Both the position numbers and the translations under genes were made by a program. A stretch of 64,000 nucleotides of DNA from Leucobacter sp. G161 (GTDB taxonomy: Bacteria > Actinomycetota > Actinomycetes > Actinomycetales > Microbacteriaceae): positions 62,001 through 126,000 of the forward strand of contig NZ_LOHP01000064.1 in NCBI RefSeq assembly GCF_001482305.1, read 5' to 3'. This document shows positions 1-64,000 of this stretch, piece by piece. Position 1 is the stretch's first letter; the number at the start of each line of letters is the position of its first letter. Below the pieces are notes generated by a model that worked only from the letters and a program-made list of their open reading frames with translations, was not told where the DNA came from and searched no databases.

Positions 1-119
1 GTTCGCGGCTGGTGCTGCACAGGTGTCGAGCGCTGCGGAGTGGTGCGAGACTGGTGCGCTCGTGAGCGCGGTTTCGCTCCGCGTATGCCCAGCAGCTGCT
101 TGATAAATTCGATCATCAT
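1..119 (-). CDS. N-terminus of an unidentified operon gene, cut by the window edge
   Basis: An open frame starts with two adjacent ATG codons (119 or 116) and runs to the edge of the window with no stop, about 39 codons. The ATG at 119 overlaps the TGA of the upstream gene, the same ATGA coupling used elsewhere in this operon, which is the main reason to call it. The visible N-terminus starts MMIEFIKQLLGIRG and then becomes rich in Arg, Ser, Gln and His, so it looks like a short amphipathic or membrane-proximal helix followed by a flexible basic linker. I do not recognise a family. It is inferred to be the eighth gene of the GTPase/Hsp70 operon. Confidence 0.6.
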   Translation of the reverse strand, partial: MMIEFIKQLLGIRGAKPRSRAHQSRTTPQRSTPVQHQPR

Positions 120-742
120 TCCGCCTCGTGTCTGATCGATGCCTCGAGCGATTCGTTATAGGTGTATTCATTTGTCGCGTTGTCAATGACACTCAGACCA
201 GATTCGCCGAGACCGTAGGTAACGGTGCCGTCCGTGGCCGCCCAGTAGTCGCCGCGGTCTTCGGCGGGGAGCTCAGCCCATGCGTCGTCGGGCCCCGACG
301 CAATGAATGTGAGGGCGCCGTCGGAGTCCTGACACACGACGGCAGTGACGTTCGTCGTCTGCGCCTCGAACACCGCTTGGGTGCCGAGATTGCACATCGA
401 GAACCAGGAGGCATCGCTGGCGTCGTCTTCGCTCATCTCCGCCTGGCTGTCGGAGCCCGACGGATCCCACGGCATTCGGAGCTCGCTATTGGCCCATGCG
501 GACACTCCCTGGGAGAAGGAGAAGTAGTTGTGCCAGAGGCGTGCGCCGTTGTTGTCTGCCAATACCCATGACACCGCCCCGAAGAGCCCACCCAGCACGA
601 TAAGGATCTGCGCGATGGACACAAGATTTCGAAACACCCAGTACTTCTTCGGAATACCATCGCGCATCGTGTCGTCTGCGTGGGCACTCGTGATGCTGTC
701 GGTGAACGGCTGATTCTGTGTGCCGTGATCGTTGAACTTCAC
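116..742 (-). CDS. Single-pass membrane protein of the GTPase/Hsp70 operon
   Basis: A 208-residue protein with a hydrophilic N-terminus, one hydrophobic segment at about residues 39-62, and about 145 residues after it that begin with an acidic, Ser/Asp-rich stretch. There is no cleavable signal peptide or lipobox. With Lys/Arg just before the membrane segment, the C-terminal part is probably outside the membrane. That part contains two Cys, so a disulfide is possible. The start ATG overlaps the stop of the upstream GTPase gene by 4 nt, indicating translational coupling. I recognise no family. By position it may anchor or sense for the GTPase module, which is inference only. Confidence 0.75.
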   Translation of the reverse strand: MKFNDHGTQNQPFTDSITSAHADDTMRDGIPKKYWVFRNLVSIAQILIVLGGLFGAVSWVLADNNGARLWHNYFSFSQGVSAWANSELRMPWDPSGSDSQAEMSEDDASDASWFSMCNLGTQAVFEAQTTNVTAVVCQDSDGALTFIASGPDDAWAELPAEDRGDYWAATDGTVTYGLGESGLSVIDNATNEYTYNESLEASIRHEAE

Positions 743-2439
743 GCTCCAACCTCACTCTTCTCGGGAGAACCGGAACTGGGCTGGTGCCCCTGTCCGTGCG
801 GAGCCGCCGGGGTAGGGAACACGGACGTGCCGCCGTGCTGCATGATCGTCCAATCGATGACGTGCATGGGGCGCAGGGAAGCGGTAGGCGCACTCTCTAC
901 AGCGGAAGACACTGCGAAATAGCGTACGTTTGCGAAGTCCATTTCGAGCCTGGTGATCAACCGGTCCTCGCCGTGGGTATACAACCAATCTCTGACTCCG
1001 GCGCTCGTGTCCGGCAACGGCGTGGCCGGCATGATTTCAGCAATCACGTCCGCCTTCGTCACCACAACGGCGAGCTGCCGCTTGCTGAGGTCCTCGCCAC
1101 TGTTTCGGAGCCGATCGACCACGCTTGCGTAGGCATCGCTGGTTCCTCCCTGAGCGACCTGGATCTTTCCGGCCATCGCGCTGAGCTCCAGCTCTTCGTG
1201 CACCTCGGGGATCGTCAACGGGTCAACGAGGAAGACGAGCGACTGCGAAATGTCGAGGTATCCAAGCTGCGTCGTGCCGTCCGCTCCGACAAAGTTCTCA
1301 CCGGCTGCGTCCATGAGGTGCAGTTCGAATTCCCCCTCCGGGCGCTCTACGAGGTACGGGAGGCCCTCGGGGCGCTGCTCATGCCGCGTCTTGACGGGTG
1401 CCTGCCCCGCTGCTCGTTCGGCAACGGAAGCAGCGAGGAACTCCTGCGCGCTCGGATTCAGGGCCGTGATGCTCAGCCCTGAGGACACCCCTGAGCTACC
1501 CTCGTGCAGCGCCACGGCGGCACTCGCGAGAAACTGTGTCTTGCCGGCGCCGACCGAACCGAATACCGGTACGACAACCACTCGTCGAGTACCGCTGCCC
1601 TGCGGCAACTCCTCGTCGCAGTACGGGCACACCGCGACGAGGGTCTTCGAAGCCTTGGCGACGGTCACCGGAAGCTGTTCTCCGCAGGCGCAGATTCGGT
1701 GGCGAATCCCCAGACGCCCCGGAGCCATGTCGCGGTGCACGATGCTGCACTGAGGGTTCGAACAGCGAAAGCTTGGCATCGTGGTCGACTGGTAGCAGCG
1801 CGTGCACCGCACCGCCGCGTTGTGTCGCTTCATGAACCGGGCCTCCCGCCAACGCATGACACGCAGCGAGACTGCCTGTGCGGCGTTCACGACAAGCCGA
1901 AACACCGAGGTAATCGCGAGCCACAGCAGCGTGCCGAGGGCGACGCCTGCGATGAGTCCGAGCGTCGGAATGCCGAGGACGATCGCCCAGGTAATCGTAG
2001 AGAACATCACGGCGAGTAGGGCGGTCCCCTGGGGCCACCAGCCGCGACTCCTTCGCCAGATGCTCGCACTCAGCCGCCGGGCCTCCTGAATCACCGCGAC
2101 CTGATCGTTTCGCAACTGGTAGGGCGCGTACAGCGGCCATGCAGCGTCCCAGCCGAAGTCTCGTGAGGCTCCTGTCGGGGCGGTTTTGAACACCGAATTG
2201 CTCCGCACTGCACTGGCAGAGGCGATCACGGGCTCGTTCTCAGTCTTTCCTCGCATCACGCGGAACGGAAATACCAGGCCGATGCCGGTGCCGACGATCA
2301 GGGCGACCCCAGCGACGATGACGCTCACACCGATGATGATGCCGAGGAGTCGAGCGACGAGCACGAAGCCGATCCACAGCGCCATGACGAGTAAGAAGAT
2401 GGCGAGTGCTGCGAGCAGCAGGATTATGAGCAGCGGCAT
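739..2439 (-). CDS. Membrane-anchored zinc-ribbon TRAFAC-type GTPase (DO-GTPase2-like)
   Basis: A 566-residue protein. Hydrophobic segments lie at about 1-28, 31-57 and 138-185, so the N-terminal third is membrane embedded. A cysteine-rich region follows (Cys212/215/226/231, 250/252 and 271/274) that looks like two or more zinc ribbons. The C-terminal half is a P-loop GTPase: Walker A GSVGAGKT at 294-301, a G3 motif DAAG at 377-380 and a G4-like TKAD at 461-464. This arrangement matches proteins now often named TRAFAC clade GTPase or double-GTPase type 2. The gene lies 2 nt after the GAP1-like gene and overlaps the next gene by 4 nt. It is inferred to be one of two paired NTP switches of the operon. 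The basic, disordered C-terminal tail is unassigned. Confidence 0.8.
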   Translation of the reverse strand: MPLLIILLLAALAIFLLVMALWIGFVLVARLLGIIIGVSVIVAGVALIVGTGIGLVFPFRVMRGKTENEPVIASASAVRSNSVFKTAPTGASRDFGWDAAWPLYAPYQLRNDQVAVIQEARRLSASIWRRSRGWWPQGTALLAVMFSTITWAIVLGIPTLGLIAGVALGTLLWLAITSVFRLVVNAAQAVSLRVMRWREARFMKRHNAAVRCTRCYQSTTMPSFRCSNPQCSIVHRDMAPGRLGIRHRICACGEQLPVTVAKASKTLVAVCPYCDEELPQGSGTRRVVVVPVFGSVGAGKTQFLASAAVALHEGSSGVSSGLSITALNPSAQEFLAASVAERAAGQAPVKTRHEQRPEGLPYLVERPEGEFELHLMDAAGENFVGADGTTQLGYLDISQSLVFLVDPLTIPEVHEELELSAMAGKIQVAQGGTSDAYASVVDRLRNSGEDLSKRQLAVVVTKADVIAEIMPATPLPDTSAGVRDWLYTHGEDRLITRLEMDFANVRYFAVSSAVESAPTASLRPMHVIDWTIMQHGGTSVFPTPAAPHGQGHQPSSGSPEKSEVGA

Positions 2440-2441
2440 CG

Positions 2442-4475
2442 CTAGTCCTCTTTTCTGTTCTTGAAGATGCTCATGAACGCATCGGACTTTTCTTTCGCGC
2501 GCTCTCGAGCCGTGGGAATGTCCGCAATGAACTGCGTGAGGCGCTGGCCGCTCTCCTGGTAGTGCGGCTGGGGCGGAACCGTCCCCTGGAGCGCTTCAAC
2601 GAGTGGCTCCCATGCCTCGGCGTCACGTCGCTTCACGTTGCGTGGCTCTTGTGCGAGGAAGGGGCCGAGGCTCGCAAACACGACAGCGTCAAGCGAATCG
2701 GTGATCCCCACGCGTTCGATCCAGATCGCGAAAGCGGCGATGTGCTCCGGGAGTGTGAGGCCCGTGAGTGCAAACCGCCAGTTCTCCGGTCCGGGGAGGC
2801 GGGGGGTTCCAGCGATGAATTCGGCCCGTTCAGTTGCCGGGACTCGCGCGATCTGCGCGGCTCGACGCAGGGACTCAAACTGGACAGCCGCGGGGACGAG
2901 CGTCCCAGCAGCCTCGGGATTGAGGAAGTCCCAGGTGCCTTCCTGCAACTGCCGTCGGTATCGACCGGAGATGCCAGGATCGTTGTGTTCGGACGCTGCT
3001 ACCAGGCTCTTCATGAGCCCGCGTTCGATCGCGGCAGCCTCGTACCAACTGCCCACGCCCGCCGCTGCCACAGCCGGGGTTCGCATGATCAGGTCGACCG
3101 CCCTGTCGAGTGCTGGTCGAAGCTGCTGCGTGGAGAGCGTCGCGGCGAGCGGCTGTGCCACCTGGAACAGCGCAGGAAGGGCTTCGTCCGGCGCACCCAG
3201 CAGCAGCTCGGTCAGCGGCGCCGTGAATTGCTCCGGCTCAGCGGTCGCGGGCCACGCCCAATCTCCGGAGTGGCTGAGCTCCCGCGCCCAGATGCCCGAC
3301 CATTGGAGTTCGGTGTCCTCGGCCAGCGAAGACAGCGTTGGCAGTACTACTGCCTCGGCAAGTGCCTCGAGCCCAGCGCCCATGGTGAACCGGGCGGCGC
3401 GGGCGGCGGCTCGAAAATCCTCCTCACCGCTCAGCTGGTGCATCGACACTGCGTCACCGAGTTCGTCGACGTAGATCTCGAGATCGTCGGTCAGACCGGC
3501 AGCGGCAAGCGCCTCAACGATCCGCACCCCGAGCTTCCATTCCTCGCGGCTTGAGATGGTGGTGCGTGCGCCGGTGACCAATTCTGCGCCCGACACTGCG
3601 AGCTCAGCGCCGAGGTGGGGCTCCCACCGCTGCGCAATTTCGATGATCTCGAGTGCGTCGAACGCGTCGAGATCGCTGACCCATTCCGCTGCTTTACGGG
3701 AGAGCGGCGTCAGGTCAATGTCGGTCACGGTCCGGTCGAGCAGGTTGATAACGTGCGCGCCAGCGAGCGAACCCTGTAGCAGGTCAGGGTGGGTGCCAAT
3801 GATGTGTCCCTGCGCGCGAAACGGGTCTGCGACGAAGGCGCGGTATTCGAGTCGGAGCGCGTCGCTGTTCGAGATGAGGAGCGTGCCTGTAGCAATCCAT
3901 CGCATCACGGTGTCGAGGTCGTCGTGCACGAGCACGGTCTTCTTCGGGTGCGCTGCGAGCGCGTCGGTGATCATGCTCAGGAACGCGGGAAGCGTTTGCA
4001 GCATCCACGGATCGTTCCGGAGCGCGGAGAGCAGCGCCTCAGCTTCGAAGGCAGGATCGAGTTCCAACGGTGCGAACCAGGGTTCGCACACTGTGCCGTC
4101 TGCTTTCTCGAGCGCCCAGCGCTTTGCCCCGTAGAGCTGTGCCGGGCGGTGGGGCTGGAGATCGTCGGCCGCCCCCGTGACAGCGGCCTGCGTAAGCTGG
4201 TTGCCTCGGCGGCCGTTGTTCGTTGTGCCGGTAGAGATGCCGCGCGAGAAGTAGTAGCCGTCGTCGATCACCGCGAACGCGCAAGATGGCGGATGCTCTC
4301 GCTCATCACGTTCGACTGGCCACTGACCGCTGATGCGATGAAGCATCCGCTCGCGGATTGCTTGCCGTTCGCGGCCGGTGATCCCCTCTGAGATGGCTTG
4401 GAAGTTGAAACCATCCTCGCCGTCCACCGACTCGTCCCGGGTGACATCGGTATAGATCGCTGTGTGAAACGCCAT
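2442..4475 (-). CDS. GTPase-associated protein 1 (GAP1)-like protein
   Basis: A 677-residue soluble protein without P-loop, membrane segments or signal peptide. The first 150 residues have the pattern I associate with the GAP1 N-terminal type 2 domain: a short beta start (FHTAIYTDV), then GFNFQAISEGITGRER, then a CAFAVIDDGYYFSRG strand pair. The rest is mostly alpha-helical and Ala/Leu/Glu-rich, consistent with GAP1 middle and C-terminal regions. It sits between the two zinc-ribbon GTPase genes (7 and 2 nt gaps), the expected context for a GTPase-associated regulator or effector. The family assignment is from memory of the motif pattern and context. Its activity is unknown. Confidence 0.72.
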   Translation of the reverse strand: MAFHTAIYTDVTRDESVDGEDGFNFQAISEGITGRERQAIRERMLHRISGQWPVERDEREHPPSCAFAVIDDGYYFSRGISTGTTNNGRRGNQLTQAAVTGAADDLQPHRPAQLYGAKRWALEKADGTVCEPWFAPLELDPAFEAEALLSALRNDPWMLQTLPAFLSMITDALAAHPKKTVLVHDDLDTVMRWIATGTLLISNSDALRLEYRAFVADPFRAQGHIIGTHPDLLQGSLAGAHVINLLDRTVTDIDLTPLSRKAAEWVSDLDAFDALEIIEIAQRWEPHLGAELAVSGAELVTGARTTISSREEWKLGVRIVEALAAAGLTDDLEIYVDELGDAVSMHQLSGEEDFRAAARAARFTMGAGLEALAEAVVLPTLSSLAEDTELQWSGIWARELSHSGDWAWPATAEPEQFTAPLTELLLGAPDEALPALFQVAQPLAATLSTQQLRPALDRAVDLIMRTPAVAAAGVGSWYEAAAIERGLMKSLVAASEHNDPGISGRYRRQLQEGTWDFLNPEAAGTLVPAAVQFESLRRAAQIARVPATERAEFIAGTPRLPGPENWRFALTGLTLPEHIAAFAIWIERVGITDSLDAVVFASLGPFLAQEPRNVKRRDAEAWEPLVEALQGTVPPQPHYQESGQRLTQFIADIPTARERAKEKSDAFMSIFKNRKED

Positions 4476-4482
4476 GGCACAC

Positions 4483-5718
4483 CTACACTTTCTTCACCGG
4501 GATAAACCCCGAGTTTGAGAGCAGCCAGAGAATCGGATCCGCCACGCGGTGGGGAAGAAGGCCGCGGCTGCTCACCGTGCCGCTCTGATAGTCGGGCTCC
4601 GCTCCGAGCGCAGACACCCCGATCAGTCGGAAGGTCTCGTAGTTCTCGTTGAGTTTCCTGAGCAGGTTGTCGCCGCCCCACTGGGTAATCAGGGACGCCA
4701 TGTGGTCGTGGATCGTCTGCGACTCCGCTTCATCGAAGGTGTTCTCGGCCGATTGCGCCTGCCGAAGTGGATGGTTTGCGGGCACCTGATCGAAGAAGGC
4801 ATCAATTTTGGAGACCACAACCGCGAGCGGAACCTTGATCTTCTTGTTCGGCTTCACCTTGTGCTTCTCCTGCAGCACGTAGGTGATGCCGTCGAGCGCA
4901 TCTTCCGGGGTGTTGTGCGGATCGGTCGTGATGCCCTTCTCACGCGCGGCCACCTGATTCTCGGGGAACGCGAATGGGTCGAGGAGCAGGATGACCCCTG
5001 AAGACTCGCCGAGATACTGCTGCTCCATTGCGGCCGCCTGGCTCGAAATATCCTCACCGGCGCTGTCATAGAACGAGAAAATAGTTGACTGCGTTTTCCC
5101 CTTGCGTGTGTACTTCCACTCGTACACCGCCGGCTCCTTTTTCGTGCGGCCAGTCGCTTGCGTCTGACTGGGCAGCACGCCCCCGGAGCGTCCCATGTTT
5201 TCCTCATTGTTCGCGAGCTCGCGCGCGAACCCCGCGGAGCCCCCGGGGGTATCGATCGAGGCGTCGAATCGGCGCGCCACGGTGCGGATCAGTTCCTTGT
5301 GTAGCACTGAGAGGAGCACGGTTTTGCCTGAGCTGCGCACCCCGACGAGCCCAAACATGGGTGATGAGTTGTCGAGGCTACGCGGGAGCAGACTGTGACA
5401 GGCCGGGCACATGCGTACGCCGCTCTCGCCTCCGCACCCCTGGCAGATCGCAGAACTCTTCGCGAGGATGTCGACCGCGTGCCCACCGGAGGGGTCGCTC
5501 CGGTTGCCGGCTTCATCGACGGGGCCGATTGACGGCATGACCGGGGTACTGTCCCCGAACGCCTCCAAGCGACGACTGTCAGACAGTGTGACGCACGGGG
5601 TGCGTCCCGGCAGACCGCGGCCGGAGCAGCGAAAGGCCACCTTGTTCACATCGAGCGATGCGTAGCAGTAGGGGCAAGCCGTGGCTTTCTTGCCAAAGAT
5701 CGAGCTGAGCACTCTCAC
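4483..5718 (-). CDS. Soluble zinc-ribbon TRAFAC-type GTPase (DO-GTPase2-like)
   Basis: A 411-residue protein with no membrane segment. The N-terminus carries two cysteine clusters: Cys15/18/31/42 and Cys92/95/104/107. A P-loop GVRSSGKT follows at 126-133, then a G3 motif DSAG at 218-221 and a G4-like SKID at 303-306, with a G5-like GVSALG near the C-terminus. It is the soluble counterpart of the membrane-anchored GTPase two genes downstream, with the same order of zinc ribbon then GTPase. Its start overlaps the stop of the FN3 protein gene by 4 nt. Inferred role: second GTP switch of the system, perhaps communicating with the GAP1-like protein. Confidence 0.8.
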   Translation of the reverse strand: MRVLSSIFGKKATACPYCYASLDVNKVAFRCSGRGLPGRTPCVTLSDSRRLEAFGDSTPVMPSIGPVDEAGNRSDPSGGHAVDILAKSSAICQGCGGESGVRMCPACHSLLPRSLDNSSPMFGLVGVRSSGKTVLLSVLHKELIRTVARRFDASIDTPGGSAGFARELANNEENMGRSGGVLPSQTQATGRTKKEPAVYEWKYTRKGKTQSTIFSFYDSAGEDISSQAAAMEQQYLGESSGVILLLDPFAFPENQVAAREKGITTDPHNTPEDALDGITYVLQEKHKVKPNKKIKVPLAVVVSKIDAFFDQVPANHPLRQAQSAENTFDEAESQTIHDHMASLITQWGGDNLLRKLNENYETFRLIGVSALGAEPDYQSGTVSSRGLLPHRVADPILWLLSNSGFIPVKKV

Positions 5719-8435
5719 CCTTTCAGTTCAGAGGTCGGGGGCGGATCGAGTAACGATCCGTCTCGGGGAAACACGCACACCCAGAACGGCGAGGCTTCTT
5801 TCGCCAGTTGGATTGTGTGTTCGAACGTGGTCGACTCGCGAAAATCAAGGTCGATGTGTGCTTGCAGCGTGCCATCGGTGGCGTCAAACGGCATGACAGC
5901 ACCCCGCTTGAGTACGATGTCTGCCGGGATCGTAAAGCCCGTCGCATCGGCGGTCGCGGTGATATGGCACGTGATCTTGCCGCCAAACAGTGCACGCTTG
6001 ATGCTCATCCGGTACGTCGCTGCGTGCGCCGCCCGTGGATCGCTCAGCGGAACGGTGGCGGGGGTGCTCACCCACTCATCACCGTCGACGCGGACAACGG
6101 TCGCGATGGTGAGCGCAGCGATGCTCGCCGCACCGGCCAGCTTTGCGCCGCCGTCCGAGCGATAGCGAGCCTTCGTGACGCGACGCGTGCGCTGTCGTTC
6201 GCCGTCATGCCAGCCCAGCTCGATGATGTAGTCGCCCTCTGGCCACTCCCACGATACGCGCAGCTCGTCGCCGAATGCTTCAGTGACGATCTGGGTGGCA
6301 CGGGGAGCGTTGCCCGTGACCTGGGAGTAGCCGACCAGGTAGCCGTCGTCGGTGATCGTGACGGGGGCGATCCGTACGACCTCGTGCAACTCGGGAAGCC
6401 GTCCGCTGGCACGCGTTCCGGTAGCGCGAACGCCCCCAAGATTGAGTCTCACGCCCTGCAGCGCAGTGAGAGCCGCGCCGTCAGTGAGCGTCCCCTCGGG
6501 CAGTGCAGCATTTCGAGGGAAACGCCACAGCTCGACTTCGAAGCCTGCACTGGGCGTCCACGTAGCGATGAGTTGTTCGCCGCCGCCCGCAGGGTCCGCA
6601 GCGACCTCCAGATCGGTGACTGTGCTCGCCGCACCGCGCGGCACGACCGAGATCGAGACCGGTGCAGACAACTGTCGTCCCGAGTCGAGGAGGTACCAAG
6701 AGTGGGCCGCGAAACGGTAGGTCGCGCCGGAGGTGAGCCCGGTTATCTGCAGTGTCGAGCCCTGGTGGACTTCGTGCTCGATACGCGTACCGTCTGGCAT
6801 CGTCTGAGTGATACTGGTGCCCGCAGCGCCGCTGGGGTTGCTCCATGTCAGCTGCGCACTGGTTTCCGCGGAGACCGAGGCGAGGGCTGTCGGAGGGGGC
6901 AACACGGTGACCTCGGCCGTGGTGCCGTCGGAAAACAGTGTGCCGTCGCGCGTTGCAAAGACCGCGTAGAAAGAACGGCTACCGATACTCGGAGCGCTGT
7001 CGGTGTACGTGAGGGCGGCGACCCCCGCAGCTACCCGGTCGCCGTCACCGACCGTAGCCGGGGCGCGATCGAGCGAGCGAACTACCGTGTAGCTCACTTC
7101 ACCTCCGGGCGACGGCGTCCAGGTGAGCTGGACTGTTGGGCCTTGCTCGCGCGCCTGGAAGGACACCGGGGCTGCCGGCGGGAGCGCGTCTCTGAGCGGG
7201 GGCAGGGTGGCGTCGCCCTGATCGATGCTGATCGCCGTCGCCATCGCAGCGCTGGCTGCGGTGAAGTCGCGGGCCGAGAGTGCGGTGTGATACTCCGACA
7301 CAGCCTGCTGTTTTTTCACGCGGAGCTGGGCGATTTGCTCGGTGAGCGATGCGTGATCGGCCGCTTCTTCGCTGTCGCTCTCCAGCGCGCTGAGCATTCG
7401 TTCAGCTTCGTCGAGTTCGCCGCGACTCACAAGCTCGCGGACGTCGTTGAGCCCGAGCTTTGGCCCTGCCGCAGCCCCGCTGCTCGCGCCGAGCGCCGCG
7501 ACTAGCCGCGAGGCATCAACACGGTCGAAGCCGATGGCGTGGAGGTGATCTCGAACCGCAAGCTGTGGTCTTCCGCGGCCCAGATGCGCCGTAGCGAGTT
7601 CGGCGAGGGATGAGAGTATCACTGCGTGCAACGCGCTGTCGGACGGGCATGCGGCCTTCATAGCGCCGAGGAGCTTCTGCGCGTTTTGGAGTGCGTTGGT
7701 GTCCCGCCCCTGCTCGCTCTTCAGGCGGGCATGTTCGATATCGGCCGTGGTGATGGGGCCAAGGGGCGTGCCCAGCCGTTCGATGAACGTGACATCGCGC
7801 AGGTCCTCCGGGCGATGCATAAGCACCACTTCAGCCATCGAACGGAACTCAGTGAACTGGCTCGTTTCTTTCCAGACTGGCTGTATCGCGGGAGGAATCC
7901 CCTCAGTTGGCAACGTAAAGCTCGGCTGAATGTTCAGGCCGTGCTGCGTCGCGACTGAGGCGATACTGCCATCAGTCACCGAAGAGATACCGATGGTCGC
8001 GAGCCGGGCCTTGAGCTCATCGAGAGCGACTACATCGAGCGGATACTCAGAGCGTAGCTGTTGCATGCCGGTGTCGAGAGCCGCGAGCTGGAGCTTGTGT
8101 TTGTCGGCCTGCAGCCCGCCCCAAAATGAGGGCTCAGTGAGCGGCTTTCCTTGAGTGCTCAGCACATCGAGGAGCTGCTTGAGGAGCTTTGCTGCCGGCA
8201 ACTGCTGCGCTCGGTTCAGCGCGGGTTCGATCTTGGTGCGCCACTCCTTGAGCTCCGGTTCTGAAACTGGGGAGGGCACCCCAAACAACATCCCGAGGTC
8301 GAGCTTGGCGTAGCCGCCACTGCCGGGGTCACGGTGCAGCTCCGCGAGGACCTCGCGGAGCTGCTCGTAACCCTCCCCGCGCGAGTGCGGCTTCAGCACC
8401 GTATCGCGGTATTTCTTTGCGTCGAATGTAGCCAC
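5715..8435 (-). CDS. Large cytosolic helical protein with fibronectin type III-like repeats
   Basis: A 906-residue protein with no signal peptide or membrane segment. The N-terminal ~400 residues are largely alpha-helical; the last part (about 340-410) is a TPR-like or coiled-coil stretch ending in a run of Ala/Asp. Three fibronectin type III-like units follow at about 420-515, 515-610 and 612-710, each with a strand pattern such as PTVQLTWTPS and GLTSGATYRF. About 190 more residues of beta-rich sequence complete the protein. FN3 repeats are usually extracytoplasmic, so an apparently cytosolic copy is unusual. It sits between the Hsp70 and GTPase genes (38 nt after the former, 4-nt overlap with the latter) and is inferred to be the scaffold or client-recognition subunit. 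The start chosen is an ATG with a purine-rich RBS-like stretch upstream. Confidence 0.72.
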   Translation of the reverse strand: MATFDAKKYRDTVLKPHSRGEGYEQLREVLAELHRDPGSGGYAKLDLGMLFGVPSPVSEPELKEWRTKIEPALNRAQQLPAAKLLKQLLDVLSTQGKPLTEPSFWGGLQADKHKLQLAALDTGMQQLRSEYPLDVVALDELKARLATIGISSVTDGSIASVATQHGLNIQPSFTLPTEGIPPAIQPVWKETSQFTEFRSMAEVVLMHRPEDLRDVTFIERLGTPLGPITTADIEHARLKSEQGRDTNALQNAQKLLGAMKAACPSDSALHAVILSSLAELATAHLGRGRPQLAVRDHLHAIGFDRVDASRLVAALGASSGAAAGPKLGLNDVRELVSRGELDEAERMLSALESDSEEAADHASLTEQIAQLRVKKQQAVSEYHTALSARDFTAASAAMATAISIDQGDATLPPLRDALPPAAPVSFQAREQGPTVQLTWTPSPGGEVSYTVVRSLDRAPATVGDGDRVAAGVAALTYTDSAPSIGSRSFYAVFATRDGTLFSDGTTAEVTVLPPPTALASVSAETSAQLTWSNPSGAAGTSITQTMPDGTRIEHEVHQGSTLQITGLTSGATYRFAAHSWYLLDSGRQLSAPVSISVVPRGAASTVTDLEVAADPAGGGEQLIATWTPSAGFEVELWRFPRNAALPEGTLTDGAALTALQGVRLNLGGVRATGTRASGRLPELHEVVRIAPVTITDDGYLVGYSQVTGNAPRATQIVTEAFGDELRVSWEWPEGDYIIELGWHDGERQRTRRVTKARYRSDGGAKLAGAASIAALTIATVVRVDGDEWVSTPATVPLSDPRAAHAATYRMSIKRALFGGKITCHITATADATGFTIPADIVLKRGAVMPFDATDGTLQAHIDLDFRESTTFEHTIQLAKEASPFWVCVFPRDGSLLDPPPTSELKG

Positions 8436-8473
8436 GGTACCTTCGGGTTCGTTTCTCGGGGAGCGGGGTGTGG

Positions 8474-10072
8474 TTATGAACGGAGGGTGAGCATGGCGAC
8501 CTTGGAGGTCTCCTGAGCCACCTGCTCTTCGTCGAGGACACTCACCTGAGCTTCGAGCTCGACGGAGGCACCACTCGTGACATCGGTGACGAGCATCGTG
8601 ACGAGACCCTCAGCGCTGATCTCAACGGTGATATCAACCGGCGCTCCGGCCGGCAGGCCGCTCGGGAGTGGGAGCTCTGCGTTCTTCAGCAGCGAGTTGT
8701 CAGCGACCACATCGGATTCGCGTTCGCCTCCCTGCTCATACATCTTGATGTCGAGCTCGGCCTGGTTCGCGACGACAGTTCCGGCATGGAGCGGCTCTGC
8801 GGTGTACGGAATCTTCTCGTTGGCGCTCGCAAAGAAGTGAATGTACCCTGTTTCGTCAGCCTCATCGCGTGCAAGCTGCACGCCAACGCCGCGGGAGAGG
8901 ACATTCGCGATGCTCAGCGTCGCAGAGGAACCCGGGATAAACGCGAGCGGCGCCGCGTCAGCCGCCACCTCGACGGGTGTGTCCTCGTCGCCCGTGCTCA
9001 GTACCTCGTTGACGGCGGCCTGGCCGTACGCTGCAGCCCCCTTTGCGACGGCAAGATCAAAATCGGTGTCTTGAGCGTCCCATCCGAGCTTGTCCTTGAG
9101 CGCCGCTTTCACCGCGGGCATGCGTGACGAGCCGCCCACGAGCAGTACCCGGTCGACCGTGATGTTTGCGTCTTTCGCGGTTGCGGTCGCCAGGGTTCGC
9201 TCGGAGATCTCGATGGTCTGGGCGAGCAGGTGCTGAGTCGCCTCTTCGAAGTCCGCGCGGGTGATCTCAATGCTTGCGCGGCGACCATCGTAGGTTGGCC
9301 GCATGGAAGCACTGTCCCGGCGGGACAGTGTCTTCTTGAGCTCCTCTGCACCGAGCTGGAGGTCGAGCATGAACTCTTCGTCGTAGCGTGGGTCGTCATC
9401 ACCGAGGCCTGCCTCAGCGATGAAGCGTTCGGCGATGAGGTTTACGAGCGCGGCATCCCAGTCTGCTCCACCGAGTAGGCGGTTTCCGTCGACGGCTACG
9501 ACCTCAACGGAGCCGTCGCCGATCTTCATGATCGTGGTATCGAAGGTGCCACCGCCCAAGTCATACACCATGATCGTTTCGTTCCCCTCGCTGCGGGCGC
9601 TGATGGAGAGTGCCGCAGCGACGGGCTCGGTGACGATGCCGACAACCTCAAGGCCAGCGATCTGGCCGGCCTGCCGAGTGGCTTCGCGCTCGCGTACACC
9701 GAAGTAGGCGGGAACGGTGATCACCACCTTCGACACCTCGCTGCTCGACTCGTTGTTCGCCGCCGTTACGAGCTCTTTGAGGATGAGCCCGGAGATCGCC
9801 TCGGGGGTGTATGTGGTGCCCTGAAACTCCTGTGGGTACTCAGTGCCAATGTGGCGCTTGATCAGTAGGCAGGCGTTCTCGGGGTCACTGATGGCGACTC
9901 GTTTGGCTTCGGTTCCGACGATTGCATTCGAGGGGCTCTCGAAATACACCACTGACGGGGTGGTTTGTTCGCCCTCAAAGTTGGCGATGACCTCTGCGGC
10001 CCCGTGCTCACCGATCCGCGCAATCGCGGAGTACGTCGTGCCGAGGTCGATACCGTAGACGGAGTCGTTCAT
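8474..10072 (-). CDS. Short DnaK/Hsp70-family chaperone, probably lacking the helical lid
   Basis: A 532-residue Hsp70-family ATPase. The nucleotide-binding domain is intact: phosphate-1 motif GIDLGTT at 7-13, phosphate-2 DLGGGTFD at 171-178, adenosine motif VGGSSRMP at 312-319. A beta-type substrate-binding region follows from about 385. The protein ends near where the alpha-helical lid of E. coli DnaK (638 residues) would begin, so lid and C-terminal tail appear absent. This is a dedicated Hsp70 paralogue, not the housekeeping DnaK: no dnaJ is adjacent. Its start overlaps the GrpE-like gene by 4 nt, so the two are translationally coupled. Hsp70 proteins bind exposed hydrophobic segments in an ATP-controlled cycle; the client here is unknown. 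Confidence 0.88.
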   Translation of the reverse strand: MNDSVYGIDLGTTYSAIARIGEHGAAEVIANFEGEQTTPSVVYFESPSNAIVGTEAKRVAISDPENACLLIKRHIGTEYPQEFQGTTYTPEAISGLILKELVTAANNESSSEVSKVVITVPAYFGVREREATRQAGQIAGLEVVGIVTEPVAAALSISARSEGNETIMVYDLGGGTFDTTIMKIGDGSVEVVAVDGNRLLGGADWDAALVNLIAERFIAEAGLGDDDPRYDEEFMLDLQLGAEELKKTLSRRDSASMRPTYDGRRASIEITRADFEEATQHLLAQTIEISERTLATATAKDANITVDRVLLVGGSSRMPAVKAALKDKLGWDAQDTDFDLAVAKGAAAYGQAAVNEVLSTGDEDTPVEVAADAAPLAFIPGSSATLSIANVLSRGVGVQLARDEADETGYIHFFASANEKIPYTAEPLHAGTVVANQAELDIKMYEQGGERESDVVADNSLLKNAELPLPSGLPAGAPVDITVEISAEGLVTMLVTDVTSGASVELEAQVSVLDEEQVAQETSKVAMLTLRS

Positions 10073-10941
10073 GCTGTCTCGTTTCTGTGCTGCTCTGGAG
10101 TCAGGGAGGCGGTCTGGGCCGAGTCGGCCGTAGCGGGTGACTCAGCGGGCGCGACGTCGCTCGGAGGGCCGTTCACCGTGGCGTCGGCAGGGGGAGTGAA
10201 CGTGAAGACAGTGACTCGGGCCGGGAGGAGCACTCGCGCGGCACCCGCAAACCCGAACCCCTGACGGAGCACGCGTTGGATCTTGCCAGACCGCTCTTCC
10301 TCTGCTGTCTGGATGGCACGCTGCGCGTGATGGAGCTTGGCGTCGAACTCCCCGCCGACTGTGGCTTCCACGGAGGAAAGGTCATACAGGGCAAGCAGCT
10401 CCTCAATTGATTCTGCGAAGAATGCAAAATCATCCGCGGCCTGTGTGTTCTCGCTGTTGCCTTCGGCCGCGCGCTGCGCCTCTGCGTGGAGGGTGGCCAG
10501 GCGTTCAAACGTGGGCTTCAGGAGCTGACGCACCTGGTCTTGCTGCAGCGTTTCGACGTGGGCCTGGAGCGCTCGAGCGCTCTGCTCCTGCGCCGAGGTG
10601 CGATCGTGAAACCGATCAATTGCGGCACCAATCCCAGCGAGTATCGGCGCGATCTCGGCCGAGACTGCAGCTGCCAAGGCCGCCGTCGGCTCGGGTGTGT
10701 CTGTTGCGGTCTCGAGGGGCACGCCTGTGTCGGTGCACGTTGCGGGGGGAGTGTCGACTTTCGTGTCAGTCTCTACCTCCAGCGAGGCGTCCGGCTGGGC
10801 GCCTCCGTCCGTGTCAACGTCGGGTTCCCCGTGAGCCGTGTCGTGGGTGATGCCCGACCCTCCCGCGGCGACCGCTAGCGTGTCGTCCTGTGTGGCTGGG
10901 TCGGCACCGTCCGGATGCCCCGGCGTCACTGCCTCGCTCAT
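10069..10941 (-). CDS. GrpE-like nucleotide exchange factor or coiled-coil partner of the operon Hsp70
   Basis: The first gene of the operon. I place the start at the ATG at 10941 because it gives an acidic, low-complexity N-terminus starting MSEAVTPGHPDGAD; a longer frame extends to 11028 but would run through likely promoter sequence. The 290-residue protein has about 100 disordered residues rich in Asp, Thr, Pro and Ala, then a long coiled-coil (about 105-215) with GrpE-like character, then a short beta-like segment and a disordered tail. Overlap with the Hsp70 gene supports a GrpE-type exchange factor. Sequence similarity to housekeeping GrpE is weak by eye, so the call rests largely on context. 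Confidence 0.65.
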   Translation of the reverse strand: MSEAVTPGHPDGADPATQDDTLAVAAGGSGITHDTAHGEPDVDTDGGAQPDASLEVETDTKVDTPPATCTDTGVPLETATDTPEPTAALAAAVSAEIAPILAGIGAAIDRFHDRTSAQEQSARALQAHVETLQQDQVRQLLKPTFERLATLHAEAQRAAEGNSENTQAADDFAFFAESIEELLALYDLSSVEATVGGEFDAKLHHAQRAIQTAEEERSGKIQRVLRQGFGFAGAARVLLPARVTVFTFTPPADATVNGPPSDVAPAESPATADSAQTASLTPEQHRNETA

Positions 10942-11001
10942 TGTGCAGAAATCCCTTCGGTAAGCTATGCCCGCCACGAAACCCAGCGGGCGCTTTGTCG
11001 A

Positions 11002-11012
11002 TAGACAGTCTA
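11002..11012. promoter_or_regulatory. Small palindrome upstream of the GTPase/Hsp70 operon
   Basis: TAGACAGTCTA is an 11-bp palindrome 61 bases upstream of the chosen start of the first gene of the operon. Next to it, at 11022-11033, is an AT-rich stretch that reads TATGTATAAACT on the minus strand and could serve as a -10 region. No convincing -35 is seen. It is an operator candidate; the regulator is not identified. Confidence 0.35.
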
Positions 11013-11201
11013 CGCACAGTTTATACATAGGAAACGCAGGGGTTTGGGAGTGCGTGGATTTTTGCGGTTCGCCTCGCGGGTCGGGCGGTGACCCGCCACG
11101 GGGGCGCTGCCCGATATTAGGCGCGATATGTCTCGCATGTCAACGACGCTCGTCGCGATTGCTGTCGATGGGGTGGGCGATGATGCCCGCTGAGTCTGCC
11201 T

Positions 11202-11232
11202 CCCGCTCGTGTCGGTGGACGACACGAGCGGG
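11202..11232 (-). terminator. Hairpin after the ABC-importer permease gene
   Basis: A perfect 13-bp inverted repeat (CCCGCTCGTGTCG and its complement) with a 5-base loop, starting 20 bases past the permease stop. There is no clear T-run on either strand, so it may act as a factor-assisted terminator or 3'-end stabiliser. Confidence 0.6.
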
Positions 11233-11252
11233 AGGGGGTATTGCGCGGAGCG

Positions 11253-12203
11253 TCAGCGCGTTGCGCGGCTGCTCTTGCTGATGACGTCGACACCGACCGC
11301 GAGGAGGATGACGACGCCGAGGACCACGCGCTGCAGAATCGGGTCGACCTGATTCAGGTTGAAGCCGTTGCCGAGGATGGCGATGAAGATGGCACCGATG
11401 ACCGTCCGCCACACGGCACCTGAACCGCCGGAGATTGAAGTGCCACCGACCACGACTGCCGCGAGAACGGCGAAGACAAACGTGAAATCGTCCCCGGCTC
11501 GGGCGCTCATACTCTGTGCTGAGTTCAGCACCCCAGCCAGTCCCGCACACGCACCCACGACGACGAAGGTCGACGCGAGGATACCTCGGGTGCGTATACC
11601 CGAGAGCCTGGCGGCCTCCGGGTTCGCCCCTGTGGCGTACACATAGCGTCCGTAGCGGGTCTTGGCGAGCAGGATCCAGAAGGCGGCAACTACCACGATC
11701 GCAATCACAGTCGCCGAGGTGAACGGTCCGATGCGCAGCATCGACAGATTGCGAAACGCCGGGTCGGTCGGGCTGAGGATCGACTGGTTGCTGACCAGGT
11801 AGGCAATTCCGAAGAAGATGAATGAGGTGGCCAGGGTCGCGATGAATGAGTTGATCTTCATGCCGACGACTGCCAGCGCATTGAGCGCCCCGCACAGCGC
11901 TCCCGTGGCGATCCCGGCCGCGACGGCGGCGGTGATTGACCCGGTTGCGATCTGCGTTTGCAGGGCGACCAGCGGGCTGAGGATATAGATCGCCGAGAGG
12001 CTGACATCAAATGCGCCAGCAATGAGGGTGAGGGTGAACGGGGCCGCCACGATGAGGATCGTGGCCTGCTGGTGCAGCACGTTGCTGAGATTGCCCGCCG
12101 TGAAGAACCCCGGGGTCGAAACTGCCAGCCCCACAAAGAGCAGGAGCGTTACCCAGAGGATGGCGTAGCGGGACATGGACTGCAGCGTTGCAGTGAGTGT
12201 CAT
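11253..12203 (-). CDS. Ribose-type ABC importer permease
   Basis: A 316-residue, very hydrophobic protein with about eight to ten membrane segments, of the RbsC/branched-type BPD_transp_2 permease family. The segment GALCGALNALAVVGMKINSFIATLATS corresponds to the conserved cytoplasmic region that contacts the ATPase, and GGTSISGGSG is also typical. It is the last gene of a three-gene importer operon, 13 nt after the ATPase gene and followed by a hairpin. Only one permease is present, as in ribose-type systems, where a homodimer forms the channel. Substrate is not evident from the sequence. Confidence 0.88.
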   Translation of the reverse strand: MTLTATLQSMSRYAILWVTLLLFVGLAVSTPGFFTAGNLSNVLHQQATILIVAAPFTLTLIAGAFDVSLSAIYILSPLVALQTQIATGSITAAVAAGIATGALCGALNALAVVGMKINSFIATLATSFIFFGIAYLVSNQSILSPTDPAFRNLSMLRIGPFTSATVIAIVVVAAFWILLAKTRYGRYVYATGANPEAARLSGIRTRGILASTFVVVGACAGLAGVLNSAQSMSARAGDDFTFVFAVLAAVVVGGTSISGGSGAVWRTVIGAIFIAILGNGFNLNQVDPILQRVVLGVVILLAVGVDVISKSSRATR

Positions 12204-12216
12204 TGAGGATCCTTCG

Positions 12217-13740
12217 TTAAATGGTTTCGACGGCTACAGCGGAGCCGAAAGCGAGGTCTGCGATACGTCGCTCGGTGACCTGGCCGTGATTCAGCGTGCC
12301 CGCGACCTGTCCGTGGTTCATGACGACGACTCGGTGGGCTAAGCCGATGACCTCCTCCATCTCGGAGGACACCATGAGAATTGCGAGGCCCTGTGCGGCG
12401 AGGCGCGCCAATAGGTCGTAGATCTGGCGCTTCGCTCCGACGTCGACGCCCCGCGTTGGTTCGTCCACAATGAGTAGCCGCGGCCCCGTGATGAGTGCTT
12501 TAGCGAACAGCGCCTTCTGCTGGTTGCCGCCCGAGAGGGTACCGATCGCCTGCCCCATGTGGCGCATGCTGATGTCGACGTCGTCCAAGAACGAGGCCAC
12601 GAGGCTGCGTTCGGCACCGCTACGGACGACGCCCCACGTTGACACTTGCGGGAGCGCCGAGATCGATACGTTGTCGCTAATAGACGCGTCGAGGAACAGC
12701 CCCTGTGATTTGCGGGATTCGGGCAGCATGACGACCCCGAGGCTGACGGAGCGGTCAGGCGAACGCCGCTGGTAGCGCCCACCGTCGACGGCGACCGCGC
12801 CAGCGGCACTTCGGTCGGCCCCGTAGACGGCCCGGAGCACCTCGCTCCGCCCGGAGCCGACGAGCCCGGCAATCGCTACGATCTCTCCCGCGTGCACGTC
12901 AAAGCTCACCCCGCTGAACCCCGTGCCCGTGAGCCCCGCGACGCTCAGGCGAACCTCCGCCCCAGGCGCCGGGGGCTGCTTGCCGGGGAAGACGCTGTCG
13001 AGTGCCCGGCCGATCATGAGTTCGACGAGCGAGTCGGGAGTGTGCCCGGCTGCCTCGCCCGAGTGCACCAGCTCGCCATCGCGAAGCACGGTGATGTCAT
13101 CTGCGAGGTCGAGCACTTCCTCGAGGAAGTGAGACACGTACACGATCGTGGTTCCCGACTCGCGGAGCCGCTTGATGATGGATCGCAGTCCGAGCGCCTC
13201 ATCGGTTGCGAGCCGCGCGGTCGGTTCGTCCATCACGATGACGGAGGCGTTGCTGGCGAGCGCTCGAAGCACTTCCACCTTTTGCTGATCTGCTACGGGC
13301 AGGCTGCTCACTGTGGCTGCTGGATCGAGGGTGATTCCGGTGCGCTCAGAGAGCGCGCGAAAGCGCTCGCGGAGTGCGCTCGTGCGCACGAAGGGGCCGC
13401 GATGATCCTCGTTGCCCAGATAGACGTTCTCGAGCACTGACAGTGAGGGAATCAACGCGAGCTCCTGGGCAACCATTGTCACGCCGTGCCCAATCGCATC
13501 CCGCGGCGAGGCGAACGCGACGGATGCGCCGTCGAAGGCGAGCGAGCCGCTATCGGCCTGGTGTACGCCGGCGATGATCTTCCCAAGTGTTGATTTCCCG
13601 GCACCGTTCTCGCCGACGAGCGCGTGCACCGTACCGACGCGGATCTCGATCGACACATCGGTGAGCGCCCGCACGCCATCAAACGACTTGCTGATATTGC
13701 TCAGGCGAATGGCCGACGCTGCGGCCAAGCGGTCAGCCAT
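12217..13740 (-). CDS. Ribose-type ABC importer ATPase with two nucleotide-binding domains
   Basis: A 507-residue fused ATPase of the RbsA/MglA type. The first domain has Walker A GENGAGKST beginning at residue 43, and VMDEPTARL as Walker B region. The second domain has the degenerate P-loop typical of this family (GLVGSGRSEVLRAVYG), signature LSGGNQQK and Walker B LLIVDEPTRGVDVG. Signature motif in the first half is also degenerate (SSLPVADQQKVE), which is usual in RbsA proteins. Its start overlaps the stop of the binding-protein gene by 8 nt. It would power import by the adjacent permease. Confidence 0.92.
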   Translation of the reverse strand: MADRLAAASAIRLSNISKSFDGVRALTDVSIEIRVGTVHALVGENGAGKSTLGKIIAGVHQADSGSLAFDGASVAFASPRDAIGHGVTMVAQELALIPSLSVLENVYLGNEDHRGPFVRTSALRERFRALSERTGITLDPAATVSSLPVADQQKVEVLRALASNASVIVMDEPTARLATDEALGLRSIIKRLRESGTTIVYVSHFLEEVLDLADDITVLRDGELVHSGEAAGHTPDSLVELMIGRALDSVFPGKQPPAPGAEVRLSVAGLTGTGFSGVSFDVHAGEIVAIAGLVGSGRSEVLRAVYGADRSAAGAVAVDGGRYQRRSPDRSVSLGVVMLPESRKSQGLFLDASISDNVSISALPQVSTWGVVRSGAERSLVASFLDDVDISMRHMGQAIGTLSGGNQQKALFAKALITGPRLLIVDEPTRGVDVGAKRQIYDLLARLAAQGLAILMVSSEMEEVIGLAHRVVVMNHGQVAGTLNHGQVTERRIADLAFGSAVAVETI

Positions 13741-14767
13741 TCCACTGCGCCGTGAACTTGTCGACGTTGGTGCCGATGACGAGGCCGTCGTCTGCGAGCT
13801 GGGTGACCGGGTCGATGCCGCCTGTCACGGTGCCCTCGCGAACGGCGTCGAGCATCGCCTGCAGTGCCAAGCGGCCCTCGTCTGCCGGCGCGACCGCGAC
13901 GGAACCAAACCACGTCCCGTCCGCAATGCCCTGGAGCGCGGGTGCTGACGCGCCGACGCCGATCACCTTGGTGTCGGCGAGCCCGGCGTCGGTGAGCGCG
14001 AGCAGCGCGCCCCTGGCCTGCTGGTCACCGGTGGCAACGAACACGTCGAAGTCGGTTCGGGACTGCACGAGATCCTGGGTGGCGGTCATCGGCTCGTCGG
14101 CGCCGAGGAACCCTCCCTCGACCTCCGCGACGACCGTGATGTTCGGGTGAGCTGCTATGACCTCGTCGAAGCCTGCGCGCACGGCCTCGTCGTAGATGAG
14201 GCCTTTGATCCCGAACATGTACGCCACATCGCAGGTCGTCTCGCCGTCGCACGCCTGCACGGCGAGCTGGCCGAGTCGCTTGCCGGTCGAGGTGGGAGGT
14301 GTCAGGATCGACGCGGCGACGCCCTCGACCTGCACGTCCGCGGTGTCGTAGCGTTCGCCGACCAACTGATTCAATACGACGACCTCGAGGCCAGCATCGA
14401 GCATGTCTTGGATGCCCGGAATGATCCCCGTGCCATCAATCGCAGCGACGATTGCGCCGTCGTACCGCCCTGAGGCGAGCACGTCCTGGATCTGCGCCGT
14501 CTGGGTTGCCGCGTCGAACGTCGCGTCGAACTCAGTGATTTTCACGTTCTCTGCCGTGGCCAACTCATCCATCGCGCCGGACGCGGCACTGAGAATCGTG
14601 TTTGCTGAGCTAGCGCTGAGGAATGCGATCTCGGTGGGGGCGCCATCACCTTCGCCGGTGGCCGGGGGAGCCTGGGCGGCGCAGCCAGCCAGGGCGAGCG
14701 CGGATACTGCCAGGGCAGACAGCGCCGCGGTCGCGAACAGTGGACGGGACGTCAAGGAATACTTCAT
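13733..14767 (-). CDS. Periplasmic-type sugar-binding lipoprotein of the ABC importer
   Basis: A 344-residue substrate-binding protein of the ribose/galactose (Peripla_BP_4) type. It begins with a basic stretch, a hydrophobic signal segment and a lipobox ending LALAGC, so it is predicted to be lipid-anchored at Cys29. The mature protein has repeated alternating alpha/beta segments, for example GAIVAAIDGTGIIPGIQDMLDAG and LVQSRTDFDVFVATGDQQARGALLALTDAG, that are typical of these binding proteins. A purine-rich RBS (GAGAGG) precedes the start. It is the first gene of the importer operon. The ligand cannot be read from the sequence; the neighbouring hydantoin/peptidase genes suggest a modified amino acid or related small molecule (inference). 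Confidence 0.9.
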   Translation of the reverse strand: MKYSLTSRPLFATAALSALAVSALALAGCAAQAPPATGEGDGAPTEIAFLSASSANTILSAASGAMDELATAENVKITEFDATFDAATQTAQIQDVLASGRYDGAIVAAIDGTGIIPGIQDMLDAGLEVVVLNQLVGERYDTADVQVEGVAASILTPPTSTGKRLGQLAVQACDGETTCDVAYMFGIKGLIYDEAVRAGFDEVIAAHPNITVVAEVEGGFLGADEPMTATQDLVQSRTDFDVFVATGDQQARGALLALTDAGLADTKVIGVGASAPALQGIADGTWFGSVAVAPADEGRLALQAMLDAVREGTVTGGIDPVTQLADDGLVIGTNVDKFTAQWNG

Positions 14768-14822
14768 TGTAGTGACCTCTCAAAGCGGGACCGCGAGGAG
14801 GATCCCGTCGCAGCATGCACCG

Positions 14823-14828
14823 ATCTTA
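14823..14828 (-). promoter_or_regulatory. Candidate -10 for the ABC-importer operon
   Basis: On the minus strand TAAGAT lies 55 bases upstream of the binding-protein start, after the terminator that follows the pucR-type gene. A GTGACA-like hexamer lies about 14 bases further upstream; spacing is short, so this is tentative. Confidence 0.3.
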
Positions 14829-14867
14829 TGAGCGGCCAGAGCTGTCACAGCGGGGCAGATAGCTCAG

Positions 14868-14902
14868 TCAAAAACACCGCGATGGGCGCAGCGCCCAACG
14901 CG
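14868..14902 (-). terminator. Rho-independent terminator of the PucR-type regulator gene
   Basis: On the minus strand a 12-bp stem with one mismatch (arms 14878-14889 and 14891-14902) is followed by GTGTTTTTG, a run of five T. It starts about 11 bases after the regulator stop and separates the catabolic operon from the ABC-importer operon. Confidence 0.75.
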
Positions 14903-14913
14903 TTTGTGGCTGG

Positions 14914-16491
14914 CTACCGACCGATCTTGACGGTGCGGCAGGCGAGCTGGATCGCGAGCCGCTGGTCAGCCTCATCCAAGTCGATGAGAAGGAGTTCGCG
15001 GATCCTGGCGAGCCGATTCATGACCGTGTTGCGGTGCAGTCCGAGCAGATCGGCGGTAATCGTCGGAGACGACTCTGAGTCCAGGTACACCTCCAGCGTG
15101 CGCAAGAGCGAGCCATCGCTATCGTTCTCGGTGATGGGCCGGAGCATCACCTCCGCGATTTCTGCGGACTCTGCAGACGAGTACCAGCCGAGCAGGATGC
15201 GTTCGACTCCGAGCTCGTCGATGTTGTGGACGACCGAGGCGCCGCCGGCGGCCTGGGCAAGCGTTGCTGCCTGCTGGGCCTCCGAGAGGCTGCGGCGGAG
15301 CCCGGCGATCCCGTACGCTGGGCGCCCGACCCCGGTCGCGAGCCGCATGTCCTCGTACCCCTCGGCGAAGGTCGACATTGCACGCCGCATCCGTCTGGTG
15401 AAATCCACGAGGGCGCTGGTCGAAGGCTCTCGGTCGGCGAACGTCCAGAACGTCCAACCATCAGCGCGCTCGATGAGTGCCCCGATGATCCCGAATTTGG
15501 CGAGCGCAGTCTGGAGGCTCTCGGTGCGCGCGAGCACACGCAATTCATCGCCGTCGCCCGTGAGCTTGACGTGCACCGCTGTGCACCAGCCCTCGACTTT
15601 CCAGCCCGTGACTCCGATCTGATGCAGCAGTGCCGGTTCCGCGCCCTCGGACGCAATGATCGCGTTGAGCACGCCGAGGCGGAATCGTGCGTCGCGTTCC
15701 TGTGAGAGACGCTCAGACATGAGCCCGGCAACGAGATACCTGCTCGCGATCTCGAGGATCGTCGCTGCTGCTTCACGCCAGAAGGCAGTCGGAGCGTGTT
15801 TTTCGGTGACGAGCCAAAAGCTCGGCAGCTCGCTGCCCGCGAGCGCAATGGGGTGGACCGCTCGTGCCCGGTGGTCTGCAACGTGATAGGTGGAGACCGG
15901 AATTCGTTCCTGCCTGCTCAGCGGGCGTTCGAGAGCAGGGCCAGCCACGACAGCGCCGTCGATCCCGACGAGACAGGACGCTGCGTCGAGGACGGCGTCG
16001 ATGACGCTCAGCACCGCAGCCGGTGTCTCCCGTCTGCCGATCCGGCTCATCCCAGCAACCGCGCTCACGATGAGCCGAGACAGGTTTCGCTCGGGTTCAG
16101 AAATCAGGTTGCGGAGCTCATCTGCGATGGTCAGCAGGTCAGCGTCCACCTCGACGAGGGGGAGCGAGAGCCTGCTCGCGAGTCGGCGTGGTGACAGCCG
16201 GATCTCGAGGCTCGGACTGGTGACGAGCACCATCGCTGCGCCTGCGTCGGCCGCCCACCGTAACGCGAGGTCAAGGAAATAGGTGTCAGTGCTCATCCGA
16301 TCCCCGTCAAGCACGAGGATGACTCCCGGGCGGATCGGAAACGACTCACGGACCCGTGGGGCGATCTGTACGCCAGTGACTGGCATGTCTAGGCCTGCTT
16401 GGCCGCCGAGGAGCGCCCCCGCGTGCAGCACGGGGGCGCTCAAGAGCTGGCGGACGGTGATGCGGTCCGCCTCCGCGTGTCCGAGAGCCAT
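14914..16491 (-). CDS. PucR-family transcriptional regulator
   Basis: A 525-residue regulator. I start it at the ATG at 16491, giving MALGHAEADRITVRQLLSAP; a longer frame overlaps the dipeptidase gene and its extra residues look non-coding. The N-terminal ~130 residues match the purine catabolism regulator (PucR) sensory domain, a central ~230 residues are of GGDEF-like CdaR type, and the C-terminus has a PucR C-terminal helix-turn-helix with the motif ADLLGLHRNTVMNRLARI. Such proteins usually control neighbouring catabolic genes in response to a pathway metabolite. It lies 37 nt after the dipeptidase gene and is last in its operon, so it may control this cluster and the importer. Confidence 0.88.
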   Translation of the reverse strand: MALGHAEADRITVRQLLSAPVLHAGALLGGQAGLDMPVTGVQIAPRVRESFPIRPGVILVLDGDRMSTDTYFLDLALRWAADAGAAMVLVTSPSLEIRLSPRRLASRLSLPLVEVDADLLTIADELRNLISEPERNLSRLIVSAVAGMSRIGRRETPAAVLSVIDAVLDAASCLVGIDGAVVAGPALERPLSRQERIPVSTYHVADHRARAVHPIALAGSELPSFWLVTEKHAPTAFWREAAATILEIASRYLVAGLMSERLSQERDARFRLGVLNAIIASEGAEPALLHQIGVTGWKVEGWCTAVHVKLTGDGDELRVLARTESLQTALAKFGIIGALIERADGWTFWTFADREPSTSALVDFTRRMRRAMSTFAEGYEDMRLATGVGRPAYGIAGLRRSLSEAQQAATLAQAAGGASVVHNIDELGVERILLGWYSSAESAEIAEVMLRPITENDSDGSLLRTLEVYLDSESSPTITADLLGLHRNTVMNRLARIRELLLIDLDEADQRLAIQLACRTVKIGR

Positions 16492-16528
16492 GGCTAGATT
16501 CTGCCACGCGGAGCGATGCAGCTCATAG

Positions 16529-17521
16529 CTACGGCAGCGCGGTCCGCAGGAAGGACACGAGGTTCTCGGCAGCGACCGCGCGTGCGGCAGGCTCTCCGAT
16601 GCGCGAGGCGAGCCGCGCCGTGAGCGAGCGGAAGTCAGCCGGGCGGACCAGGCCGTCGGTGTGCGCGATCTCGTCGAGTGACACGAGGAGTCCCGTGAAC
16701 ACCGGGTCGATAACCTCAGCGGTGTCCTTGATGAAGTCCGTGCCGAACGCCACCCCCTCGCCGCCGAGCCGCTCGAGCGCGTGCTCAACATGATCGATGT
16801 AGCTGTCGACAGTTGCCTCCGGATCGAGGAACGGCCCAAAGGCGTTCACGCACAGCAGCGAGCCCGTCTCGCGCATCACGGTCAGCTGTTCGTCATCGAG
16901 GTTGCGCGGGTGCGCATGGACAGCGTCGCAGGACGAGTGCGAGGCGATGAATGGGCGCTCGGCGACCTCAGCGAGATGGAAAAAGCCTCGCTTCGACAGG
17001 TGCGAGACGTCCACCACCATCCTGAGCTGTTCCATGCGTTTCACCGCGTCGACCCCAAGGGTGGTGAGCCGGCCCCCGGTATCCGTCTCCGCCACGCCGT
17101 CAGCCATCATGGTGCGGCGGTTCCACGAGAGCGAGGTCATGCGGACCCCGGCCCGCCAGAAGGCGTCGATGAGTTCGAGGCTGTGGCCGACGGGTTCTGC
17201 CCCCTCGATCGCGAGCAGCAGCGCGATCCGCCCAGAATCGAGCACCGCGTCGAGCTCAGCCGCCGACTCGACGATTGCGACATCGGCGGAGTGCTCGTCG
17301 GCGATCCTGCGTGCCTCCTCAAACAACAGCAGTGCGCGACGGAGCGCCCCCTCTCCGACGTACTGCTCCTCGGTGGAGACGGGGAGCACCTGAAGCTTGA
17401 CGTTTCCCTCCCGCAACTGTGGCAGCCAGTAGTCACCGAACGGGTCGCGTTCGCCTCGCTCCCGTTGATACCGCACCGCCAGCAGCAGGTCGTTGTGGCA
17501 GTCTGCTACCGAGATACTCAT
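16529..17521 (-). CDS. Membrane dipeptidase, peptidase family M19
   Basis: Renal-dipeptidase family (M19) zinc hydrolase, 330 residues from the chosen start at 17521, where ATG overlaps the TGA of the upstream gene. A 13-residue longer frame exists but breaks that coupling. The DCHNDL motif near the N-terminus supplies the first metal ligands, LLAIEGAEPVG contains the bridging Glu region, and DVSHLSKRGF plus ASHSSCDAVHAHPRNL carry further His ligands. No signal peptide is seen, so despite the family name it is probably cytosolic. M19 enzymes cleave dipeptides, including those with D- or modified C-terminal residues. In this operon it may cleave the ring-opened product of a hydantoin-type substrate (inference). 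Confidence 0.9.
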   Translation of the reverse strand: MSISVADCHNDLLLAVRYQRERGERDPFGDYWLPQLREGNVKLQVLPVSTEEQYVGEGALRRALLLFEEARRIADEHSADVAIVESAAELDAVLDSGRIALLLAIEGAEPVGHSLELIDAFWRAGVRMTSLSWNRRTMMADGVAETDTGGRLTTLGVDAVKRMEQLRMVVDVSHLSKRGFFHLAEVAERPFIASHSSCDAVHAHPRNLDDEQLTVMRETGSLLCVNAFGPFLDPEATVDSYIDHVEHALERLGGEGVAFGTDFIKDTAEVIDPVFTGLLVSLDEIAHTDGLVRPADFRSLTARLASRIGEPAARAVAAENLVSFLRTALP

Positions 17522-19074
17522 CGGAGCAGCGGTCCTGCCGCCTTGACCTGGACTCGGCACGCTTCGCCGGGAACGTAGGTGAGTGGCACCTCAATGATGG
17601 AGGTGACGCGAACCGATGCGGGATCGGCACCCGAGCTCACCGCCGCGTCGATGGCAGCCCACCGCGCCTGCTCCAGGCAGGCGTCCCGCCCGCCCTCGCT
17701 GTAGCGATACACCTGATCGATGCTCCCAGAGGCCTCGGAGATGGCCGCGCCGTACGCGTTCGCGACGGGGTGATGGTTCGGGCGAATGACCTCGCTTGCG
17801 CCAGCAACCCTGTCCGCGACGAGGTGCGATCCGCCACCGACGGCGATGAGCGGGAGCTGATGCTTGCTCGCCTTCATCCGCTCAACAATGATGGCGATCT
17901 GATTGTCGACCCACGCGACCGCCTGCTCGACGATCTCCTGGGGAAGATCCTCGATCAGCGCCGGATCGCCGAACCCGGCGAGCCGGCCGGCGCTCACCGA
18001 AATGTCGGACAGCGTGAGCGTTGTGCCGCCGCGCACGAGCGCGTCGGTGGAGACACGGTAGCCCACGGAGTCGGGCCCGACCGTCACGCCGGCCCCACTG
18101 CCCCTGACGACGGTGCCGCCGCCCAGCCCGATCGACACGAGATCTGGCATACGGAAGTTCGTGCGGACACCGCCCACTTCGATGGCGGAAGCCGATTCGC
18201 GGGGGAACCCGTCGGAGAGGATGCCGACGTCTGCGGACGTGCCGCCGACGTCAATCACCATCGCATCACTCAGCCCGGCGAGTGACGATGCGCCGCGCAT
18301 GGAGTTTGTCGGGCCGGAGCCGAGCGACAGCACGGGAAGTCGCATCGCGTCTTCCTCGGACATGAGCGTGCCATCGTTCTGCGTGATGTACGACTCAACG
18401 TCGAGCGCCTGCTCGGCGAGCGCCGCTTTGAACCCGGAGACGACTCCGCGAGCAACGTCCAGCAGCGAGGCGTTGAGGATGGTCGCGTTCTCGCGCTCGA
18501 GGAGACCGAGCGCGCCGACGCGATGGCTCAAGCTCACCGCAACGGCATCGCCGAGCTCTTCGAACAGGATCTGTTCGGCCCGAAGCTCGTGGTCCCGGCT
18601 CGCGGGGGAGAACGGCGCGGAGAGCGCGATCGTGTCCACGACACCGCTGGCCTCGGCCGCGAATGCGCGCACTGCGTCCTCATCCAGCGGCGAAATCTCG
18701 GAGCCGTCGTAATTGTTGCCACCCCGAATAATCTGGGTGGGGCCGAGGATCGTCTGCGCGAGGTCCTTCGGCCACGCCGCGCCGGGGCGCACACCGATGG
18801 ACGCGGGGGCCGCGAGCCTGAGGGCGCCGACGCGCTGAAGCCCGCGCCGCTGGATCACGGCGTTTGCGGGGTGGGTCGTGCCGAGCATGGCCTGGCCGAT
18901 CCGCCCCTTGTCGATTCCCTCGAGTACCTGTGCCAGCGCCATCCTGATCCCGTCGAAGGGATCGAGTGTCGTCGCAGCTTTCGTCGATGCGAGGACGTTC
19001 CCGTCAGCGTCAACAACGACGGCGTCGGTGTTGGTGCCACCGACATCAATGCCGATGCGTAGATCCTTAGTCAT
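17518..19074 (-). CDS. Hydantoinase/oxoprolinase-family protein (HyuA-type, short form)
   Basis: A 518-residue protein starting at the ATG at 19074, which overlaps the TGA of the DUF917 gene. A longer 551-residue frame adds an Arg-rich leader that is probably untranslated. The N-terminus RIGIDVGGTNTDAVVVD is the ASKHA nucleotide-binding motif of HyuA/OplA proteins, and GTTHPANAVIQRRGLQRVG and DVGGTSADVG are typical of hydantoinase A. It is shorter than full ATP-dependent N-methylhydantoinase A (about 690 residues), and no hyuB partner is adjacent. The family opens 5-membered lactam/hydantoin rings at the cost of ATP. Its pairing with DUF917 is recurrent in bacteria (from memory). Confidence 0.87.
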   Translation of the reverse strand: MTKDLRIGIDVGGTNTDAVVVDADGNVLASTKAATTLDPFDGIRMALAQVLEGIDKGRIGQAMLGTTHPANAVIQRRGLQRVGALRLAAPASIGVRPGAAWPKDLAQTILGPTQIIRGGNNYDGSEISPLDEDAVRAFAAEASGVVDTIALSAPFSPASRDHELRAEQILFEELGDAVAVSLSHRVGALGLLERENATILNASLLDVARGVVSGFKAALAEQALDVESYITQNDGTLMSEEDAMRLPVLSLGSGPTNSMRGASSLAGLSDAMVIDVGGTSADVGILSDGFPRESASAIEVGGVRTNFRMPDLVSIGLGGGTVVRGSGAGVTVGPDSVGYRVSTDALVRGGTTLTLSDISVSAGRLAGFGDPALIEDLPQEIVEQAVAWVDNQIAIIVERMKASKHQLPLIAVGGGSHLVADRVAGASEVIRPNHHPVANAYGAAISEASGSIDQVYRYSEGGRDACLEQARWAAIDAAVSSGADPASVRVTSIIEVPLTYVPGEACRVQVKAAGPLLR

Positions 19075-20147
19075 GCTGTTCCTCCGTTGAACTCGACGTA
19101 GTCGACGTCGTAACCGAACGCTTGGGGGCCTGCGACTTCGAGCATCCCGTCGCGGTGCCACTCCGGGGCGCACGGCATCCCGATGACTCGGACCCGCTGG
19201 CCGTATGCAAGTTGCTCCGTGGTGATCGGCTCCGCGGTTTCGTGGTCCACCATGCAGATGAGGTCGGGCGGGGTGAGGACGGTCTTCCCGTTTTCGATCG
19301 CCAGCAGCATCTCGTTCTGAATCTCAATGCGCATCGTGGTGCTCTGATCAGTGAACTTCTCGATGACTACCGTGCCTCGCGCGAAGCCGGAGGTCGTGCG
19401 GCGGTCAAGGTCGACGATCTTGCCCTCGAAGAGGGTGCGTCCGCCCGTCATCTCATACATGTCGTCCCACGACTTCGTGCCGTGCTGAATCTGCTGCAGC
19501 ATCCGGCCGATGTTCTCGCAGTAAGTGAGCGAGCCGCGAATCGCCGCGCCCTTCGCCTCCGCAATCGTCATCGGATACGACGCGAATGAGTTCGCGAGGC
19601 CGAGGTTCATCGAGGATGACCGGATGAGCTTCTCTGCGGTGGCGTTCGAATTCGCGACGACAATGACCGTGTTGCCGTGTTCGTCGGCGAGTGCGACGGG
19701 TGAGGCCGAGATGCCCGCCAGCGTGAAGACAGTCATCTCGATCTGCGGGAAGGCTCGACGCATGCCATCGGCGTCGAGACAGGGGAGCCCCAGCTCAGCC
19801 GCAACCATGAGCGGGACGAGGGTGTTCATGCCGCCGACCTCGACCGGAATGATGGCAGCGATTTCCTTGCCAAGGTAGGAGGCGAGGGACTTCACCGCGT
19901 CGACATATAGCTGCCCGGAGGGGATCTTTTCAATGAGTACCGTGGGTGCTCCCAGCACGGCGATGCTCACAATGAGTGCGTCGTCGGGGAGTTCGTCGAG
20001 GCTGACGAGTTCGACCGCGCCGAAATCCTCGATCGCCTGGTGGGCCATGAGTTTGGCTTGGTAGGGGTCGCCGCCGCCCCCGTTGCCCAGGAGCGTAGCC
20101 CCCAGCGTGATCGCATCGAGATCCTCGACATCGAGTAATCGCATCAT
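19071..20147 (-). CDS. DUF917 / S-methyl-thiohydantoin desulfurase-like protein
   Basis: A 358-residue protein with the glycine-rich DUF917 signature TLLGNGGGGDPYQAK near residue 18. It shows the family's alternating alpha/beta fold in the first 270 residues, and an all-beta C-terminal part with GFARGTVVIEKF and ENGKTVLTPPDLICMV. This family has been renamed after S-methyl-thiohydantoin desulfurase (recall, not checked). It is the first gene of the operon, preceded by AGAAAGG as RBS, and its stop overlaps the start of the HyuA-type gene. The pair suggests stepwise processing of a (thio)hydantoin ring; the true substrate is unknown. Confidence 0.85.
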   Translation of the reverse strand: MMRLLDVEDLDAITLGATLLGNGGGGDPYQAKLMAHQAIEDFGAVELVSLDELPDDALIVSIAVLGAPTVLIEKIPSGQLYVDAVKSLASYLGKEIAAIIPVEVGGMNTLVPLMVAAELGLPCLDADGMRRAFPQIEMTVFTLAGISASPVALADEHGNTVIVVANSNATAEKLIRSSSMNLGLANSFASYPMTIAEAKGAAIRGSLTYCENIGRMLQQIQHGTKSWDDMYEMTGGRTLFEGKIVDLDRRTTSGFARGTVVIEKFTDQSTTMRIEIQNEMLLAIENGKTVLTPPDLICMVDHETAEPITTEQLAYGQRVRVIGMPCAPEWHRDGMLEVAGPQAFGYDVDYVEFNGGTA

Positions 20148-20190
20148 TGCGCCTTTCTAAGTGGTTCGGGTGTGGATGACACGCTAGGCG

Positions 20191-20201
20191 CTTGGCGTTG
20201 C
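20191..20201. promoter_or_regulatory. Small inverted repeat in the DUF917 / NTF2-like divergent region
   Basis: TGGCGTTGCCA (TGGC, three bases, GCCA) lies 44 bases upstream of the DUF917 start in a 202-nt divergent promoter region. It is a possible operator of the PucR-type or another regulator; the assignment is weak. Confidence 0.25.
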
Positions 20202-20349
20202 CAGCAATATGTGCTGAAGGCTCATCTAGCAGCCCTCTACTGTGCGTTGTGCTGAGGGTATGCTCCTCGGCTCGGCCGCACAATGGGATCCGAGAGCCCG
20301 AGCGCGCGTTCGTGTCGCAGTTGGGCGACGTGAAGAAACGAGGAGCGAG

Positions 20350-20757
20350 ATGTACGACTCACCAACCGAGCAGGTTGCGGCGGTGCTGACCCGGTTCGCG
20401 GCGGCTTGGAAACGTCTGGACGGTTCGGCGATCGCCGGGTGTTTTCAGGACGACGGACCTGCGACGGTGATCGGCACAGATCCCGGTGAATACACCGTGG
20501 GGATGGATGCGTACCGCGCTGGCTGGGCAGCCGGCGGCTACCCGGTGGCTGCGCGGACCTTCGACTGGGAGGAGCCGCCGGTGATCCGTATCGCCGGCAC
20601 CGGTGCCTGGGCGCACGGCGTGATCGTGTACGACTTGACGCTCGCGTCCGGAGACGTCTCTCAGGGGCGAATGTGGATCACCACGGCGCTCGAGCGGTCG
20701 GCGCTCGACAGCGGAGGCTCCTGGCAGCTCGCGCACCTCCACGCCTCCTATGCCTAG
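20350..20757 (+). CDS. NTF2-like / SnoaL-type small protein
   Basis: A 135-residue soluble protein. I chose the ATG at 20350 because AGGAG sits four bases upstream; a longer in-frame start would precede this RBS. The fold pattern is a long N-terminal helix (EQVAAVLTRFAAAWKRLDGSAIAGCFQDDG) followed by a curved beta-sheet, including GRMWITTALER and WQLAHLHASYA at the end. This matches the NTF2-like (SnoaL/DUF4440) superfamily, whose members bind or isomerise small molecules in a conical pocket. Specific function is not assigned. It is divergent from the hydantoin operon and could share its promoter region. Confidence 0.75.
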   Translation: MYDSPTEQVAAVLTRFAAAWKRLDGSAIAGCFQDDGPATVIGTDPGEYTVGMDAYRAGWAAGGYPVAARTFDWEEPPVIRIAGTGAWAHGVIVYDLTLASGDVSQGRMWITTALERSALDSGGSWQLAHLHASYA

Positions 20758-20812
20758 CGGCGATCGCCCCCGATAAGCTGAGGCAGTTCCGTCACGCAGC
20801 TTGGAGGACACT

Positions 20813-21928
20813 GTGCCGAATCGTCAGAGCTCCCACCCGTCCGCTCGCCGTTCCAGCATGTTTCGACAGCGCGCCTCGGGACCGGCCACCACCGATCCGC
20901 GGGTCTCGCCCCGCACCCGCTACGTCGTGGACGGGCACCTCACGCCGGCTCCGGAACACGTGTCAGTTGAGGAGTCGCTGGCGTTCGCAGCCGAGGCCCC
21001 ACACCGGATGGTGCTCAGCATCTTCCCGAGACCGACCGCGGGCGACGTCGACAGCATCGCGGCAGCGTGGGAGCTGCACCCGTTGCTCGTCGAGGATCTG
21101 CGCAACGCCGGCCAGCGACCGAAGCTCGAACGCTACGGCGACGTGGTCTTCCTCGTTGTCAGGTCTGCGCGGTATCTCGACGACATCGAAGACGTCGACT
21201 TTGCCGAGTTCCACGTCCTGCTGCGTCCGAACGCGATCACGGTGCTGTGCCAGGACGATCGATGGATCGACGGCCAGGAGGTTGGCGACCTCTACGAGAA
21301 CTCTCGCGACACTGTCGCACACGGCGACGTTACGCTCTTGGACGACGCGCACCTGCTCGGTCTGGGGCCGGAGGCGGTGCTGTATCGGCTGCTTGACGCC
21401 ATTGTCGATGGGTATCAGCCGGTGCTGCGTGGCCTCGGGGTCGACAAAGAGCAGATCGAAACCCAGGTCTTCAGCGGCGACTCCGCGGTCACCGAGCGCG
21501 TCTACCGCCTGAGCCAGGAAGTGATCGAACTGCAGCACGCGACAACATCACTCCAGGATGTCGTCGCAGCGCTGCGTGGCGGCTTTGAGCGCTATGGCAT
21601 CCCCGAGCCACTCCGCGCCTACCTGCAAGACGTCGACGATCACCTCACCCGCGTCACGACCCGCGTGAGCGAGCTGCGCGAGGCGCTCACGCAGATCCTC
21701 AGTGTGAACGCCACGCTCGTCGCGCAGCGTCAGAACGAGGACATGAAGAAGATCTCCGGCTGGGCGGCGATCCTGTTTGCGCCAACGCTCATTGGGGCTG
21801 TGTACGGCATGAACTTCGACATCATGCCCGAACTACATTGGCGCTTCGGCTATCCGCTCGCGATCGCGGCGATGGCCGCGCTGGCCGTCACCCTCTATGT
21901 CATCTTCAAACGCAAGAGGTGGATGTAG
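20813..21928 (+). CDS. corA: CorA-family magnesium/cobalt transporter
   Basis: A 371-residue protein of the CorA family. The GTG at 20813 is preferred because GGAGGA ends four bases upstream; a TTG four codons earlier is less likely. The N-terminal two-thirds is an acidic, helical cytosolic funnel domain. The C-terminus has two membrane helices, with the family GMN motif at about residue 332 in the sequence VYGMNFDIMPEL, and a basic tail KRKRWM. CorA forms pentameric channels for Mg2+ (and Co2+/Ni2+). It stands alone, 55 nt after the NTF2-like gene, and converges with heme O synthase. Confidence 0.93.
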   Translation: MPNRQSSHPSARRSSMFRQRASGPATTDPRVSPRTRYVVDGHLTPAPEHVSVEESLAFAAEAPHRMVLSIFPRPTAGDVDSIAAAWELHPLLVEDLRNAGQRPKLERYGDVVFLVVRSARYLDDIEDVDFAEFHVLLRPNAITVLCQDDRWIDGQEVGDLYENSRDTVAHGDVTLLDDAHLLGLGPEAVLYRLLDAIVDGYQPVLRGLGVDKEQIETQVFSGDSAVTERVYRLSQEVIELQHATTSLQDVVAALRGGFERYGIPEPLRAYLQDVDDHLTRVTTRVSELREALTQILSVNATLVAQRQNEDMKKISGWAAILFAPTLIGAVYGMNFDIMPELHWRFGYPLAIAAMAALAVTLYVIFKRKRWM

Positions 21929-21947
21929 CCCGCGACGTCCAGCGAGG

Positions 21948-23015
21948 CTAGGGAAGCAGCGGACCGATTGAGATCATCAGGCTGTACGCCATGATGATGA
22001 TGAGCGAGAACCGGAACATCCGGCGTGCCCACGCGATGTCATCCTTGGCCCGGAAGCCCTGGATGCCGATGACGATCCACCAGACGCCGACGATGCCCAT
22101 CACGATCGCGTACACCCAGCCGGTGTACCCGAGGAAGGTGAGCGCGAGCGACGAGATGACGTAGGCGATCGTGTAGATGAGGATCTGCACCTTCGCTGCC
22201 GGGATCCCGTGCACCACGGTAATGACTGGCACTCCCGCACGCGCGTACTCGTCACGACGGTACACGGCGATTGAGTAGAACTCGGGCATCTGCCAGAAGA
22301 AGATCGCGAGGAAGGCAAAGATCGCCGCGGCATCGACGGCACCGGTCACGGCAACGTAGCCCGCAAAGATCGGTGCTGCGCCCGAGATGCTGCCGACGAG
22401 GGTGCCGTGCACGCTCATCCGCTTCGAAAGCATGCCGTAGAGCACCACGTAGGTGAAGAAACCGACGAGTCCGGTGACGACGACGAGCCAGTTTGTCCAG
22501 GCGACGAGGATCCCGTTACCGAGTACGAACAGCACGATCGAGAAGATCACAGCGTTTCGCACACTGATGCTGCCGGACACGGTTGCGCGCTTCTTGGTGC
22601 GCTCCATCCGGTCGTCGATGTCGCGGTCGAGGACGTTGTTCAGTACGCAGGCGGCAGCGATGACGAGCGTCGTGCCGACGATCGTGGCAAGGAACAGCGG
22701 CCAGTCAAACTCGCGGATGATGCCGGCCGCGAGCAGGAAGCCGGCTGCGGCGGTGAGGACGTTGCCGTACAGCACTCCGGGCTTGGTGAGCGAGTAATAG
22801 CGCGCGATGGTGGCGCGCACCGAGTTGCCGTCTGCCTTCGATGCAATCTTTGCGTCGGTGCCTCGGCTGCGCTCAGAGAACACGACAGCGTCTGCGTTCT
22901 CGGAAAACTCGGGCGCGGTCTCGCTCTGTCGCGCGGCGGCTTCGCGGTCGCCGCGGGCAGCCCCGGGGACGTTCGGGAGCTGCTGTTTGTCTTCAGGGGA
23001 CCCACTCACGGGCAT
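21948..23015 (-). CDS. ctaB: Protoheme IX farnesyltransferase (heme O synthase)
   Basis: A 355-residue UbiA-family prenyltransferase that attaches farnesyl to heme B to make heme O, needed for heme-copper terminal oxidases. The signature NNVLDRDIDDRMERTKKR carries the Asp-rich diphosphate site, and YDs-type second motif is represented by AVYRRDEYARAGVPV. Eight to nine membrane helices follow. The first ~70 residues are a hydrophilic extension not seen in short homologues. The gene is divergent from the SNF2 helicase gene, an unusual context; I saw no ctaA, tkt or oxidase gene in the window. Confidence 0.95.
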   Translation of the reverse strand: MPVSGSPEDKQQLPNVPGAARGDREAAARQSETAPEFSENADAVVFSERSRGTDAKIASKADGNSVRATIARYYSLTKPGVLYGNVLTAAAGFLLAAGIIREFDWPLFLATIVGTTLVIAAACVLNNVLDRDIDDRMERTKKRATVSGSISVRNAVIFSIVLFVLGNGILVAWTNWLVVVTGLVGFFTYVVLYGMLSKRMSVHGTLVGSISGAAPIFAGYVAVTGAVDAAAIFAFLAIFFWQMPEFYSIAVYRRDEYARAGVPVITVVHGIPAAKVQILIYTIAYVISSLALTFLGYTGWVYAIVMGIVGVWWIVIGIQGFRAKDDIAWARRMFRFSLIIIMAYSLMISIGPLLP

Positions 23016-23238
23016 ACGAATCTAGCCTTTCTCAAGCCCGCGCGACCTTTGGCTGCGGGCCTGCCGCGTGCTGTGCGGCGTGTCTGCAACGCTGGCTCTG
23101 CCAGTCGCCGTGGCCGAAGGGCCGCAGACGTCTCCTATCAAATATACCCGTTCGAAGATGTGCGCAAGCCGCTCCGAGACGTTCGAAGCTCACGCGTGGC
23201 CCGTTCAGCGGCGATTCTTGGCAGAAAGAGGTCTTACG

Positions 23239-26200
23239 ATGGGGGTAACTATGCGCGATCCCAACGGAATGACCGGCGGCCACGGAGCCTGGCGGGCTCA
23301 GGTCGACAAGCTCGTCGGGCTTGACGGATCGCTGGCGAGCGTGTCTGATCCGACGCGGGCGAGCCACCCCGGCCTGCTGCGGCAGGCAGAGCCAGACGCG
23401 GGCGCGCCTACCCAGCTCGCGCTGCAGTTCGAACTGCGGGAGCTGATTCCGCGATCCGCTGAGAACTGGAACGGGCCGACCTCCCGAGCCCTGAAGCCAG
23501 GTAACGCGCCAGGAAGCGGGGTGTTTCGGCTGGGTACCCGCCCCGCGATGCGGACCGAGCGCGGATGGGCGAGGGGCGGGCTGACCTGGGCGAATATCGG
23601 TCACCACGGGAGTCGACTCAGCCTCGATCCCGCGCAGCAGCGCTGGTTTCGCCAGTTCCACGCACTGCACCGGGCCGCCGAGGCGATCACCTTCGGGCAA
23701 GACCCCGATTGGGTGTTCCTCGACGAATTCGCGAGTCCGGCGCTGTGGACGCTCCTCGCGCAGGCTGAGACGCACGGGATCGCGCTCGTGGGCGCGACGA
23801 AACGAGCCACCGTGCAGCTTTGCGCGGCGGCAGAGCTCACGATTGACGTGCGGGGTGAGCTCGACGGCTCCCTCACACTCGCCCCGAGGCTGCTGCTCGA
23901 CGGAGCGGAAGTGCCGCTGCGCGACGGCGGGGCCGTGAGCGATCACGGGCTGTACCTCGCCGGCCGCGGGGCCGACCGGTCGGTGTGGCTCGCCCCGGTT
24001 GCTGGCACCCTCACGACCGCGGAACGAACGCTCCTCACCGCGCCGGCCCAGGCCGGGGCGATTGCGGTTCCGGTGTCCGAACGGCCAGTGTTTCTCGCCG
24101 AGGGGCTGCCCGAACTACGAGCAAGCTTTGCGGTGGAGAGCGCTGACGGGAGCGTGATCCTTCCCGCCCCGCAACCGGCACTCATCGTGCTCACCGCAGC
24201 CTGGAGGAAGGGGCCGGCACTGGCGCTGAGTTGGCAGACTGAGGGGCCGCAGGGTGCGCCGGAGGTGCCACTCGCCGATGTGCTGCCTGGTGATCTCATC
24301 GGTGACGACTTCGTGCCCGAGGGCTGGCTGGCCACGCCGCTGCCGCCGGCCACCGAGCTTCAGGGCGTGGCCGCTGCCGCGTTCCTCGGGGGCGTGGTTC
24401 CCGCACTGAATCGGGTGCCCGGCATCGAGGTGCGGGTGACGGGCGATGCGCCCGACTACCGCGAACGGAGCGGCACGCCGCACCTCAAGCTCACCGCGGT
24501 GCCGAGCGAGAAGGAGGACTGGTTCGACCTCGGTGTGCTCGTCACCGTCGACGGCACGACCGTTCCGTTCGTGCCCCTCTTCAGAGCACTCGCGAAGGGA
24601 CAGCGGCGACTGCTGCTTGTCGACCACACCTACCTGCAGCTCAATCATCCGGCGTTCGCGCCGCTGGCGGCGCTCATCGCGGAAGCCCAGGATCTCGACG
24701 AGTGGAAGACCGGGCTGCGCGTGAGCCGACACCAGGTCGCGCGCTGGGCTGACTTCGAAGACCTCGCTGATGAGAGCGTCGAAGCGGTCGAATGGCGGGC
24801 GCTTGTGCGCGAGCTTGGGGAGGAGCGGCCGACGCCGGTGGCCCTGCCAGCGCAGCTCACGGCGGAGCTGCGGAGCTACCAGCTCGAAGGCTTCTACTGG
24901 CTCTCGTTCCTCTGGCGCAATCGGCTGGGCGGGATCCTCGCAGATGACATGGGCCTCGGCAAGACGCTGCAGTGCCTCGCGCTCATCGCGCACGCGATCG
25001 AGGGCAGCTCGCCGGGGGAGGGGCGCGCGGCGATCGCGCCCGAGCGCAGGCCGTTTCTCGTGGTCGCACCAACATCGGTGATGAGCAACTGGGCGGCCGA
25101 GGCGGCGAAGTTTGTGCCGGGCCTCACCGTCCGGGTGCGCACGGCAACCGAGGCGACCTCGGGGCGCAGTATCGAGCGGGACGCCGCGGAAGCCGATGTT
25201 ATCGTGACGAGCTATGCGCTCTTCCGGCTCGACTTTGCCGCCTACCAGGCTGTTGCGGCGGACCCTGATCGTGGCGTCGCCGGGCTCATCCTCGACGAGG
25301 CACAGTTCGCCAAGAACGCCCTCGCGCAGGCGAACGAACTCGCCGAACGGCTTCCCGTGTCTTGGAAACTCGCGGTGACGGGGACACCGATGGAGAACTC
25401 GCTGCGCGAGCTGCACGCGCTCTGCCGCGTCGTCGCCCCCGGACTGTTTCCCTCCGCCCGCCGGTGCGAGGAGGAGTATGTCCGTGCCATCGAGCGTCCA
25501 GCGCCGGGTGCGTCGGTTGGCGTGGGCGCCGGAAGCGGGCCTGAAACCCAGGCCGGGCTGCGACGCAGGCGTACCGCCGAGCTCCGGCAGCGGCTGCGCC
25601 CGTTCCTGCTCCGCCGCACGAAGGATCTCGTAGCGTCCGAGCTGCCCGAAAAGCAGGAGCAGGTTCTCGAGATTGAGCTCGATCCCGCGCATCGCGAGCT
25701 CTACGATGTCTTTCTGCAGCGGGAACGCCAGAAGCTCTTTGGGTTGATTGCGGATCTCGACAAGCATCGCTTTACGGTGTTCCGCTCCCTCACGCTGTTG
25801 CGCATGCTCGCGCTTGACGCGTCTCTCCTCGATGAGCAATACGCGGCGATACCCTCGGCGCAACCCGAGGCGCTCGCGGAGCACGCGTCGGCGCTCGCGG
25901 GCGAGGGGCGGCGTGCGCTCGTGTTCAGCCAGTTCACGTCGTTCCTGGATCGCGCGCGTGCTCGGCTGCACGACGCAGGTGTGCGCACAGTCACGCTCGA
26001 CGGTTCGACGCGCAACCGCGATGCCGTGATTGAGCGGTTCCGCGCGGGTGAGGCCGACGTGTTCCTGATCAGTCTGAAGGCAGGCGGCGTTGGGCTGAAC
26101 CTCACGGAGGCTGACACGGTGTTTCTGCTCGACCCGTGGTGGAACCCCGCGAGCGAGGCACAGGCGATCGACCGAACCCATCGGATCGGGCAGGGGAAGC

Positions 26201-26394
26201 CAGTGCACGTGCTGCGCATGATCGCGCTCGGCACCATCGAGGAGAAAGTGCTCGAGCTGCAGCGGCGCAAGCGCGCACTCTTTGACGCGGTCATCGACGA
26301 TGAAGAGCTGTTCGCGCAGGCGCTCACCGCAGACGACGTTGCGGAGCTGCTCGGGCGCGTCGAGATGACTGGCCCGAGCAGCGTGCTCGACTAG
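23239..26394 (+). CDS. SNF2-family helicase/ATPase
   Basis: A 1051-residue protein from the ATG at 23239, which follows AAAGAGG; upstream frame residues look non-coding. An ATG four codons later is possible. The N-terminal ~550 residues contain a SNF2-associated region (DUF3670-like) around HPAFAPLAALIAEAQ. The SNF2 ATPase core follows: Walker A DDMGLGKT at about 570, DEAQ motif at about 686, and the C-terminal helicase lobe with VFSQFTSFLD and IDRTHRIGQ. It has no SWIM zinc finger. These enzymes translocate on double-stranded DNA and remodel protein-DNA complexes. The stop codon overlaps the stop of the opposing dehydrogenase gene in a shared CTAG. Confidence 0.93.
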   Translation: MGVTMRDPNGMTGGHGAWRAQVDKLVGLDGSLASVSDPTRASHPGLLRQAEPDAGAPTQLALQFELRELIPRSAENWNGPTSRALKPGNAPGSGVFRLGTRPAMRTERGWARGGLTWANIGHHGSRLSLDPAQQRWFRQFHALHRAAEAITFGQDPDWVFLDEFASPALWTLLAQAETHGIALVGATKRATVQLCAAAELTIDVRGELDGSLTLAPRLLLDGAEVPLRDGGAVSDHGLYLAGRGADRSVWLAPVAGTLTTAERTLLTAPAQAGAIAVPVSERPVFLAEGLPELRASFAVESADGSVILPAPQPALIVLTAAWRKGPALALSWQTEGPQGAPEVPLADVLPGDLIGDDFVPEGWLATPLPPATELQGVAAAAFLGGVVPALNRVPGIEVRVTGDAPDYRERSGTPHLKLTAVPSEKEDWFDLGVLVTVDGTTVPFVPLFRALAKGQRRLLLVDHTYLQLNHPAFAPLAALIAEAQDLDEWKTGLRVSRHQVARWADFEDLADESVEAVEWRALVRELGEERPTPVALPAQLTAELRSYQLEGFYWLSFLWRNRLGGILADDMGLGKTLQCLALIAHAIEGSSPGEGRAAIAPERRPFLVVAPTSVMSNWAAEAAKFVPGLTVRVRTATEATSGRSIERDAAEADVIVTSYALFRLDFAAYQAVAADPDRGVAGLILDEAQFAKNALAQANELAERLPVSWKLAVTGTPMENSLRELHALCRVVAPGLFPSARRCEEEYVRAIERPAPGASVGVGAGSGPETQAGLRRRRTAELRQRLRPFLLRRTKDLVASELPEKQEQVLEIELDPAHRELYDVFLQRERQKLFGLIADLDKHRFTVFRSLTLLRMLALDASLLDEQYAAIPSAQPEALAEHASALAGEGRRALVFSQFTSFLDRARARLHDAGVRTVTLDGSTRNRDAVIERFRAGEADVFLISLKAGGVGLNLTEADTVFLLDPWWNPASEAQAIDRTHRIGQGKPVHVLRMIALGTIEEKVLELQRRKRALFDAVIDDEELFAQALTADDVAELLGRVEMTGPSSVLD

Positions 26395-27446
26395 AGCTTG
26401 ATCACCGCACGCCCGCGCAACCGACCTGCTTCGAGATCTGCGTATGCCTCGGCGACCTTCGCGAACGGGTAGGTGTCGATTTCGTTGCGCAGAGCGCCGG
26501 ACTCAGCGAGCCGGATCACGTCGTGCGCGTCGGCGATCGTGCTGCCCTGGAACGTGAACACCTCGCCGTCGCGGGGGAGACCACCAAACCAGGGTGCGTC
26601 GAGCTTGCCGCCGCCTGCGCCGACGAGGCCGTACGAGCCGCCGGGCGCGAGTGTCGCGATACCGGCAGCGATTGTCGCGTCGAAACCGGCGAAGTCGAGC
26701 ACGACCGTGGCGCCGTGCGGGCCCGTGAGCTTCGCGAGCTCGGCGGCAGTGTGCTCGTTCACGCCCTCGCTCGCGTGGTGCGCGCCGAGCTCCTCCGCAA
26801 TCGCGCGGCGGTCTGGGTTCATGTCGACAGCGATGACGGTCGCTCCCGACAGTGCTCGCACGAACTGGATCGCGAAGGCACCGAGCCCTCCCGCGCCGAT
26901 GATCACGGCGGTAGATCCTGCGCCGAGCTTCGGCAGCACGCGTTTGACCGCGTGGATCGCGGTCGCGCCCGCGTCGGTGAGGGGCCCAGCGGTGGCCGGG
27001 TCGAGAGTGTTGAGGGGGATGATGCCTCGCTCGGAGTCGACGAGGACGTAGGGTGCCAGCCCGCCGTCTCGGCCGTAGCCGCGGCCTGCCGCGCCGAAGA
27101 CGCAGTTGTTGTCTTGGCCGCGCAAGCAGAAATCACATGCTCCGCACGAGCTCGGAGACACGAGCGCAACGGGCTGCCCTGCGGCGAGCGCCGTGACGCC
27201 GTCCCCGACCGCGGCAACGGTGCCGCCTGTCTCGTGGCCGAGGGTGAATGGCATCTGCCAGCCCAGCGCCTCTCCGTACGCCTGTGGCATCTGCTGCATG
27301 CTGAAGTCCGAGTGGCAGAGGCTTGCTCCTGCGACCTTGACTAGGATCTCGCCTGGTCCGGGGGTAGGGATGGGCACCTCCATGAAACGGGCCGGCTCTC
27401 CCCAGGCCGGAACGCGGTACGCTTGCATCGTCTGTGAAGTAGTCAC
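26391..27446 (-). CDS. Zinc-dependent NAD(P) alcohol dehydrogenase
   Basis: A 351-residue medium-chain dehydrogenase starting at GTG 27446, six or seven bases after the near-perfect RBS AAAGGAGA. Catalytic-zinc ligands are in ASLCHSD and GHETGG, and the structural zinc cluster is CGACDFCLRGQDNNC. The Rossmann motif GAGGLGAFAIQFVRAL starts near residue 170, followed by an acidic VDMNPD at the end of the strand that favours NAD. It is most like actinobacterial NAD-dependent alcohol dehydrogenases with aromatic or aliphatic alcohol substrates; substrate is not determined. Confidence 0.9.
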   Translation of the reverse strand: MTTSQTMQAYRVPAWGEPARFMEVPIPTPGPGEILVKVAGASLCHSDFSMQQMPQAYGEALGWQMPFTLGHETGGTVAAVGDGVTALAAGQPVALVSPSSCGACDFCLRGQDNNCVFGAAGRGYGRDGGLAPYVLVDSERGIIPLNTLDPATAGPLTDAGATAIHAVKRVLPKLGAGSTAVIIGAGGLGAFAIQFVRALSGATVIAVDMNPDRRAIAEELGAHHASEGVNEHTAAELAKLTGPHGATVVLDFAGFDATIAAGIATLAPGGSYGLVGAGGGKLDAPWFGGLPRDGEVFTFQGSTIADAHDVIRLAESGALRNEIDTYPFAKVAEAYADLEAGRLRGRAVIKL

Positions 27447-27780
27447 TATTTGTCTCCTTTGTTCCAATCAATCGAATTCTATCAGGTGGAGTTGTGGTTC
27501 CCCGGGGCAGTATTGGCATAGACCGTGTGTCCACGCTGAGGACGAATCCGCGGCCGACCGCGCAGCTCCACTAGGTAAATCCATAACCATGTCTAGGGAA
27601 ATTCTCAAGCATTGGTTTTGTTGGCCCGCACCCCTGCCGTGGGCGTGGGAACCCGGGAGGGGGCAGCGGGGGAGAACCCTGCCCACCCGTTGCGGCACGG
27701 GCGTGTGTGTGTCTACGCTGGGGGCACTGACCGACTCGTTCGTTCGCAGCGGGCGGGCCACACCTACGTTGGGAGGCCGC
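27447..27780. other. Gene-free divergent region between adh and the SecA2-linked membrane gene
   Basis: No gene is supported in these 334 bases; a long frame passes through but lacks coding character. The left end (27447-27480) is AT-rich and should carry the dehydrogenase promoter. Another AT-rich patch is at 27575-27620. A TACGCT -10 candidate lies at 27714-27719. Confidence 0.6.
27714..27719 (+). promoter_or_regulatory. Candidate -10 (TACGCT) of the membrane protein-secA2 unit
   Basis: TACGCT in the context GTGTCTACGCTGGGG, about 61 bases before the start codon at 27781. A related GTGTCCACGCTGAGG is found at about 27527. No good -35 is seen. Confidence 0.35.
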
Positions 27781-28377
27781 ATGACCCAGCCGTACTACGC
27801 TCCGTACCCGCCACCCCAGGCCGTCGCGAGCACTCCGTCACGCACCGGCGCTATCACGGCACTCGTGATCGGTGCGGTGCTCCTCGTCGTCGGGCCAGTG
27901 CTGGGCGTGCTCATCGGCAGCTTCGCCATGATCCCTCCCGCCCTCGACACCGCGACACAGGTCGTGTCGGTCTCGCCCAGCGGCACCGTCGACCTCCGCC
28001 GGGGCGCATCCGTCTACCTCATGGCGCCCGAAGCTGCGACGCCAGGCATCGGTGCCGACGCGTGTGTGGCGAGCACTGAAGCTGGCACGACCCTCCCTGT
28101 CGCCGCCGCACCCTCAGGGGCGTGGACGACGAGTTTTAGTGGCGAGCGCTACCGATCCTTCGCGACGGTCACCGCGGCCGAGGCTGGGATGGTGACGATC
28201 ACGTGTGCGGACGCCCGCGTACCGGTGATGACGATGCCCGCGTTCAACCCTGGGGTGCTACTTCGGCCGCTCGCCTGGTGGGCGCTCGGCGGGACCATCA
28301 CCGGGGTCGTCGGCCTGGTGCTGCTCATTCTCGGGATCGTCGGCCTCGTCCGTCGTCCCAAGGCGGCAGTTGCCTAA
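27781..28377 (+). CDS. Two-pass membrane protein upstream of SecA2
   Basis: A 198-residue protein starting at ATG 27781 after GGGAGG. It has a short Pro/Tyr-rich cytosolic N-terminus (MTQPYYAPYPPPQ), a membrane helix at about 23-50, about 110 residues outside the membrane with two Cys that may pair, and a second helix at about 165-190 ending in basic residues. Pro/Tyr-rich N-termini like this are common in small actinobacterial membrane proteins of unknown function. It ends 24 nt before the secA2 gene, so the two are probably co-transcribed. Confidence 0.75.
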   Translation: MTQPYYAPYPPPQAVASTPSRTGAITALVIGAVLLVVGPVLGVLIGSFAMIPPALDTATQVVSVSPSGTVDLRRGASVYLMAPEAATPGIGADACVASTEAGTTLPVAAAPSGAWTTSFSGERYRSFATVTAAEAGMVTITCADARVPVMTMPAFNPGVLLRPLAWWALGGTITGVVGLVLLILGIVGLVRRPKAAVA

Positions 28378-28401
28378 CTGCGCGGCGGGCGGCGGGAACG
28401 C

Positions 28402-30633
28402 ATGAGTCCGATACCCCGTTGGGCACTGCGGCTCGTCAGTGCGCCCGGAAATGTCTCCTTCCAGCGGTACCGCGAGACCCCAAGCGGCGACCTCGCGGCA
28501 GTCGCCGCCGCCTGCGAGGACAGCCTCGGCCTCACACCGAATGCCTCGCAGCTTGTGGCCGCCCGCGCACTCCTCGCGGGGCACGGCGTTGAGCTGGACA
28601 CTGGCGAAGGCAAGACGCTCGTCGGAGCAATTGCCGCAACCTGCCATGCGCTCCGTGGCCGACGCGTACACGTGCTCTCCGTGAACGACTATCTCGCACG
28701 CAGGGACGCGGACTGGATGGGGCCGCTGTTCGCGGCATTCGGCGTGACGGTCGCAGCCATCGGACACGACACCGCGCATGACTCGCGCCGGGCCGCGTAT
28801 CGCGCTCAGGTGCTCTACGCACCAGTCACGGAGATCGGGTACGACGTGCTCCGTGACGGGATTGCCTGGGAGGCAGCCGAGCGCGTCGATCCGCTGCTCG
28901 ACGTCGCGATCGTGGACGAAGCCGACGCAGTGATGATCGACGAGGCCGTTGCCCCACTTGTGCTAGCTGGAGACAGTCCGCACGCACCTCTCGACTTCAG
29001 TCGCGAAGTCGCGATTGTGCGCACGCTTCGGCAGGGAATCGACTACGAGTTCGACGACCAGCGATCCACAGCGTCCCTCACCGAGCAGGGAATCTCGCGG
29101 GCTGAGACCGCACTCCACGGGGAGAACCTCTACGCGCATGCCGACGGAGAGCAGCTCTCACGCATCAACGTCGCCCTGATGGCCGTCACGCTCGCCGAAA
29201 AAGACATCGACTACCTCGTACACGGCAACCCACAGCGCGGCGGAAGCATCCAGCTCGTCAGCGCAAGCCGAGGCCGAACCACCAAGCTCCAGCGCTGGCC
29301 CGACGGGCTTCACGCAGCCGTCGAAGCGAAAGAAGGGATCCCGCCCAGCGAACCCGGAGTCATCCTCGACTCCATGACCGTGCAAGAACTCCTCGGACGC
29401 TATCGGTCGCTCGCAGGGATGAGCGGCACCCTCCTCGCCGTGGCCTCCGAGCTGCACGAGTTCTATGGGATACACACGGGCAGGGTGCAGCCCAACCGAC
29501 CGAACATCCGCAGTGACGAGCCACCCACACCGGTGCTCGATCGCGCATCGAAACAGCGAGCCATTGTCGACGCCGTCACCGCCTGCCACCGCCGGGGCCG
29601 ACCGGTCCTCGTCGGCACACAGTCCGTCGCAGAGTCGGAGGCGCTCGCCGCAGCGCTCGCCGGGAGAGAAGTGCGAGCGAGTGTGCTCAATGCCCGTAAC
29701 GATGCTTCGGAGGCTGCCGTTGTTGCGGGGGCGGGAGACCTGGGCGCGGTCACGATCTCCACGCAGATGTCTGGGCGCGGGACCGACATCGTGCTCGGCG
29801 GGCCCTATGGAGAGCAGCGCGACGCGGTGCTCGCGTTGGGCGGGCTCCACATCATCGCTACCTCGCTCTACCCGTCGGCGAGGCTCGACGCGCAGCTCCG
29901 CGGCCGCGCTGGCAGGCAGGGTGACCCGGGCTCCAGCCAATCGTTCGTATCTATGGAGGACGTTATCGTCGCAGAGAATGCCCCGGGCTTCCTGCGCACG
30001 CGATTGGCGAATCGCGGGCAGGCACTCACCTCCAAGCGACTCGCCGAGATCGCCGCGACGTCGCAGGGGATCGCTGAGGCAGGCCGGCTGGATCAACACC
30101 GGGCGACCTGGCGCTACAGCCAGGCGATCTCGCTGCAGCGGCACCGGGTGCTCGCCGAACGCGCGCGCATCCTCGCCGAAGGCCACGCACTGACCGCCGT
30201 CACCGACCTGGATCCGCACCTCGCGTCCAGGTTAATCGCGGAAGCGGGATCGGGAGCCGCGGCGCGCGCCAGCCGCGATGTCGCCCTGTGGCAGCTCGAC
30301 GCAGCCTGGAGTGAGCATCTCGCTGTGCTCGGCGAGATCCGCGACGGGATCCACCTCCGGGCCCTCGCCGACGCGGACCCGGGTGACGCATTCCACCTTG
30401 AAGCGCTCAAGGCGTTCGACGGGTTCTTTGACGGCCTGTACAGCGCAGTCGTCGGCGAGCTTGCGCGGCTCCCGGCTCGCGACCTCGCCGCTGCGGTCAC
30501 GGCTGCCGTGCACCGGCCCTCGGCGACGTGGACCTACATGCTCGTCGACAATCCGCTCGGCACCAAAACAGACCGCGCCGTGCGGGGTCTGCAGCGGATG
30601 GTGCGGCGTATGGGAGGCGCTGGTCGCGAGTAG
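28402..30633 (+). CDS. secA2: Accessory Sec translocase ATPase SecA2
   Basis: A 743-residue SecA paralogue that powers export of a subset of proteins through SecYEG. Walker A DTGEGKT is at about 71-77, Walker B DEADAVMIDE about 173, a SGT-type motif in SLAGMSGTLLAVASELHEFYG, GRGTDIVLGG, and the arginine-finger region QLRGRAGRQGDPGSSQSF. Length is below that of housekeeping SecA (over 800 residues), and the C-terminal zinc-binding tail is absent, as in actinobacterial SecA2. The preceding small membrane protein and this gene form a unit. Which substrates it exports cannot be told here. Confidence 0.92.
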   Translation: MSPIPRWALRLVSAPGNVSFQRYRETPSGDLAAVAAACEDSLGLTPNASQLVAARALLAGHGVELDTGEGKTLVGAIAATCHALRGRRVHVLSVNDYLARRDADWMGPLFAAFGVTVAAIGHDTAHDSRRAAYRAQVLYAPVTEIGYDVLRDGIAWEAAERVDPLLDVAIVDEADAVMIDEAVAPLVLAGDSPHAPLDFSREVAIVRTLRQGIDYEFDDQRSTASLTEQGISRAETALHGENLYAHADGEQLSRINVALMAVTLAEKDIDYLVHGNPQRGGSIQLVSASRGRTTKLQRWPDGLHAAVEAKEGIPPSEPGVILDSMTVQELLGRYRSLAGMSGTLLAVASELHEFYGIHTGRVQPNRPNIRSDEPPTPVLDRASKQRAIVDAVTACHRRGRPVLVGTQSVAESEALAAALAGREVRASVLNARNDASEAAVVAGAGDLGAVTISTQMSGRGTDIVLGGPYGEQRDAVLALGGLHIIATSLYPSARLDAQLRGRAGRQGDPGSSQSFVSMEDVIVAENAPGFLRTRLANRGQALTSKRLAEIAATSQGIAEAGRLDQHRATWRYSQAISLQRHRVLAERARILAEGHALTAVTDLDPHLASRLIAEAGSGAAARASRDVALWQLDAAWSEHLAVLGEIRDGIHLRALADADPGDAFHLEALKAFDGFFDGLYSAVVGELARLPARDLAAAVTAAVHRPSATWTYMLVDNPLGTKTDRAVRGLQRMVRRMGGAGRE

Positions 30634-30638
30634 CCCGG

Positions 30639-30750
30639 GGCGCCGGTAGGTTCGGGGCGACGGTAGATCTGGAAACTCCGCAAGATATGTCGAATTGCCG
30701 GGAAACCGACATGGGGAACGGAATTTCCAGATCTTCTGCCCCCCGGCGCC
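30639..30750. repeat. Long imperfect inverted repeat (112 bp) after secA2
   Basis: Five paired segments nest symmetrically: 30639-30646 with 30743-30750, 30654-30658 with 30738-30742, 30665-30675 with 30724-30734 (11 bp perfect, AGATCTGGAAA/TTTCCAGATCT), 30677-30680 with 30719-30722, and 30687-30692 with 30707-30712. The loop is about 14 bases. It begins 6 nt past the secA2 stop and ends just before the nad-operon promoter. It could be a terminator-like structure or a small palindromic mobile element. Confidence 0.7.
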
Positions 30751-30755
30751 GGAGT

Positions 30756-30783
30756 TTGACAGTACAGCGCGAGCGCGTATGCT
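30756..30783 (+). promoter_or_regulatory. Sigma-70 type promoter of the NAD operon
   Basis: TTGACA at 30756-30761 and TATGCT at 30778-30783, spaced by 16 bases. It lies upstream of the nrtR gene, with predicted transcription start near 30790, inside the palindromic operator. Confidence 0.75.
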
Positions 30784-30784
30784 G

Positions 30785-30803
30785 AGTTAAAGTCACTTTG
30801 ACT
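30785..30803 (+). promoter_or_regulatory. Palindromic operator, probably NrtR-binding
   Basis: AGTTAAAGTCACTTTGACT: nine-base arms matching at eight positions around a central base. It overlaps the expected transcription start. NrtR repressors bind palindromes in promoters of NAD genes and are released by ADP-ribose or related ligands. The first gene downstream is an NrtR-like protein, so autorepression of the operon is likely. Confidence 0.65.
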
Positions 30804-30860
30804 ATAAGTCGGATTCGGGTGGCGATAATGCGCCACTGTGCGCAGCAGAACGGGGCAGGG

Positions 30861-31781
30861 ATGCAGTACGAACGCGCTAGCGTCACCGAACGCCGCTACT
30901 TGCCGCCTGCGGTCGCGGTCTCCGTGGTGGCATTTGCCTTGCAGCCCCCGGCTGACGCGGAGTGCGCGAGTCATGCGTCCCAGACAGGTAAGGCAGGTGC
31001 AGCGCCCGCATCGCCGACGATCTGGTTGCCGCTGGTCCGCCGCACTCGAGCGCCCTTTCTCGGGCAATGGGCTCTGCCCGGCGGTCCGACGGAGTGGGAC
31101 GAGACCCTCGCAGATACGGCGCTGCGCACCCTTCGCGCTGCCGCGGGCCGCGAACCCGGGCACCTCGAGCAGCTGTACTCGTTCGGCGGGGTCGAGCGCT
31201 CGGCTGAAGCGCAGCGGCTCGTGACGATCGCGTACTGGGCGCTGTACGGGGAGCACGAACTTGCCGCCGAGCCGGTTGCCGTAGCGGGGGAGCGCCCGCA
31301 CTCGCATCAGCCCGCGAGCATGCCGGAGCCGCCCGAACGTCCGCGGCGCTGGGATGATCCGCCGAGCCCGCCGGGTGTCCCTGAGCAGCACGAGGACACG
31401 GCAGGCTTACTCACGCAACCGGCCGGTGAGAACGTCGCCTGGTTCTCGGCTGATCAGTTGCCAGATCTCGCGTTCGACCACGCCGAGATCATTGACCACG
31501 CGGTTTCCCGGCTGCGAGCAAAAGCCGAGTATGCCGCCGTGGCGCACCGCTTTCTCGGACCCGAATTCACTCTCGGTCGTCTGCGCTCGGTCACTGAGGC
31601 GGTCCTCGGGCAGACCGTCGACCCCGCGAACTTCCGCCGCCAAGCGCTCGCCCGCGGGGGCCTCGTCGACACGGGCAAGGTCGAGTCCGGCGGCGCCCAC
31701 CGACCCGCGAGGCTGTACCGCTTCAGCGAGACCACACCACTCAACGCATCACTCCCAACGAACGCGAGGAACACCCAATGA
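30861..31781 (+). CDS. nrtR: NrtR-type NAD-biosynthesis repressor (NUDIX plus winged helix)
   Basis: A NUDIX-like domain followed by a winged-helix domain (about 240 onward: FLGPEFTLGRLRSVTEAVLG), the NrtR architecture. I chose the ATG at 30861, where the NUDIX-type N-terminus MQYERASVTERRYLPPAVAV begins; ATGs at 30828 and 30798 are in frame, but the latter lies inside the operator. The NUDIX box GGPTEWDETLADTALRTLRAAAG lacks the catalytic Glu residues, as in NrtR proteins that sense rather than hydrolyse. A Pro/His-rich insertion (about 137-180) splits the domain, which is unusual. The gene leads the nad operon and overlaps nadA by 4 nt. Confidence 0.85.
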   Translation: MQYERASVTERRYLPPAVAVSVVAFALQPPADAECASHASQTGKAGAAPASPTIWLPLVRRTRAPFLGQWALPGGPTEWDETLADTALRTLRAAAGREPGHLEQLYSFGGVERSAEAQRLVTIAYWALYGEHELAAEPVAVAGERPHSHQPASMPEPPERPRRWDDPPSPPGVPEQHEDTAGLLTQPAGENVAWFSADQLPDLAFDHAEIIDHAVSRLRAKAEYAAVAHRFLGPEFTLGRLRSVTEAVLGQTVDPANFRRQALARGGLVDTGKVESGGAHRPARLYRFSETTPLNASLPTNARNTQ

Positions 31782-33175
31782 CCAGCGTGCACGAACTCAT
31801 CCGGGGCGCTGCCGCCCGTGAAGCGGCCGAGCGTCAGGCCGCTCCGGGATCCGGCCCCGCAGCATCTCGCCCGGCTGGCCGCCCGACCGTGCCCCCGCAC
31901 CGCCGCCCCATCGCGCTCACCGCGACGACGGCTGCGGGCAGCGAGCTCTCCACCTGCGGCACTGAACTCGCGGACGACCCCTGGGCCATCGACACCGCGC
32001 CCGGCTACGGCCCCGGAGCTTCCGTCGCAGACGAGATCCCGCGCTCGGCCCCGCGGCAGGGCCCGCTGCCCGCGCGCTACACCGACGCGAGCGACGAGCA
32101 GCTCGACGAGTGGATCGTCGCCGCGAAGGAGGAGCTCGGTGAGCGGGTGCGGATCCTCGGCCACTTCTACCAGCGCGATGAGATCGTGAAGTACGCGGAT
32201 TTCGTCGGTGATTCCTTCATGCTCGCGCAGGCCGCGAAGCAGCACCCCGAGGCAGAGTCGTTCGTGTTCTGCGGCGTGCACTTCATGGCCGAGACCGCCG
32301 ATATTCTCTCGGGGCCCGAGCAGTCGGTGATCCTGCCGAACCTCGCCGCGGGCTGCTCGATGGCCGATATGGCGACGATCGAGCAGGTCGAGGCGTGCTG
32401 GCGCGAGCTCACGAGCGTGCTCGGCGTCGACGGCAGCATGGCCGCGGTCGACGGCGGGCTGCAGCCGGTGATCCCGGTCACCTACATGAACTCCTCGGCC
32501 GCGATCAAGGCGTTCTGTGGCCGCAATGGCGGCATCGTCTGCACCTCATCGAACGCGAAGACCGTGCTCGAGTGGGCGTTCGAGCGCGGCCAGCGCGTCG
32601 TGTTCTTCCCCGACCAGCACCTCGGGCGCAACACCGCGAAGGCGATGGGCATCACCGAAGCCGAGATGCCGCTGTGGCGCCCGCACCTCGCCCTCGGCGG
32701 CAACACCGCCGCGCAGCTACATGACTCGAAGGTGATCCTGTGGAACGGCTTCTGCTCCGTGCACAAGCGCTTCACGGTCGCGCAGATCGACAAGGCCCGC
32801 GTCGATTTCCCGGGCGTGCGCGTCATCGTGCACCCCGAGTGCCCGGCGCCGGTTGTTGAGGCGGCCGATGGTGCCGGCTCGACCGAGTACATTCGCAAGG
32901 AGGTGGAGGCCGCGGCCCCCGGATCGGTGCTCGCGATCGGCACCGAGATCAACCTCGTGAATCGGCTCCAGCAGCAGCGCCCCGACCTCACGATCTTCTG
33001 CCTCGACCCGGTGGTCTGCCCGTGCTCGACGATGTACCGCATCCACCCCGCGTACCTCGCGTGGACGCTCGAGTCGCTGCTCGCGGGCGAGACGCCGAAC
33101 CAGATCAGGGTCTCCGAAGTCGTCGCGGGGGACTCGCGCATCGCGCTCGAGCGGATGCTTGCGGCGAAGCCGTGA
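31778..33175 (+). CDS. nadA: Quinolinate synthase
   Basis: NadA condenses iminoaspartate with dihydroxyacetone phosphate to quinolinate using a [4Fe-4S] cluster. The 465-residue protein contains GHFYQRDEIVKYADFVGDS at about 128, and three cysteines in the family contexts FVFCGVHF, HPECPAP and VVCPCSTM. The first ~100 residues are a Pro/Ala-rich extension before the conserved core. It is the second gene of the operon; the start overlaps nrtR by ATGA and its stop overlaps nadB by GTGA. Confidence 0.96.
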   Translation: MTSVHELIRGAAAREAAERQAAPGSGPAASRPAGRPTVPPHRRPIALTATTAAGSELSTCGTELADDPWAIDTAPGYGPGASVADEIPRSAPRQGPLPARYTDASDEQLDEWIVAAKEELGERVRILGHFYQRDEIVKYADFVGDSFMLAQAAKQHPEAESFVFCGVHFMAETADILSGPEQSVILPNLAAGCSMADMATIEQVEACWRELTSVLGVDGSMAAVDGGLQPVIPVTYMNSSAAIKAFCGRNGGIVCTSSNAKTVLEWAFERGQRVVFFPDQHLGRNTAKAMGITEAEMPLWRPHLALGGNTAAQLHDSKVILWNGFCSVHKRFTVAQIDKARVDFPGVRVIVHPECPAPVVEAADGAGSTEYIRKEVEAAAPGSVLAIGTEINLVNRLQQQRPDLTIFCLDPVVCPCSTMYRIHPAYLAWTLESLLAGETPNQIRVSEVVAGDSRIALERMLAAKP

Positions 33176-34977
33176 TCCTCGTCATTGGGGCGGGCGTCGC
33201 CGGGCTGTCGGCCGCGCTTGCCGCGGTCGCGGCCGGGGCAGAGGTCGAACTGGTGACACCGGGAACGTTGGCGACACCTGGCGGGCTGGCCGGTGGCAAC
33301 ACGGCGATGGCGCAGGGCGGCGTCGCCGCTGCCGTGGGCCCGGGCGACACCGCGGCCGCTCACCTCGCCGACACCCTGGTCGCCGGAGCAGGTCTTGTTG
33401 ATGAGTCAGCGGCCCGCGTGCTCACCGAAGACGGGGCCCGCATCATGCGGGAGTTGCTCGCGGCCGGACTCCCGGTGGATCGCGGCCCCGACGGTGCGCC
33501 GCTGCTCGGCCTCGAGGGGGCACACGGCGTCGCTCGGATCCTCCACTCCGGCGGCGACCGCACCGGTGCCGCGCTGCACGCCTTCCTCGCCGAGCAGGCA
33601 CTCGCGGCGGTGGCAGGTGGCGCGCTGCGGATCACTGAGCACACCCGGGCGGAAGCTTTGCTGCTGCGAGGCGGGGCAGTGATCGGCGTCGAGCTACGTG
33701 AGGCGGCGACTGGTGCGAGTAATAGCGCGCACACCGATGAGGCCGCAGGTTCGTTCGAACGGCTTGCCGACGCCGTGATTCTTGCGACCGGCGGCTATGC
33801 CGCGCTGTTCCCGCGTCACACCAACCACGCTGGCTCGCGCGGCGAAGGCATTGTGCTCGCCGCCCGCGCGGGAGCCCTGCTCGCTGACCTTGAGTTCGTG
33901 CAGTTTCACCCGACGGCGTTGCCCTCCGGCGAGCTCGTCTCGGAGGCCGTGCGCGGCGCGGGCGCGGTGCTGCTCGACAGCGGTGGCAACCGCTTCATGC
34001 TGCATCGACACCCGCTCGCAGAGCTCGCCCCGCGCGACGTCGTGTCACGGGAGATCCACCGGGAGCTCGAGCGGTCGCGCGCCGCGGGTAGCGGCCCCGG
34101 GAGCTCCGACGCCGGAACTGCCGACACGGGGAATGCCGACACCGGCACTGCGGACACAGTGTGGCTCGACGCAACCGGCATCGAACGTGAGGGCGGCCCG
34201 GGTGCGCTCCAACGACGCTTCCCCGCCATCTCTGAAGCTGTGACCGCGAACGGGTTCGACTGGACACGCGACCCAATCCCGGTCGCGCCCGCCGCCCACT
34301 ACACAATGGGTGGCGTCGCGAGCGACCTCGACGGACGCAGCAGCGTGCCGGGCCTCTTCGTCGCCGGAGAGGTTGCCTCCACCGGCGTGCACGGAGCCAA
34401 CCGGCTCGCCTCGAATTCGCTGCTCGAGGGCCTCGTATTCGGGGAGTGCTCGGGCCGTGCCGCGGCTGACTACGCTGCCGCCGGCGAGTCTCGCTGGGCG
34501 CCCGGCGCTTCCTTGACTGCGCTCGCACAGATCGCGGTCGACGTGACGCTTGCGGAGGTCGGGGCGTCCAAGGGCTCGGCAGACGCAGCGGGCGATTCCG
34601 CAGACGCAAACGCAAGCTCCGCGCTCAGCTCGACCGCCACGGCCGCCGAGATCTCGGCGGCGATAGAAGCAGGCCTTGGCATTGTCCGCGACGAAGAAGG
34701 CCTGCGCGCAGCGGCCGCCGTCTTCGCACGCGGCATAGGATCGCAGGCTGATCTCGCAGGGCTCCTCTGCGCGGCCGCGCTCGCCAGGCGCGAGTCGCGC
34801 GGCGCGCACCAACGCCGGGACTTCCCGCAGAGTGATCCAGCGCTCGCGAGGCGCTCGGCGGTCCGCGTGGTGCCAGCTGCGGCCGCGGGCCGCGCCGCTG
34901 GAAGTACCGCCTCCGCAAGCCCCGCCTGCGCAAGCCCTGCCTTCGCAAGCCCTGCCACTGCCAGCACTGCCGCGTGA
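33172..34977 (+). CDS. nadB: L-aspartate oxidase
   Basis: FAD-dependent oxidase that makes iminoaspartate for NadA. I place the start at GTG 33172, giving VILVIGAGVAGLSAALAAVA, because GTGA overlaps the nadA stop; the longer frame from 33022 would sit inside nadA. The 601-residue protein has the N-terminal dinucleotide motif GAGVAGLSAALAA, GGNTAMAQGGVAAA, HPTALPSGELVSEAVRGAGA, and GGVASDLDGRSSVPGLFVAGE with VHGANRLASNSLLEGLVFG. The last ~25 residues are an Ala/Ser/Pro repeat. About 20 residues of Gly/Asp/Thr repeats occur inside the FAD/substrate region (about 305-325). Confidence 0.95.
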   Translation: MILVIGAGVAGLSAALAAVAAGAEVELVTPGTLATPGGLAGGNTAMAQGGVAAAVGPGDTAAAHLADTLVAGAGLVDESAARVLTEDGARIMRELLAAGLPVDRGPDGAPLLGLEGAHGVARILHSGGDRTGAALHAFLAEQALAAVAGGALRITEHTRAEALLLRGGAVIGVELREAATGASNSAHTDEAAGSFERLADAVILATGGYAALFPRHTNHAGSRGEGIVLAARAGALLADLEFVQFHPTALPSGELVSEAVRGAGAVLLDSGGNRFMLHRHPLAELAPRDVVSREIHRELERSRAAGSGPGSSDAGTADTGNADTGTADTVWLDATGIEREGGPGALQRRFPAISEAVTANGFDWTRDPIPVAPAAHYTMGGVASDLDGRSSVPGLFVAGEVASTGVHGANRLASNSLLEGLVFGECSGRAAADYAAAGESRWAPGASLTALAQIAVDVTLAEVGASKGSADAAGDSADANASSALSSTATAAEISAAIEAGLGIVRDEEGLRAAAAVFARGIGSQADLAGLLCAAALARRESRGAHQRRDFPQSDPALARRSAVRVVPAAAAGRAAGSTASASPACASPAFASPATASTAA

Positions 34978-35041
34978 GCTGATCCACAGCCCCTCCTGCG
35001 CCCCGCGCTTCCCCAGACACCCTCACAGAAGGAGCCGCCCC

Positions 35042-35890
35042 GTGCTCACCCCACAGATCATCACCGATGTCGTCGCACGCGCGCTCGCGGAGGACGCCCC
35101 CTGGGGTGACCTCACGGTCGAGCTCGCGATTCCCGAAACCGCGACGGTGGCGACGCGCGTCGTCGCCCGCGAAGCCGGGGTGTTTGCGGGTGGACCGCTC
35201 ATCGCCGAGACGTTCCGGCAGGTGGATCCCCGGATCGCTGTCACCGAGCTCGTTCCCGAGGGCACGGCGTTCGGCGTCGGCGACGTGCTCGCCCACATCG
35301 CGGGGCCCGCGCGCGGCGTGCTCACGGGGGAGCGGGTCGCGTTGAACTTCAGCCAGCGCATGAGCGGCATCGCGACACTGACGGCGCGCTTCGTCGCCCT
35401 CGTCGCGCACACGAACGCGCGGATCGCCGACACCCGCAAGACGACCCCGGGCCTCAGGGCGCTCGAGAAGCACGCGGTCGCCGCGGGCGGGGGATCGAAT
35501 CACCGCTTCGGCCTCTCCGACACGATCATGATCAAGGACAACCACCTCGTGGCCCTCGGCGCGGTCGACGCGGCATCGACGACGGCAGCACTGCGGGGCC
35601 TGCGCGAGCGCGCGGGGCACACGACGTCGATCATCGTCGAGGTGGATCGCGTCGACCAGATCGAACCCGTGCTCGCCGCCCGGCCCACTGGTGTGCTGCT
35701 CGATAACTTCTCGCTCCCGGAGTTGCGGGAGGGCGTCGCACTCATCGGGGATCGCGCGATCGCGGAGGCGAGCGGCGGCGTGAACCTCGACACGGTCGCG
35801 GGCATCGCGGAGACCGGCGTCGACGTCATCTCCGTCGGCCTGCTCACCCACGGCGCGCGTGCGCTTGACCTCGGGCTCGACGCGGAATGA
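35042..35890 (+). CDS. nadC: Nicotinate-nucleotide pyrophosphorylase (carboxylating)
   Basis: NadC converts quinolinate and PRPP to nicotinate mononucleotide. The 282-residue protein starts at GTG 35042, about nine bases after AAGGAG, and begins VLTPQIITDVVARALAEDAPWGDLT. Family motifs are RIADTRKTTPGLRALEKHAV and the phosphoribosyl-binding NHRFGLSDTIMIKDNHL. It follows nadB by 64 nt and its stop overlaps the nifS-type gene by ATGA. Confidence 0.96.
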   Translation: MLTPQIITDVVARALAEDAPWGDLTVELAIPETATVATRVVAREAGVFAGGPLIAETFRQVDPRIAVTELVPEGTAFGVGDVLAHIAGPARGVLTGERVALNFSQRMSGIATLTARFVALVAHTNARIADTRKTTPGLRALEKHAVAAGGGSNHRFGLSDTIMIKDNHLVALGAVDAASTTAALRGLRERAGHTTSIIVEVDRVDQIEPVLAARPTGVLLDNFSLPELREGVALIGDRAIAEASGGVNLDTVAGIAETGVDVISVGLLTHGARALDLGLDAE

Positions 35891-37116
35891 GTAGCAGCCA
35901 CTACCTCGACGCGGCCGCGACGGCCCCGCTGCGGCCGGAGGCGCGCGCCGCGATGCTCGCTGTGTGGGAAGCGGGCCAGGCGAACGCGTCGAGCGTGCAC
36001 GGGCCAGGCTTCCGCGCCCGCGAGACTGTCGAGCGCGCCCGCGAGCAGGTCGCTCTGGCCGTCGGTGCCCGGCCGGGGGAGATCGTCTTCACCTCGGGCG
36101 GAACGGAGGCCAACACGCTCGCGATCGTCGGCCTCGCGCTCGCGAACCCGCGCGGCAGGCACATCGTGACGACAGCTATCGAGCACTCCTCCGTGCTCGA
36201 GTCTGCGCGCTACCTCGAGCGGGTGTTCGGCTTCGAGCTCACGGTGGTGCCGGTTGACGGCGCGGGCGTTGTTGATCAGGTTGCTGCCGTGGCCGCGCTT
36301 CGCCCGAACACGACGCTACTCTCGATCGGGCTCGCGAACGGCGAGATCGGCACGGTGCAGCAGCTCGCGGAGCTCGCTGCGCGGGCCCGCGCACTCGGCG
36401 TGCTCGTCCACACCGACGCCGTGCAGGCCGCAGCAACGCTGCCCGTCTCGTTCGCTTCGTCGCCTGAGAGCTGGCCCGGCGACGCGGTCGATGCGCTGAC
36501 GCTCGCCTCACACAAGTTCGGCGGCCCACAGGGCGTCGGCGCGCTGCTCGTGCGGGCGCACCTGCCGATCGAGGCAGTGATCCACGGCGGCGGGCAGGAG
36601 CGCGGGGCCCGCTCGGGTACGGAGAACGTCGCCGGCATCGCGGGCTTCGCCGCCGCCGTGACTGCGACGGTGCGGGGGATCGGCGAGCGCGCGCTCGCAC
36701 TCATGCAGAGCCGCGATGCGCTCGTGGCGCGTATCCTCGCGGAGGTGCCGGGGGCCGCGCTCACTGGACATGCGAGCGAGCGGCTCCCCGGTCACGCCTC
36801 GTTCACGGTTGCCGGCGTCAGCGGGGAGTCGCTGCTCGTTGCCCTCGACACCGCGGGGTTTGCCGTGTCGTCGGGCTCGGCCTGCGCCGCGGGCCAGTCC
36901 GAGCCGTCGCCGGTGCTGCTGGCGCTCAGCATCGATCCAGAACTGGCGCAGACCGCGCTGCGGTTTACGCTTCCCGCACCGCTGCCCGCCGAGTCGATTG
37001 CGCGGGTCGTTGCGGTGCTGCGCGGCGAGGCGGAGCGAGCTGGCCGGCAAGCATCGCCGCGAGCGCAACCCCGAAGCCCAGCAGCTGCAGCGGAGCAAGC
37101 GACTCGCCCGCAATGA
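35887..37116 (+). CDS. Cysteine desulfurase of the NAD operon (NifS/NadS type)
   Basis: A 409-residue PLP-dependent class V aminotransferase-fold protein. The PLP lysine is in SHKFGGPQGVGA, GTEAN is the GTEGN-type motif, and the catalytic Cys loop is SSGSACAAGQSEPS. Its partner role is probably iron-sulfur cluster supply to NadA, since nifS-like genes commonly follow nadABC in actinobacteria. The C-terminal ~30 residues are low-complexity (RAQPRSPAAAAEQATRPQ) and overlap an opposing transporter gene by 152 nt; conserved sequence ends near 37040. Confidence 0.92.
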   Translation: MSSSHYLDAAATAPLRPEARAAMLAVWEAGQANASSVHGPGFRARETVERAREQVALAVGARPGEIVFTSGGTEANTLAIVGLALANPRGRHIVTTAIEHSSVLESARYLERVFGFELTVVPVDGAGVVDQVAAVAALRPNTTLLSIGLANGEIGTVQQLAELAARARALGVLVHTDAVQAAATLPVSFASSPESWPGDAVDALTLASHKFGGPQGVGALLVRAHLPIEAVIHGGGQERGARSGTENVAGIAGFAAAVTATVRGIGERALALMQSRDALVARILAEVPGAALTGHASERLPGHASFTVAGVSGESLLVALDTAGFAVSSGSACAAGQSEPSPVLLALSIDPELAQTALRFTLPAPLPAESIARVVAVLRGEAERAGRQASPRAQPRSPAAAAEQATRPQ

Positions 37117-37888
37117 GGACGCCCAGCAGCGCCGCCACGAGCGGTGAGAGCAGCCCGAGCAGTGCCGTCGAGGTGACGGGGAGCTGCCGGATGCCGGCGA
37201 ACCAGATCGTGTAGCTCACGAGCGCGCCGAGCACCCCGAGCCAGAGATATCCCAGCACGGCCGCGCCGTCGATGCCCGCGGGCACGCCGTCGACGACGAG
37301 CGCTGGCGCGAGCAGCACGAGGCCGGCCGCCGTGAGCTGCCAGCCGGCGAGACTCATTGCGGAGACCCCCTCGGGGCGGCCCCAGCGCTTGGTGAGCACG
37401 ACGCCGACCCCCATCGAGGCTGCGCCCGCGAGCCCGGCGGCAAGGCCGAGCGGGCTGAACGCCGCGCTCGGGCCGAGCACGACGAGGGCGACCCCTGCGA
37501 CGCCGACGAGGCCCCAGAGGATCCGCCACCCCGAGAGTTTCTCGCCGAGGATCCACACCGCGAGAAACGCGACGACGATGGGCTGCGCAGCGCCCAGGGT
37601 TGCGGCGACGCCGCCCGGGAGGTGCTGCGCGGAGAGGAACAGCAGCGGGAAGAAGGCGGCCATGTTCAGGGTGCCGAGTACGAGGCTTTTCCACCACCAG
37701 GAGCCGCGCGGCAGCGTGCGCGTGATGGCGAGCGCGACGAGGCCCGCGGGGAGCGCGCGCATGAGCGCGGCGAACAGCGGGTGCCCCTCGGGGAGGAGCT
37801 GCGTAGTGACGACGTAGGTGGTGCCCCAGATTGCCGGGGCGAGGGCGGTAAGCGCGATGCTGCCCGCGCGGTTTGAAGATCCATTCAC
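36965..37888 (-). CDS. EamA/DMT-family transporter
   Basis: A 307-residue drug/metabolite transporter with ten hydrophobic helices in two EamA repeats. Characteristic parts are IWGTTYVVTTQLLP in helix 1, LPGGVAATLGAAQPIVVAFLA in the first repeat, and LLGLLSPLVAALLGVLIAGESL in the second. DMT proteins export metabolites or amino acids. It is divergent from the LysR gene at 37968, the usual arrangement for a regulated exporter, and its 3' end overlaps the desulfurase gene in the opposite strand by 152 nt. Confidence 0.88.
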   Translation of the reverse strand: MNGSSNRAGSIALTALAPAIWGTTYVVTTQLLPEGHPLFAALMRALPAGLVALAITRTLPRGSWWWKSLVLGTLNMAAFFPLLFLSAQHLPGGVAATLGAAQPIVVAFLAVWILGEKLSGWRILWGLVGVAGVALVVLGPSAAFSPLGLAAGLAGAASMGVGVVLTKRWGRPEGVSAMSLAGWQLTAAGLVLLAPALVVDGVPAGIDGAAVLGYLWLGVLGALVSYTIWFAGIRQLPVTSTALLGLLSPLVAALLGVLIAGESLAPLQLLGFGVALAAMLAGQLAPPRRAAPQRPAQSTRRAAVREA

Positions 37889-37944
37889 GCTTCAATCGTC
37901 GATCCCGCGCTACCAATCAGTCCAACACATTGTTGTCAGGGCAT

Positions 37945-37963
37945 CTATGAACTGTGATCATAG
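37945..37963. promoter_or_regulatory. LysR-type binding site between eamA and lysR
   Basis: CTATGA, seven bases, TCATAG is a perfect inverted repeat in the 79-nt divergent region, ending 4 bases before the regulator start. It has the T-N11-A shape of LysR recognition boxes and probably controls both genes. Confidence 0.6.
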
Positions 37964-37967
37964 AACG

Positions 37968-38918
37968 ATGGAGCTTCAACAGATGCGCTACGTCGTCGCG
38001 GTCGCCGAGACCGGCAATTTCACCCGCGCCGCCGAGCGCTGCCGCGTTGTCCAATCGGCGCTGAGCCACCAGATCAAGGCGCTCGAACGCGAGCTTGGGC
38101 TCACGCTCTTCGCGCGCACGAGCCGCCGCGTCGAACTCACCGCCGCGGGTGAGGCCTTTCTCCCCGCAGCACGGGCCAGCCTGGCCGCCGCCGAGCGGGC
38201 GAAGGCCGAGGCCGCTGCTGCGACGGGGGAAGTGCGCGGCACGCTCGAGGTGGGCCTCATCCCGACGGTGACCGCCGTCGACGTGCCCGCGGCGCTTGCT
38301 GCGTTTCACCGCGCGCACCCGGCCGTGCGGATCTCGCTGCGCGGCGGCGGGTCCGACACGTTTATGACGGCGATCGCGGCGGGCACGCTCGATGTCGCGG
38401 TGCTCGGGCTGCCGGAGGGGGCTCCGGTGACGGGTGTCGCCTCGCGCGAGCTCGCCCGAGAGAAGCTTGTCGCCGTCGTGCCCGAGGGGCACGCGCTTGC
38501 GGGAGGCCCTGGTGGTGGCGCCCCCGCTATCACGCTTGCTGCGCTCGCGGCGCACGTCGAGGGCGGCGGGGCGACGTTTGCGGATTTCCCGGCTGGCACC
38601 CCCGGTCGTGAGCAGTCCGACCTTGCCTTTGCCCGGGCCCGGGTGCAGCGTGAAGTCGCGTTTGAGGCGCTCGACGTTGCGTTGCTCCTCGACCTCGTCC
38701 GTGCAGGGCTAGTGGTGACGATCCTTCCTCGGGGGCTTGTCGCCGGCGAGCCGGGCGTGCGCGCAGTGGCCCTTGGTGGCGGGCCGACTCGGGTGTCGTA
38801 CCTTGCGTGGAGCGCGTTCAATCCGTCGCCCGCGGCGCTCGCGCTGCTCGGCGTTCTCGCGCTGGACAGCGAGCCGCAGGGTGTCGCGAACGGCGCCCGG
38901 GATGTAAAGCGTGTTTGA
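37968..38918 (+). CDS. LysR-family transcriptional regulator
   Basis: A 316-residue LysR regulator. Start is the ATG at 37968 (MELQQMRYVVAVAETGNFTRAAERC), since the longer frame would add non-coding sequence and cover the operator. The N-terminal winged HTH has the family pattern TRAAERCRVVQSALSHQIKALERELGLTLFARTSR. The co-inducer domain follows. It most likely controls the divergent EamA transporter. Confidence 0.9.
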   Translation: MELQQMRYVVAVAETGNFTRAAERCRVVQSALSHQIKALERELGLTLFARTSRRVELTAAGEAFLPAARASLAAAERAKAEAAAATGEVRGTLEVGLIPTVTAVDVPAALAAFHRAHPAVRISLRGGGSDTFMTAIAAGTLDVAVLGLPEGAPVTGVASRELAREKLVAVVPEGHALAGGPGGGAPAITLAALAAHVEGGGATFADFPAGTPGREQSDLAFARARVQREVAFEALDVALLLDLVRAGLVVTILPRGLVAGEPGVRAVALGGGPTRVSYLAWSAFNPSPAALALLGVLALDSEPQGVANGARDVKRV

Positions 38919-38943
38919 CGTAAAGTGAGCTTGTCTGTAAAGT
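38915..38943 (+). promoter_or_regulatory. Promoter with repeated GTAAAG boxes upstream of the membrane protein-xre pair
   Basis: TTGACG at 38915-38920 and TAAAGT at 38938-38943, spaced by 17 bases. The -35 overlaps the lysR stop codon. GTAAAG recurs at 38904-38909, 38920-38925 and 38937-38942, roughly every 16-17 bases, which could be the autoregulatory operator of the Xre protein. Confidence 0.55.
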
Positions 38944-38998
38944 TTGCTGTACGTCGCGCAGGCCGTGCGATGCAACGCAGACAGCGAAGGACCGCGCC

Positions 38999-39481
38999 AT
39001 GCAAGACTCCACGACTCCAACGATGACCACGACCGCCGCCAGTCGCTGGGGCCGTGCGCGCTTCGGCGGTGGCTTCGCCGGCCTCGCCCTCGCCTCAATC
39101 GCCGTGGGCGCGCTCCTCGCAGGAGGCATCGGATGGCTGTTCGCGAGCTTCGCGCTCACAGACCGCCCAGGCATCGGCTTCGCCTTCGTTGCTGCCGGGG
39201 TGCTGCCCGTCGCGACGATGCTTGGCTGGGCGATCTTCGTCGACCGCTCGACCCTCGCCGGCGCCGTTGAGCGGCCCGAAGAGTCGATCGAGTCCGTCTG
39301 GTACGAGAAGGCTGCAAGCGGTGCATTTGGCGACATCTTGCTCGTCGGAGGCATCAGCGCAGTCGGGTTCTCCATTATGCAGATCGACGCTCCGGTGATG
39401 CTCGTCGCCGCCATCGTCATCGGTTTCGCGATGCTCGACTTCGGTGTGCGCTACCTCTGGCAGCGTTCGGCGGCGAAGTAA
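38999..39481 (+). CDS. Four-helix membrane protein paired with an Xre regulator
   Basis: A 160-residue protein with a short polar N-terminus and four hydrophobic helices at about 26-50, 58-80, 107-123 and 128-148. An acidic loop (AVERPEESIESVWYEK) separates the two pairs. It resembles DUF-type membrane proteins that occur immediately upstream of small Cro/CI regulators in many bacteria. Its TAA overlaps the ATG of the xre gene by one base. Function is unknown. Confidence 0.78.
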   Translation: MQDSTTPTMTTTAASRWGRARFGGGFAGLALASIAVGALLAGGIGWLFASFALTDRPGIGFAFVAAGVLPVATMLGWAIFVDRSTLAGAVERPEESIESVWYEKAASGAFGDILLVGGISAVGFSIMQIDAPVMLVAAIVIGFAMLDFGVRYLWQRSAAK

Positions 39482-39687
39482 TGCAGAATTCCCTCCCTGA
39501 GCGCCGTCAGGCCCGCGGGTGGTCGCAGCAGCGGCTCGCCGAAGAGCTGGGGGTGTCTCGGCAGACCATCCTCTCGATCGAGAAGGGGCGTTTCGACCCG
39601 TCGCTACCGCTCGCCTTCAGGCTTGCGGCGGTGTTCGGCTGCCACATCGAAGAGCTCTTTACGCCTGAGGCGGAGTCGGGCGAATAG
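39481..39687 (+). CDS. Small Cro/CI (Xre)-family regulator
   Basis: A 68-residue DNA-binding protein, essentially one helix-turn-helix domain, beginning MQNSLPERRQARGWSQQRLAEELGVSRQT. Length and context (translationally coupled to a membrane protein) fit the YgzD-type regulator class. It presumably represses its own operon through the GTAAAG repeats upstream. Confidence 0.88.
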   Translation: MQNSLPERRQARGWSQQRLAEELGVSRQTILSIEKGRFDPSLPLAFRLAAVFGCHIEELFTPEAESGE

Positions 39688-39690
39688 CCA

Positions 39691-39760
39691 GAGCTGAGCT
39701 AGCCGAGCTGAGCTACCCGAGCTGAGCCCGCCGAGCTGAGCCCGCCGAGCTGAGCCGGCC
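39691..39760 (+). repeat. Five tandem copies of a 14-bp unit after the xre gene
   Basis: GAGCTGAGCYNSCC repeats exactly five times in 70 bases, starting four bases after the xre stop. Units 3 and 4 are identical. Confidence 0.9.
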
Positions 39761-39830
39761 GCGCTGCAGCGTCCCGCAGCCGGCCCTTCATCCCTCGCGG
39801 GGTCACTACTGGGGCTCTCCATGTGTGAGG

Positions 39831-39972
39831 GTGCAGGCCTCAGCGACCAGGAGTGCTCAAGCGACATGACCTCAGCGAAGTCAGGAGCGATCAGCAGCAG
39901 AAAGCTCCTGACTTCGCTGAGGGCATGGCTGCTGAGCGACTCGAGCTGGGAGTGCCTTCGCCTTGCGAGGGT
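39831..39972. repeat. Dispersed hairpin repeat, copy A
   Basis: Arms at 39866-39888 and 39904-39926 pair at 22 of 23 positions around a 15-base loop. Flanking sequence shares blocks with copy B at 59543-59692: TGCAGG and CCTCAGCGA before the hairpin, CATGGCT and TGAGCGA then TGCCTT and GCCTTG after it. Left arms of A and B match at 21 of 23 positions. Confidence 0.75.
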
Positions 39973-40162
39973 GGCGACCGTGACGAGCACGGGAATTGCT
40001 TCGACCCTCTGGCTCCGAAGCACACCCCTCACCGCAAGCGGGTATCGCCAGCTGCGCGCTGGACGCGGGCATCCCCCCGCAGCGGGCGGGCCGAAGCCAC
40101 CCCACTTCAACACGTGAGTGGGACCCCTCGACCCGATGCGGTACCCGCGGGGCAACGCGCCG

Positions 40163-41782
40163 CTAGCTGTCCCTGACGTCCGTGAGTTCGCCTCGGCGGT
40201 GCATCCGGCCAGCGGAATCGAGCTCGAGCACCGTGTCGACTCCAATGCGCTCAAGGAACGCGAAGTCGTGACTCACGACGAGCAGCGCACCGCGATACGC
40301 ATCGAGCGCCTGTGCGAGCTGTTCGACGCTCGCGATGTCGAGGTTGTTCGTCGGCTCGTCAAGGATGAGGAGCTGCGCTGGCGGCTCCGCGAGCAGCAGC
40401 TTCGCAAGGGCCACGCGGAACCGCTCGCCGCCCGAGAGGGTGCGCACGGGGCGATCCACGCTGTCGCCGCGCAGCAGCAGGCGGGCGAGCTGGTTGCGGA
40501 TCGCGCCCGCGGGGGTTGCCGGAGCGACCTCCTGCACGTTCGCGATCGCGCTCGCGTCCTCGTCGAGGCCGTCGAGGCGCTGGGGGAGATGCCCAACGAA
40601 TTCGGTGACGATCCTGCCCGACGGGCGGTCGGGGCTCGCCTCGGTGCCGTCGAGCAGCTTCTGAATGAACGTTGACTTGCCGCTGCCGTTCGCCCCGACG
40701 AGGGCGACCCGCTCGGGCCCCTGCACGGTCACCGAGGTGTCGCCGTCGGCGAACTCGGCGATGCGGCGGCCGCGCGGCACCCCGGGGTCGGGCAGCACGA
40801 GGTGGATGTGTTCGTCCTCACGCACTCGTGCGTCGGCGGCGTCGAGTGCAGATTGGGCCGCCAGCACCTTGTCGTCGAGTGTGGATCTCATTGCGCCGGC
40901 GGATTCCTGTGCGCTGCTTGCGCGCTTGTTCACGAGGATCTTGGGGAGTCCACCGTCCCGCTGGGTTTTTTTCGCGGTTCGTGCGCGCTGAGCGAGTTTT
41001 GATTCCGCCTCTTGACGCAGCCGCTTCTCGACCTTCAGCGCCTGCTGCGCGGCCTTCGCCGACTGCTGTGCTGCGGCTTGCTCCTGCTCCTGGTGCGCCT
41101 GCCACTCGCTGTACGGGCCTCCGAACGTGGTGAGCGTGCCTGCGTGCAGCTCGGTCGTGTGCTCCATGCGTTCGAGTAGTTCGAGGTCGTGGCTCACGAC
41201 GACGAGGGTGCCTGGCCACTCATCGACGAACTCGGCGAGTTTTGCGCGGGTGGCGCGGTCGAGGTTGTTCGTTGGCTCGTCGAGCAGGGTGATGGCTGTG
41301 CGGCGGATCCTCAGCCCCGTAATCGCGATGAGCATCGCCTCGCCGCCCGACACTTCGGCGACGCGGCGATCGAGGTCCGCGCCTGAGAAGCCGATGCGGT
41401 CGAGCGCCTCGTCGGCACGCGACTCGATGTCCCAGTCGTCGCCGATGGCGTCGAAGTGCTGCTGGTCGACGTCACCGGATTCGACTGCGCGTATGGCTGC
41501 GAGGGTCGTGTGGATGCCGAGGAGTTCGGCGATCGTGGCGTCGCTGCGCAGCATGAGCGTCTGCGGGAGGTAGCTAACATCGCCGCTGGTATCGATGCGC
41601 CCCGACGTAGGGGTGAGCTCGCCGGCAATGAGCTTGAGGAGCGTCGACTTGCCAGCGCCGTTGCGCCCCACGAGGCCGGTGCGGCCGGTGCTGAACGAGC
41701 CGGTGACGCTATTGAGTGCGATTGAGCCGTCGGCCCACTCGAACGAGAGGTCGCGGAGGGCGATAGCTGATTTGAGATTCAT
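40163..41782 (-). CDS. ABC-F family ATPase
   Basis: A 539-residue protein with two nucleotide-binding domains and no membrane segment, the ABC-F (EttA/Vga/Uup) arrangement. First Walker A GRNGAGKST at 39-47, first Walker B LLDEPTNNLD; second Walker A GANGSGKST, second LSGGERFRVALAKLLL and LLILDEPTNNLDIAS. The linker between the domains is long, helical and basic. ABC-F proteins act on the ribosome as translation factors or antibiotic-protection factors. It is downstream of a tetR gene by 197 nt with hairpins in between. Confidence 0.92.
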   Translation of the reverse strand: MNLKSAIALRDLSFEWADGSIALNSVTGSFSTGRTGLVGRNGAGKSTLLKLIAGELTPTSGRIDTSGDVSYLPQTLMLRSDATIAELLGIHTTLAAIRAVESGDVDQQHFDAIGDDWDIESRADEALDRIGFSGADLDRRVAEVSGGEAMLIAITGLRIRRTAITLLDEPTNNLDRATRAKLAEFVDEWPGTLVVVSHDLELLERMEHTTELHAGTLTTFGGPYSEWQAHQEQEQAAAQQSAKAAQQALKVEKRLRQEAESKLAQRARTAKKTQRDGGLPKILVNKRASSAQESAGAMRSTLDDKVLAAQSALDAADARVREDEHIHLVLPDPGVPRGRRIAEFADGDTSVTVQGPERVALVGANGSGKSTFIQKLLDGTEASPDRPSGRIVTEFVGHLPQRLDGLDEDASAIANVQEVAPATPAGAIRNQLARLLLRGDSVDRPVRTLSGGERFRVALAKLLLAEPPAQLLILDEPTNNLDIASVEQLAQALDAYRGALLVVSHDFAFLERIGVDTVLELDSAGRMHRRGELTDVRDS

Positions 41783-41897
41783 GATGGGAGAGTGTCCTTC
41801 GTCGGCGACCGCAAAATGGGGTGCCGAAATAGTGCCTGATCTGTTCGCCAGCGGTGTAACCGGACCGGCGGGTGTGCGCTACTGAAGGGTGCTCCAA

Positions 41898-41922
41898 GCA
41901 TGCGGGCCGAGCCCGGGCATGC
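41898..41922. terminator. Hairpin in the tetR to abc-F gap
   Basis: GCATGC at both ends (41898-41903 and 41917-41922) with GGGC/GCCC pairing inside around a CGA loop. It is 57 bases past the tetR stop. No T-run follows, so a terminator or attenuator role is not settled. A second hairpin, GATGGC/GCCATC, is at 41941-41957. Confidence 0.4.
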
Positions 41923-41979
41923 GAACGTCAGTGGTAGCGCGATGGCTAGATGCCATCCACCTCAATCATCTCCATGGAG

Positions 41980-42666
41980 CTAGCGTAACACGCCTGCTCC
42001 ACGCGGCTCCCCGGGCGTGTCGAAGGCCCGGGCGAGCCGTGCGAATACCTGCTGCGCGAGCGCGGCGGGTGTGCCAGCTGACCCGTCCGGGTCAGTCTCG
42101 CTCGCGGCCCAGTGCTCGAGGCCGAGGCGAATCGCGTCGGTGGCGATCGTGGCGAGGAGGCGGATCTCGAACGGAGCCCAGTCTGCGCCGAGGAGTTCGG
42201 TGAGGATCGGCCGCAGCCGCGCCTCGGAGTCGAGGTTGACCCGATACCAGGTGGCCTTCAGGGTCGGGGCGGAGGCGACGGTGCGCAGCACGTCCCGGGT
42301 GATGCGCAGCTCTTCGCGCTCCGCTGCACTGGTCGGGATGAGGACCTCGTCGATGAGTCGCGGGAAAAGCTGCAGCGGATCGCGCTCGGGTGCGGTCGTG
42401 AGCAGGTGCACCCAGTTTTCGGCGCCAGAGGTGAGCAGCGGGACGATCGCGTCTTCTTTGGCATTGAAGTATCGGTAAAAGGTGCGGAGTGAGATGCCGG
42501 CCGCAGCGGCGATCGCCTCGGCGGAGACGTGTACGGTTCCGTGCTCCGCAAACAACCCAGCGGCTGCGCGCGCGATCTCGAGACGCGTTGCCTCGCGGCG
42601 GCGTTCGGTGAGCGACTGTGCCGGGGGCGCGTCTGCCGCTGCGGCGGAATAATCCTGGGGCTGCAT
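41980..42666 (-). CDS. TetR-family transcriptional regulator
   Basis: A 228-residue TetR protein with the typical N-terminal HTH: RREATRLEIARAAAGLFAEHGTVHVSAEAIAAAAGISLRTFYRYF. It also has a larger all-helical ligand domain. It is divergent from an SDR gene, with a palindrome between them, so it probably controls both. The ABC-F gene lies downstream on the same strand. Confidence 0.9.
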   Translation of the reverse strand: MQPQDYSAAAADAPPAQSLTERRREATRLEIARAAAGLFAEHGTVHVSAEAIAAAAGISLRTFYRYFNAKEDAIVPLLTSGAENWVHLLTTAPERDPLQLFPRLIDEVLIPTSAAEREELRITRDVLRTVASAPTLKATWYRVNLDSEARLRPILTELLGADWAPFEIRLLATIATDAIRLGLEHWAASETDPDGSAGTPAALAQQVFARLARAFDTPGEPRGAGVLR

Positions 42667-42688
42667 GGTTACACTCTATGACACAACG

Positions 42689-42701
42689 TGCCATGATGGC
42701 A
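42689..42701. promoter_or_regulatory. TetR operator between tetR and the SDR gene
   Basis: TGCCATGATGGCA is a perfect inverted repeat with one central base, 22 bases upstream of the tetR start and 59 bases upstream of the SDR start. Confidence 0.55.
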
Positions 42702-42760
42702 TGACGTGCCACGGCTGCCGTGCGTTGAGGCGGCCCTGGCTTTCACCGAAAGGACTCACC

Positions 42761-43546
42761 ATGAACCGCTATGAAGGTCGCCGCGCGCTCGTCACCGGAG
42801 GCGGCTCCGGCATCGGCCAGGCCACCGTGCTCCGGATGCTCTCCGAGGGGGGCCGTGTTGTCGCGGCCGACATGAGCGAGGCAGGGCTCTCCGACACCGT
42901 CGTGCGCGCGGGAGCCGCCGCAGATCGACTGCACACGGTCGTGATGAACGTTGCCGACGAGGCGACCGTGCGCGAGGGCGTCGCCGCCGCTGTCGACTGG
43001 CTTGGCGGCCTCGACGTGCTGGTGAACGCTGCGGGGATCCTGCGCTCATCGCACACGCATGAGACCACGGTCGAGTCATTCGAGCAGGTGCTCCGCGTGA
43101 ACCTCGTCGGGGCCTTCATCGTGATTCGCGAGGCGATCCCGGCGCTGCAGCAGGGGAACGGCTCAGCGGTCGTGAACTTTAGCTCGACGTCTGCGGACTT
43201 CGCGCACCCGTACATGGCCGCATACGCGGCGTCGAAGGGCGGCGTGCAGTCGATGACGCACGCGCTCGCGTCGGAGTATTCGAAGAGTGGCATCCGCTTC
43301 ACTGCAGTGCAGCCCGGGTCGATCTCCTCGGGCATGACCGACGGCTCGGGCGAGAGCGGGCAGAACCGCGGACCGGGCCTGCCCGAAGACGCCGACATGT
43401 CGCTGTTCATGAAGATGAGCCCGGTGCTCGGACAGGGGTACGCCGGGCCCGAGTCGGTGGCGAGCGTCGTTGCGATGCTTGCGAGTGAGGATGGCAAGTT
43501 CATCACGGGCACCGAGGTGCGGATCGACGGCGGCACCCACTTCTAG
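42761..43546 (+). CDS. Short-chain dehydrogenase/reductase
   Basis: A 261-residue classical SDR starting at ATG 42761, preceded by AAAGGA. NAD(P)-binding GGGSGIGQ near residue 13-20, catalytic NAAG, Ser in NFSSTS and the Tyr/Lys pair YAASKGG. It ends with the family's GTEVRIDGGTHF. Divergent from the tetR gene and probably induced by its ligand; natural substrate unknown. Confidence 0.92.
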   Translation: MNRYEGRRALVTGGGSGIGQATVLRMLSEGGRVVAADMSEAGLSDTVVRAGAAADRLHTVVMNVADEATVREGVAAAVDWLGGLDVLVNAAGILRSSHTHETTVESFEQVLRVNLVGAFIVIREAIPALQQGNGSAVVNFSSTSADFAHPYMAAYAASKGGVQSMTHALASEYSKSGIRFTAVQPGSISSGMTDGSGESGQNRGPGLPEDADMSLFMKMSPVLGQGYAGPESVASVVAMLASEDGKFITGTEVRIDGGTHF

Positions 43547-43606
43547 CGAGCCCCGTGCCGGCGCGCCGAGCCTAGCCGAGCCGCGCCGGGCTCAGTGATC
43601 CACGCG

Positions 43607-43648
43607 TGCGAATGGGCGGGAAGGCCGCTACCCTCTCGCCCATTCGCA
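43607..43648. terminator. Bidirectional hairpin between the SDR and flavoprotein genes
   Basis: A 12-bp perfect stem (TGCGAATGGGCG and its complement) around an 18-base loop, in a 111-nt convergent gap. No long T-run on either side. Confidence 0.6.
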
Positions 43649-43657
43649 TTGGGTTGC

Positions 43658-45406
43658 TTACTCCGCGAGCTTGCCGACGGGGGAGTCGTCGATGCCCTGC
43701 TCGGCGAGGGCCCGGAAGGATTCGGGTGCCGCGTTCGCCGGTTCGAACACGACGCCGCCGTCGGGTGTCCACACCATGTTGCCGCGCAGCTCGTCACACT
43801 GTTCGGGGAAGTCCGAGCGGTTGTGGGCGCCGCGGGTCTCTCGGCGCTCGCGCGCGCTCTCGAGGGTGGCGCGGGCGGCGAGCATGGATCCGTACAGGTC
43901 GAAGGCGTGCGCGAGATCGTCGAAGCCGGCGATGTCGGGGTGGGCGGTGAGGTTGTCGACGCGTTCGGCGAGCGCGTCGAGTTTTGCGAGGCCCTCAGTG
44001 AGGCCTGCCTCGCTGCGGACGACCCCGGCGTGTTCCGTCATGACGTTGCGCAGCTGGCGCTGCAGCAGCCGCGGGCTTTCCTCGCCGGTGCCGGTGAGGA
44101 GCCCCTGCATCTCGGCGCGGGCGGCGGCAACGGCGTGTGGGTCGCGGCGGATCGCGCTGAGCCCCGTGATGTAGTCGGCCGCGTCGCCGCCGGTGAGGCG
44201 ACCGTAGACGAGGAGCTCGATGAGCGAGTTGCCGCCGAGCCTGTTCGCGCCGTGCAGGCCGCTCGCGGCCTCGCCGATCGCGTAGAGGCCGTCGACGCCG
44301 GTCGCATGCTCCTCGGCGCTCACCCACACGCCGCCCATCGAATAGTGCGCGGTCGGGGCGATCTCGATGGGGCTCTGCGTGATGTCGAGCATCTGCAGGT
44401 CGATGAGGTTGCGGTAGACGCGGGGGAGTTTCTCGAGGATCTGCTCCCGCGGCAGGTGTGAGACGTCGAGGAACACGCCGCCGTTCGCGGTGCCGCGACC
44501 CTCGGTGATCTCGGTGTAGCTCGCGAGCGCGACGCGGTCGCGGGTCGAGAGCTCCATGCGCTCCGGGTCGTACTTCTCCATGAAGCGCTCGCCGAGGGCG
44601 TTGCGGAGGATCCCGCCCTCACCGCGGGCGGCCTCCGACACGAGCAGGCCCGCGGCGTCGGCCGGCTCAAGAATGCCCGAGGGGTGGAACTGCACGAGCT
44701 CGGCGTCGCGGATCCTTGCCCCCGCGAGCGCGGCGAGGCGGAACGAGTCGCCAGTGTTCTCGTCGCGGCGTGAGGAGGTGTTGCGCCAGATGCGCGTGTG
44801 GCCGCCTGCGGCGAGGATCACGGCGTCGGCGTGGATGACGACTGGGGTACCGTCGACAATGTCGAAGCCGTACGCGCCGAACACCCGGCCGTCACTGACG
44901 AGCAGGCGCGTGATGTAGATCGAGTCATTGATGGGCACCTGCAGCTCCTGTGCGCGGCGCAGCAGGGTGCGCTGGATCTCAAGTCCTGTGTAGTCGCCCG
45001 CGTAGCAGGTGCGGCGGTAGAGGTGCGCGCCGAAGAAGCGCTGGCTGATCCGCCCGTCGGCCTCACGCGCGAACGGCATGCCCCAGCGCTCGAGATCCTC
45101 GATGCCGCGGGCCGCGTTCTTCGCGACGATCTCGACGATGTGCGGATCGGCAAGGAAGTACGACTCGCGCAGCGTATCGGCGGCATGCTGCTCCCAGCTG
45201 TCTTCGGGATCCATCATGCCGAGGGCGGCATTGATGCCACCGGCCGCGAGCGTCGTGTGAGCGTCGTGCTTGCGGCGCTTGCCGACTGCGAGAACCTGCA
45301 CGCCGCGTTCGGCGAGTTCGATCGAGGCGCGAAGGCCGGCGCCGCCGGTTCCGATCACGAGGGCTGAGGTGGAAATGAGTCGTTCTTGGGTACGCGTTGC
45401 TGTCAT
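43658..45406 (-). CDS. Solitary FAD fumarate reductase/succinate dehydrogenase-type flavoprotein
   Basis: A 582-residue flavoprotein from the ATG at 45406, the most upstream start that keeps the divergent region free. N-terminal motif VIGTGGAGLRASIELAERG and AAGGHTRIWRNTSSRRDENTGD, HPSGILEP, ISMGG-type HYSMGGVWV and EAASGLHGANRLGGNSLIELLVYGR are all present. The family covers SdhA/FrdA, NadB and AprA. There is no adjacent iron-sulfur or membrane subunit and a true NadB sits elsewhere in the window, so the reaction is unclear. It is divergent from a LysR gene. Confidence 0.85.
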   Translation of the reverse strand: MTATRTQERLISTSALVIGTGGAGLRASIELAERGVQVLAVGKRRKHDAHTTLAAGGINAALGMMDPEDSWEQHAADTLRESYFLADPHIVEIVAKNAARGIEDLERWGMPFAREADGRISQRFFGAHLYRRTCYAGDYTGLEIQRTLLRRAQELQVPINDSIYITRLLVSDGRVFGAYGFDIVDGTPVVIHADAVILAAGGHTRIWRNTSSRRDENTGDSFRLAALAGARIRDAELVQFHPSGILEPADAAGLLVSEAARGEGGILRNALGERFMEKYDPERMELSTRDRVALASYTEITEGRGTANGGVFLDVSHLPREQILEKLPRVYRNLIDLQMLDITQSPIEIAPTAHYSMGGVWVSAEEHATGVDGLYAIGEAASGLHGANRLGGNSLIELLVYGRLTGGDAADYITGLSAIRRDPHAVAAARAEMQGLLTGTGEESPRLLQRQLRNVMTEHAGVVRSEAGLTEGLAKLDALAERVDNLTAHPDIAGFDDLAHAFDLYGSMLAARATLESARERRETRGAHNRSDFPEQCDELRGNMVWTPDGGVVFEPANAAPESFRALAEQGIDDSPVGKLAE

Positions 45407-45446
45407 GGGAATCACGTTAGAGACGCGGCTGCCATTCGTCCAATGA

Positions 45447-45500
45447 ATGATTATCATCAGGACGATGTGGTTTGGCTATCGAGGGCGTACGCTTGTACGC
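45447..45500. promoter_or_regulatory. Paired palindromes in the flavoprotein-LysR divergent region
   Basis: ATGATTATCAT (45447-45457) and GCGTAC-GCTT-GTACGC (45485-45500, ending at the lysR start codon). The former has LysR-box shape. Both are candidates for control of flavoprotein and regulator. Confidence 0.5.
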
Positions 45501-46454
45501 ATGAACCTTGAGCAGCTTCGCGGTTTCGTTGAGATCGCGCGGACCAGCCACTTCACCCGTGCCGCCGAGGCGTTGCACCTGACGCAGCCGTCGTTGAGTA
45601 GACAGATTGCGACACTCGAGGGCACCCTCGGCGTCGAGCTCTTCCACCGGGCCAGAGGAAACGTCACCCTGACCGCAGCTGGCGAGCGACTGCTACCCAT
45701 CGCGAGGCGGATGCTCGCTGACGCAGAAATGGCGGCAAGCGAGATGGCGGAGCTCGCAGGGCTCGGACGCGGCCGAATTCGGCTCGGCGCAACGCCGACA
45801 CTCTGCACCTCAATCGTGGTGGAGGTTGTCGCCGAGTTCGGGCGGCGCTACCCGGGCGTGGACATTGAGATCCTCGAGCGTGGCTCGAAGAGCCTCATTG
45901 TGGCGCTCGTCGAGGGGCAACTCGACTTGGCGCTCATTGTCACGAGTGTCTCCTCGGAATCGGAGCGTGCAGTGCTCGTGCGGGAGCCGATCCTGACCGA
46001 GCAGCTCGTCGTCGCCGGTGCGGCAGACGCGCCGTGGCCACCCGAGCTCGCGACTCCAGTCTCGCTCGAAACGCTCGCCCGCGTACCGCAGATCATGTTC
46101 CCCACAAACTATGATCTCCGGGCCGCGCTCGACGCCGAGTTCCGGGCGCGCGAACTCACCCCAACGTTCGCGGTCGAGGGTGTCGAGATGGACGCCGCGC
46201 TCCGCTTCGCCGAACGCGGACTCGGCGTCGTCGTCGTGCCCGCAATGGTCGCGATCGACAGGCCTGCCCTCCGCGTAGCTCCCATCGCCCACCCGGGCAT
46301 CGCCCGCACCGTGAGTATCGCGCGCCGCAAAGACATGGCGCCGACACACGCCGGCGCTGCAATGCGAGCCCTCATCCGAGAGGTCGCGGACCGCTTTACC
46401 GGTGCCGATGAACGGCTGACTCGGCTGGTGCAACGGGTCGAGGCCGGAGACTAA
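45501..46454 (+). CDS. LysR-family transcriptional regulator
   Basis: A 317-residue LysR regulator. Start at ATG 45501 (MNLEQLRGFVEIARTSHFTRAAEALH) because the palindromes end directly before it. HTH contains TRAAEALHLTQPSLSRQIATLEGTLGVELFHRARG. Probably controls the divergent solitary flavoprotein; downstream SRAP gene follows by 9 nt and may be co-transcribed. Confidence 0.9.
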   Translation: MNLEQLRGFVEIARTSHFTRAAEALHLTQPSLSRQIATLEGTLGVELFHRARGNVTLTAAGERLLPIARRMLADAEMAASEMAELAGLGRGRIRLGATPTLCTSIVVEVVAEFGRRYPGVDIEILERGSKSLIVALVEGQLDLALIVTSVSSESERAVLVREPILTEQLVVAGAADAPWPPELATPVSLETLARVPQIMFPTNYDLRAALDAEFRARELTPTFAVEGVEMDAALRFAERGLGVVVVPAMVAIDRPALRVAPIAHPGIARTVSIARRKDMAPTHAGAAMRALIREVADRFTGADERLTRLVQRVEAGD

Positions 46455-46463
46455 GCTAGCCGC

Positions 46464-47195
46464 ATGTGTGCTGGCTATGGGCTCGAGCTCTCCGGGCCGA
46501 ACTCCGACAGGAGTGACCGCGCCGGGCGTCTGGGGGCGATCCCGCCCGGCGATACCGCCCACGGGCGCGCACTGCTCGAAGCGTGGGTGGCCGAGCGGCA
46601 CGGTCGTGCGCGCATTACTGGACGTAACGCGCACAACCTGAATCCGCTCATCCGGGTCCACGACGGTGAACGCCAGTTGGTGCTCGGCTGGTGGTGGCTG
46701 CACGTTGGTGGGGAGCCAGCGAAATTCAGCGCCTTTAACTCCAGATCTGACCGCCTGGTCAGCTCCTGGCATGCGCCGTTCCAACACCGTGCGCTGCTGC
46801 CGGCGAACTGGTACCTCGAGAAAGGGGTGCGCTTCGCGCTTCCGGAGGGCGAGCAGTTCGGAATGGCTGCGGTGACCTCGCCAGCCGCCGAGAATCTTGA
46901 TAGCTACTCGCTGGTCACCCGGGGCGCGCTCGGGGGCGCGGCCGAGGTGCATGACCGGATGCCGCTCGTGTTGCCCAGGGAGTTGCATGACGAGTGGCTC
47001 GATCCGGCACGCGCCGGCGATGCCGAACTCGTGCGCGCCGTCATTGCCCGGTCGGAAGAGATTTCCCGCGAGCTGCGTCCGATCGGGCCCGACAGTGCGC
47101 CGGGCAGCGCGCCAGGCAGGGCTCCGGGCAGCGCCCCTGGTAGTTCGACCACGCGGTCGTCGCGCCCGACCGACGAGCAGCCGACGCTGTTCTGA
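46464..47195 (+). CDS. SRAP-family (HMCES/YedK-like) DNA-protein crosslink protein
   Basis: A 243-residue SRAP domain protein. The catalytic N-terminal Cys is residue 2 (MCAGYGLELS), the Asn is in FNSRSD, and the His is in EVHDRMPLVL. SRAP proteins form a crosslink with abasic sites in single-stranded DNA through Cys2 and shield them. Some conserved neighbours are altered: the canonical RYN..PTQ and RCLVPADGFYEW parts appear as NAHNLNPLIR and HRALLPANWYLEK. The C-terminus is a repetitive SAPGSAPG tail. Confidence 0.85.
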   Translation: MCAGYGLELSGPNSDRSDRAGRLGAIPPGDTAHGRALLEAWVAERHGRARITGRNAHNLNPLIRVHDGERQLVLGWWWLHVGGEPAKFSAFNSRSDRLVSSWHAPFQHRALLPANWYLEKGVRFALPEGEQFGMAAVTSPAAENLDSYSLVTRGALGGAAEVHDRMPLVLPRELHDEWLDPARAGDAELVRAVIARSEEISRELRPIGPDSAPGSAPGRAPGSAPGSSTTRSSRPTDEQPTLF

Positions 47196-47215
47196 GTTGG
47201 CGCTGTTCTGAGTCG

Positions 47216-47231
47216 ACACTCTTCAGAGTGT
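47216..47231. terminator. Small hairpin between SRAP and aminotransferase genes
   Basis: ACACTC-TTCA-GAGTGT, perfect 6-bp stem, 20 bases past the SRAP stop. A 13-bp direct repeat (CGCTGTTCTGAGT at 47185 and 47201) overlaps the end of the SRAP gene. Confidence 0.35.
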
Positions 47232-47282
47232 GCGTTGGCCTGGGCCGGCGCTGGTCTCAGCCGGCACCGGTAGGCCGTCCCC

Positions 47283-48509
47283 TCAGAGCTGCGGGAGCTG
47301 CGGGAGTCGCGCGAGCCGCTCGAGCGCCGTTGCGAGCGTTGCGTCGTCCTTCACGAAGGTGAAGCGCACCCAGTTCCGTAGCTGTGCTGCGGTCGCGGAT
47401 CCATCTCGACAGAACGCAGCGAGCGGGACACAAGCGACACCGACGTGCTCGGGGAGCCAGCGCGCGAATGCCGCGCCATCCGGCACGCCGGCCGACAGAA
47501 ACGGGGTCGCGTCCGCGCACACGAAGTAGGTCCCCGCGGGACGCACTGTGGTGAAGCCGGCCTGTTCGAGCCCCGAGACGAGGCGCTCACGCCGCGCATT
47601 GAGCGTGTCTCGTAACCGGGTGATATCAGTGTCACCCTCGGTGAGAGCGCGGGCAATTGCCGGCTGGAATGGCGCTCCGCCCGTGTACGTCAGGAACTGC
47701 TTGATGGCGAGCACGGCCTCAATGAGGTGGGCAGGGCCGGTCGCCCAGCCAATCTTCCAGCCCGTCAGTGAGAAGGTCTTCCCCGCTGACGAGATGGTGA
47801 TGGTGCGCTCGCGCATGTGCGGCAGGGTCGCGAAGGGGACGTGGATCGCCCCGTCGAACGTGAGGTGCTCATAGACCTCGTCGGTGACGACGACCGCGTC
47901 GACGCGTGTGGCTTCCTCCGCAATTGCCTGCAGTTCGTCCCGCGAGAGCACGGTGCCCGTCGGGTTGTGCGGCGTGTTCACGAGGATCAGGCGCGTCTCA
48001 ACGGTCACCGCCGAGCGCATTGCCTCGAGATCGAGCCTGAAACCACCCTCGTGCGGAACGAGGGGAGCGGTCGTGTGGGTGGCGCCGGCCATCGCGATTG
48101 CGGCGGCGTGCGAGTCGTAGAAGGGTTCGAGGGTGAGCACCTCGTCGCCGGGTTCAACGAGCGCGAGGATGGCGGCCGTGAGCGCCTCGGTCGCGCCCGC
48201 GGTCACGAGGACTTCGGTGTCGGGATCGAGCGCGATTCCGTAGTGCCGCGCCTGGTGCGCGGCGATGGCCTCGCGCAGCGCCGCAATGCCGCGGCCGGGC
48301 GGGTACTGGTTCTCGCCCTCGCGGATCGCATTGATCGCGGCTTCGCGGATCCACTCCGGCCCGTCCCCGTCGGGGAACCCCTGGCCGAGGTTCGCCGATT
48401 CCGTGCGAGCGGCGAGCGCGCTCATTTCCGCAAAAATCGTGGGTCGTACGACCCCGTCGCCCCCGGCGAGCCCTGCTGCGATCGCGACGTCTTTCCACCT
48501 GGCACCCAT
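47283..48509 (-). CDS. dapC: Class I/II aminotransferase, DapC-like
   Basis: A 408-residue PLP-dependent aminotransferase. The start at ATG 48509 is chosen because the core pattern begins shortly after (FAEMSALAARTESANLGQGFPDGDGP); no strong RBS is seen. Motifs include NTPHNPTGTVL, VTDEVYEHL and the PLP lysine in SSAGKTFSLTGWKIGW. It most resembles the actinobacterial N-succinyldiaminopimelate aminotransferase group (Rv0858c type, from memory), which acts in lysine/peptidoglycan precursor synthesis. A kynurenine- or methionine-aminotransferase role is possible, so the symbol is tentative. Confidence 0.8.
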   Translation of the reverse strand: MGARWKDVAIAAGLAGGDGVVRPTIFAEMSALAARTESANLGQGFPDGDGPEWIREAAINAIREGENQYPPGRGIAALREAIAAHQARHYGIALDPDTEVLVTAGATEALTAAILALVEPGDEVLTLEPFYDSHAAAIAMAGATHTTAPLVPHEGGFRLDLEAMRSAVTVETRLILVNTPHNPTGTVLSRDELQAIAEEATRVDAVVVTDEVYEHLTFDGAIHVPFATLPHMRERTITISSAGKTFSLTGWKIGWATGPAHLIEAVLAIKQFLTYTGGAPFQPAIARALTEGDTDITRLRDTLNARRERLVSGLEQAGFTTVRPAGTYFVCADATPFLSAGVPDGAAFARWLPEHVGVACVPLAAFCRDGSATAAQLRNWVRFTFVKDDATLATALERLARLPQLPQL

Positions 48510-48586
48510 ACCGACCACAATAGGAGATGCGGTGTCCCTGAGCGAGTGCACGCCGCACACTGTTACGACGGAACGAGGACTCACGG

Positions 48587-49447
48587 ATGATCCACATCGA
48601 CCGGCACGACCCCCACGCAGCGCTTGCGGCGGACCCCAGCGTCCTTGAACCGCTCTGGCTCGCGCTGTTTGACCACCACGTCGCGACCGGTGCGGCCGGG
48701 ATGCCGACCAGGCCGCGCGCCGGGAGCTGGCAGCAACGGAGGGGGCACTACCTCGACACCATCGGCGGATCGCCGCAGGCGTCGCTCTGGATCGCAACCG
48801 ATGATGGCGCGCCGGTCGGATATGCCCTGAGCTTCGAGGACACGCTCGACGGCGAGCGGGTCGAGGTGCTCGAGAGCCTGTCGCTGCTTCCGGAAACGCG
48901 AGGGAACGGCCTCGGTGGTGAACTCGTCGCCGTGGTCGAGGTTGCTGCGCAGGAGCGCGGGATAGCGAGGGGCGTAATCGATGTGATGGGCGGCAACGAT
49001 CGGGCACTCAGGTTCTATCACCGCGCCGGATACGCACCGTACTCGCGGACGTGGATGCGTTCCGAGTTTCCCACGGGAGCTGTCCCTGACCTCGGGGACC
49101 TTGCTGAGGCAACTGCGCGGTTCGCGGAAATCGGTGTGCGACTCGAGGCGACCGGGCATCCGGACGACACCTGGGAGACCGCGGCGAGCGTGGCGACGCT
49201 TGCGGTCACCGGTACGGTTGCCGACGAGTACTCGCAGCCCGCCTGGTGGGCTGGCTTCGACGCGGGCCTCCGCGCTTTGGGCGACGCTGGGTACTGGACC
49301 GTCTGGTGTGAGCACCCCGAAGCCAGTGCGTGGGTCGGGACGGGATGCGCTGAGCGCGGCTTTCATCACGGTATGACGCGGGTCACGCGCGAGCTCACGG
49401 CGGCCGATGTGGCAGTTCGCGAGTACGATCGGATCCGTGGCGAATAG
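48587..49447 (+). CDS. GNAT-family acetyltransferase, possibly two-domain
   Basis: A 286-residue protein. The N-terminal half has the GNAT pattern: VEVLESLSLLPETRGNGLGGELVAVVEVAAQERG and RALRFYHRAGYAPYS, containing the acetyl-CoA loop RGNGLG. The C-terminal half is mixed alpha/beta without an obvious motif and may be a degenerate second GNAT domain. Substrate unknown. It overlaps the fluC gene by 11 nt. Confidence 0.82.
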   Translation: MIHIDRHDPHAALAADPSVLEPLWLALFDHHVATGAAGMPTRPRAGSWQQRRGHYLDTIGGSPQASLWIATDDGAPVGYALSFEDTLDGERVEVLESLSLLPETRGNGLGGELVAVVEVAAQERGIARGVIDVMGGNDRALRFYHRAGYAPYSRTWMRSEFPTGAVPDLGDLAEATARFAEIGVRLEATGHPDDTWETAASVATLAVTGTVADEYSQPAWWAGFDAGLRALGDAGYWTVWCEHPEASAWVGTGCAERGFHHGMTRVTRELTAADVAVREYDRIRGE

Positions 49448-49892
49448 CACCGATGAAGTCCCGGCTCCCGTGGGGTGGCTGCGCGCGCTTGCGCTGGTCG
49501 GAGTCGGTGGTGCCGCAGGCACGCTGCTGCGCTTCGGCGCTGGAGAGCTGCTGCCGCTCGGCGGAAACATGGTGACCTTTGCGGTCAACATGGCTGGCGC
49601 GCTGCTGCTCGGGTTCGTGACCGCTCGGCTGGCTGGTCAGCGGCCCGTGGCCCAGCTATTGCTTGGCACGGGGCTGTGCGGCGGGTTCACGACCTACAGC
49701 GCGTTTGCTGCTGGCACTGCGGGCCTGCTGCTCACCGGGCAGCTCGCAGCCGCCGTGCTGCTTGCACTCGGCACGGTGCTGCTCGGTGCCGGAGCGACTG
49801 TGCTCGGGGTATGGCTCGGCGGGCGAGCGCGGCGTGGCGAGCGAACGCGGCGTGGGGTAACAGACGTCGCGGGAACGACCGAGGCTGCATGA
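49437..49892 (+). CDS. Fluoride exporter subunit FluC/CrcB, first copy
   Basis: A 151-residue four-helix membrane protein. Start at GTG 49437 (VANSTDEVPAPVGW), overlapping the GNAT gene. Family markers are GGAAGTLLRFGAGELLP, the TM2 Asn in MVTFAVNMAGA, and GLCGGFTTYSAF. FluC dimers form dual-topology fluoride channels. The Tyr in TTYSAF replaces the usual Phe. Translationally coupled to the second copy by ATGA. No fluoride riboswitch is visible upstream. Confidence 0.9.
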   Translation: MANSTDEVPAPVGWLRALALVGVGGAAGTLLRFGAGELLPLGGNMVTFAVNMAGALLLGFVTARLAGQRPVAQLLLGTGLCGGFTTYSAFAAGTAGLLLTGQLAAAVLLALGTVLLGAGATVLGVWLGGRARRGERTRRGVTDVAGTTEAA

Positions 49893-50410
49893 ACTGGTGC
49901 ACGGTTGGCGTCATTTTCGCGGTCGCTCTCGGCGGCGGCGTTGGATCAATGGCGCGATATGCGGTCGACCGTTGGATCGGGTCGCGACCGTTCCCGTGGG
50001 GAATTACGGTTGTGAACATCACGGGTTCGTTGCTGCTCGGGCTGCTCATCGGGGCTCTCGCTGCGGCTGCAGGAGCGGACGGCCTCGCCGCCGCGGGAAG
50101 CGTTCTCGGGTCGGGCGAGCTGGGGCGACTGAGCGCCGGCCAGGTGACTGGTGGGGAAGCGGCAGTGGCTGCCTCCGCGGGGAGCGGGGCGTGGGCGTAC
50201 GTGCTCTGGCTGGCGTTAGGCATTGGCTGCCTGGGCGGGTTTACGACGTTCAGCACGGCGAGCCTCGACACCGTGCGGCTTGCGCAGGAACGCCGGGTGG
50301 CTGCGGCAACGGCCAATGCGTTCGGCACGCTCGGGGTGTCCGTGGCCGCCGCTGTCGCTGGCATCGCCATCGCCGGGGCCGGAGTCAGTTTCGCCACGGG
50401 CGTCAGCTGA
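49889..50410 (+). CDS. Fluoride exporter subunit FluC/CrcB, second copy with extra loop
   Basis: A 173-residue membrane protein, longer than usual (about 125) because of a ~40-residue Gly/Ala/Ser-rich insertion between helices 2 and 3 (about 57-95). Family markers are GGGVGSMARYAVDRW, VVNITGSLLLG and GCLGGFTTFSTASLDT. Start at ATG 49889 overlaps the first copy. With the first copy it probably forms a heterodimer, as in other paired FluC systems. Confidence 0.9.
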   Translation: MNWCTVGVIFAVALGGGVGSMARYAVDRWIGSRPFPWGITVVNITGSLLLGLLIGALAAAAGADGLAAAGSVLGSGELGRLSAGQVTGGEAAVAASAGSGAWAYVLWLALGIGCLGGFTTFSTASLDTVRLAQERRVAAATANAFGTLGVSVAAAVAGIAIAGAGVSFATGVS

Positions 50411-50458
50411 GCAGGCTTGGAGCCTCTGGTTTCTGGTTTCGGACTTCGGGCTTCGTGA

Positions 50459-50482
50459 GCCTGCCCGGGTACCCGGGCAGGC
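50459..50482. terminator. Perfect 24-bp palindrome between fluC and HNH genes
   Basis: A loopless palindrome, GCCTGCCCGGGT followed by its complement, in the 83-nt convergent gap. It is a bidirectional transcription end candidate. Confidence 0.55.
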
Positions 50483-50493
50483 AACTGCCGGGG

Positions 50494-52029
50494 TCAAAAC
50501 GGCTCCTCTGCCGGTGACTCGAATCTCACCTGGCGGCGCGGTTGGCCCCGGCCCTTCGGTTTGGGAGTGCATGACTGTGTTGTGGTTGCGCGGAGTTCGG
50601 GCAGCTGGTTCGGCGGCCGATCGGTAAGGGATCGGCCAGACGGGGTCGTCCACTGCAGCACACCGCCCTCGACCTGTTTCACTCGCCAGCCGCCGTGGTG
50701 CTTCATGGTGTGATGCCCGCAGCAGAGGAACGCAAGGTTGTTTGTCGCGGTTGGCCCGCCCTCTGAAGCAGGAATTGTGTGATCGAGGTCACAGTAGTAG
50801 ACCGGGGCCCGACAGCCTGGGAATCTGCAATGCAGATCCCGCGTTGCAAGCTCTCGGTGCATGACTGCGGGTACTCGATAGCTGTCCACACCCAATACTT
50901 GGCCGTCACACGTGCGCACGACCGCCACATTCCAATGCTTCGCTTCGCCGATACTTGCCAGTGACTCTGTGAGGCTGATGGGGCCGTAGCCAACGAGCTC
51001 GGTCACTGTTCGCGTGCCCAATGTCGTGCTGCCTCCGGTGGCGGTGCCAGCCAGGATCGCGTCGATGGCCTCTGCCCGCACGGTGATCTGGACCCGGGTC
51101 TTGACGGGGCCAGCGTTTCGAAGCAACGCCTCGTCAGTGTCTGGTGTGCCTGCTGCGTCGCGCAGAATCAGCGTTGCAAGTGCGTCCGCACGCCGTTCGT
51201 CGAGCGTTCGTGTGTCGGCCTGAGGGGTATCGAGGGCAGTCTCGCCTGCCGCTGCACGCGCCCTCGCGGCCTTCTTAGCCTGTCGCTGACCGCTCTTTGC
51301 GAGGTCGGTGAGACGGTGCTTGATCGCGTGTGCCTCAAGTGCTGGCAGATATGCGACCAGGTCAGCCATCCCGTCCTCGCGGTCGTTCACGATGACGCGC
51401 CTGTGCTGACGCTCGCGGTGATGCCGCTCATCGATGGATTCGACCGACCACTGTTCGGCGATCCGTTCTGCAATCGGCGTGAGTCGATTCGGTGTCTCCT
51501 CGCGTGCGAACTCGAGCACGGCCCGCTCGTAGATCGCACGATGTTCCGTAGCGAGATCTTCTGAGGCCCTGGCCGACTCGACCGCCGCGGCAAGCGCGTC
51601 CGCAGGTGATGTGATGCCATCCGCTCCGACCGGTGGAACCATCGTTTCAGCCGCGTGAATGACCGAACCCGATTTCGAGATCACTTTCGCGTGCTGCAGG
51701 TCAATCTCGCCGTCGCGGAGCGCGGTCAGGGTGTCTGGATAGTCGGCAGTGAGCGACGAGGCGAGTCCCAGCTCGGTATCGGCACGGAATTCGGTGACGC
51801 GGAGGATCGCAGCGACCTCGGCACGGAGCGACCGGTAGCTGATCTCAGCGTTGGTCTTCGGGCCGCTCAGCGTCTTGACCTTCGCGTCAGCGTTTGTGTG
51901 GGTGGCGGCCTGCAGCGCGCGAGCGATGACATCCATGCGGCGGGCGGCGAGCTGCCGCTCGGCACGCACGATGTTCTCGAGCTCCGAGAGGAGCTCTTCT
52001 CGCTGCGTTGCTGAGGTGGACATGGACAT
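50494..52029 (-). CDS. HNH endonuclease with DUF222 (13E12 repeat family)
   Basis: A 511-residue protein of the 13E12/DUF222 family with a C-terminal HNH motif: CRFPGCRAPVYYCDLDH followed by HHTMKHHGG. The N-terminal DUF222 region (about 20-330) is helical. Such genes are usually multi-copy in actinobacteria; function is not established, and they are sometimes considered mobile-element-like. Confidence 0.9.
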   Translation of the reverse strand: MSMSTSATQREELLSELENIVRAERQLAARRMDVIARALQAATHTNADAKVKTLSGPKTNAEISYRSLRAEVAAILRVTEFRADTELGLASSLTADYPDTLTALRDGEIDLQHAKVISKSGSVIHAAETMVPPVGADGITSPADALAAAVESARASEDLATEHRAIYERAVLEFAREETPNRLTPIAERIAEQWSVESIDERHHRERQHRRVIVNDREDGMADLVAYLPALEAHAIKHRLTDLAKSGQRQAKKAARARAAAGETALDTPQADTRTLDERRADALATLILRDAAGTPDTDEALLRNAGPVKTRVQITVRAEAIDAILAGTATGGSTTLGTRTVTELVGYGPISLTESLASIGEAKHWNVAVVRTCDGQVLGVDSYRVPAVMHRELATRDLHCRFPGCRAPVYYCDLDHTIPASEGGPTATNNLAFLCCGHHTMKHHGGWRVKQVEGGVLQWTTPSGRSLTDRPPNQLPELRATTTQSCTPKPKGRGQPRRQVRFESPAEEPF

Positions 52030-52108
52030 AGTCCACCACCAACCACCGACATTTTGGGGTCGCAGAGGCGGGTTTCCGATCCAAATATTTCGGTGAAATT
52101 ACGCGGAT

Positions 52109-52133
52109 CTTTGTTGAGAGATCTACAACAAAG
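52109..52133. terminator. Hairpin in the HNH-pdxY gap
   Basis: CTTTGTTG and its perfect complement around a 9-base loop, about 68 bases beyond the pdxY stop and 80 bases upstream of the HNH start; the strand it serves is not clear. A direct repeat of CGCAGAGCAC lies nearby at about 52175 and 52192. Confidence 0.4.
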
Positions 52134-52200
52134 GCCACCCCGGCACCCGAAGATTCGCCCGGTGCCAGCACGCAGAGCACCGGTACCCGCGCGCAGAGCA

Positions 52201-53070
52201 CTACTGGACTCGGTGCGCCTGAAACTGCATGCTCGGGTGCGCGTACGCCTCCTGCGATTCGACGAGCCGCAGCTCGCGCTCGCCGGACGCCAGCGTGTTC
52301 TCGAGTAGCGTGAAGACTGACGCGGTTGTCCGAGCAAGCGCCTCACCGGCATCGCCGGTGGCGCGGAAGTGGGCGGTGAAGAGCGCCGCGGTCACGTCAC
52401 CCGAACCGTTTGCCTTCAGCGGGAGCCGCGGCGTCTCGATGAGCCAGGCCTCGGCCTCGGCGCCTCGGCCACCCGTCACAGCAAGCATCTCCATGACGTT
52501 GTCTGCTGCTCGTTCGGGGCGCTCGACGCTCGTCACGAGCACGGTCTGGGGTCCCTGATCGCGCGCCAACTCAACGGATTCGAGGGTCGACTCGAGCGAC
52601 GCCGGCTGAGTGCCCGTGATGAAGCCGAGCTCGAACTGGTTCGGGGTGATGAGGTCCGCCGCGGGAATGACCCGGTCACGGATGAGGTTCTGCACTTCGG
52701 GCGCGACGTGGCAACCCGACTTCGCGTTCCCCAACACCGGGTCGCACGCGTAGATCGCGTCGGGGCTGTGGCGCTTGACCCGGGCCACAGCATCAAGGAT
52801 GGCGTCGCCGATGTCGTCCCCACCCTGGTAGCCGGACAGCACAGCGTCGACTCCGACGAGGCCGCCGCGCTCCTCGATCCCGAGCACGATTTCCCGCACA
52901 TCGGTGCCGGTGAGCATGGGGCCTCGCCACGCGCCGTACCCGGTGTGGTTTGAAAAGCACACCGTAAAGATCGGCATGACCTCGACGCCGATCCGCTGCA
53001 GCGGGAACACCGCGGCAGAGTTGCCGACGTGCCCGTAGGAAACGGAAGACTGGATCGAGAGAATACGCAT
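52201..53070 (-). CDS. pdxY: Pyridoxal kinase
   Basis: PdxY phosphorylates pyridoxal to PLP. The 289-residue protein starts at ATG 53070 (MRILSIQSSVSYGHVGNSAAVFPLQRIGVEV), the family N-terminus. The ATP-binding CDPVLGNAKSG and TPNQFELGFITG motifs and the catalytic GSGD near the end (LKANGSGDVTAALFTAHF) are all present. The 75-nt upstream gap holds a strong palindrome. Confidence 0.93.
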   Translation of the reverse strand: MRILSIQSSVSYGHVGNSAAVFPLQRIGVEVMPIFTVCFSNHTGYGAWRGPMLTGTDVREIVLGIEERGGLVGVDAVLSGYQGGDDIGDAILDAVARVKRHSPDAIYACDPVLGNAKSGCHVAPEVQNLIRDRVIPAADLITPNQFELGFITGTQPASLESTLESVELARDQGPQTVLVTSVERPERAADNVMEMLAVTGGRGAEAEAWLIETPRLPLKANGSGDVTAALFTAHFRATGDAGEALARTTASVFTLLENTLASGERELRLVESQEAYAHPSMQFQAHRVQ

Positions 53071-53086
53071 GCTTCGATGCTGCCAC

Positions 53087-53105
53087 TGGACCACTTAGTG
53101 GTCCA
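53087..53105. promoter_or_regulatory. Palindromic operator upstream of pdxY, PdxR-like
   Basis: TGGACCACTTAGTGGTCCA: nine-base arms, perfect, around one central base. It is 17 bases upstream of the pdxY start. The AGTGGTC core resembles the motif I recall for corynebacterial PdxR, the MocR-type regulator of vitamin B6 genes; no pdxR gene is in the window. Confidence 0.6.
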
Positions 53106-53145
53106 CTTCGCGCGCTCTCGGGTGAACCAAGCAGCGCGCTGTGCG

Positions 53146-54504
53146 CTACACCGCCCGCCCCGGTGTCAGAATATCCCGGGGATCGAGCGTGCGCTTGATC
53201 GCGCGCTGCACATCGAGGGCCACCTCGTCGAGTTGCCACGGAAGCTCATGGTGCTTGACCAGTCCGATCCCGTGCTCGCCGGTGATCGTGCCGTTGAGCG
53301 AGAGCGCAAGTCGGGTGATGTCATCGATGAGTGCGTCGGCCTGGGCGAGACCCGCCGGGGTGTCGGGGGCGGCGACCTTGCAGTGCAGGTTGCCATCACC
53401 TGCGTGCGCGACGCTCGCAACCTCGATACCGTGACGTTCAGCGATCGCTGCGATGCCGGTGAACACTTCGGCGAGCGCCGACACCGGAACGCCGACGTCG
53501 CACGATACCTTGAGGCCGCGCGCGCTCAGCGCGGGGTTTGACATGCGGCGGGCTTCCACGAGCGAATCGTCGGCCGCGATCTGAGCGGCGCTCGCGCCCA
53601 GCCGGCGCGAGATGTCAAGGATCGTCTCAGCGTGTTTCGCGGCGTCCGAGCCGACGGTTTGGCCGACCAGGAGCGCGCCTGCGGGAATCCGCATGCCGCT
53701 CGGGAACACGTCCTCGATGATTTGCACGGTCAGCGCATCGAGCAGCTCGAGTACCTCGGGCCGTGCGGGGGAGTTCACGATCTCGGTCACGGCGGCGCCA
53801 GCCTCGGCCAACCCATCGAACTCGGCCCAGAAGGTCACAGGATCCCCTTCGGGCAGTGACTCCAGGCGAACCGCTGCCTCCACGATGACGCCGAGCGTGC
53901 CCTCCGATCCGACGAACAGTCTGGTGAGGTCGTATCCGACGACGTTCTTCCGCGTGAGCGCGCCGGTCCGGAGGATCCGCCCATCCGCGAGCACGACCGT
54001 CAGCGCCGACACCCAATCGGAGGTGACGCCGTGCGCGACGCAGCGCAGTCCACCGGCGTTGGTTGCGATGTTCCCGCCAACGGTCGACGTGCGTGCGCTT
54101 GCGGGGTCCGGCGGGAAGAACAGCCCGTGTTCGTGCGCAGCGGCATCGAGCTCGGCGGTGATGACGCCGGGCTGCACCACCGCGAGGCGGTCGTCAGGGG
54201 AGACCGAGACGATTTGGTTCATGCGCTCGAGCGAGACGATGAGACCGCCGTCGTAGGCCTTTGCGCCGCCAACGAGCCCCGTGCCGGCGCCACGAATGCT
54301 CACCGGGATCCCGCGTTCGTGCGCCCACGCGAGCGCCAGGGAGACGTCGTCCGCGGTCTCCGCGAGGACGAGACCCAGCGTCGCGCCCGTGAACACGGCG
54401 CGCGATGAGTCGTTCTCGTAGCCGTTTACGATCGTCGCTTCCGTCACGAGTCGTTCGCCCAATGCGTCGCGCAGTGCAGCAAGATCCGCGTTCTTCGTGT
54501 CCAC
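53146..54504 (-). CDS. FAD-linked oxidase, GlcD/D-lactate dehydrogenase type
   Basis: A 452-residue flavoprotein starting at GTG 54504, six bases after the consensus RBS AAAGGAGG. FAD-binding motif PVSIRGAGTGLVGGAKAYDGG and PDPASARTSTVGGNIATNAGGLR are in the N-terminal PCMH domain. The C-terminal oxidase domain ends with TGEHGIGLVKHHELPW and LDPRDILTPGRA. It oxidises 2-hydroxy acids such as glycolate or D-lactate. No glcEF genes adjoin, so D-lactate dehydrogenase is the simpler reading. Confidence 0.9.
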   Translation of the reverse strand: MDTKNADLAALRDALGERLVTEATIVNGYENDSSRAVFTGATLGLVLAETADDVSLALAWAHERGIPVSIRGAGTGLVGGAKAYDGGLIVSLERMNQIVSVSPDDRLAVVQPGVITAELDAAAHEHGLFFPPDPASARTSTVGGNIATNAGGLRCVAHGVTSDWVSALTVVLADGRILRTGALTRKNVVGYDLTRLFVGSEGTLGVIVEAAVRLESLPEGDPVTFWAEFDGLAEAGAAVTEIVNSPARPEVLELLDALTVQIIEDVFPSGMRIPAGALLVGQTVGSDAAKHAETILDISRRLGASAAQIAADDSLVEARRMSNPALSARGLKVSCDVGVPVSALAEVFTGIAAIAERHGIEVASVAHAGDGNLHCKVAAPDTPAGLAQADALIDDITRLALSLNGTITGEHGIGLVKHHELPWQLDEVALDVQRAIKRTLDPRDILTPGRAV

Positions 54505-54578
54505 CCGGGGCCTCCTTTAGCCGTCTGGCTCCAGCGTAGCGCGGCGGTGCCAGTCGGGTGTCATGGGAGAATGGCCTG

Positions 54579-55508
54579 GTGAATGAGCAGCAGGGAGCCG
54601 GCCGGTATGCGCCGAGCCCATCGGGGGAGCTCCACCTCGGAAACCTCCGCACCGCGCTGGTCGCGTGGCTGCTCGCCCGCTCGACCGGTCGACGCTTTCT
54701 CATGCGGATCGAGGATCTGGATCGCGCTCGCGACGCGGGCACGGCAGCAGCGCAGCTTGCGGACCTTCGTGCCATCGGCATCGATTGGGATGGTGAGCCC
54801 GTCCTGCAGACTGAGCGGGGTGCAGCCCACGACGCGGCCATCGCGCGGCTCGACGCAGCGGGGCTCGTCTACGAGTGCACGTGCACCAGGCGGGATATCC
54901 TCGCCGCACCGACCGCCCCGCATGCACCGCCTGGTGCGTACCCTGGGACTTGCCGAGATCGCACCCCGGCAGAACGCGCGGCAGCACGAGGTGAGATCGC
55001 GCCCAGGCAGCCCGCGCTCAGGCTTCGGGCCCCGGCAGCGATGTCTTCACTCAGCTTCGACGACCTTGTGCTCGGCCAGGTGACCGGAGACATCGACGAC
55101 CTTGTGCTCCGCCGCGGCGACGGCACTGTCGCCTACAACCTTGCAGTGGTCGTCGACGACGATGCGATGGGTGTCGATCAGATCGTCCGAGGCGACGATC
55201 TCGCCCCGTCGACGCCGCGGCAGATTCTGCTGCAACAGCTGCTCGGGCTTCGCACACCCCCGGACGTCGCATACGCGCACGTTCCCCTGGTGCTCGGCCC
55301 GACCGGGGCACGGCTCGCGAAGCGCGACGGTGCGGTCACGCTGCGGCAGCTGGCCGAGAGCGGCACCGACGCTGCCGCGGTCCTCAGCACGCTCGCCGAA
55401 TCGCTCGGGATCGCATCCCGTGGCGAACGGGTGACGGCTGAGCAGCTCATCGCCCGCTTCGATCCAACCGAGCTACCGCGTGAACCGTGGGTGTGGCTCG
55501 CCGAGTAG
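54579..55508 (+). CDS. gluQ: Glutamyl-Q tRNA(Asp) synthetase
   Basis: GluQ attaches glutamate to queuosine in tRNA-Asp. The 309-residue protein starts at GTG 54579 behind GGGAGA. It has the class I synthetase signature PSPSGELHLGNLRTAL and a zinc site CTCTRR...YPGTC, and it lacks the anticodon-binding domain of GluRS. The KMSKS region is KRDGAVT, typical of GluQ. Divergent from the FAD oxidase gene. Confidence 0.93.
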   Translation: MNEQQGAGRYAPSPSGELHLGNLRTALVAWLLARSTGRRFLMRIEDLDRARDAGTAAAQLADLRAIGIDWDGEPVLQTERGAAHDAAIARLDAAGLVYECTCTRRDILAAPTAPHAPPGAYPGTCRDRTPAERAAARGEIAPRQPALRLRAPAAMSSLSFDDLVLGQVTGDIDDLVLRRGDGTVAYNLAVVVDDDAMGVDQIVRGDDLAPSTPRQILLQQLLGLRTPPDVAYAHVPLVLGPTGARLAKRDGAVTLRQLAESGTDAAAVLSTLAESLGIASRGERVTAEQLIARFDPTELPREPWVWLAE

Positions 55509-55533
55509 CAGGTGCGCCCTGCCCGATCGGCGC

Positions 55534-55884
55534 TTAGCGCTTGAGCGCGCGGATGATTCGCGCGATGGCGCGGCCCGCAACCCACACGAACGGAACGCCG
55601 ACGGTGAGGAGCGCGATGAGGTTCGGTTCAAACTTGGTGTGCCCATCGCGCGTGACGTACGCACCGATCGGAAGCGACATGCCACCGCCACCGCCGCCCG
55701 AGCCCTCGCCCGAAATCGTGGCATCTGCGCCAGCGCCACCGCCCCCTTCGCCCGCACCGAAGGCGTAGCTGCCGACGGCAACAGGCAAGATCGTGACGCC
55801 GTCAACCTCGACGGCGTCGCCGTAGGCCGTGTTCACGCCGGTCTGAGTAACGGTGTCTGCGATGTGCTTGGTGATGTTAGCCAT
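55534..55884 (-). CDS. GerW (YtfJ)-family small protein
   Basis: A 116-residue protein with the GerW/YtfJ pattern: an amphipathic N-terminus, VEVDGVTILPVAVGSYAFGAG, a Gly-rich linker, GAYVTRDGHTKFEPN and a C-terminal hydrophobic helix. In Bacillus the family is linked to spore germination; in actinobacteria its role is unknown. It is the second gene after the SGNH hydrolase gene. Confidence 0.85.
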   Translation of the reverse strand: MANITKHIADTVTQTGVNTAYGDAVEVDGVTILPVAVGSYAFGAGEGGGGAGADATISGEGSGGGGGGMSLPIGAYVTRDGHTKFEPNLIALLTVGVPFVWVAGRAIARIIRALKR

Positions 55885-55923
55885 GGCCTCAGCCTACTTG
55901 CCCGCGCTGAAAGGGTGAAGGGC

Positions 55924-56775
55924 TTATTCCGTGTCGTCAGCGTTGCCGTGTCGCGGGCGCAACGCTGAGGGTTCCGGCCGCTTCGGCTCAACGTCGTCAC
56001 CAGAGGACACGTGTTTGATGCGTCGCACAACCCACGGCACGAGGTGCTCGCGCGCCCAGACGACGTCTTCCTTGCGTGCCTGTCGCCAGGTGCGATCGGG
56101 GAGCGGTTCAGGGTCGAGCGGCTCCAGTTCGTGTGGCACGTTGAGTGCATCAAGCGCGGTGCGGGCGATCGTGTGATGGCCGAGCGCGTTGAGGTGCAGT
56201 CGATCGCCAGCCCAGTAGCGGCTGTCCTGGAGCTCCTCGATCGCCCACTGATCGACCACGAAGCAGTCATGGCGAAGCGCCACCTTGCGAACGTTCTCGT
56301 TAAAGATCGCGACCTTGCCGCGGATCGTGCGGAAGACAGGCTGGAAGGCCACGTCGACGCCGGTGAAGATGAGGATCGTTGCCCCGGTCTCCTTCAGCCT
56401 CGAGACGATGTAGTCGAGTTTCTCTGCGACCTCGTCTGGATCGGTTCCCGGACGGATCACATCGTTGCCGCCAGCGCACACGCTGACGAGATCGGGGCGA
56501 AGCTCCATCGCCTGGTCGAGCTGCTCGTCAATGATCTGCTGGATGAGCTTGCCCCGTACTGCAAGGTTGGCGTACGAGAACTCCTCACTGTGCTCCGCGA
56601 GGACCTCAGCGAAGCGATCGGCCCAGCCGCGAAGCCCGCCAGGGCTCTCGGGGTCGGGATCCCCAAGTCCCTCGGTAAACGAGTCGCCGATAGCAACGAA
56701 ACGTGACCAGGGAAGCTCGACATTCTCTGCCGGTGGCTGTGGGGCTTCGCCTGCGCGAACTGCATCGTGAACCAT
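55924..56775 (-). CDS. SGNH/GDSL-family hydrolase
   Basis: A 283-residue SGNH hydrolase. The catalytic Ser is in AIGDSFTEGL, the Gly in VRGK, the Asn in CAGGNDV and the His in DRLHLNALGHH. No signal peptide or membrane segment, so intracellular. The C-terminal 70 residues are acidic and basic linkers. Substrate is unknown (esterase, lipase or thioesterase activity are family options). RBS GGAAAGG precedes the start. Confidence 0.9.
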   Translation of the reverse strand: MVHDAVRAGEAPQPPAENVELPWSRFVAIGDSFTEGLGDPDPESPGGLRGWADRFAEVLAEHSEEFSYANLAVRGKLIQQIIDEQLDQAMELRPDLVSVCAGGNDVIRPGTDPDEVAEKLDYIVSRLKETGATILIFTGVDVAFQPVFRTIRGKVAIFNENVRKVALRHDCFVVDQWAIEELQDSRYWAGDRLHLNALGHHTIARTALDALNVPHELEPLDPEPLPDRTWRQARKEDVVWAREHLVPWVVRRIKHVSSGDDVEPKRPEPSALRPRHGNADDTE

Positions 56776-56926
56776 CGTTGCGGTGCCTTTCCTTACTGAG
56801 CTCCCACGCTACTCGACACGTGGGGTAGGGCGCACCCCTTTGTTACCGGCCCCTGTGCCCGGCGCGTCGCCAAGCGTGATGCGCGGAGCCGGGGTGGGTG
56901 CCGAGGCATGTCTAAGCGTTGAGAGG

Positions 56927-56932
56927 TAGTCT
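56927..56932 (+). promoter_or_regulatory. Candidate -10 of a leaderless helicase transcript
   Basis: TAGTCT ends eight bases before the helicase GTG at 56941, so the mRNA would begin at or next to the start codon. No good -35 and no RBS precede it, which is consistent with leaderless translation. Confidence 0.4.
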
Positions 56933-56940
56933 AGGACGTT

Positions 56941-58752
56941 GTGATTGAATCGGCAGAAGACGGGACTCTCCTGCCGGGGACCTTCGCCGCCGAGCACCTG
57001 CCGCCCGCATATCCAGATCGGGCCGCGCGCGGTACCGCCGGCAGTCTCCGGGCATGGCAGCAGGAGGCAATCGACCTCTACTTGGAACGTAACCCGCGTG
57101 ATTTCCTCGCTTCGGCGACCCCCGGCGCAGGCAAGACGACGTTTGCGCTTCGTCTCGCGGCGACGCTCCGCGGCAACAAGACGATCTCCCAGATCATCGT
57201 TGTCGCCCCCACCGAGCACCTCAAGGTGCAGTGGGCAGACGCGGCCGCACGTGCCGGCATTCGGCTGAACCCGCGCTACTCAAACAGCGACGGGTTGGGG
57301 TACGGCAGACACTACGACGGTGTCGTTGTCACCTACGCGCAGGTCGCGATGAAGCCCGTGCAGCACCGGCTCCTCACTGAGTTCACCGACACGCTCGTCA
57401 TCATGGACGAGGTGCACCACGGCGGTGACGCGCTGAGCTGGGGCGAAGCGATCCGCGAGGCCTACGGCACCGCAAAACGTCGGCTGTCGCTCACGGGAAC
57501 GCCGTTCCGTTCGGATGAGGCGCCGATCCCGTTCGTACAGTACGCGCCGCAGGGTGACGGTACGATGATGTCGCTCACCGACTACGACTACGGCTACGGC
57601 CGCGCGCTTGCCGACGGCATCGTCCGGCCCGTGATCTTCATGGTCTACGCGGGCAAGATGCGCTGGCAGACCAGCGCCGGCGAGGAGATGGAAGCCCGGC
57701 TCGGCGAGGGCAACACGAAGGACGTCACTAGCCAGGCCTGGCGGACCGCCCTCGATCCCATGGGGGATTGGATGGCGAAGGTGCTGCGGGCCGCGGATCG
57801 GCGCCTCACGGAGGTGCGGGAGCACATTCCGGATGCCGGTGGCCTCGTCATCGCGACGGATCACGCCTCAGCGAAGGCGTACGCGCACATGCTGCACGAG
57901 ATCTCGGGCGAGGAAGTCGCGCTGATCCTCTCGGACGATTCAGGTTCATCGGAACGTATCGATAGCTTCTCTGCGGGAACGTCCCGCTGGATGGTTGCGG
58001 TTCGCATGGTGTCCGAGGGTGTCGACGTACCGCGCCTCGCCGTCGGCGTCTACGCAACAAGTTCATCGACGCCACTGTTCTTCGCCCAGGCCATCGGCCG
58101 CTTCGTGCGTTCACGGCGTCGCGGCGAGGTGGCGTCAGTCTTTATCCCGAACGTGCCGCCGCTCATGGAGCTCGCTGCGACCCTTGAAAAAGAGCGCAAT
58201 CACGTGCTTGAAGGCCCCGGGTCTGCTGAGGAAATGTGGGACGCAGAAGCGGCCCTCATGGCCGAGGCCGAACGCGAGGACAAGGCCTCAGACGAGCTCA
58301 TCGAAGACGAATTCAAGTACCAGGCGCTCGAGTCTGACGCCCACTTCGACCGGGCGGTCTTCGACGGCGCCGAGTTCGGAGGCTACGCGGAGGTGGAAAG
58401 CGAGGAGGAGCTCGACTTCCTCGGCTTCCCTGGCATCCTCGAACCGCAAGAGGTGAAAGCGCTGCTCCAGCAGCGCCAGTCGAAGCAGGCCCGACGCAGC
58501 GCGGCGAGCCAGGGCATCGTGGACCACCCGCCTGAGCGGGCGGAGGCCCCCGAAGCCCTGCACCGCACCCTGGGTGAGCAGCGCAAGCTTCTCTCGAGCC
58601 TGGTCGGGATGTACGCCAGAGTCAGCGGCGAGCCCCATAAGGACGTACACAACGAGCTTCGACGGGTCTGCGGTGGTCCGGCAGTGCCGCAGGCCTCCGT
58701 GACGCAGTTGCAGAAGCGCATCGACCTGCTGCGGCGGCGCCTGCGGCCGTAG
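56941..58752 (+). CDS. DEAD/DEAH-box helicase
   Basis: A 603-residue superfamily 2 helicase starting at GTG 56941. Walker A ATPGAGKTT at 59-67, DEVHH (motif II) at about 156-160, TGTPFRSDE as motif III, and the C-terminal lobe with MVSEGVDVPRLAVGVYATSS and AQAIGRFVRSRR (motif VI). A helical acidic C-terminal extension (about 430-603) carries no known domain. This group is widespread in actinobacteria and is likely involved in DNA or RNA metabolism. Confidence 0.92.
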   Translation: MIESAEDGTLLPGTFAAEHLPPAYPDRAARGTAGSLRAWQQEAIDLYLERNPRDFLASATPGAGKTTFALRLAATLRGNKTISQIIVVAPTEHLKVQWADAAARAGIRLNPRYSNSDGLGYGRHYDGVVVTYAQVAMKPVQHRLLTEFTDTLVIMDEVHHGGDALSWGEAIREAYGTAKRRLSLTGTPFRSDEAPIPFVQYAPQGDGTMMSLTDYDYGYGRALADGIVRPVIFMVYAGKMRWQTSAGEEMEARLGEGNTKDVTSQAWRTALDPMGDWMAKVLRAADRRLTEVREHIPDAGGLVIATDHASAKAYAHMLHEISGEEVALILSDDSGSSERIDSFSAGTSRWMVAVRMVSEGVDVPRLAVGVYATSSSTPLFFAQAIGRFVRSRRRGEVASVFIPNVPPLMELAATLEKERNHVLEGPGSAEEMWDAEAALMAEAEREDKASDELIEDEFKYQALESDAHFDRAVFDGAEFGGYAEVESEEELDFLGFPGILEPQEVKALLQQRQSKQARRSAASQGIVDHPPERAEAPEALHRTLGEQRKLLSSLVGMYARVSGEPHKDVHNELRRVCGGPAVPQASVTQLQKRIDLLRRRLRP

Positions 58753-58762
58753 GCTTGCTGGC

Positions 58763-59263
58763 ATGGCAAAGCAGGACTCCGCGAAAGCTGCTGCGGCGAC
58801 TCCGGCGATGCGCGCTCTGACGAAGCTTGGTGTGCCATTCACGGTTCGCAGCTACCACCACGACCCCGAAGAGACGGACTTCGGGGGAGAGGCCGCCAGA
58901 GAGCTCGGGCTTGACCCCTCAGTTGTCTTCAAAACGTTGCTCACCGAGGTCGACGGGCAGCTCACTGTCGCGGTCGTGCCGGTCGCGGGAACGCTCGATC
59001 TCAAGGCTCTGGCGGCCGCCTGTGGAGGCAAGCGCGCCGTGATGGCGGATCCCACGACCGCCGAGAGGAAGACCGGATACGTTGTCGGCGGCATCAGCCC
59101 GCTGGGGCAGCGCAGCCAGCTGCCAACGGTCGTCGACGCCTCGGCGCTAGCCCGAGAGCGTGTGCTCGTCTCAGGCGGGCGACGTGGACTCGATATCGAG
59201 CTCCGCGGCGAAGACCTGGTGCGGGTAACCCGTGCGGTGACCGCGAATGTCGGGCGTGTCTGA
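58763..59263 (+). CDS. ybaK: YbaK/EbsC-family Cys-tRNA deacylase
   Basis: A 166-residue trans-editing deacylase that hydrolyses Cys-tRNA(Pro). The conserved region VFKTLLTEVDGQLTVAVVPVAGTLDLKALA and KTGYVVGGISPLGQRSQLPTVVD are family signatures. Separated from the helicase gene by 10 nt. Confidence 0.92.
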   Translation: MAKQDSAKAAAATPAMRALTKLGVPFTVRSYHHDPEETDFGGEAARELGLDPSVVFKTLLTEVDGQLTVAVVPVAGTLDLKALAAACGGKRAVMADPTTAERKTGYVVGGISPLGQRSQLPTVVDASALARERVLVSGGRRGLDIELRGEDLVRVTRAVTANVGRV

Positions 59264-59390
59264 GGTGTTTGTGCGGTTGTTCCCCTCAGGACGTGTCGTG
59301 ACACTCCCGGAATCGCGGCTCAATTCGCTTCGTGTTGAGATTCCGTGGTAAGTTATTCTCTGTTCGGCCGCAAGGAAATGAACAAGATTC

Positions 59391-59476
59391 GCGCGGATGG
59401 CGGAATTGGTAGACGCGCTAGCTTGAGGTGCTAGTGCCCGTATTAGGGCGTGGGGGTTCAAGTCCCCCTTCGCGCA
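59391..59476 (+). tRNA. tRNA-Leu (anticodon GAG)
   Basis: An 86-nt tRNA. Acceptor GCGCGGA pairs with TTCGCGC with one G-U, the anticodon stem is CTAGC/GCTAG around TTGAGGT (anticodon GAG), the T arm is GGGGG TTCAAGT CCCCC, and a long class II variable arm (GCCC..GGGC) lies between. Discriminator is A and CCA is not encoded. The class II leucine tRNA reads CTC/CTT. Confidence 0.97.
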
Positions 59477-59490
59477 CGAGTCGCAAGAAC

Positions 59491-59528
59491 AGTAAGGCCC
59501 CTGCTTCGGCAGGGGCCTTACTGCTTTT
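59491..59528 (+). terminator. Rho-independent terminator of the tRNA-Leu gene
   Basis: A perfect 14-bp stem (AGTAAGGCCCCTGC and its complement) with a TTCG tetraloop followed by GCTTTT, 14 bases after the tRNA end. Confidence 0.95.
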
Positions 59529-59542
59529 CCTGCTCTGCACAA

Positions 59543-59692
59543 TTGCAGGTGTAGACCTCAGCGAGTACGGACGCTCACCTGCCATGACCTCAGCGAGGTC
59601 ATGAGCCTTGTACTGCAAATCACTCCTGACCTCGCTGAGGTCATGGCTCATGAGCGATTCAGGCCGGGGGATGCCTTGGCCTTGAGCGTGTG
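59543..59692. repeat. Dispersed hairpin repeat, copy B
   Basis: Arms at 59584-59605 and 59623-59644 pair at 21 of 22 positions. Homologous to copy A at 39831-39972 over hairpin and flanks. It lies just after the tRNA terminator. Confidence 0.75.
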
Positions 59693-59964
59693 CTGGTCGT
59701 GGCCTCCCCGTTTCAGCAGGGAAGCGGAGCAGTCTTGCCGAGGTGGCTTGTAGGCCACCCGGCTTCCTTCTCGGTGGCAGCAAGCGGCTGTCTCGTCACT
59801 CAGACGCTCTCAGACGCTCTCAGGGACTCCAGAGAGGCTTGCGGACCACTACTGTGCCGCAAGATCCGTGTTCGCCCACGCTACGGCGGCTAGAGGGCGC
59901 GTTGGCGATTGTTGCTGTTGGCGGTTGTTGCTGTGAGGCCTCGGCCGAGATCACAGGTGGGGAA

Positions 59965-60735
59965 CTACCTCAGTGGGTCGTTCGTCGACCCGAGGCGCTC
60001 GAGCACCCGGTCGGGGATCACTGCGATCAGGGGGCGCACGAGGCGATATCGCCAGTCGGAGACAAGTACGGGGGTTCCGCGGTGCAGCGCGCGGAGGCCC
60101 TCGCGTGCGACCTTCGCCGTGTCCGCCCAGGCGATGCGTGGGAGTGCGGGGAGGTGATCCTCACCCATGCGCTCATGGAACTCGGTCGCAAGGAGTCCGG
60201 GACACAGCGCGGTGACCCGCACTCCGCGAGTCCGGTAGCGCGCGTTGAGCGAGCGTGAGAGCGACACCGCCGCGCTCTTGGCCGCACCGTATGTTCCGCT
60301 CGGCATGAAGGCTGCAGCGCTCGCGACGTTCATGATCCAGCCCGAGCGGCGCTCGAGCATCCCAGGCACGACCGCGTGCGCGAGCCGTAGGGGCACCCAC
60401 GAGAGGAGTTCGTGCATCCTGCGTTCGTCGGTGATGCGGCTTTCCTCGAAGCCGGCGTAGACGCCGAATCCAGCGTTGTTGATGAGAATGTCGACACGGC
60501 AGTCGGGGTCTGCGAGCCGGTCAGCGACAGTGTCGAGGTCGCTCGCTTGCGTGAGGTCTGCCGTGAGTACGTCCACGGCGACGCCATGCCGGCTTCTCAG
60601 TACGTGGGCGAGACGCTCGAGCCGGGCGCCATCGCGCGCGACCAACACAAGATCAACCTTGAGCGCCGCAAGCTGCCGGGCAAATTCGGCACCCAGGCCC
60701 GCAGAGGCTCCGGTGATGAGCGCTCGGAACGCCAT
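59965..60735 (-). CDS. Short-chain dehydrogenase/reductase
   Basis: A 256-residue SDR. GASAGLGAEFARQL is the cofactor motif, NNAGFG the structural Asn region, NVASAAAFMPSGTYGAAKSAA the Ser/Tyr/Lys catalytic set. Best match is the YqjQ-like group of membrane-associated or lipid-related SDRs. It lies 17 nt after the M23 gene on the same strand. Confidence 0.9.
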   Translation of the reverse strand: MAFRALITGASAGLGAEFARQLAALKVDLVLVARDGARLERLAHVLRSRHGVAVDVLTADLTQASDLDTVADRLADPDCRVDILINNAGFGVYAGFEESRITDERRMHELLSWVPLRLAHAVVPGMLERRSGWIMNVASAAAFMPSGTYGAAKSAAVSLSRSLNARYRTRGVRVTALCPGLLATEFHERMGEDHLPALPRIAWADTAKVAREGLRALHRGTPVLVSDWRYRLVRPLIAVIPDRVLERLGSTNDPLR

Positions 60736-60752
60736 GGGGCTGTGGTGCCCGA

Positions 60753-61844
60753 CTACTTGGCGGCTGCCGCGCGCTTGGCTGCCTTCTCGATCTGCTCCTG
60801 GATGTACGGGAGCGGATCGATGGGCACGCCCGAGCGGCGAAGTGCAAGGTGGAGGTGGTCGCCGAACGACATGCCAGTGTTACCGACTCGCCCAATCGGA
60901 TCACCGATCTCGACCCTGTCGCCGACCTTGAGGTCGTGCGAGTCAACCTGCATGTGGCAGTAGCGGCTGGTGAGCGTCTCGTCGTTGACCTTGTGCTGCA
61001 ATTTCGCACTGAATCCACAGCCGTCGCTCGCATAGCCCGCCTCGATAACCTCACCGGAGCCGATCGCGAGGACTGGGGTACCGCCAGGGGCAGCAATGTC
61101 TTGCGCATCGTGGAACTGCTCGACGGGAGCGGTGCGGTACGCGAAGCCGTCGGTGAGTGGGAACTCCCGGTCGAAGGCGTTGCGGATCTCGGTGTTCTCG
61201 AGCAGCGCCGGATCAATGAGCCCAGCCTCGGGAGTGATTTGCTTGTAGGAGCCGGGATCGACGCCGAGCTCGACCGAACCGATCGCGTCGAGTGCGTCCT
61301 GCCCGGCGACGACGTCCGAACTCTGCAGCTGCTGATCCGTCCGTGCGGCGACCGTTGCTGCGTCACCAAATGCCGAGGAGAATGCGGGCAGCGCGGTCGT
61401 CAGCGCAAGGGTGCCGACGCACGCGACTGAGAATGTGGCGGCTGCGAGTCTCCTGGCTGTCCGGCGCTTCGGTCGGGTCTGCGACGTGGTTGCTGCGGCG
61501 TCGTGCTGAGTGCTCTGAGTGCCGGATGTCAGCGTGAACTCGGGCAGCGGTGTCAGGAGGAGTCCCTTGAGCGGGTCAGTCTGCTTCGTGTGCGTGGCTG
61601 GCTGCGACGGTGCAGCGGGCTCGGCCGAGGAAGCGGGATTTGCCGGGGGAGCGGGTGCGTCTGCTGCGGCTGGCGCAGCCGGCATTGTTGTCGCTGCTGC
61701 CGTGTCAGTGTGTGCCGCGTGCGCAGTCGCTGTGTGTGAGTCGGCTGCTGACGCTGCGGACTCCCGCGACTCGGCGCGGAGGCGAGCTTCCCTAATGGAA
61801 CGTCGACTCGGATACGCCGTGGGCTCTTGCGGAGAATAAGGCAT
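60753..61844 (-). CDS. M23-family peptidoglycan endopeptidase, membrane-anchored
   Basis: A 363-residue protein from the ATG at 61844, where MPYSPQEPTAYPSRRSIREARL begins; no RBS precedes it, and the upstream frame is non-coding. A long Ala/Pro/Thr-rich cytosolic segment is followed by a transmembrane or signal helix (LAAATFSVACVGTLALTTAL), then a C-terminal M23 domain with HDAQD (metal ligands HxxxD) and GDHLHLAL (HxH). It hydrolyses peptidoglycan cross-bridges in the cell wall. The terminator of the ABC-F gene separates it from the upstream gene. Confidence 0.88.
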   Translation of the reverse strand: MPYSPQEPTAYPSRRSIREARLRAESRESAASAADSHTATAHAAHTDTAAATTMPAAPAAADAPAPPANPASSAEPAAPSQPATHTKQTDPLKGLLLTPLPEFTLTSGTQSTQHDAAATTSQTRPKRRTARRLAAATFSVACVGTLALTTALPAFSSAFGDAATVAARTDQQLQSSDVVAGQDALDAIGSVELGVDPGSYKQITPEAGLIDPALLENTEIRNAFDREFPLTDGFAYRTAPVEQFHDAQDIAAPGGTPVLAIGSGEVIEAGYASDGCGFSAKLQHKVNDETLTSRYCHMQVDSHDLKVGDRVEIGDPIGRVGNTGMSFGDHLHLALRRSGVPIDPLPYIQEQIEKAAKRAAAAK

Positions 61845-61924
61845 GTAGTACAAAGCAGCGGCAGTTTGTGTTCTCGAAGGGCTCGGACCGCTTGTCTCCG
61901 GCCCCCCGAAGCTGGAATTGTGCA

Positions 61925-61933
61925 ACCATAGCA
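61925..61933 (-). promoter_or_regulatory. Extended -10 upstream of the M23 gene
   Basis: On the minus strand TGCTATGGT, an extended -10 element, lies about 81 bases before the M23 start codon. The roughly 75-nt leader that follows contains GC-rich stem sequences but no recognised riboswitch. Confidence 0.4.
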
Positions 61934-62020
61934 GACCAATCTTGGCCGCGGTGGGAAGTGTTCGGGTCTCCACAACGGAAACCGAAACGGCTGGTGCTTC
62001 CCGACACCGAGCAGCGAGTT

Positions 62021-62048
62021 CGGGGCGGCGCACAGTAGGGCCGCCCCG
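62021..62048 (-). terminator. Hairpin terminator of the second ABC-F gene
   Basis: CGGGGCGG and its complement, perfect 8-bp stem with a 12-base loop, 10 bases past the ABC-F stop. No long T-run. Confidence 0.55.
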
Positions 62049-62057
62049 CAAGCACCG

Positions 62058-63821
62058 TCACGATGTCGGCTTGAGCTCGATATGCGATCCCTGCCATCGG
62101 CGCCGAAGCCAGCGATCGTGCGAGGCGACGATCACAGTCCCAGGGAATGCGGCGACCGCCTCTTCGATGGCGCCAGCCAATGTCAAGGACAGGTGGTTCG
62201 TCGGCTCGTCGAGGAGCAAGATGTCCGGCGGGTCAGCGATGAGGATCGCGAGCGCGAGCCTGCGCTGTTGACCGGTGCTCAGCGCTGCGAGCGGCTGTGC
62301 TTCATCACGGCGGGCTAGGAGGCCGAACCGCTCGAGCGGGATCGCGGTCGCCCGCTCGATCCCAACACCGTCGACGTAGGTCTCCTGGACTGTGCGATGC
62401 GTGCCGACGCCGCGCGGATCGGCGAACATGTTTTCTTGTTCGAGGATGCCCACGCGCATGTCTGGCGCAATCGTCACCGCACCCTCATCGGCTTGCACGA
62501 GCCCGGCAATCGTGCGGAGCAGCGTGGACTTGCCTGCGCCGTTGGCGCCGGTCAGTAGCCACTTCTCACCCGCCAGTACCTCGAGCGACGTCGCCGGGAG
62601 TCGGCCCTCGACTGCCACGCGCATGAGCGTCACCGCCGGGACGGTATTGCCCGAGCTCACAGGAGGCCCGCCCGCAGAGCGTTCAGGCTCGCGTGCGGCG
62701 CCATTCGTCGCCGAAGGGGCTGCGATACCCGCGAACGTCAGGGGTGCGTGCGGCCGGCTGATCTGGCGCGCCGTGAGCGTGTCGAGCCGCGAGCGAGCGT
62801 CGTTGACGCGACGCGCGACGACGCGCGCGTTGCGATCCGCATAGAACTTTTGGGCCATCCGGGACTCCGACCGCGGCTTCCAATCGATGTGGCCAACGAT
62901 CTGATTGTCGCCAACAGCTGCACGGAGACGGCGCAGCTCAGCCTGCTCGTCGGAATACTGCTGCGACCAGCGGCGGCGTGCGTCGCGCTGCGCGGTGGCA
63001 TAGTCGGTGTAGCTCCCCGTAAACCTCGTGATCCCAATCCCACTGCCGGTGCCGTCCTGAACCAGTATTGCCGCGATGGATTCGGGCAGTGGCGCCGGAT
63101 CGAGGTCGACGAGCGCGGTCGCGGCCTCGTCCAGGAACGCGCGATCGTGGCTGGCGAACAGCACCGGGCCGCGCCAGGTAGTGAGGGTGCGGGTGAGAAA
63201 CTCGCTCGCGCTGTCGTCGAGGTGGTTTGTCGGCTCGTCGAGCAGTAGAACGTCTGGCGCGTTGAGCAGCAGCCATGCCAGTGATAGCCGGGCGCGCTGC
63301 CCGCCCGAGAGCGATCTCGTCGCGCGATCCCGCGGGATCTGCGCAATGCCGAGCCCGGCGAGCATCCGCTCAACGCGCGTATCGAGCTCCCACGCGCTTA
63401 GGCGCTCAACCGTGTCGAGCGCCTCCGCATAGGCGTCGCCTGCATCGGGGGCCTCTGGGTGCACGGCGAGTTCCTCGCTGAGCTGCTCGAGCGCTGCGAG
63501 AGCCGCACGCACCGGAGCGGTAGCGGCGTGGATCGCGGTGCGGATCGTGTCCGTCGGACCGAACGGGGGCTCCTGGTGCAGCAGTCCGATGCTCGCGGCT
63601 CGGCCACCGGGCGCGATAGCTGTCACTGAGCCCGCGTCCGCTCCGGTCAGGCCCGCGGCGATGCGCAGCAGCGTCGACTTGCCTGAGCCGTTCTCGCCGA
63701 TCAGGCCGACTCGACTGCCAGCCGGTACGGCGAACGAGATGTCGGTGAGTACGCGGCGCGCACCGAACGACTTGGACACGCTGTCAAACCGAAGATGGGC
63801 AGAGAAAAGTGAATTGGACAT
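62058..63821 (-). CDS. ABC-F family ATPase (possible antibiotic resistance factor)
   Basis: A 587-residue ABC-F protein. First Walker A GENGSGKST, LSGGQRARLSLAWLLL and LLLDEPTNHLDDSA; second GANGAGKST, LSTGQQRRLALAIL and LLLDEPTNHLSL. The second signature is LSTGQ instead of LSGGQ. The interdomain linker carries a basic helix (RNARVVARRVNDARSRLDTLT). Start ATG 63821 follows CAGGAG. Ribosome-protecting ABC-F genes are often controlled by leader peptides, and a candidate lies upstream. Confidence 0.9.
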   Translation of the reverse strand: MSNSLFSAHLRFDSVSKSFGARRVLTDISFAVPAGSRVGLIGENGSGKSTLLRIAAGLTGADAGSVTAIAPGGRAASIGLLHQEPPFGPTDTIRTAIHAATAPVRAALAALEQLSEELAVHPEAPDAGDAYAEALDTVERLSAWELDTRVERMLAGLGIAQIPRDRATRSLSGGQRARLSLAWLLLNAPDVLLLDEPTNHLDDSASEFLTRTLTTWRGPVLFASHDRAFLDEAATALVDLDPAPLPESIAAILVQDGTGSGIGITRFTGSYTDYATAQRDARRRWSQQYSDEQAELRRLRAAVGDNQIVGHIDWKPRSESRMAQKFYADRNARVVARRVNDARSRLDTLTARQISRPHAPLTFAGIAAPSATNGAAREPERSAGGPPVSSGNTVPAVTLMRVAVEGRLPATSLEVLAGEKWLLTGANGAGKSTLLRTIAGLVQADEGAVTIAPDMRVGILEQENMFADPRGVGTHRTVQETYVDGVGIERATAIPLERFGLLARRDEAQPLAALSTGQQRRLALAILIADPPDILLLDEPTNHLSLTLAGAIEEAVAAFPGTVIVASHDRWLRRRWQGSHIELKPTS

Positions 63822-63885
63822 AGAGCTCCTGAGACGTGTGCGGGCGCTGAACGCTGCCTGGATCTCGGATCTCTTGGCTGCGATG

Positions 63886-63924
63886 TCAGCACGCGGTGTG
63901 CTGGGACAGTGCGGAGCTGTTCAC
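63886..63924 (-). CDS. Candidate 12-residue leader peptide upstream of abc-F
   Basis: GTG at 63924 opens a 12-codon frame, VNSSALSQHTAC, ending at TGA 63886. An AGAGG Shine-Dalgarno is placed six bases before the GTG. It ends 64 bases upstream of the ABC-F start. A leader peptide that senses stalled ribosomes is the natural reading, but the ORF could be fortuitous. Confidence 0.5.
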   Translation of the reverse strand: MNSSALSQHTAC

Positions 63925-64000
63925 GATCTTCCTCTGCTCGGGGGACTGGGCGAGTCTAGTTTACTCAGGCACGAGCGTGGCGCGCTTGAGCGCTCGAGAG

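What the first reader, a model, noticed from the sequence alone, without database searches (positions are those of the whole stretch)
1..10941. Eight-gene GTPase/GAP1/Hsp70/FN3 operon: a putative conflict or surveillance system
Seven complete minus-strand genes, plus an eighth running off the window, lie in one unit with 4-nt overlaps at four junctions, a further overlap into the truncated gene, and gaps of 2, 7 and 38 nt. The set includes two zinc-ribbon GTPases, a GAP1-like protein, a short Hsp70, a GrpE-like protein, a cytosolic FN3-repeat protein and a membrane protein. The GTPase and GAP1 families have been linked by comparative genomics to NTPase-centred conflict systems, but I know of no biochemical description of this set. 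Inference: the Hsp70/FN3 part recognises something, and the GTPases relay or amplify the signal at the membrane.
Basis: partly seen in the sequence, partly recalled or inferred. Interest (0 to 1): 0.88.

Follow-up and report, generated by a model that had tools for sequence, protein, structure and literature searches.

The report
Chaperone-linked bacterial GTPase switch operon
A ten-gene bacterial operon joins two paired GTPases, a protein shaped like GTPase-controlling proteins of our own cells, two cut-down heat-shock chaperones and a swappable effector gene; its outline was already predicted as a cell-conflict system, but how its switch may work was not.

Summary
The operon is real and longer than reported: ten genes, with a NERD nuclease-like gene, a second Hsp70 and a vWA gene beyond the window start. 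It is of a kind predicted in 2020 by comparative genomics (Kaur et al., eLife): GAP1-N2 DO-GTPase systems, HSP70/GrpE theme. Nine literature searches showed me no experimental test. It is accessory: 1 of 54, 1 of 13 and 1 of 10 genomes in three genera.

New here: (1) A conserved ~70-aa single-TM protein follows the membrane GTPase in 19 of 22 related loci; the window's 208-aa protein is that subunit plus a C-terminal extension. (2) The next position varies: NERD in four loci; zinc-ribbon/TM gene, papain-fold glutamine-deamidase toxin domain, ~80-aa gene and HerA-like ATPase in three; nothing in seven. (3) In nine of nine (overlapping) pairs the GAP1 C-terminal part diverges most, more than any FN3 segment. 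(4) The GAP1 model (pLDDT 91.7) has a longin/DENN-like layout (Foldseek best E 3.3e-3, below certainty). Its only invariant arginine, R89, lies in the beta4-beta5 loop where eukaryotic longin GAPs carry their arginine finger.

Conflict function remains inference.

The parts
10069..11028 (-). GrpE-like nucleotide exchange factor, 319 aa from the upstream ATG (290 aa from the ATG at 10941); first gene of the operon
   Evidence: Pfam GrpE 4.2e-10; start positions; homologue in the same place in the related loci listed
8474..10072 (-). Hsp70a, 532 aa: ATPase domain and SBD-beta, no alpha-helical lid, non-canonical interdomain linker
   Evidence: Pfam HSP70 7.5e-91; ATPase residues and linker compared; PDB DnaK match
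5715..8435 (-). FN3 scaffold protein, 906 aa: helical half (about 1-416) then tandem FN3-like beta-sandwich domains (about 424-897); no TM segment found
   Evidence: model pLDDT 88.4, pTM 0.41; Foldseek fibronectin/titin; Pfam fn3 in 18 of 23 homologues; TM scan
4483..5718 (-). Soluble DO-GTPase, 411 aa, two Cys4 zinc-ribbon-like clusters; GxRxSGKT, DxAGE and [ST]K[IM]D motifs
   Evidence: Pfam DO-GTPase2 7e-9; motifs in the 7-sequence alignment
2442..4475 (-). GAP1, 677 aa: GAP1-N2 (predicted longin-like; R89 in beta4-beta5 loop), GAP1-M (alpha/beta), all-helical fast-evolving C-terminal part
   Evidence: Pfam; model; Foldseek; R89; divergence
739..2439 (-). Membrane DO-GTPase, 566 aa: N-terminal hydrophobic windows at 1-58 and 137-175, two Cys4 clusters, GTPase domain
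   Evidence: Pfam DO-GTPase2 5.7e-16; alignment; hydrophobic windows
116..742 (-). Small membrane subunit (conserved ~70-aa single-TM core ending in a ..PW motif) with a C-terminal extension seen only in the window protein among those aligned, 208 aa
   Evidence: alignment and candidate list; blastp hits; no Pfam family over cut-off
1..119 (-). N-terminal part of the NERD nuclease-related protein (282 aa; the rest lies before base 1 at G000:C64, L008:16271-17119). Hsp70b (L008:14673-16241) and vWA (L008:14050-14667) follow outside the window
   Evidence: (NERD 31 bits, cut-off 22.1)

Best explanation
A horizontally acquired, accessory GTPase switch at the inner face of the membrane, of the GAP1-N2/DO-GTPase HSP70 theme. 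Proposed working: (a) Hsp70a with its GrpE, and in this subtype Hsp70b with vWA, bind a client polypeptide in an ATP-dependent way; without lids they hold it loosely (family knowledge; inferred). (b) The helical/FN3 protein is the cytosolic scaffold between chaperone and GTPases (inferred from its invariable place between them). (c) The two DO-GTPases, one soluble and one in the membrane with the small TM subunit, are the switch. (d) GAP1 is a longin/DENN-type GTPase-activating protein that uses R89 as arginine finger and so resets the switch; its variable C-terminal part sets specificity, either for the trigger or for the effector (inferred). (e) Release of the switch lets the effector from the variable position act, here the NERD nuclease-like protein on DNA. 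Shown: gene set, order, motifs, folds as modelled, variable position, divergence pattern, sporadic occurrence. Inferred: every functional step.
For: Family and order. Published prediction of this theme. Sporadic: 1 of 54, 1 of 13, 1 of 10 genomes. Transfer: Pseudarthrobacter core groups with Frankia, support 1.00; the Microbacteriaceae member Cryobacterium groups with Actinomyces and Corynebacterium, 0.86. Membrane: hydrophobic N-terminus of the membrane GTPase and the small TM subunit. Variable position with toxin-type and nuclease-type domains. GAP1: model and Foldseek; R89 in 46 of 46 aligned sequences (48 distinct, 2 with a gap there), lying between beta4 (73-84) and beta5 (90-100) of the model, the place where the Avl9 preprint (PMC12803157, passages) puts the arginine finger of DENN GAPs; FLCN Arg164 and SMCR8 Arg147 are the precedents (PMC8107286 and PMC8336837, passages). 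Hsp70 ATPase residues kept in 23 of 23, lid absent, linker altered. GAP1 C-part divergence.
Against: No functional test exists that I could find. Foldseek gave no match at E<=0.001 for GAP1; the best was 3.3e-3 with low TM-scores (0.18/0.29) and 12 A rmsd, and HEAT-repeat and designed proteins score nearly as well. No Pfam or PDB sequence match to longin or DENN families. No dN/dS above 1 for FN3 or GAP1; the one value just above 1 (small TM ORF, L059/L061) is in a pair with frameshifts that I discarded. Slot content partly follows phylogeny: the four NERD loci fall in one clade. Neighbourhoods are not defence islands on the evidence seen. No relative in 50,697 phage records or among viral-contig candidates.
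Confidence: 0.45

Rival explanations
1. Envelope or proteotoxic stress response: the Hsp70/GrpE/FN3 part senses misfolded protein at the membrane and the GTPases remodel or signal at the membrane; no enemy is involved.
For: Two ATPase-competent Hsp70s and GrpE; membrane GTPase and TM subunit. [quoted passage not shown] Neighbours are ordinary genes.
Against: Presence in 1 of 54 genomes of the genus is odd for a core stress response. A toxin-type deamidase domain and a nuclease-type domain occupy the variable position.
Confidence: 0.25
2. Effector-handling machine: the chaperones, scaffold and GTPases hold, unfold and deploy the effector encoded in the variable position (for example against competitors), rather than sense an invader.
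For: In three of three such loci a deamidase-toxin domain, an ~80-aa gene (immunity-like by position only) and a HerA/FtsK-like ATPase come as a set directly before Hsp70b.
Against: Seven of 22 loci have nothing in that position, four Nocardiopsis loci have neither effector nor Hsp70b there, and the NERD protein of the window showed no secretion signal or TM segment in the scan.
Confidence: 0.15
3. GAP1-N is only superficially longin-like; GAP1 is a scaffold with a helical-repeat tail, and R89 is structural (turn before beta5).
For: Foldseek E-values above 0.001 with HEAT-repeat matches close behind; no sequence match; R89 sits in a G-R-x-G-N motif whose glycine and asparagine are also nearly invariant, as in a structural turn.
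Against: Element order of the N domain (b-b-a-b-b-b-a) equals the longin order as I recall it; the next domain is alpha/beta and the rest all-helical, as in the tripartite DENN module (PMC3521125, abstract and passages); genes of GTPases flank GAP1 on both sides.
Confidence: 0.5

Closest known systems
GAP1-N2-type DO-GTPase systems, HSP70/GrpE theme (Kaur et al. 2020, eLife, PMC7159879; passages seen)
   Same: GAP1-N2 plus GAP1-M, two zinc-ribbon DO-GTPases of which one is in the membrane, FN3-repeat protein, HSP70 and GrpE, a second HSP70
   Different: Second Hsp70 keeps an SBD-beta instead of lacking the peptide-binding domain; no DnaJ domain matched in 0 of 23 FN3 proteins; no C-terminal TM in the membrane GTPase; small TM subunit and NERD not named in the main text ('nerd' 0 and 'tm protein' 0 occurrences). 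The paper's supplement could not be read
Eukaryotic longin/DENN GTPase regulators (FLCN-FNIP2, C9orf72-SMCR8, Avl9)
   Same: Predicted tripartite layout, arginine in the beta4-beta5 loop of the longin-like domain, partner of paired or membrane-bound GTPases
   Different: No sequence similarity detected; Foldseek support below E 0.001; GAP1 carries a longer helical tail; partners are DO-GTPases, not Rab, Arf or Rag; activity unknown
MglA/MglB bacterial GTPase-GAP pair (Roadblock domain)
   Same: Prokaryotic GTPase with a GAP of the fold class related to longin (PMC3521125 and PMC8336837, passages)
   Different: Roadblock is a circular permutation relative to longin; no DENN-like parts, chaperones or FN3 protein
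Tubulin-theme and kinase-theme GAP1-N2 systems (Kaur et al. 2020)
   Same: GAP1-N2, DO-GTPase and FN3 core; the G-R-x-G-N motif is shared by the GAP1 proteins without Hsp70 homologues
   Different: No Hsp70/GrpE; tubulin or kinase/PP2C/vWA modules instead, according to the paper

Membership tests
GAP1-N2 DO-GTPase system, HSP70 theme | GAP1 with GAP1-N2 and GAP1-M domains | tested here: met
   Pfam over cut-off in the window; 21 of 21 homologues in A3
GAP1-N2 DO-GTPase system, HSP70 theme | GAP1-C domain as a recognisable family | tested here: not met
   PF20052 matched 2 of 21 members and not the window protein; a helical C-terminal part is nevertheless present
GAP1-N2 DO-GTPase system, HSP70 theme | DO-GTPases with N-terminal zinc ribbons | tested here: met
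[quoted passage not shown]
   Five hydrophobic windows in two N-terminal blocks; none near the C-terminus in the window protein (simple hydropathy only)
GAP1-N2 DO-GTPase system, HSP70 theme | FN3-repeat protein | tested here: met
GAP1-N2 DO-GTPase system, HSP70 theme | FN3 protein fused to DnaJ or TPR ('typically') | tested here: inconclusive
   No DnaJ in 23 members; helical half with weak TPR matches (PDB DNAJC3 E 2.9e-4; Pfam TPR 0.22)
GAP1-N2 DO-GTPase system, HSP70 theme | HSP70 and GrpE genes | tested here: met
GAP1-N2 DO-GTPase system, HSP70 theme | In a subset, second HSP70 without peptide-binding domain | tested here: not met
   Hsp70b matches DnaK through the SBD-beta (residues 4-501); only the lid is missing. 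Not a feature required of the theme
GAP1-N2 DO-GTPase system, HSP70 theme | Role in biological conflict | not testable with these tools
   Predicted in the paper from gene context; no experiment found
Longin/DENN module (for GAP1) | Longin, alpha/beta DENN and all-helical d-DENN in that order | tested here: inconclusive
   Predicted element order fits; four, not five, strands in the middle domain; Foldseek top rank 8p0v chain M, probability 1.00, E 3.3e-3
Longin/DENN module (for GAP1) | Sequence similarity to longin or DENN families | tested here: not met
Longin/DENN module (for GAP1) | Arginine between beta4 and beta5 of the longin domain (mark of DENN GAPs in PMC12803157) | tested here: met
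   R89; relies on the predicted strands
Longin/DENN module (for GAP1) | GAP or GEF activity | not testable with these tools
   needs purified proteins
NERD nuclease-related family | NERD domain over the curated cut-off | tested here: met
   31 bits, cut-off 22.1; relatives L049 and L053 over it, L050 below it (14.2 bits)
NERD nuclease-related family | Acidic/lysine catalytic residues | tested here: inconclusive
   GE, DVD/DID and DLK are conserved in 4 of 4; which of them are catalytic is recalled, not tested
Known anti-phage systems in PADLOC-DB | Match to a defined system | tested here: not met
   Only weak partial matches: PDC-M61B for the Hsp70s (6.2e-5 and 0.033), MkoA (2.8e-5) and PDC-M16A (0.02) for NERD

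The most novel reading that the evidence does not exclude
Bacteria have their own longin/DENN-type GTPase-activating proteins: GAP1 is a true GAP whose invariant R89 acts as arginine finger on paired DO-GTPases at the membrane, in a set-up that parallels FLCN-FNIP2 acting on the Rag heterodimer, coupled here to lidless Hsp70s and to an exchangeable killing or nuclease module. The eukaryotic DENN module, described as known only from eukaryotes, would then have a prokaryotic structural counterpart.
Probability: 0.35. Interest if true: 0.88.

Novelty: new variant of a known kind. Interest (0 to 1): 0.62.

Why it matters
The DO-GTPase/GAP1 systems were counted in hundreds of organisms in 2020 (GAP1-N2: 904, table seen) and I found no mechanism for them. 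If GAP1 is a longin/DENN-type GAP with a single catalytic arginine, one purified protein pair and one point variant would test the switch for the whole class, and would bear on where the longin and DENN regulators of eukaryotic membrane traffic came from. The small TM subunit and the variable position tell an experimenter which genes form the core and which to treat as effector.

Tried and rejected
FN3 repeats as the hypervariable sensor: rejected for this clade on the divergence test. Empty insertion site in sister genomes: not found. The pilin/sortase genes next to the operon are conserved in the six genomes fetched, but nothing of the window beyond them matched at over 45% identity; one of the six contigs ends there. 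Mobile-element link: no tRNA within the operon, one tRNA-Ala about 14 kb away; two distant plasmid hits, 23% identity; no phage record; no viral contig confirmed. GC of the operon 63.6% against 67.3% and 64.2% on the two sides, not telling. Membership in PADLOC systems: rejected. PDB sequence searches for GAP1 and the soluble GTPase: no useful match. Viral fold search with GAP1: no match at E<=0.001.

Rows dropped or weak: pair L059/L061 discarded for rates (frameshifted ORFs in L059); NERD, GrpE and some GTPase ORFs include upstream extensions, so their rates are rough; the nine pairs share members and are not independent; L067, L070, L077 and the distant loci L072-L084 and L086 are not in the tree; the first gene calls put some GC-rich genes on the wrong strand and were redone for the slot; the protein given as L065:15538-16372 was out of frame and was redone; searches failed or stopped half-way, and one search compared the Hsp70s with a wrong-strand ORF, corrected.
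Full report
What is there. The window lies on contig C64 of a 3.55 Mb genome. It is placed in the same family as Pseudoclavibacter by the search tool (G125's contig has the length of the Pseudoclavibacter AY1F1 contig), so it is very likely Microbacteriaceae; the genus is not named. Fetching the sequence beyond base 1 shows that the unit goes on: NERD-domain protein, second Hsp70, vWA protein, then convergent sortase and pilin genes. The full order is GrpE, Hsp70a, FN3, soluble DO-GTPase, GAP1, membrane DO-GTPase, small TM protein, NERD, Hsp70b, vWA, with junctions of -4, 38, -4, 7, 2, -4, -4, 29 and 5 nt.

Relatives. GAP1-N2 (PF20013) was found in 1 of 54 genomes of the genus, the own one only, and in 7 of 398 of the family. 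With the GAP1 protein as query, 11 of 394 genomes of the class and 5 of 396 of the order matched at E<=1e-10, own genome included. A scan of 84,980 species genomes with the soluble GTPase alignment gave 38 loci (the scan needs one of two short peptide patterns, so it is a lower bound). Frankia QA3 is the only carrier among 13 genomes of its genus and Pseudoclavibacter AY1F1 the only carrier among 10 of its genus. A tree of four concatenated core proteins from 25 loci puts the window with Pseudoclavibacter and Microbacterium testaceum, then Arthrobacter; it puts Pseudarthrobacter with Frankia (support 1.00), and Cryobacterium with Actinomyces and Corynebacterium (0.86). This fits horizontal spread. 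On the other side, the Nocardiopsis loci and the two Arthrobacter loci keep the same neighbours within their genus, so the locus can also be stable.

Core and variable parts. Among the 22 ingroup tips of that tree, a small protein of about 70 aa with one TM segment and a C-terminal ..PW motif follows the membrane GTPase in 19 (13 aligned including the window, six more as candidate ORFs). The other three are L040 (no membrane GTPase), L051 (contig ends) and L052 (a 47-aa candidate without the motif). The window's 208-aa protein is this subunit with a C-terminal extension not seen in the others aligned. The next position holds NERD in four loci (window, L049, L050, L053; Pfam over cut-off in three of the four). 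It holds a zinc-ribbon/TM gene, a protein with the papain-fold glutamine-deamidase toxin domain PF15644 (4.6e-15, 5.8e-13, 5.9e-17), an ~80-aa gene and a HerA-like ATPase (DUF87 1.2e-7, 1.2e-6, 1.3e-8) in L064, L065 and L066. It holds nothing before Hsp70b in seven (L054, L055, L056, L060, L062, L063, L069). The rest: L068 has TM genes and a third DO-GTPase-like protein; L052 has Hsp70b and vWA ahead of the membrane GTPase; four Nocardiopsis loci have none of these; L040 ends at GAP1; L051 is cut. The three toxin-domain loci are not one clade: L066 groups with L069, which has no cassette (support 1.00). The four NERD loci do fall in one clade, so NERD shows one gain, not frequent swapping.

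Chaperones. Both Hsp70s keep the five ATPase residues that I checked in 23 of 23 sequences from 15 loci (window counted), lack the hydrophobic linker seen in the own genome's DnaK (VLLID there) and have 116-126 residues after the linker region against 230, i.e. no lid. The Hsp70b-type proteins still match DnaK through the SBD-beta.

GAP1. The AlphaFold2 model has mean pLDDT 91.7 and pTM 0.77. Its N domain has the order b2-11, b22-28, a34-44, b64-70, b73-84, b90-100, then short helices; residues 145-250 are alpha/beta; 257-676 are all-helical. Foldseek against the PDB: no match at E<=0.001. The best is chain M of 8p0v, an entry that contains DENND10 (E 3.3e-3, probability 1.00, 347 columns of 357; that chain M is DENND10 is my inference from its length, recalled). 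The second is chain H of 6nzd, the FLCN-FNIP2-Rag-Ragulator entry (E 4.1e-3, probability 0.96); the output does not name the chain, which could be FLCN, FNIP2 or a Rag. TagF is rank 23 (E 0.11, probability 0.98, TM 0.43 by target). HEAT-repeat proteins such as the PP2A scaffold and SF3B fill most of the rest, presumably through the helical tail. TM-scores are low for all. Zhang et al. 2012 (PMC3521125, abstract and passages) describe the DENN module as longin, alpha/beta DENN and all-helical d-DENN. Kaur et al. 2020 use none of the words longin, roadblock or DENN in the main text.

The arginine. It lies at 89, between the predicted beta4 and beta5. The Avl9 preprint (PMC12803157, passages) proposes that DENN GAPs are recognisable by an arginine finger between beta4 and beta5 of the longin subdomain; FLCN Arg164 and SMCR8 Arg147 are earlier cases. 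Both DO-GTPases have glutamate after the DxAG motif (E222 in 7 of 7; E381 in 13 of 13), where Ras has Gln61 (recalled). A GAP that supplies an arginine would fit, but this is inference.

Rates. In nine pairs of loci the part of GAP1 after residue 430 differs more than its N and M domains (Fisher p from 2.4e-5 to 2.3e-18) and more than every segment of the FN3 protein. The 90-codon dN windows agree in the five pairs without frameshifts; neither FN3 nor GAP1 as a whole has dN/dS above 1. The pairs share members. FN3 repeats against the helical half of the same protein: p<0.01 in 2 of 9. Kaur et al. call the FNIII repeats rapidly evolving and propose them as sensor; within this clade GAP1's tail is the better candidate for the specificity part.

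Setting. Neighbour proteins of 16 loci (62 proteins; ORFs of 180-900 aa only) gave PADLOC matches at 1e-10 to kinase-type and PD-T4-6 models in two members, most likely the two Nocardiopsis kinases, and ordinary Pfam families (25 of 31 and 25 of 59 families shown). So there is no sign of a defence island, against the conflict reading.

Literature. Nine searches of the held library showed two papers on DO-GTPases, Kaur et al. 2020 (passages) and a 2024 phage-shock paper that mentions them once (passage), and no paper with the phrases bacterial or prokaryotic DENN or longin. Subscription papers, preprints outside the library and the eLife supplement were not seen.

Verdict. Known kind, here with a fuller parts list and a testable mechanism. 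The identity as a GAP1-N2 HSP70-theme system is about 95% sure; the mechanism in Best explanation about 45%; the longin/DENN-GAP reading taken strictly about 35%.

Noticed in passing
L064:15562-20117, L065:15542-20083, L066:15551-20506: Cassette of zinc-ribbon/TM protein, papain-fold glutamine-deamidase toxin domain, ~80-aa gene and HerA/FtsK-like ATPase inside the GTPase/Hsp70 operon, directly before Hsp70b.
   Followed up: partly
L008:10333-13544 (before window base 1): SpaA-type pilin and sortase genes beside the operon; a three-gene pilus cluster is conserved in six genomes of the genus fetched, and similarity to the window's surroundings ends after the sortase.
   Followed up: partly
window:11253-14767: Sugar ABC transporter genes (permease, ATPase, binding protein) upstream of GrpE; the binding protein was found in 1 of 54 genomes of the genus at E<=1e-60, so this flank is accessory too.
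   Followed up: partly
L068:15680-19209: Corynebacterium gallinarum locus with a third DO-GTPase2-like protein (1.6e-9) and a TspO/MBR-like membrane protein (just under cut-off) after the small TM subunit.
   Followed up: no
L052:9829-13766: Nocardioides MAG: Hsp70b and vWA sit between GAP1 and the membrane GTPase, as if the pair moves as one cassette.
   Followed up: no
L069:6856-9267: Schaalia cardiffensis GAP1 is split into two ORFs; left as it is.
   Followed up: no
window:28402-30633: 743-aa SecA-family protein (SecA DEAD, P-loop and PP-binding domains), perhaps an accessory SecA2.
   Followed up: no
L070:5731-7998 and L075: Divergent loci (Jidongwangia, a Clostridia bacterium) with GTPase and GAP1 genes but no Hsp70 called; not examined further.
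   Followed up: no
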